DNA from: Pseudomonadota bacterium
GTDB lineage: Bacteria; Pseudomonadota; Gammaproteobacteria; Burkholderiales; Thiobacillaceae
Assembly: GCA_021791235.1 (NCBI GenBank)
Contig: JAJYXA010000086.1
Location: 1-13,151, forward strand
Direction of reading: 5' to 3'
Length of the DNA stretch: 13,151 bases
Both the position numbers and the translations under genes were made by a program. This document shows, in pieces, positions 1-13,151 of this stretch. Position 1 is the stretch's first letter. Each line of letters opens with the position of its first letter. Under the pieces are notes generated by a model. That model was given only the letters and a program-made list of their open reading frames with translations. It ran no database searches and had not been told where the DNA came from.

Positions 1-85
1 CGGCCAGATAGCGCCGGGTCTGGCCGCGAAACTGGGCGACGCGTTCTGCAACCAGGCGATGGTCGATTTCGTCGTAGCGGTACAT
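1..85 (-). CDS. cysI: N-terminus of assimilatory nitrite/sulfite reductase hemoprotein (partial)
   Basis: Only the first 28 codons are present, read on the minus strand from the ATG at 85-83; the gene runs off the left edge. The peptide begins MYRYDEIDHRLVAERVAQF and continues with a RGQTRRYLA segment. I recognise this as the conserved start of the betaproteobacterial ferredoxin/NADPH-type sulfite reductase hemoprotein, which reduces sulfite to sulfide with siroheme and a [4Fe-4S] cluster in the cytoplasm. A GGAG ribosome site lies 6 bases before the ATG. It is divergent from cysB, the usual regulator of cys genes, and this supports the call. The catalytic half lies outside the window, so the siroheme ligands cannot be checked. 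A nitrite reductase of the same superfamily is the alternative. Confidence 0.72.
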   Translation of the reverse strand, partial: MYRYDEIDHRLVAERVAQFRGQTRRYLA

Positions 86-136
86 GGCTGCTCCGTGAGT
101 CGTTTGTCGAGCTGCATCCTAGCGGGCTCGTATAGA

Positions 137-182
137 TTGTTAAAATACTTTTATGTTAGTATTTAATAACCAATGGTTATTA
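137..182. promoter_or_regulatory. AT-rich divergent promoter/operator between cysI and cysB
   Basis: This patch is strikingly AT-rich in a GC-rich window and holds overlapping inverted repeats. TAATAACC (164-171) and GGTTATTA (175-182) form a perfect 8-bp dyad around AAT. AATAC (144-148) and GTATT (159-163) form a second dyad separated by 10 bases. TAAAA/TTTTA (141-153) is a third. LysR-type regulators bind dyads of this general kind (T-N11-A) near their own divergent promoters, so CysB binding is a reasonable inference. A TTTAAT hexamer at 162-167 could be a -10 for cysB, but its spacing from TTGTTA (137-142) is 19 bases, so exact promoters are not assigned. Confidence 0.4.
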
Positions 183-192
183 GTGAGCGACG

Positions 193-1137
193 ATGAACCT
201 GCAGCAGATGCGCTATGTCCTCGAGGTCGCGCGCTGCGGCCTGAACGTCTCCGAGGCCGCCGTGGCGCTTCATACCTCGCAGCCCGGGGTGTCCCGGCAG
301 ATCCGCGTGCTGGAGGAAGAGCTAGGCGTCGCCGTCTTCGTCCGCCAGGGCAAGCGCCTGACGGGGGTCACCGTTCCCGGACGGGAGATATTGAAGATCG
401 CCGCCCGGATGCTGCAGGACGTGGACAACCTGCGCGGTGTCGGACGGGAGTATTCCAACGAGTTGAGCGGCAGCCTTTCGATCGCCACCACGCACACCCA
501 GGCGCGCTATGTGTTGCCGCAGGTGATCCAGCAGTTCATGCGCCGCTATCCCGGAGTGCGCGTGAGCCTGCATCAGGGCAGCCCGACCCAGATCTGCGCT
601 TACGTACTCGGGGGGGAGGCGGATATCGCCATTGCCACCGAGGCGATCGGCGAGCAGGAGGGGCTCGTCATGCTGCCCTGCTACCAGTGGAACCGTTGCG
701 TCATCGCGCCGCCCAGGCATCCGCTGCTCAAGGCCCGGCCGCTGACCCTGGAGGAGGTCGCCAAGTATCCGATCATCACTTACGATCACGCTTTCGCCGG
801 GCGCTCGCAGATCAACCGCGCCTTCGCAGCGCGCGGGCTCTCGCCCAACGTGGTGCTGACGGCGATCGACGCCGACATCATCAAGACCTACGTCGCGCTG
901 GGTTTGGGCGTCGGCATCGTGGCGGCGATGGCTTATCAGGAGAAGGCCGACCGCGGCCTGCGTGCGCTCGATGCGTCACACCTGTTCGAGTCGGCCACGA
1001 CGCGCATCGGGGTAGTGAAGAATGCCTACCTGCGCGGCTATGCCTACGCCTTCATCGAACTGTTCGCGCCTCAGCTCACGCGCCGTGCGGTGGAGGCGGC
1101 GCTCTCCGGCGACGAGGGCAGCGATCCGGGCCTGTGA
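193..1137 (+). CDS. cysB: CysB-type LysR-family transcriptional regulator
   Basis: This 314-residue protein has typical LysR length. An N-terminal winged helix-turn-helix (about residues 1-60, MNLQQMRYVLEVAR, then a TSQPGVSRQIRVLEEELG recognition region) is followed by a linker helix and a periplasmic-binding-like effector domain (about 90-300). Features that point to CysB/Cbl rather than other LysR proteins are VSEAA with TSQPGVSRQI, the VFVRQGKRLTG segment, IATTHTQARYVLP, the effector-site stretch IITYDHAFAGRSQI, and DADIIKTYVALGLGVGI. CysB activates sulfur-assimilation genes when acetylserine is available and sulfide is low. The divergent cysI-like gene fits this role. The ATG at 193 is chosen because homology begins there; its ribosome site (GTGAGCGACG) is weak. 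The longer open frame starting at 153 is in a different frame and shows no family signal. Confidence 0.93.
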   Translation: MNLQQMRYVLEVARCGLNVSEAAVALHTSQPGVSRQIRVLEEELGVAVFVRQGKRLTGVTVPGREILKIAARMLQDVDNLRGVGREYSNELSGSLSIATTHTQARYVLPQVIQQFMRRYPGVRVSLHQGSPTQICAYVLGGEADIAIATEAIGEQEGLVMLPCYQWNRCVIAPPRHPLLKARPLTLEEVAKYPIITYDHAFAGRSQINRAFAARGLSPNVVLTAIDADIIKTYVALGLGVGIVAAMAYQEKADRGLRALDASHLFESATTRIGVVKNAYLRGYAYAFIELFAPQLTRRAVEAALSGDEGSDPGL

Positions 1138-1204
1138 TTCCGCGCATTGCGATCGCCATCGCCGCGGCGGGCAGCTTGGCCCCGGGACACTGGCGCGAGC
1201 GGGC

Positions 1205-2311
1205 TCAGGATTTTTCGAGCAGTCCCAGCCACTCCGCCTTCAAGTCGGCCTCCTTTCGGCAGGCGAGGCACAGTCCGGCGGCTTTCGCGGCGGAGACATG
1301 AGCCCGCCCGCAGGCAGTGCAGACGGCGAGCGGGCGGTCGACCAGCGGCGTCCTGCCGCCGGCGACAGCGCTGACGGACGCGACCTCCCCGGTGGCGATC
1401 GCTCGCTGCGGGCAGATCCATTCGCACAGCCGGCAGGAGGTGCATAGACCCGGCTCGAAGTCGATGCCGCGCGCTGTCGGTTTATGCCAGGCCGTGAGGG
1501 CGCCCGTCGGGCAGCGTTGCGCGCAAACGAGGCAAGCGTCGCACTTCTCACCGATGCTTCGTTGCCGCCAGGGCAGTTGCCGCCACGACAGATCGGCGAC
1601 GCGTTCCCGCAGCAGCGCCTGATAAGCTGCCGGGCGCTGCTGCGCCGGATCCGGCGGCGGGCGGGCGGCGGAATCGGGATTGCCGTCCTGCCCGGGCGGC
1701 AACAGCCGCGCGGCGGCAGTGACGGTCGCCCGCAAGCCGGCGCCGCGCAGAAAGCCCCGGCGCGAGCGGATGGCACGGTCTTGCCGCCAGCGTCGGACCT
1801 GCTCTTGATCCTGGTTCTCCGGCGCGACGCTCACCTCCGGCGCTCGCTGCCCGAACCACGACTGCAGCGTTCCTTGCAGCGAGGCTAGCCCGGCAAGCGC
1901 GCTGCCCATCGGACAGGGGCCGCATTGGCCCAGACCGTGGAGCTGGAATGAGACCGTGCCGGCAGCATGCGCGGCCGCCAGCAGCCGCGCGTCAAGAATG
2001 CCGTGGCAGGGGACGGCCACGCCGCTCTCGGGTGTGCGGCTGGCGCTGCAATGGATGTGGACGGTCGCTTGCCCCTGCAACGGGCGCAGAAAATCCCGGG
2101 GCGAGAATCCGCTCAAGCTGATCGCGCCGACGGGGCACTTCGGGACGCAGGCGCCGCAGGCGGTGCACCGCTTCGGATCGACAGCGATGCCGTCGGGTGA
2201 GAGGGACAGCGCCCTCCCCGCGCAAGCGTCCCGACAGTCGGCACAGAGACTCATGCGGGCGCGGACGTTGAGGCAAGCCGCGGCGTCGGTCAGCAGCGGG
2301 GAATTCGCCAT
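1205..2311 (-). CDS. Polyferredoxin with a central four-cysteine domain and NapF-like C-terminal half
   Basis: This 368-residue protein is the last gene of the minus operon. The N-terminal ferredoxin domain has C23/C26/C30 and a full CxxCxxCxxxCP at 49-60. A central domain (about 84-155) carries C88, C102, C130 and C133 with PCHG and GQCGPCP. These spacings recall the iron-sulfur domains of MvhD/FlpD-type electron-transfer proteins, but I am unsure. Next comes an internal RSRRGFLRGAG stretch (182-192), then two more CxxCxxCxxxCP motifs (257-268 and 290-301) in a NapF/NapG-like layout. A C-terminal pair of CxxC motifs (331/334 and 348/351) looks like a zinc ribbon. The ATG at 2311 is chosen because homology-like sequence starts there and it lies 10 bp after the preceding stop; an earlier in-frame Met would overlap that gene. 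There is no N-terminal signal, so it is probably cytoplasmic and may carry electrons to, or help assemble, the operon's complex. Confidence 0.82.
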   Translation of the reverse strand: MANSPLLTDAAACLNVRARMSLCADCRDACAGRALSLSPDGIAVDPKRCTACGACVPKCPVGAISLSGFSPRDFLRPLQGQATVHIHCSASRTPESGVAVPCHGILDARLLAAAHAAGTVSFQLHGLGQCGPCPMGSALAGLASLQGTLQSWFGQRAPEVSVAPENQDQEQVRRWRQDRAIRSRRGFLRGAGLRATVTAAARLLPPGQDGNPDSAARPPPDPAQQRPAAYQALLRERVADLSWRQLPWRQRSIGEKCDACLVCAQRCPTGALTAWHKPTARGIDFEPGLCTSCRLCEWICPQRAIATGEVASVSAVAGGRTPLVDRPLAVCTACGRAHVSAAKAAGLCLACRKEADLKAEWLGLLEKS

Positions 2312-2321
2312 CGGGCTGCGC

Positions 2322-2798
2322 TCACGCGGCCGACGGTCGGGCCGGCGATGGCGTGTCAGGACGATCGCGTTTGGCGCGCTGTCCCGTCCATAGACGCAGC
2401 TTGGCCAAGCGGTAGCGCTGCTGCTTGGCCTTGTCGTCCGCCGCCCGATACCAGGCGGCGCCCCAGTCCGCATCGATGCAGCCCGGCCGCTGGATGAGCG
2501 GCGGGGCGGCGCCGATCTTGCGCCAGTCCATCATCGTCGTGCGCCAGGATTGCGCCGGCGTCGGCGAGATCGGGGCAAACTCGGCGATCAGCGCCTGCCG
2601 CGCCAACGCCAGCAGCAAGGGCGGCTTGCTCTCTGCGTCGGCCGCGACCAGCATCACCGCATAGAAGCCATAACGCTGCCAACTGGGCAGAGTAAACCAG
2701 CGCAGCCAGCGGCGTCCGCGGATTCTCAGGCCTTCCGCATTGACGAAGACCTGGAAGATGCGCAAGCGGGAAGAGCCTCGATCGTTGGCTGCTGGCAT
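2322..2798 (-). CDS. Unrecognised 158-residue protein in the electron-transfer operon
   Basis: I do not recognise a family. The protein begins MPAANDRGSSRLRIFQVF and is rich in Arg and Trp (for example RGRRWLRWF and PSWQRYGFY). It has one moderately hydrophobic stretch (about residues 44-75, including AVMLVAADAE and PLLLALARQAL), a conserved-looking MMDWRKIGAAPPLI near residue 93, and a basic, proline-rich tail. It has one cysteine and no heme or Fe-S motif, signal peptide or convincing transmembrane helix. The start has a GGGGA ribosome site about 9 bases upstream, 23 bp after the heptaheme gene; its stop is 10 bp before the polyferredoxin, so cotranscription is likely. An assembly or accessory role is only inferred from position. 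It does not look like a TorD/DmsD-type molybdoenzyme chaperone. Confidence 0.7.
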   Translation of the reverse strand: MPAANDRGSSRLRIFQVFVNAEGLRIRGRRWLRWFTLPSWQRYGFYAVMLVAADAESKPPLLLALARQALIAEFAPISPTPAQSWRTTMMDWRKIGAAPPLIQRPGCIDADWGAAWYRAADDKAKQQRYRLAKLRLWTGQRAKRDRPDTPSPARPSAA

Positions 2799-2821
2799 CT
2801 GCGGCGTCCCCTGCGGCGCGG

Positions 2822-4030
2822 TCAATTCAAGCTGCCGAGATAGTTGGAGATCAGCTTCAGATCGTCGCTCTTGAGCCCGGTGGCGACGTCGAGCATGATC
2901 GAATGGGCGCTGCGGCTCCGCTTCCGGAAGGCATCCATCTGCGCCTGGGCATATTCGGGAGACTGCCCCGCCAGCCGCGGGAATATGCCCTGCCCCCTGC
3001 CGCTCAAGCCGTGACAGCGCGCGCATTTTTCCCGATACAGGCGCTCGCCTATCTCCAGATCGGCACGTGCCTGAAGCTGCAAGACCTTGGGCCGGATCAC
3101 CGTGGGACGCATCTGCTGCTGGCTGAAATACATGGAGAGGTTCGCCATGTCGGAGACGCTCAGCGCGGCAACCATGCCCGACATCACCGGATTGCTGCGG
3201 CTGCCGTTCTTGAAGTTCTGCAGCTGCATGAAGATGTAGTTGGCGTTGAGTTGCGCGATGCTCGGGAATGCCGCGGTCGGGCTGTTGCCGTCCGGTCCGT
3301 GACAGCCGGCGCAGAGCTGGGATTTGGCTTGCCCTTCCTTGAAGTTGCCGTTCTCTGCCGCCGTCGGCTTGCCGGTCCAGGGAGCGGGGTAGGACAGGTT
3401 GTGCATCAGGTTCTGGTGGCATTGCACGCAGGTCATCTTCTCCTGCACCATCTGCAGATGCGGCGGAATTTCCGGCCTGAATTCCCCGAGCGTGCCCTTG
3501 AGCAAGGCCTGGTGCGCCGGGTCGGTGTGGCATTCACGGCAGCGCTGGCTGTCGTTGGCCAGAAACCGCGCGCGGGCCTTGTTGGCGAGATCCGGCGACA
3601 GCGTCTTGTTATAGGTGTCCCGATCGCGCAAGCCGATTTGCACCTGATCGATCCAGGTCTTCGGCGCCAGGTACATATAGTCGAACCAGTTGTAGACCGA
3701 ATGCACGTTGTCATGGCAGTTGGTGCATCCCGGCCGCAGCGGATTTTTGCTGCTGCCCATCGCGGACAGCTGGTATTCCTCGTACTGAACCGGATGGCAT
3801 TCGGCGCAGCCGATGGTCACGCCTCTGGGCGGAAGCCTGTTGCCACTGGGATTGAACGCGTAGGCGGACTCGTCATACCAGGTCTCGTGGCAGGTGCTGC
3901 AGGTGCCGGGCGTCTGGAACACCGACCTGACGCCCGGAACGGGAATGGCGCCGAGTTTTCCGGCGAGCAATATCCCCAGCAGGACCAGCACGCCGGCCGC
4001 GGTAAAAATGATTTTGCGTTTCTTGGTCAT
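2822..4030 (-). CDS. Membrane-anchored heptaheme cytochrome c (NapC/NirT-like fused to two class I c domains)
   Basis: This 402-residue protein has an uncleaved-looking N-terminal helix (residues 7-25) followed by a periplasmic body with seven CxxCH heme motifs, at C44, C75, C102, C164, C201, C240 and C336. The first five fall in a NapC/NirT/NrfH-like region, ending in CVQCHQNLMH, which resembles the family's last motif CxxCHxxxxH. The last two are separate monoheme domains (CAGCHGPDG and CARCHGLSGRG) with candidate Met ligands downstream. NapC-family proteins pass electrons between the quinone pool and periplasmic partners. The two extra domains could be an onward wire, as TorC carries one extra heme domain. 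Its ATG overlaps the stop of the large subunit gene as ATGA with an AGAGG-type ribosome site, so translation is probably coupled. The electron-transfer direction is not evident. Confidence 0.88.
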   Translation of the reverse strand: MTKKRKIIFTAAGVLVLLGILLAGKLGAIPVPGVRSVFQTPGTCSTCHETWYDESAYAFNPSGNRLPPRGVTIGCAECHPVQYEEYQLSAMGSSKNPLRPGCTNCHDNVHSVYNWFDYMYLAPKTWIDQVQIGLRDRDTYNKTLSPDLANKARARFLANDSQRCRECHTDPAHQALLKGTLGEFRPEIPPHLQMVQEKMTCVQCHQNLMHNLSYPAPWTGKPTAAENGNFKEGQAKSQLCAGCHGPDGNSPTAAFPSIAQLNANYIFMQLQNFKNGSRSNPVMSGMVAALSVSDMANLSMYFSQQQMRPTVIRPKVLQLQARADLEIGERLYREKCARCHGLSGRGQGIFPRLAGQSPEYAQAQMDAFRKRSRSAHSIMLDVATGLKSDDLKLISNYLGSLN

Positions 4031-6381
4031 GCCCTTACCTCTTGCGCCGATTTTTCCGTATCGCCGTCCGCGAGCAACTTCGAGGCGTCTATGCTGAGCT
4101 TGCCGTAGCGATCGCCGGGCTCCGCCTTGTGCACGGTGACGGCGGTGGCGCAGGCCGCGCCGCCGCCCTGCTCGTCGAACAGGGCGGGAATCAGGTCCAT
4201 CGGGTGAGTGCCCGGGTCGGCCCACCACAGATTGTGGTTGATGTCCTCATCGGGATTGTCGCTAGCCCCCTCGTGTTCGGGTCCGGCGCTGCCGTCGGCC
4301 ACGCTGCCGATGCGCCAGTGCCCGCTGGCGTTGTGCATGGCGACCACGTCCGGGCGGATGGTCTGGGTCAGATGGGCCTTGGTCACCAGGTGGCCCGCCT
4401 GTGAGCTGACCCGCACCAGGTCGCCGTCGCCGATGCCCATCGCCTGCGCCGTCGCGTGGTTGATGTGCAGGTGATTGGCGAGGGTGGCTTCCCTGATCAC
4501 CTTGTTGTTGGCCGAAGCGTCGCCGGCATAGTAGTCGGAGGCATGGACCACCAGCGTGAGTTCGCCGCCGGCCGTCGCCGTATCCTTGGCCGCCTGCCAA
4601 TGGGGGAAGGGATCGAGGTCGAGCTTCACCGGCTTGCCGTAATGCGGCATCACTTCTTCGCCCTGCTCATCGACGATGCGCCGGATGTCGGGATGGAGAT
4701 AGCCGTAGATCGGCCAGACGCCGCTGTGCTTGGCCATCAGCTCCCAGCCGCCGTCCTTCTTCAGTCCCGGCACGCCGCCCAACTGCATGGCCAGCCATTC
4801 CCTGGTGTCGCCGAACTGCCAGTACTTGGCGGCCCCCGGGTCGTTCGTCGCCTGGACGATGTCGCGCAGGATGGTGCGCAGTTCGCGAGCCTCGCCCACG
4901 GGGGGGCTGACCTGCTGGCGCAGCCCGATCCAGGGCAGCAGGCTGCCTTGGCCTGCCACCGGCTCGTTGCGCTCCAGCCAGTGGGCCTCCGGAAGTATCA
5001 GGTCCGCCAGATCCCAGGTCTCGTTGCGGAAGCTGTCGATGGCCACGAACAGCTTGACCCGGCTCTCGTCGGCGAGGGCCTGGCGCCACGCTGCCGCCGC
5101 CGGGGCGTCGAAGGCCGGATTGGTGTTGTAACCGAACAGCAGGTCGATCGGATACTGCTTCCCGGCCTCGATGGGAAAGCGATGCGGGCGCTCGATCGGA
5201 TTTCTGCCGGCGGGGCTGGCGGGTTTCGGCAGCAGATCGCCCAGCGCGATCTGCCGGGGCAGGCAGGTGCCGCCCTGTACCTCGAAGCCGCCGGTGATCA
5301 GCGGCAACAGCATCAAGGCACGCTCGGTGTCGTAGCCGTTGGTGTGTCCGCTGGTGCCCGAGCCGGTGATGATGCAGCCGCGCTCGCTCTCGGCGAATTG
5401 CCGGGCGATGCTCCTTATGTCCAGGGCAGCGACGCCGCTCACCGCCGCCGCGTGCTCCAGCGTGTAGGGCTTCAGTTCCTTGGCCAGGGTATCGACGCTC
5501 AAGTTGCTGAACCGGGTGATCGCGGCCTTGTCGGCCAGGCCCTCCTGCAGCAGGTAGTTGGCCATCGCCAGGGCGACCAGCCCATCGGTCCCGGGCCGCA
5601 ACGGCAACCACTCGTCGGACAGGCCGGCGGTCTTGGAGCAACGCGGATCGAAGGTGGCGATCTTGGCCCGGCGGTAGAGCCTGCCGTCCATGGCTTCCGC
5701 CGCGTAATCGGGTTGGGAGACCAGAAAGTTGGTGCCGAAATTGAGGATGTAATGGGAGTGCGCCAGATCGGGAATCGCGTCCGCCGCGCCCCAGGCCGCC
5801 TGCCAGGCTGCCTGCCGGTTGGTGCCGGTCGCCAGCGGAATGAAGCTGTTCGAACCCAGGGTGTGCAGGAGGCGCTGCCAGGCGCCGGCGCTGGTATCCT
5901 TGCCGTGCAGCAAGGCGATTGCCTCCGGCTTGCTCTTGGCGATCGCCTGGGCGATTTCCTGATTGGCCTGTTGCCAGGTGATCTCCTGCCATTTTCCCGA
6001 GCCGCGCGGCCCGGCGCGTTTCAGCGGCTTCTGCAGGCGGTCGCCGTCATAGAGTTGCAGCCAGGCCGAGGCCTCGGCGGCGCTGACCCGGCCGCGACTG
6101 CGCACCGACTCGGTCACGCCGGAGAGCTCGACCACCAGCCTTCCCGGTTTGCCGGTGAGGAGGTTTCTCTGCAGCGGATCCTGTTCCACCCAGGCGATCA
6201 CCGGGTTGTCGTGCGCGTGCAGCGGGGAACAGGTGAACACGCGCTCCCGCGGCTCGCGTTTGATGTAGTTGTACGACTCGTTGCCCAGGGCCAACTCCAT
6301 GGCCCCCGCCTGCTGCATGACCCCGAGCGCCGCCACCGAGCCGGCGCTGCCCTTGAGGAATTGACGTCGATTGATCTTCAT
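4027..6381 (-). CDS. Tat-exported molybdopterin-oxidoreductase-fold large subunit lacking the usual metal ligands
   Basis: This 784-residue protein belongs to the DMSO reductase superfamily. It starts MKINRRQFLKGSAG, a twin-arginine signal. Family blocks are clear: KPLKRAGPRGSGKWQEITW (118-136), HYILNFGTN (210-218), IATFDPRCSKT (241-251), LRPGTDGLVALAMA (261-274), GYNTNPAF (417-424), LILPEAHWLERNEPV (461-475) and a C-terminal pterin-domain block near 656-690. It has only five cysteines (51, 248, 336, 373, 744) and no CxxC pair, so the N-terminal [4Fe-4S] cluster of psr/phs-type enzymes is absent. The place where PhsA has its Mo-binding Cys reads ATGTN (184-188), with Gly aligned to the Cys. 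It may be a scaffold, as in alternative complex III ActB, or bind Mo without a protein ligand. The ribosome site GAGGAA supports the ATG at 6381. Confidence 0.88.
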   Translation of the reverse strand: MKINRRQFLKGSAGSVAALGVMQQAGAMELALGNESYNYIKREPRERVFTCSPLHAHDNPVIAWVEQDPLQRNLLTGKPGRLVVELSGVTESVRSRGRVSAAEASAWLQLYDGDRLQKPLKRAGPRGSGKWQEITWQQANQEIAQAIAKSKPEAIALLHGKDTSAGAWQRLLHTLGSNSFIPLATGTNRQAAWQAAWGAADAIPDLAHSHYILNFGTNFLVSQPDYAAEAMDGRLYRRAKIATFDPRCSKTAGLSDEWLPLRPGTDGLVALAMANYLLQEGLADKAAITRFSNLSVDTLAKELKPYTLEHAAAVSGVAALDIRSIARQFAESERGCIITGSGTSGHTNGYDTERALMLLPLITGGFEVQGGTCLPRQIALGDLLPKPASPAGRNPIERPHRFPIEAGKQYPIDLLFGYNTNPAFDAPAAAAWRQALADESRVKLFVAIDSFRNETWDLADLILPEAHWLERNEPVAGQGSLLPWIGLRQQVSPPVGEARELRTILRDIVQATNDPGAAKYWQFGDTREWLAMQLGGVPGLKKDGGWELMAKHSGVWPIYGYLHPDIRRIVDEQGEEVMPHYGKPVKLDLDPFPHWQAAKDTATAGGELTLVVHASDYYAGDASANNKVIREATLANHLHINHATAQAMGIGDGDLVRVSSQAGHLVTKAHLTQTIRPDVVAMHNASGHWRIGSVADGSAGPEHEGASDNPDEDINHNLWWADPGTHPMDLIPALFDEQGGGAACATAVTVHKAEPGDRYGKLSIDASKLLADGDTEKSAQEVRA

Positions 6382-6410
6382 GATTTCCCTCGTACCTCTT
6401 TGTGGCACAA

Positions 6411-6443
6411 GTGCCCTGGGTTGTCTTCGACAACTACGGGCAC
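6411..6443 (-). other. Intercistronic stem-loop before the large-subunit gene
   Basis: In the 61-bp gap between the NrfD-like and large-subunit genes, GTGCCC (6411-6416) pairs with GGGCAC (6438-6443), and inside it TTGTC (6421-6425) pairs with GACAA (6429-6433) around a TTC loop, with a G-C and a wobble pair extending the inner stem. GGCAC-AA-GTGCC (6404-6415) could form a competing hairpin. There is no T-run, so it is not a classical terminator. A role in mRNA processing, stability or relative subunit expression is inference. Confidence 0.35.
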
Positions 6444-7354
6444 TAGTAGTGGCCCTGGTAATAGTAGGTGCCCATCACCCACCAGATGCGCATGCCATAG
6501 ACGCCGGTGGCGCACATGAACGCCGCACCCAGCACCCAGCTCATCCGTCGGTTGATCTTGGGTATGACCAGGATGACCAGCGGCAGCAGCAGCCCCCAGA
6601 CGATCTCCAGGTAGAGATAGGGCCAGCGGAAAACTCCGAGCAGCACGTCGTAGAGCATCGTGTGCTCCTCGGCCACGCCGTAGGTCATCTGCAGGAACTC
6701 GTTGCCCAGCAGGAACAGGTCGAAAACGATGCCGTAGAGCATCAGCCTGGCCATGTCGGTGATCAATTCGATCGGCACCTGCTTTTCCGCCGCGAGAAAC
6801 TTGTTGCGCACCCACAGGCAGCAGATCAGAAAGCCGATGCCCGAGACGTAGGCGCCGGTCAGGAATAGGATCGGCGCGACCGAGGTGTGGTTGGGTACGC
6901 GCGACGGATTCAATTGCATCACCACCCCGGTATACCAGTGCGTGCACAACGCCAGAACCACCGCCAGAATGCCCAGACGGCGGGCCCAGCGTTCGTTCTT
7001 CTGATAGACGAAGTAGCTGTAGCACATCATCGCGATCGGATAAGTCAGGATGAAGCACGAACCCCAGACCATCGGCGCCGACCAGTGGCTGAAGCTCGAG
7101 AGCAGCAGCAGGTGGAAGAAGCGGTAGGGCTTGCCCAGGTCGATGATCAGGAGCACCGGCACGATCATCAACATGACGATCGCGGTGTTGGAGGCGAAGA
7201 AGGCGGTGGCCTTGTACTTCTTGACCCCGAACACCCAGCCCAGCGAGCTGATCACGAAGGAGCCGGCCGAGACGCCGACCAGCCAGAAATACAGGGCGAT
7301 GGGAAAGCCCCAGTAGGCATGGTGAAATGCGTTGGCTATCATTTGCCCTTCCAT
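6443..7354 (-). CDS. NrfD/PsrC-type polytopic membrane subunit
   Basis: This 303-residue integral membrane protein has about eight hydrophobic helices (roughly residues 14-40, 50-73, 92-118, 127-149, 160-185, 200-224, 237-262 and 271-294). The block IDLGKPYRFFHLLL near residue 71 matches the DLGxPxRFxH signature of NrfD/PsrC proteins, and VPNHTSVAPILFLTGAYVSG matches the next conserved segment. These subunits anchor the Fe-S and catalytic subunits and exchange electrons with quinone, binding no heme. The ATG at 7354 overlaps the TGA of the Fe-S gene by one base (TGATG), with an AGGGGG ribosome site upstream. A second Met four codons later, with its own GGAAGGG, is a possible alternative start. 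Only one NrfD-type subunit is encoded here, whereas alternative complex III has two. Confidence 0.92.
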   Translation of the reverse strand: MEGQMIANAFHHAYWGFPIALYFWLVGVSAGSFVISSLGWVFGVKKYKATAFFASNTAIVMLMIVPVLLIIDLGKPYRFFHLLLLSSFSHWSAPMVWGSCFILTYPIAMMCYSYFVYQKNERWARRLGILAVVLALCTHWYTGVVMQLNPSRVPNHTSVAPILFLTGAYVSGIGFLICCLWVRNKFLAAEKQVPIELITDMARLMLYGIVFDLFLLGNEFLQMTYGVAEEHTMLYDVLLGVFRWPYLYLEIVWGLLLPLVILVIPKINRRMSWVLGAAFMCATGVYGMRIWWVMGTYYYQGHY

Positions 7355-8196
7355 CAGTACAGCCCCCTGAAAAATTTGTGCGGCACCTGCGCGAAGAACG
7401 ACGAGAAATTGCGCACGATGTGTCTCATCAGGCCCCAGAAACCCATGTCCGTGTCGATGATGTCGCCGGCCATCTCGCCGCCCAGTTCGCTGTTGCGCTT
7501 GAAGCTGTTGTAGCGCTCGTGCAGCTGGGCGCTGCGGTTGTGAAAGGCGAACTCGGGATCGCCGATCGATTCGGTGAGGCCGATGTAATAGACCTGCGGG
7601 GCGGTCCCGAGCTCGACGCGCAGATTGAAGGTCTTGCTCTCGCGCAGCAGGCGCGCGACCTCGCTTTTCGGATCGTTGATGTCGCCGAACACCATCGCGC
7701 CGCCGGTGCAGGAGGCGACGCAGATCGGCGCCAGACCCCGGGTCACGCGCACCACGCAGAAGTCGCATTTGTCCGCGACATTGCGCGGATTGTTTTTCTC
7801 GCGCCGGTACTCGGGCAGCAGGTGCCGGGCGTTGTAGGGGCAGGCCACCATGCAGGTGCGGCAGCCGATGCAGCGGTTGTAGCGCTGCAGCACGAAGCCG
7901 TCGGGATGCTTGAAGGTGGATTTGGTCGGGCAGCTGCGGACGCAGGAGGGCTCGTCGCACTGGTTGCACAGCCGCGGCAACACCGCGCGCCGGGTATCCG
8001 GAAATTCCCCGAACTCCGCCTCCGCGACCCAGATGCGCCAATCGCCCAGGGGAACGTCGAAGGAAGTCTTGCACGAGGCGGTGCAGGCGTTGCAGCCGGT
8101 GCAGCGGCGCAGGTCGACCACCATGGCGTAGCGCTTGCGTCCGGGTTTGCCCTTGCTCGGCGACACCCCGTCAAAACCATAGACTCGCTCTGCCAT
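7354..8196 (-). CDS. Four-[4Fe-4S] electron-transfer subunit (DmsB/PhsB/PsrB family)
   Basis: This 280-residue protein carries all sixteen cysteines expected for four cubane clusters: C32/C35/C38/C42, C77/C80/C85/C89, C109/C112/C115/C119 and C144/C147/C159/C163, including CTGCNACTASCK and CIGCRTCMVACP. This is the standard B-subunit of complex iron-sulfur molybdoenzymes, forming a wire between the membrane NrfD subunit and the large subunit. There is no signal peptide; such subunits are normally exported together with a Tat-bearing partner, here the large subunit. A GGGGAG ribosome site precedes the ATG at 8196. The C-terminal 100 residues extend past the cluster domain without a transmembrane helix and contain an aromatic-rich amphipathic end. 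The intact cluster set contrasts with the missing cluster in the large subunit. Confidence 0.93.
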   Translation of the reverse strand: MAERVYGFDGVSPSKGKPGRKRYAMVVDLRRCTGCNACTASCKTSFDVPLGDWRIWVAEAEFGEFPDTRRAVLPRLCNQCDEPSCVRSCPTKSTFKHPDGFVLQRYNRCIGCRTCMVACPYNARHLLPEYRREKNNPRNVADKCDFCVVRVTRGLAPICVASCTGGAMVFGDINDPKSEVARLLRESKTFNLRVELGTAPQVYYIGLTESIGDPEFAFHNRSAQLHERYNSFKRNSELGGEMAGDIIDTDMGFWGLMRHIVRNFSSFFAQVPHKFFRGLY

Positions 8197-8260
8197 TAAC
8201 CGCTCCCCTGCATTCTGATGGAATTGGAATTCGATTCGTCCGCTCCGCGCGGCACCGATG

Positions 8261-8278
8261 CCCGGGCGTCAGCCCGGG
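8261..8278 (-). other. GC-rich hairpin directly after the diheme cytochrome stop codon
   Basis: CCCGGGC (8261-8267) and GCCCGGG (8272-8278) form a perfect 7-bp stem with a four-base GTCA loop. The stem touches the TGA of the cytochrome gene, which occupies 8279-8281. There is no following T-run in the minus direction, so factor-independent termination is unlikely. It could protect the 3' end of the first cistron or partly attenuate the six genes downstream, allowing more cytochrome than complex. That role is inferred. Confidence 0.4.
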
Positions 8279-8914
8279 TCATTTCGCGAGCGAAACCCTA
8301 TGGTTGAACATATAGATGACCGCCCCACGGATTTCGCCGTCGGTCAGATCGGCCATGCCGCCACGCGCCGGCATGCCGCCGTGACCGTTGATCGCGGAGC
8401 GTACCAGGGCATCGATCCCGTGCCTTCCGCGCGGGATCCAGGCGGCCCGGTCGCCAATCTTGGGTGCCCCACCGACGCCCGTCAGATGGCATTTGCTGCA
8501 CTGTATCTGCACGATTTCCTTGCCGGGACGGTCAACAATCTTGATGCTTTTGTCGGTCGGATCGATCCAGTGACCGCCCGAGCGATTGACCATGTAGGTG
8601 ATCGCGCGCTCGATTTCATAATTGCTGATGCCCGGATTGCCGCCATGCGCCGGCATTTTCCGGATACCCGTGATCGCGTGCAGTTTGAGACCGCTGAGCC
8701 CTTGCGCGGCACGCTTGCTCCAGGCTTTCACGTCGCCGATTCTGGGTGCGCCATACTTCCCTGTGCCGTGACAACGGGCGCACACCGTCTTGACCACTTC
8801 CTCGCCGCTGCGCTGACCATTTGCGGCCCACGCCTGATGCACGGTCATCGATAGCGACAGAGCAAAAATAACGTATTGGAATCCCAGCCAGTTCTGTGTC
8901 TTGGTATCGCGCAT
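8279..8914 (-). CDS. Secreted diheme cytochrome c (c5-like tandem)
   Basis: This 211-residue protein is the first gene of the minus operon. A Sec-type signal (hydrophobic 12-25, likely cleaved after AWA at 28-30) is followed by two similar c-type domains. Domain 1 has CARCHG (C45, C48, H49) and Met87 in KMPAHGG; domain 2 has CSKCH (C139, C142, H143) and Met181 in GMPARGG. The MPxxGG ligand motif and the GAPxIGD repeat (55-61 and 149-155) show an internal duplication and suggest the cytochrome c5/c555 type. It probably shuttles electrons in the periplasm to or from the heptaheme cytochrome. The ATG at 8914 is preferred over an upstream in-frame Met because it has a GAGAGG ribosome site and starts the signal peptide. 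Confidence 0.92.
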   Translation of the reverse strand: MRDTKTQNWLGFQYVIFALSLSMTVHQAWAANGQRSGEEVVKTVCARCHGTGKYGAPRIGDVKAWSKRAAQGLSGLKLHAITGIRKMPAHGGNPGISNYEIERAITYMVNRSGGHWIDPTDKSIKIVDRPGKEIVQIQCSKCHLTGVGGAPKIGDRAAWIPRGRHGIDALVRSAINGHGGMPARGGMADLTDGEIRGAVIYMFNHRVSLAK

Positions 8915-9027
8915 GTTGCCTCTCTCGCTTAGATGGGCTGACAGACTTTTCGTGTTTCCGGCATTGAGGACGCGGGTGTCATTCTTTTTGAGTGGCTGAA
9001 TAGTGCCGTTCCACACAATGTCGCTTT

Positions 9028-9041
9028 TTGATCTATATCAA
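9028..9041. promoter_or_regulatory. Perfect FNR/ANR-type box (box 1)
   Basis: TTGATCTATATCAA matches the FNR consensus TTGAT-N4-ATCAA exactly. It lies in the divergent region 120 bp (centre) upstream of the diheme cytochrome ATG. A class II arrangement (-41.5) would place transcription start near 8993 on the minus strand, leaving a leader of about 79 bases; the -10 there (CACTAT) is weak. FNR-family regulators activate anaerobic respiration genes when oxygen is low. Other CRP/FNR members (Dnr, NnrR) use similar boxes. Confidence 0.7.
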
Positions 9042-9047
9042 GCGAGC

Positions 9048-9061
9048 ATGATCTTGATCAA
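9048..9061. promoter_or_regulatory. Near-perfect FNR/ANR-type box (box 2)
   Basis: ATGATCTTGATCAA matches 9 of 10 consensus positions of TTGAT-N4-ATCAA. Its centre is exactly 20 bp from box 1, about two helical turns, so both would be on the same DNA face. It is closer to the histidine kinase gene and could serve that promoter, or act with box 1 on the minus operon. No strong -10 is visible on either side. Confidence 0.55.
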
Positions 9062-9193
9062 GTAACCTGAATGTGGCTTTGGACTAAAGCGTTCGGCATA
9101 GATGATAAGCATAGTTCATTCGAATATTAAACCGGTGGAGAACTCCTTGGCCCTTTCCGGACCCGTGCACTTGAGTCTTTCCCGCACATTCGT

Positions 9194-10702
9194 ATGGGCA
9201 GCGTCACCGCCGTGAATCTCACCCTGCGTAGTAAAGGCATTCTCGCTTTCATTGCCATCGTGTTTTATGTAATGGTGGTCGCGCTCTACGTTTCCCACGA
9301 GCGACAAAAGTTGTTCCACGTCGTCGAGCAATTGGAGCAGGTTCATGCTAAGCAACAGTTGCTGATTCGCGTCAACACCTCCCTGGGCCATTCCGTCATC
9401 GAACTCCAGGAGATGTTGAATGTGGAAACAAAAAAGCCGCAATACGGCGATGTGATCAACGGTGTCCGGGCGGTCGTTTCCGGCATGCACGCCCTGAAGG
9501 CAATCTATCCGGCGCTGGTGTCCAAGGATACCGATGATCTTGAACTGAACATCGCTTCGCTATGGGCGGTGCCCAGCCGTAATAATCTGAGCGTTATCCG
9601 CGACAGCGAGCTGAAGTTGATCGAGAAATTGAACGAAATAACCAAGGTGTTGCAGGGCAAACGTGACGATCTCAACGACATTTACCACAATATCAACCAG
9701 ACCATACCGCTGGTTGCGTCGGTGATGTATCTGCTCGGCCTGGGAGTTTACGGCACCGTGGTGCTGGTGTTTTTCACGCGGCTCGCGTCGGATATCAAGC
9801 GGCTCGAGGCACGGGCGCTGGCGGTGGTCGCCGGTTATCGCGGCGAGCCGCTTGGCGTGACCCGGCGCGATGAGGTGGGCGGTTTGATGGAGGCGGTCAA
9901 TCGGATGCAGGCGGTGCTGCGCCGTTCGGAGCAACAACAGGAGATTTCACGGCAGCAGCGTTTTCACCAGGAAAAGATGGCGGCTGTTGGTTCCCTGGCG
10001 TCTGCCATCGGGCACGAGGTGAGCAATCCGATGGCGGCGATCTCGGGTATCTCCCAATTCATCATCGAAGCCACCACGCCCGAACCCGGCGTCCATAAAG
10101 AGAGAAGACTGAGCAACAGCGCGGTCCATGACCACGCCGAACTGATACTCCAGCACACCGAACGCATCGCGGCGATCATGCGCCAGATGTCCACCCTGAC
10201 CGAGCGCAGTTCGCCACTGCCGGAACTGCTCGACCTCAATGCGCTGATTAGAGCGACCTGCAGCTTCATCAGTTACGACCAGCGATTCCGCAAAATTCGC
10301 TTCGAACTGGACCTCGACCCGGGGATTCCCGCGATCACCGCGGTGGCGGATCACCTGACCCAGGTCCTGATGAATCTGCTGATCAACGCCGCAGATGCCA
10401 TGGAGGGTCAGGCCGAGAGCAAGGCAGCGGTGATCCGGATATGCTCGCGCGAGGCCGAGCGCAAAGTTCTGCTGACGCTTAGTGACACCGGCCACGGCAT
10501 GAGCCCGGAGTTGCTCATGCAGGCATTCACGGAATCCTTCACCACCAAGCCGGTCGGGAAGGGACGCGGCATAGGCTTGTTCCTGTGCAAGACGCTGATC
10601 GAGGAAGCGGGCGGCAGCATCACGCTGGAATCGACCCAGGGCGTTGGCACCACGGCGCGGCTGGTCCTGCCCGTGCAGCATCCCCAGACGGAGGCGCTCT
10701 GA
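9194..10702 (+). CDS. Membrane sensor histidine kinase of an NtrC-type two-component system
   Basis: This 502-residue protein has TM1 (about 14-33), a periplasmic segment (about 35-170) of mostly helical character that I cannot assign to a named sensor family, TM2 (about 171-194), a HAMP-like linker (195-249), then a HisKA domain with phospho-acceptor His274 in SAIGHEVSNPMAAISG. The ATPase domain has an N-box (NLLINAADAM, 394-403), G1 (DTGHGM, 431-436) and G2 (GKGRGIGLFLCK, 455-466). The family resembles NtrB/ZraS-type kinases paired with sigma-54 activators, and the partner follows 5 bp downstream. The ATG at 9194 lacks a good ribosome site; GTG at 9212 is an alternative start. It is divergent from the electron-transfer operon, so it may sense a periplasmic or redox signal relevant to it. 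Confidence 0.93.
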   Translation: MGSVTAVNLTLRSKGILAFIAIVFYVMVVALYVSHERQKLFHVVEQLEQVHAKQQLLIRVNTSLGHSVIELQEMLNVETKKPQYGDVINGVRAVVSGMHALKAIYPALVSKDTDDLELNIASLWAVPSRNNLSVIRDSELKLIEKLNEITKVLQGKRDDLNDIYHNINQTIPLVASVMYLLGLGVYGTVVLVFFTRLASDIKRLEARALAVVAGYRGEPLGVTRRDEVGGLMEAVNRMQAVLRRSEQQQEISRQQRFHQEKMAAVGSLASAIGHEVSNPMAAISGISQFIIEATTPEPGVHKERRLSNSAVHDHAELILQHTERIAAIMRQMSTLTERSSPLPELLDLNALIRATCSFISYDQRFRKIRFELDLDPGIPAITAVADHLTQVLMNLLINAADAMEGQAESKAAVIRICSREAERKVLLTLSDTGHGMSPELLMQAFTESFTTKPVGKGRGIGLFLCKTLIEEAGGSITLESTQGVGTTARLVLPVQHPQTEAL

Positions 10703-10707
10703 GGCCC

Positions 10708-12096
10708 ATGCCCTCCCTCAACGTCCTGGTGATTGACGATGAACCGGCGCTGCGGCAGATCCTCGCCGCGACGGTGGGCAGGGCCGGCTATAGCGTCGAT
10801 ACCGCGGCCGGCGTCGTCGAGGCCGCCGCCAAGCTCAAGCGCGGCGATGTCGATGTGGCACTGTGCGACATCAAGATGGAAGACGGCAACGGCATCGACC
10901 TGTTGCGCCAGAGCCAGGCTGCCGGTCTCGATACCGTGTTCGTCATGGTGACGGCGTTCGCCTCGCTGGAGACCGCCGTGGAAGCGCTCCGCGCCGGCGC
11001 TTTCGACTATATCGTCAAGCCCGTGCGCAATCAGGAAGTGCTGCACCGGCTGGCGCAGATCGAGGACATGCGCGAATTGCGCGATGAAAACGTCGCCCTG
11101 CGTAAAGCAGTGAAAGACATCAGTCCGCCGGTGTTCCGCTTTGGTTCGCCCGGGATGCTCGAAGTCGAACGCCTGGTGGGCAAGGTGGCGCCGACCGACA
11201 GCACGGTCCTGATCGTCGGGGAAAGCGGTACCGGCAAGGGCGTGCTGGCGCACCTCATTCACGAACAGAGCACCCGTCACGGCGGCCCTTTCGTGCCGGT
11301 CAATTGCAGCGCGATTCCGGAGCAGTTGCTCGAAAGCGAATTCTTCGGCCATACCAAGGGCGCGTTCACCGGCGCCGACAAGGCGCGCAAGGGACTGTTC
11401 CTCGAGGCCGACCGGGGCACGCTGTTTCTTGATGAGATCGGCGAATTGCCGCTGCAGATGCAGACCAAGCTACTGCACGTGATCGAGGACAAGCAGGTGA
11501 GGGCGGTGGGCAGCGAGCTGGGCCGGCACGTCGACTGTCGCATCATCGCGGCAACCAACCGCAATCTGGCGGAGTCGATCAGCCAGGGCAGGTTCCGCGA
11601 AGACCTGTTTTTTCGTCTGAGCATGTTCCAGATCGCCATCCCGCCGCTGCGCGAGCGGCAAGGCGATATCCGTGGTCTGGTGCAGTTCCTGCTGAATAGC
11701 AGCAAGGTGGGGAGCAAAGCCACACCGGCGATCGAAATAGATCCGGAAGCCTTGACCTGCTTGCTCGCATACGGTTGGCCGGGCAATGTGCGGGAGCTCG
11801 ACAACGTCATCAAGCGGGCGCGCATCCTCGCCGAGAACAACTGCATCTCGGTCGCCGATCTGCCGGTGGAGATGGTCATCACGAAATCGCCGGTGAGCGC
11901 TGCCGAACAGGGGAGCGTCATGGAAGGGGGCTTGCGTGCGCAACTGCGGCGGGTCGAGGCCGAGCTCATCAAGAGCGCCATCGATGCTGCCGGCGGCGAT
12001 CGCCGGCTAGCCGCGCAAACTCTGGGGATCAGCCTGTCGAGTCTGTACGGCAAACTGGGGGGCGATCCGGAGCGAAAACAAGAGATTTGTAAATAG
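10708..12096 (+). CDS. NtrC-family sigma-54-dependent response regulator
   Basis: This 462-residue protein has the full three-domain layout. The receiver domain (1-120) has acidic pocket D10/D11, phosphorylation site D54, T82 and K104. The AAA+ sigma-54 activation domain (about 145-385) has Walker A GESGTGKG (171-178), the sigma-54 contact loop GAFTGA (218-223), Walker B GTLFLDEIGE (237-246) and the WPGNVREL block (357-364). The C-terminal Fis-type helix-turn-helix (about 430-450) reads RRLAAQTLGISLSSLYGKL. It would activate a sigma-54 promoter when phosphorylated by the kinase. The start at 10708 follows the kinase stop by 5 bp with GAGG upstream; a longer in-frame extension overlaps the kinase and is unlikely. 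I see no convincing TGGCAC-N5-TTGC promoter in the non-coding gaps of this window, so its target is not identified. Confidence 0.95.
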   Translation: MPSLNVLVIDDEPALRQILAATVGRAGYSVDTAAGVVEAAAKLKRGDVDVALCDIKMEDGNGIDLLRQSQAAGLDTVFVMVTAFASLETAVEALRAGAFDYIVKPVRNQEVLHRLAQIEDMRELRDENVALRKAVKDISPPVFRFGSPGMLEVERLVGKVAPTDSTVLIVGESGTGKGVLAHLIHEQSTRHGGPFVPVNCSAIPEQLLESEFFGHTKGAFTGADKARKGLFLEADRGTLFLDEIGELPLQMQTKLLHVIEDKQVRAVGSELGRHVDCRIIAATNRNLAESISQGRFREDLFFRLSMFQIAIPPLRERQGDIRGLVQFLLNSSKVGSKATPAIEIDPEALTCLLAYGWPGNVRELDNVIKRARILAENNCISVADLPVEMVITKSPVSAAEQGSVMEGGLRAQLRRVEAELIKSAIDAAGGDRRLAAQTLGISLSSLYGKLGGDPERKQEICK

Positions 12097-12130
12097 TGAA
12101 TTTGTCATTTTCGAGAAAGAGAGTATCGCC

Positions 12131-13151
12131 ATGTCCGAAAACCGTCACAACGCCGCCAACAACGCCGCCCGTCGCCTCGCCGGCATCCTGAGCGCGGGGC
12201 TGCTGCTCCTGGCCGGTTGCACCACGACGCAGGGGCCGGAGAAAAATATCAAGCTGGTCTGGCCCGGCCCGCCCCTGCCCACCCGCATCAAGTTCGTCCG
12301 TTCGCTGTTCGGCGAAAAGGACATGGTCAGCGACGACACCTTCAAGACGGATCTGGTGCAGTTTCTCACCGGCAAGAAGCCGCCGGAAAACCGCATCACG
12401 GAACCCATGGGCATCGCGGTTTCCGACGATGGCCAGCGCGTCTATGTCTCCGACTTCGTGCAACTGTGCGTGTTCAAGTTCGATTTCGCCAAGAAGACCT
12501 TCACCAAGATCACCAAGGACAAGCAGCTCGAACGGCCCGCGGGGATCGCGCTCGATGCCGCCGAAAATGTCTACGTCGTCGAGTCGGACAAGAAGGGCAT
12601 CGCCGTTCTGAGTCCGGAGGGCAAGGAGATCCGCTTCATCACCGATCCCTCGATCGCGCGCCCCACCGGCATCGCCATCGACCGGGCGCGCGGCAGGATC
12701 TACCTGGCCGACACCTCGCACAGCAAGGCCACCGAGCACACCGTCAAGATCTTCGATATGCAGGGCAAGCTGATCGGCCACCTGGGCAAGGGCAAGGGCT
12801 CGGATCCCGGCCAGTTCCTGTTCCCCACCTACGTCACCCTGGATCCGCAGGGCGATGTCTATGTCTCCGACACGCTCAACTCGCGGGTGCAGGAATTCGA
12901 TCCCGAGGGCAAGTACCTCAAGAGCTATGGCGAACGCGGCAATAGCTGGGGCATGTTCGACAAGCCCAAGGGCGTCGCCCTCGACAGCTACGGCAACCTC
13001 TACGTGGTCGATTCCGGCTGGAGCAATATCCAGATCTTCAACCAGAAAAAACAGATCCTGATGTTCTTCGGCGGTCGCGGGCCCATCCCCGGCATGCTCA
13101 GGAATCCGACCTCGATCGCCATCGACAAGAACAACAAGATCTATGTCGGCG
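12131..13151 (+). CDS. NHL-repeat beta-propeller lipoprotein (partial, 3' end beyond window)
   Basis: At least 340 residues are present with no stop before the edge. The N-terminus has a basic region, a hydrophobic stretch and the lipobox LLAGC with Cys30, followed by Thr; this indicates lipid attachment and probably outer-membrane sorting. The body has repeated NHL-type blades marked by PMGIAVSDDG, PAGIALDAA, PTGIAIDRA, PTYVTLDPQG, PKGVALDSYG and PTSIAIDKN, each followed by a YVSD/YLAD/YVVD-type strand. Six starts are visible, fitting a six-bladed propeller. Such proteins are often scaffolds for protein or ligand binding and in some bacteria lie beside multiheme cytochrome genes. It follows the response regulator by 34 bp, with a purine-rich AGAAAGAGAG before the ATG, and may be cotranscribed with it. 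Confidence 0.85.
   Translation, partial: MSENRHNAANNAARRLAGILSAGLLLLAGCTTTQGPEKNIKLVWPGPPLPTRIKFVRSLFGEKDMVSDDTFKTDLVQFLTGKKPPENRITEPMGIAVSDDGQRVYVSDFVQLCVFKFDFAKKTFTKITKDKQLERPAGIALDAAENVYVVESDKKGIAVLSPEGKEIRFITDPSIARPTGIAIDRARGRIYLADTSHSKATEHTVKIFDMQGKLIGHLGKGKGSDPGQFLFPTYVTLDPQGDVYVSDTLNSRVQEFDPEGKYLKSYGERGNSWGMFDKPKGVALDSYGNLYVVDSGWSNIQIFNQKKQILMFFGGRGPIPGMLRNPTSIAIDKNNKIYVG

Follow-up and report, generated by a model that had tools for sequence, protein, structure and literature searches.

How a large subunit with the molybdoenzyme fold can serve a redox operon after losing the ligands of its metal and of its N-terminal iron–sulfur cluster is the question raised by one gene of the window, by which we mean the whole 13,151-nucleotide stretch of DNA analysed here. 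The initial annotation had correctly placed this gene at 4027..6381 without stating the strand; it is read on the minus strand, from an ATG at 6381 to a stop at 4027, among the following genes.

1205..2311, minus strand, polyferredoxin-like 4Fe-4S protein, 368 aa
2322..2825, minus strand, conserved orphan protein of 167 aa whose TTG start overlaps the stop of the cytochrome gene
2822..4030, minus strand, heptahaem cytochrome c, seven CxxCH motifs, N-terminal membrane anchor
6381-4027, minus strand, MopB-fold large subunit, 784 aa, Tat signal, without CxxC and without the Mo-ligand Cys
6443..7354, minus strand, NrfD/PsrC-type membrane subunit, 303 aa, seven hydropathy peaks
7354..8196, minus strand, Fe-S subunit, 280 aa, with four motifs of four Cys each (16 Cys)
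8279..8914, minus strand, dihaem cytochrome c, 211 aa, heading the cluster
9194..10702, plus strand, sensor histidine kinase, divergent
10708..12096, plus strand, NtrC-type sigma-54 response regulator

The large subunit belongs to the MopB (DMSO reductase) superfamily, as both the MopB fold and the Molybdopterin domain are present. Structure prediction, for which the initial annotation had called, returned the full MopB fold (pLDDT 89.2) with fold matches in agreement, and the Molydop_binding domain is still detected (E 2.8e-13). On re-check, the reported five cysteines in 784 residues and the absence of CxxC were reproduced, and the ATGTN noted at 184-188 reads A184-T185-G186-T187-N188. The alignment to PhsA on which loss of the Mo-binding Cys had been proposed was roughly right, with the computed alignment leaving the Mo-Cys column empty in all listed rows of two families, F1 (62/62) and F2 (39/39).

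These families were defined by a protein search in which 7998 candidates were scored and the best 120 of 165 matches listed. Among the matches listed, F1 comprises 62 full-length homologues of 61–100% identity, counting both of the identical proteins P0001 and P0002 and leaving out the truncated P0051 and P0064-P0067, and F2 comprises 39 at about 40%; fragments P0111 and P0113 were left out of the group tables, and 96 of 121 proteins entered alignment A2. The first position of the N-terminal [4Fe-4S] cluster (FS0) is retained in every listed F1 protein as C51, while the second Cys is missing in 62/62 F1 and 39/39 F2 rows and the fourth in 62/62 and 37/39, respectively. No CxxC was found in the listed matches P0001-P0067 and P0068-P0106, of which P0051, P0064 and P0065 are uninformative on the cluster because their N-terminus is missing. 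The Mo-site loop is variable and about two residues shorter in F1 and F2 than in Cys-type relatives. The superfamily alignment proposed earlier as a check thus gives no Cys at the Mo site and no second or fourth FS0 Cys in listed F1 proteins, which lack both marks of PsrA/PhsA-type enzymes, a Cys ligand to Mo and four FS0 ligands. Ligand loss is a family trait, not one odd sequence, and with this conservation the earlier wording, a cofactor-free or atypical member, is the best reading.

The nearest outside relatives among the matches listed are PsrA/PhsA-like MopB proteins of about 880 aa (e.g. on a plasmid of Azoarcus sp. KH32C), which, unlike F1, keep the FS0 Cys and the Mo-Cys (19/20 rows); the one row without it, P0107, was counted with this group in the residue counts and as a ligand-less row in the second tree. 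The Lys after FS0 Cys4 and the Arg of the domain-IV HxQSRT motif, each kept in 19/20 of these rows, are missing in 62/62 F1 and 39/39 F2 rows. Their operons have the same FeS-NrfD-MopB order as the window, followed by TorD in the three examined: a NarJ/TorD-family gene follows MopB in two Mo-type operons tested by Pfam and in the annotated Azoarcus operon, and moaA scored above cut-off within two fetched stretches of Mo-type operons. The Fe-S subunit is related to that of the window (47-52%), as are the ferredoxins of loci L059 and L070 (42% and 32%), whereas NrfD is only 22-28% identical and, unlike in F1, no multihaem cytochrome was seen adjoining. Two trees were built, the first of 70 rows and the second of 38, from which the long-branched L064 was left out along with others. 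The second tree gathers its 18 rows without ligands in a single clade inside the Mo-type group, with UFBoot/SH-aLRT of 100/100 and recovery in all 200 bootstrap trees. The ActB1 rows, four in the first tree and three in the second, are ACIII-type proteins of F1 MAGs named by eye and QrcB score, and form a separate clade from the ligand-less rows. Most simply, the Mo ligand would have been lost first and the N-terminal cluster second, and, judged from sequence, an origin separate from ActB1 of ACIII is the best reading.

Loss of ligands is accompanied by a conserved set of partners. The gene order FeS-NrfD-MopB is found in 10/11 F1 loci and MopB-heptahaem cytochrome likewise in 10/11, the two exceptions being loci interrupted by contig ends. 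The operon holds the 16-Cys Fe-S protein, NrfD, MopB, a heptahaem NapC/c-type cytochrome, the orphan protein and often a ferredoxin, relatives of the polyferredoxin-like protein being present in 8/11 F1 loci; two of these relatives match weakly and are encoded on the opposite strand. The Fe-S subunit, whose best NCBIfam match is DsrO (202.2 bits, cut-off 200), probably carries four [4Fe-4S] clusters, and hydropathy suggests about eight helices for the NrfD/PsrC-type subunit. In the heptahaem cytochrome, the NapC/NirT-like part holds haems 1-5 and the c-type part haems 6-7. The dihaem cytochrome c gene comes first in the clusters of the window and of L009, which is nearly identical to it, and was returned as best match in no other locus compared; the sensor kinase and response regulator are possible regulators of the cluster. 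No TorD/NarJ protein was found among the ten window proteins or nine tested neighbours in other F1 loci, the remaining F1-locus neighbours being judged by eye. The orphan protein gave no Pfam or NCBIfam match, and its alpha/beta model, without clear PDB match, is unlike TorD, which is all-helical. The earlier term 'psr-like operon' can be refined: the make-up is nearer to Qrc/ACIII than to Psr because the partner is a heptahaem cytochrome.

Taken together, we consider it likely that the MopB protein carries no cofactor and acts as the scaffold in a quinone:cytochrome c oxidoreductase that operates in the manner of Qrc or ACIII. Having lost the Mo ligand and FS0, the subunit would be exported by the Tat pathway and act as a periplasmic scaffold, binding together the four-cluster Fe-S subunit, the quinone-binding NrfD-type membrane subunit and the membrane-anchored heptahaem cytochrome c, an assembly suggested by synteny. 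Electrons would be exchanged among the NrfD quinone site, Fe-S clusters and haems, and no cofactor in MopB would take part. As to direction, the c-type haem domain at the C-terminus of the cytochrome makes us slightly prefer quinol oxidation, with quinone reduction in the Qrc manner almost as probable.

An alternative that we regard as unlikely, yet the strongest of those considered, is that the subunit still binds Mo/W-bisPGD in the AioA manner, with no protein ligand, and works as an unusual oxidoreductase that supplies electrons to the cytochrome or quinone. This option stays alive because the nucleotide-site residues are fully kept: D245, R247, D266, G216 and N218 are retained in 62/62 listed F1 proteins, and none of the same 62 departs from the DxR, PGTD and FGxN residues, which contact the pterin guanine dinucleotide and are mostly changed in ActB1 rows. 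A pure scaffold need not retain them; the His of the domain-IV motif (43/62 listed F1) and the persisting Molydop_binding match likewise speak against a scaffold, and with the full fold and Tat signal they would suit a Mo enzyme. Conversely, the Lys after FS0 Cys4 and the domain-IV Arg are gone throughout listed F1, the Mo-site loop is short and variable, no chaperone gene was found in the loci searched, and the family is nested where stepwise loss would place it. AioA also retains a [3Fe-4S] cluster and pairs with a Rieske subunit, whereas the window protein has kept a single FS0 Cys and has FeS, NrfD and cytochrome as partners.

The genomes that carry the operon bear on the same choice. The Moco gene moaA is present in 10/12 F1 genomes, which fits a Mo enzyme better than a scaffold. 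In favour of the scaffold, in the Mariprofundaceae MAG G070, which has the operon, moaA reached at best 30.6 bits against a cut-off of 284, no moaC, moaE or MoeA_N was found, and NuoG (533 bits, cut-off 470) is the sole further protein with PF00384; in the Mariprofundaceae MAG G072, moaA, moaC, moaE and MoeA_N were likewise not found. These MAGs measure 1.7 Mb (G070) and 1.2 Mb (G072), G072 carries its F1 gene as a fragment, and other MAGs hold partial sets: G062 has moaA without moaC, moaE and MoeA_N, and single genes are missing from G063 (moaC), G065 (moaE) and G068 (MoeA_N). MAG gaps could thus mimic Moco loss, and possibly do so in G070 and G072.

It is still less probable that a new metal or cluster site was made from conserved cysteines. 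C51, C248 and C373 occur in 62/62 listed F1 proteins and C336 in 61/62, 31/62 have exactly four Cys, and C248 and C336 are found in 0/39 F2 and 0/20 ~880-aa rows. However, C373 is common to F2 (39/39) and the ~880-aa group (20/20), C51 also occurs in the latter, a Cys at 248 appears in 2/10 more distant Mo-type rows, and the secondary structure suggests two neighbouring strands with C336 at one end and C248 at the other. That the protein is a diverged ActB1 (ACIII) or QrcB we hold to be very improbable: the working parts are shared (multihaem cytochrome, FeS, NrfD, ligand-less MopB) and the NCBIfam QrcB model is matched at 158.9 bits, but this falls short both of its cut-off (440) and of the score of the PhsA model (235). 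QrcB is the best model for three ACIII-type ActB1 proteins encoded in F1 MAGs (300, 289 and 290 bits, again under cut-off), and these are placed elsewhere in both trees; one NrfD gene stands here against two in ACIII, and a separate ACIII-type cluster is present in 3/11 F1 MAGs. A decaying or mis-assembled gene, which ligand loss taken alone could suggest, is contradicted by frames intact across classes and a dN/dS of 0.10-0.11 in four comparisons, one saturated (dS 2.0), so that the gene is not decaying; the very close pair of window and L009 gives 0.25.

An excerpt of a 2023 superfamily study describes three losses of Mo/W-bisPGD among MopB proteins (PMC10100899), and the window lineage appears to represent a separate loss whose intermediates survive. 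The chances seem evenly balanced that it represents a further class of quinone:cytochrome c complex that evolved independently, with a Mo enzyme converted to a cofactor-free scaffold. On this view the Mo ligand was lost as a NapC-like cytochrome and a different NrfD were recruited, loss of FS0 and a gain of haems by the cytochrome followed, intermediates survive, and the complex runs in some Moco-less Mariprofundaceae. The change from enzyme to scaffold is known from other complexes; the route here is apparently separate and traceable, and the surviving intermediates could therefore allow it to be followed stepwise. The complex is a candidate for periplasmic cytochrome/quinone electron transfer in Mariprofundaceae, Acidiferrobacteraceae and other Proteobacteria, present beside an ACIII in some MAGs, and if the Moco-less genomes are real they would be genetic evidence that the fold can function in this setting with no Mo.

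Among known systems, AioA, whose Mo has no protein ligand according to the excerpt of PMC10100899, shares the missing ligand with the window protein. ACIII (ActABCDEF; split ActB1/ActB2 in iron oxidisers) resembles the window operon in combining a MopB protein, Mo-free in ACIII, with FeS and NrfD-type subunits and a multihaem cytochrome. ActB1 of iron oxidisers retains CX2CX3CX27C (PMC4643136), and ActB1-type proteins of F1 MAGs retain the FS0 Cys, of which one survives in F1; the second NrfD, ActD and ActE of ACIII were not seen in the ORF lists of the window and F1 loci. A further parallel in gene content is Qrc (QrcABCD) of sulfate reducers, outlined in excerpts of three papers as a membrane-anchored multihaem cytochrome, a cofactor-less MopB protein, a four-cluster FeS and an NrfD-type subunit (PMC6303296, PMC8076601, PMC13059093). 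Kinship was judged by model score, the large subunit falling far below the QrcB cut-off. The NrfD here has 303 aa and about 8 helices by hydropathy versus 10 in QrcD (excerpt of PMC13059093), the haems are seven, not six, and the FeS subunit retains all 16 Cys, unlike QrcC, listed with a [3Fe-4S] in an excerpt of PMC8076601. The same kinds of gene stand together here, and the MopB protein of the window would match that of Qrc in carrying no cofactor.

A protein search with the MopB protein of the window returned 165 matches, 120 of them listed. Among the matches listed, P0002–P0067 are 61–100% identical to the window protein and constitute family F1, P0068–P0106 are 38–44% identical, a figure varying with the aligner, and constitute F2, and those ranked after P0106 are mostly 34–38% identical. 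A sequence scan found no CxxC in P0001–P0067 or in P0068–P0106, and in a 145-row alignment the column of the Mo-ligand Cys was a gap in 62/62 full-length F1 and 39/39 F2 rows. The first Cys of the N-terminal [4Fe-4S] cluster, FS0, is kept in 62/62 F1 (C51 of the window protein) and 0/39 F2 rows, the second in none of either family, and the fourth in 0/62 F1 and 2/39 F2 rows. The initial annotation had described a MopB protein without Fe-S ligands and without the usual Mo ligand; this observation is confirmed, and the lack of ligands is a trait of the family, not of a single odd protein. Near the lost Mo ligand, position 185 differs within F1 (G 34, D 18, T 3, others) and the variability of position 187 lies at the 94th percentile. 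Position 184 is Asp in 45/62 F1 proteins and Ala in the window protein, so that an Asp at 184 cannot serve the window protein as ligand. Four Cys residues are conserved in F1 (C51, C248 and C373 in 62/62 each, C336 in 61/62), two of which, C248 and C336, are absent from F2 (0/39) and from the ~880-aa group (0/20).

We favor a reading of MopB as the cofactor-free scaffold of a quinone:cytochrome c oxidoreductase resembling Qrc and alternative complex III (ACIII). An AioA-like subunit still binding Mo/W-bisPGD without a protein ligand would account for the retention of D245, R247, D266, G216 and N218, which we take to be guanine dinucleotide-binding residues: they are kept in 62/62 F1 rows, counting against the absence of a cofactor, and throughout F2 save for N (36/39), and most are altered in the four rows of ActB1, the MopB-fold subunit of ACIII. 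We nevertheless regard such a subunit as unlikely, given that two residues, each found in 19/20 rows of the ~880-aa group, are gone from all 62 F1 and all 39 F2 rows: the Lys that follows FS0 Cys 4, and the Arg in the HxQSRT motif of domain IV. The His of the same motif is kept in 43/62 F1 and 11/39 F2 rows. Across the 145 rows, Mo-Cys and domain-IV Arg are both present in 26 and both absent in 111, with Arg alone in four (three ActB1 rows and P0110) and Cys alone in four distant Mo-type rows, a purely descriptive count, as the rows are related by descent.

The cofactor-free or atypical membership proposed initially is supported by the lost ligand residues together with a nested position in the tree. 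In a quick 70-row tree, F1 formed one clade (SH-aLRT 100), as did F1 with 12 of 13 F2 rows (99), the long-branched L064 being the F2 row outside. A second, careful tree of 38 rows (UFBoot/SH-aLRT, midpoint-rooted) places all 18 ligand-less rows of the family's line in a single clade (100/100; 200/200 bootstrap trees) nested among Cys-type rows. Its first branch is P0107, with CxxC and no Mo-Cys; the other 17 rows form one group (98/95), dividing into P0108/P0110/L053, in which FS0 Cys are present and Mo-Cys absent, and F2+F1 (100/99). Because the rows that keep FS0 and lack Mo-Cys branch outside F1+F2, the simplest order is that the Mo ligand was lost first and FS0 afterwards. ACIII-type ActB1 rows L021–L023 form a clade of their own (100/100). 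P0114, P0115 and P0117–P0121, with the full FS0 motif and no Mo-ligand Cys, may represent a further line of Mo-ligand loss, which the 38-row tree leaves unresolved. The window protein scores 158.9 bits with the QrcB model (cut-off 440) and 235.2 with the PhsA model, model scores being the basis on which kinship to QrcB was assessed; when ActB1 from three F1 MAGs was scored, QrcB came out as the best model, likewise below cut-off (300, 289 and 290 bits).

The nearest Cys-type relatives, ~880 aa long with a ...CESSKK Mo site and CxxC, were found in many genomes, in operons ordered FeS, NrfD, MopB and a NarJ/TorD-family chaperone (PF02613 in both operons tested by Pfam; annotated TorD in the Azoarcus sp. 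KH32C plasmid operon). MoaA exceeded the cut-off in the same fetched stretch as the Mo-type operon at L056 and L057, and no multihaem cytochrome was seen adjoining Mo-type operons in the fetched stretches. The chaperone family matched 0/10 window proteins and 0/9 tested neighbours at F1 loci L011, L013, L014, L016 and L054, the remaining F1-locus neighbours being screened by eye only. In the ~880-aa rows shown, the FS0 motif reads C-x2-C-x3-D plus a later Cys, suggesting that one cluster ligand may be Asp; L070:8989-11628 is an example of the type, not itself aligned. On L070, the KH32C plasmid, the Mo-type operon is close to arsAB and adjoins a kinase/sigma-54 regulator pair.

Intermediate operons were also found. 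Locus L053 (7289–14328) encodes FeS, NrfD, a MopB with CxxC and no Mo-Cys, a NapC-like pentahaem cytochrome (PF03264) and a cytochrome cd1 protein (PF02239). L060 has the same pentahaem/cd1 tail after a partial MopB, with FS0 and Mo site outside the visible part; genes nearby look, by eye, like dsrJOP. In the zetaproteobacterial L067, FeS and NrfD are accompanied by a MopB lacking both CxxC and Mo-Cys and by a cytochrome with 7 haems. Haems 1–5 of the window cytochrome align to the L053 pentahaem cytochrome (29% over 192 aa, E 3e-22). F1 NrfD proteins are 50–59% identical to those of L053/L067 versus 22–28% to Mo-type NrfD, and F1 FeS proteins are 47–55% identical to both L053 and Mo-type FeS proteins, so that the loss of Mo seems to have been accompanied by alteration or replacement of the membrane subunit.

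A genome scan yielded 12 loci, 11 F1-type and one Nitrospinota Mo-type. FeS-NrfD-MopB is present in 10/11 F1 loci (L019 begins within MopB), the heptahaem cytochrome comes next after MopB in 10/11 and the orphan gene occurs in 10/11 (L010 breaks off earlier), and a ferredoxin relative in 8/11, including weaker ones on the opposite strand in L015 and L016 (27–30%). L009 (MAG BP4.bin64) matches the window at 98.4% over 6652 bases, and the 99% complete gammaproteobacterial genome at L054 has the identical six-gene order in its ORF list. In the window, the 16 Cys of the FeS protein fall into four motifs, NrfD is 303 aa long, and the cytochrome has seven CxxCH motifs plus a single hydrophobic stretch at its N-terminus. 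Further window features are:

193–1137, CysB-family LysR regulator adjoining the operon end (501 bits, cut-off 402)
2322–2825, orphan conserved protein with 34 homologues, assigned to no Pfam family and lacking a clear fold match
12131–13150, open-ended ORF with NHL repeats (PF01436, 94.5 bits) and a lipoprotein-like start

In the orphan protein, Cys at residue 116 is invariant (36 aligned rows), and one relative is named Rhodocyclaceae, which makes a betaproteobacterial host of the window likely. The NHL-repeat ORF lies downstream of an HK/sigma-54 regulator pair.

Among carrier genomes, MoaA exceeded the cut-off in 10/12 and MoaE was found in 8/12 F1 genomes; with G877 included, MoaC exceeded the cut-off in 7/13, with two more under it, and MoeA_N was found in 9/13. 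No moaA, MoaC, MoaE or MoeA_N was found in two Mariprofundaceae MAGs, G070 of 1.7 Mb and G072 of 1.2 Mb, and the two PF00384 proteins of G070 are the F1 gene and NuoG. This absence favors the cofactor-free reading, as supporting and not decisive evidence, since MAG gaps could mimic it; partial sets occur in G062 (without three of the four genes), G063 (without moaC), G065 (without moaE) and G068 (without MoeA_N). A relative occurs in 4/78 genomes of the class of G070, indicating that the complex is accessory. ACIII-type clusters L021, L022 and L023 (genes named by eye except the MopB protein) are present in 3/11 F1 MAGs (G062, G063, G068), and at L016 genes for a Rieske protein and cytochrome b come ~3 kb after the operon; in these genomes the complex is therefore an addition rather than a replacement. 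We infer the formation of the complex, its electron route and its direction.

No description of F1 was found in the literature searched. Within the MopB superfamily, Mo/W-bisPGD has been lost three times according to PMC10100899. The window MopB differs from ActB1 of iron oxidisers, which has a CX2CX3CX27C motif according to PMC4643136. Qrc is described in PMC6303296, where cofactor-less QrcB and ActB pair with ten-helix NrfD proteins, whereas the window NrfD has about eight helices by hydropathy only; such an NrfD beside a ligand-less MopB would depart from the ten-helix pattern of Qrc and ACIII.
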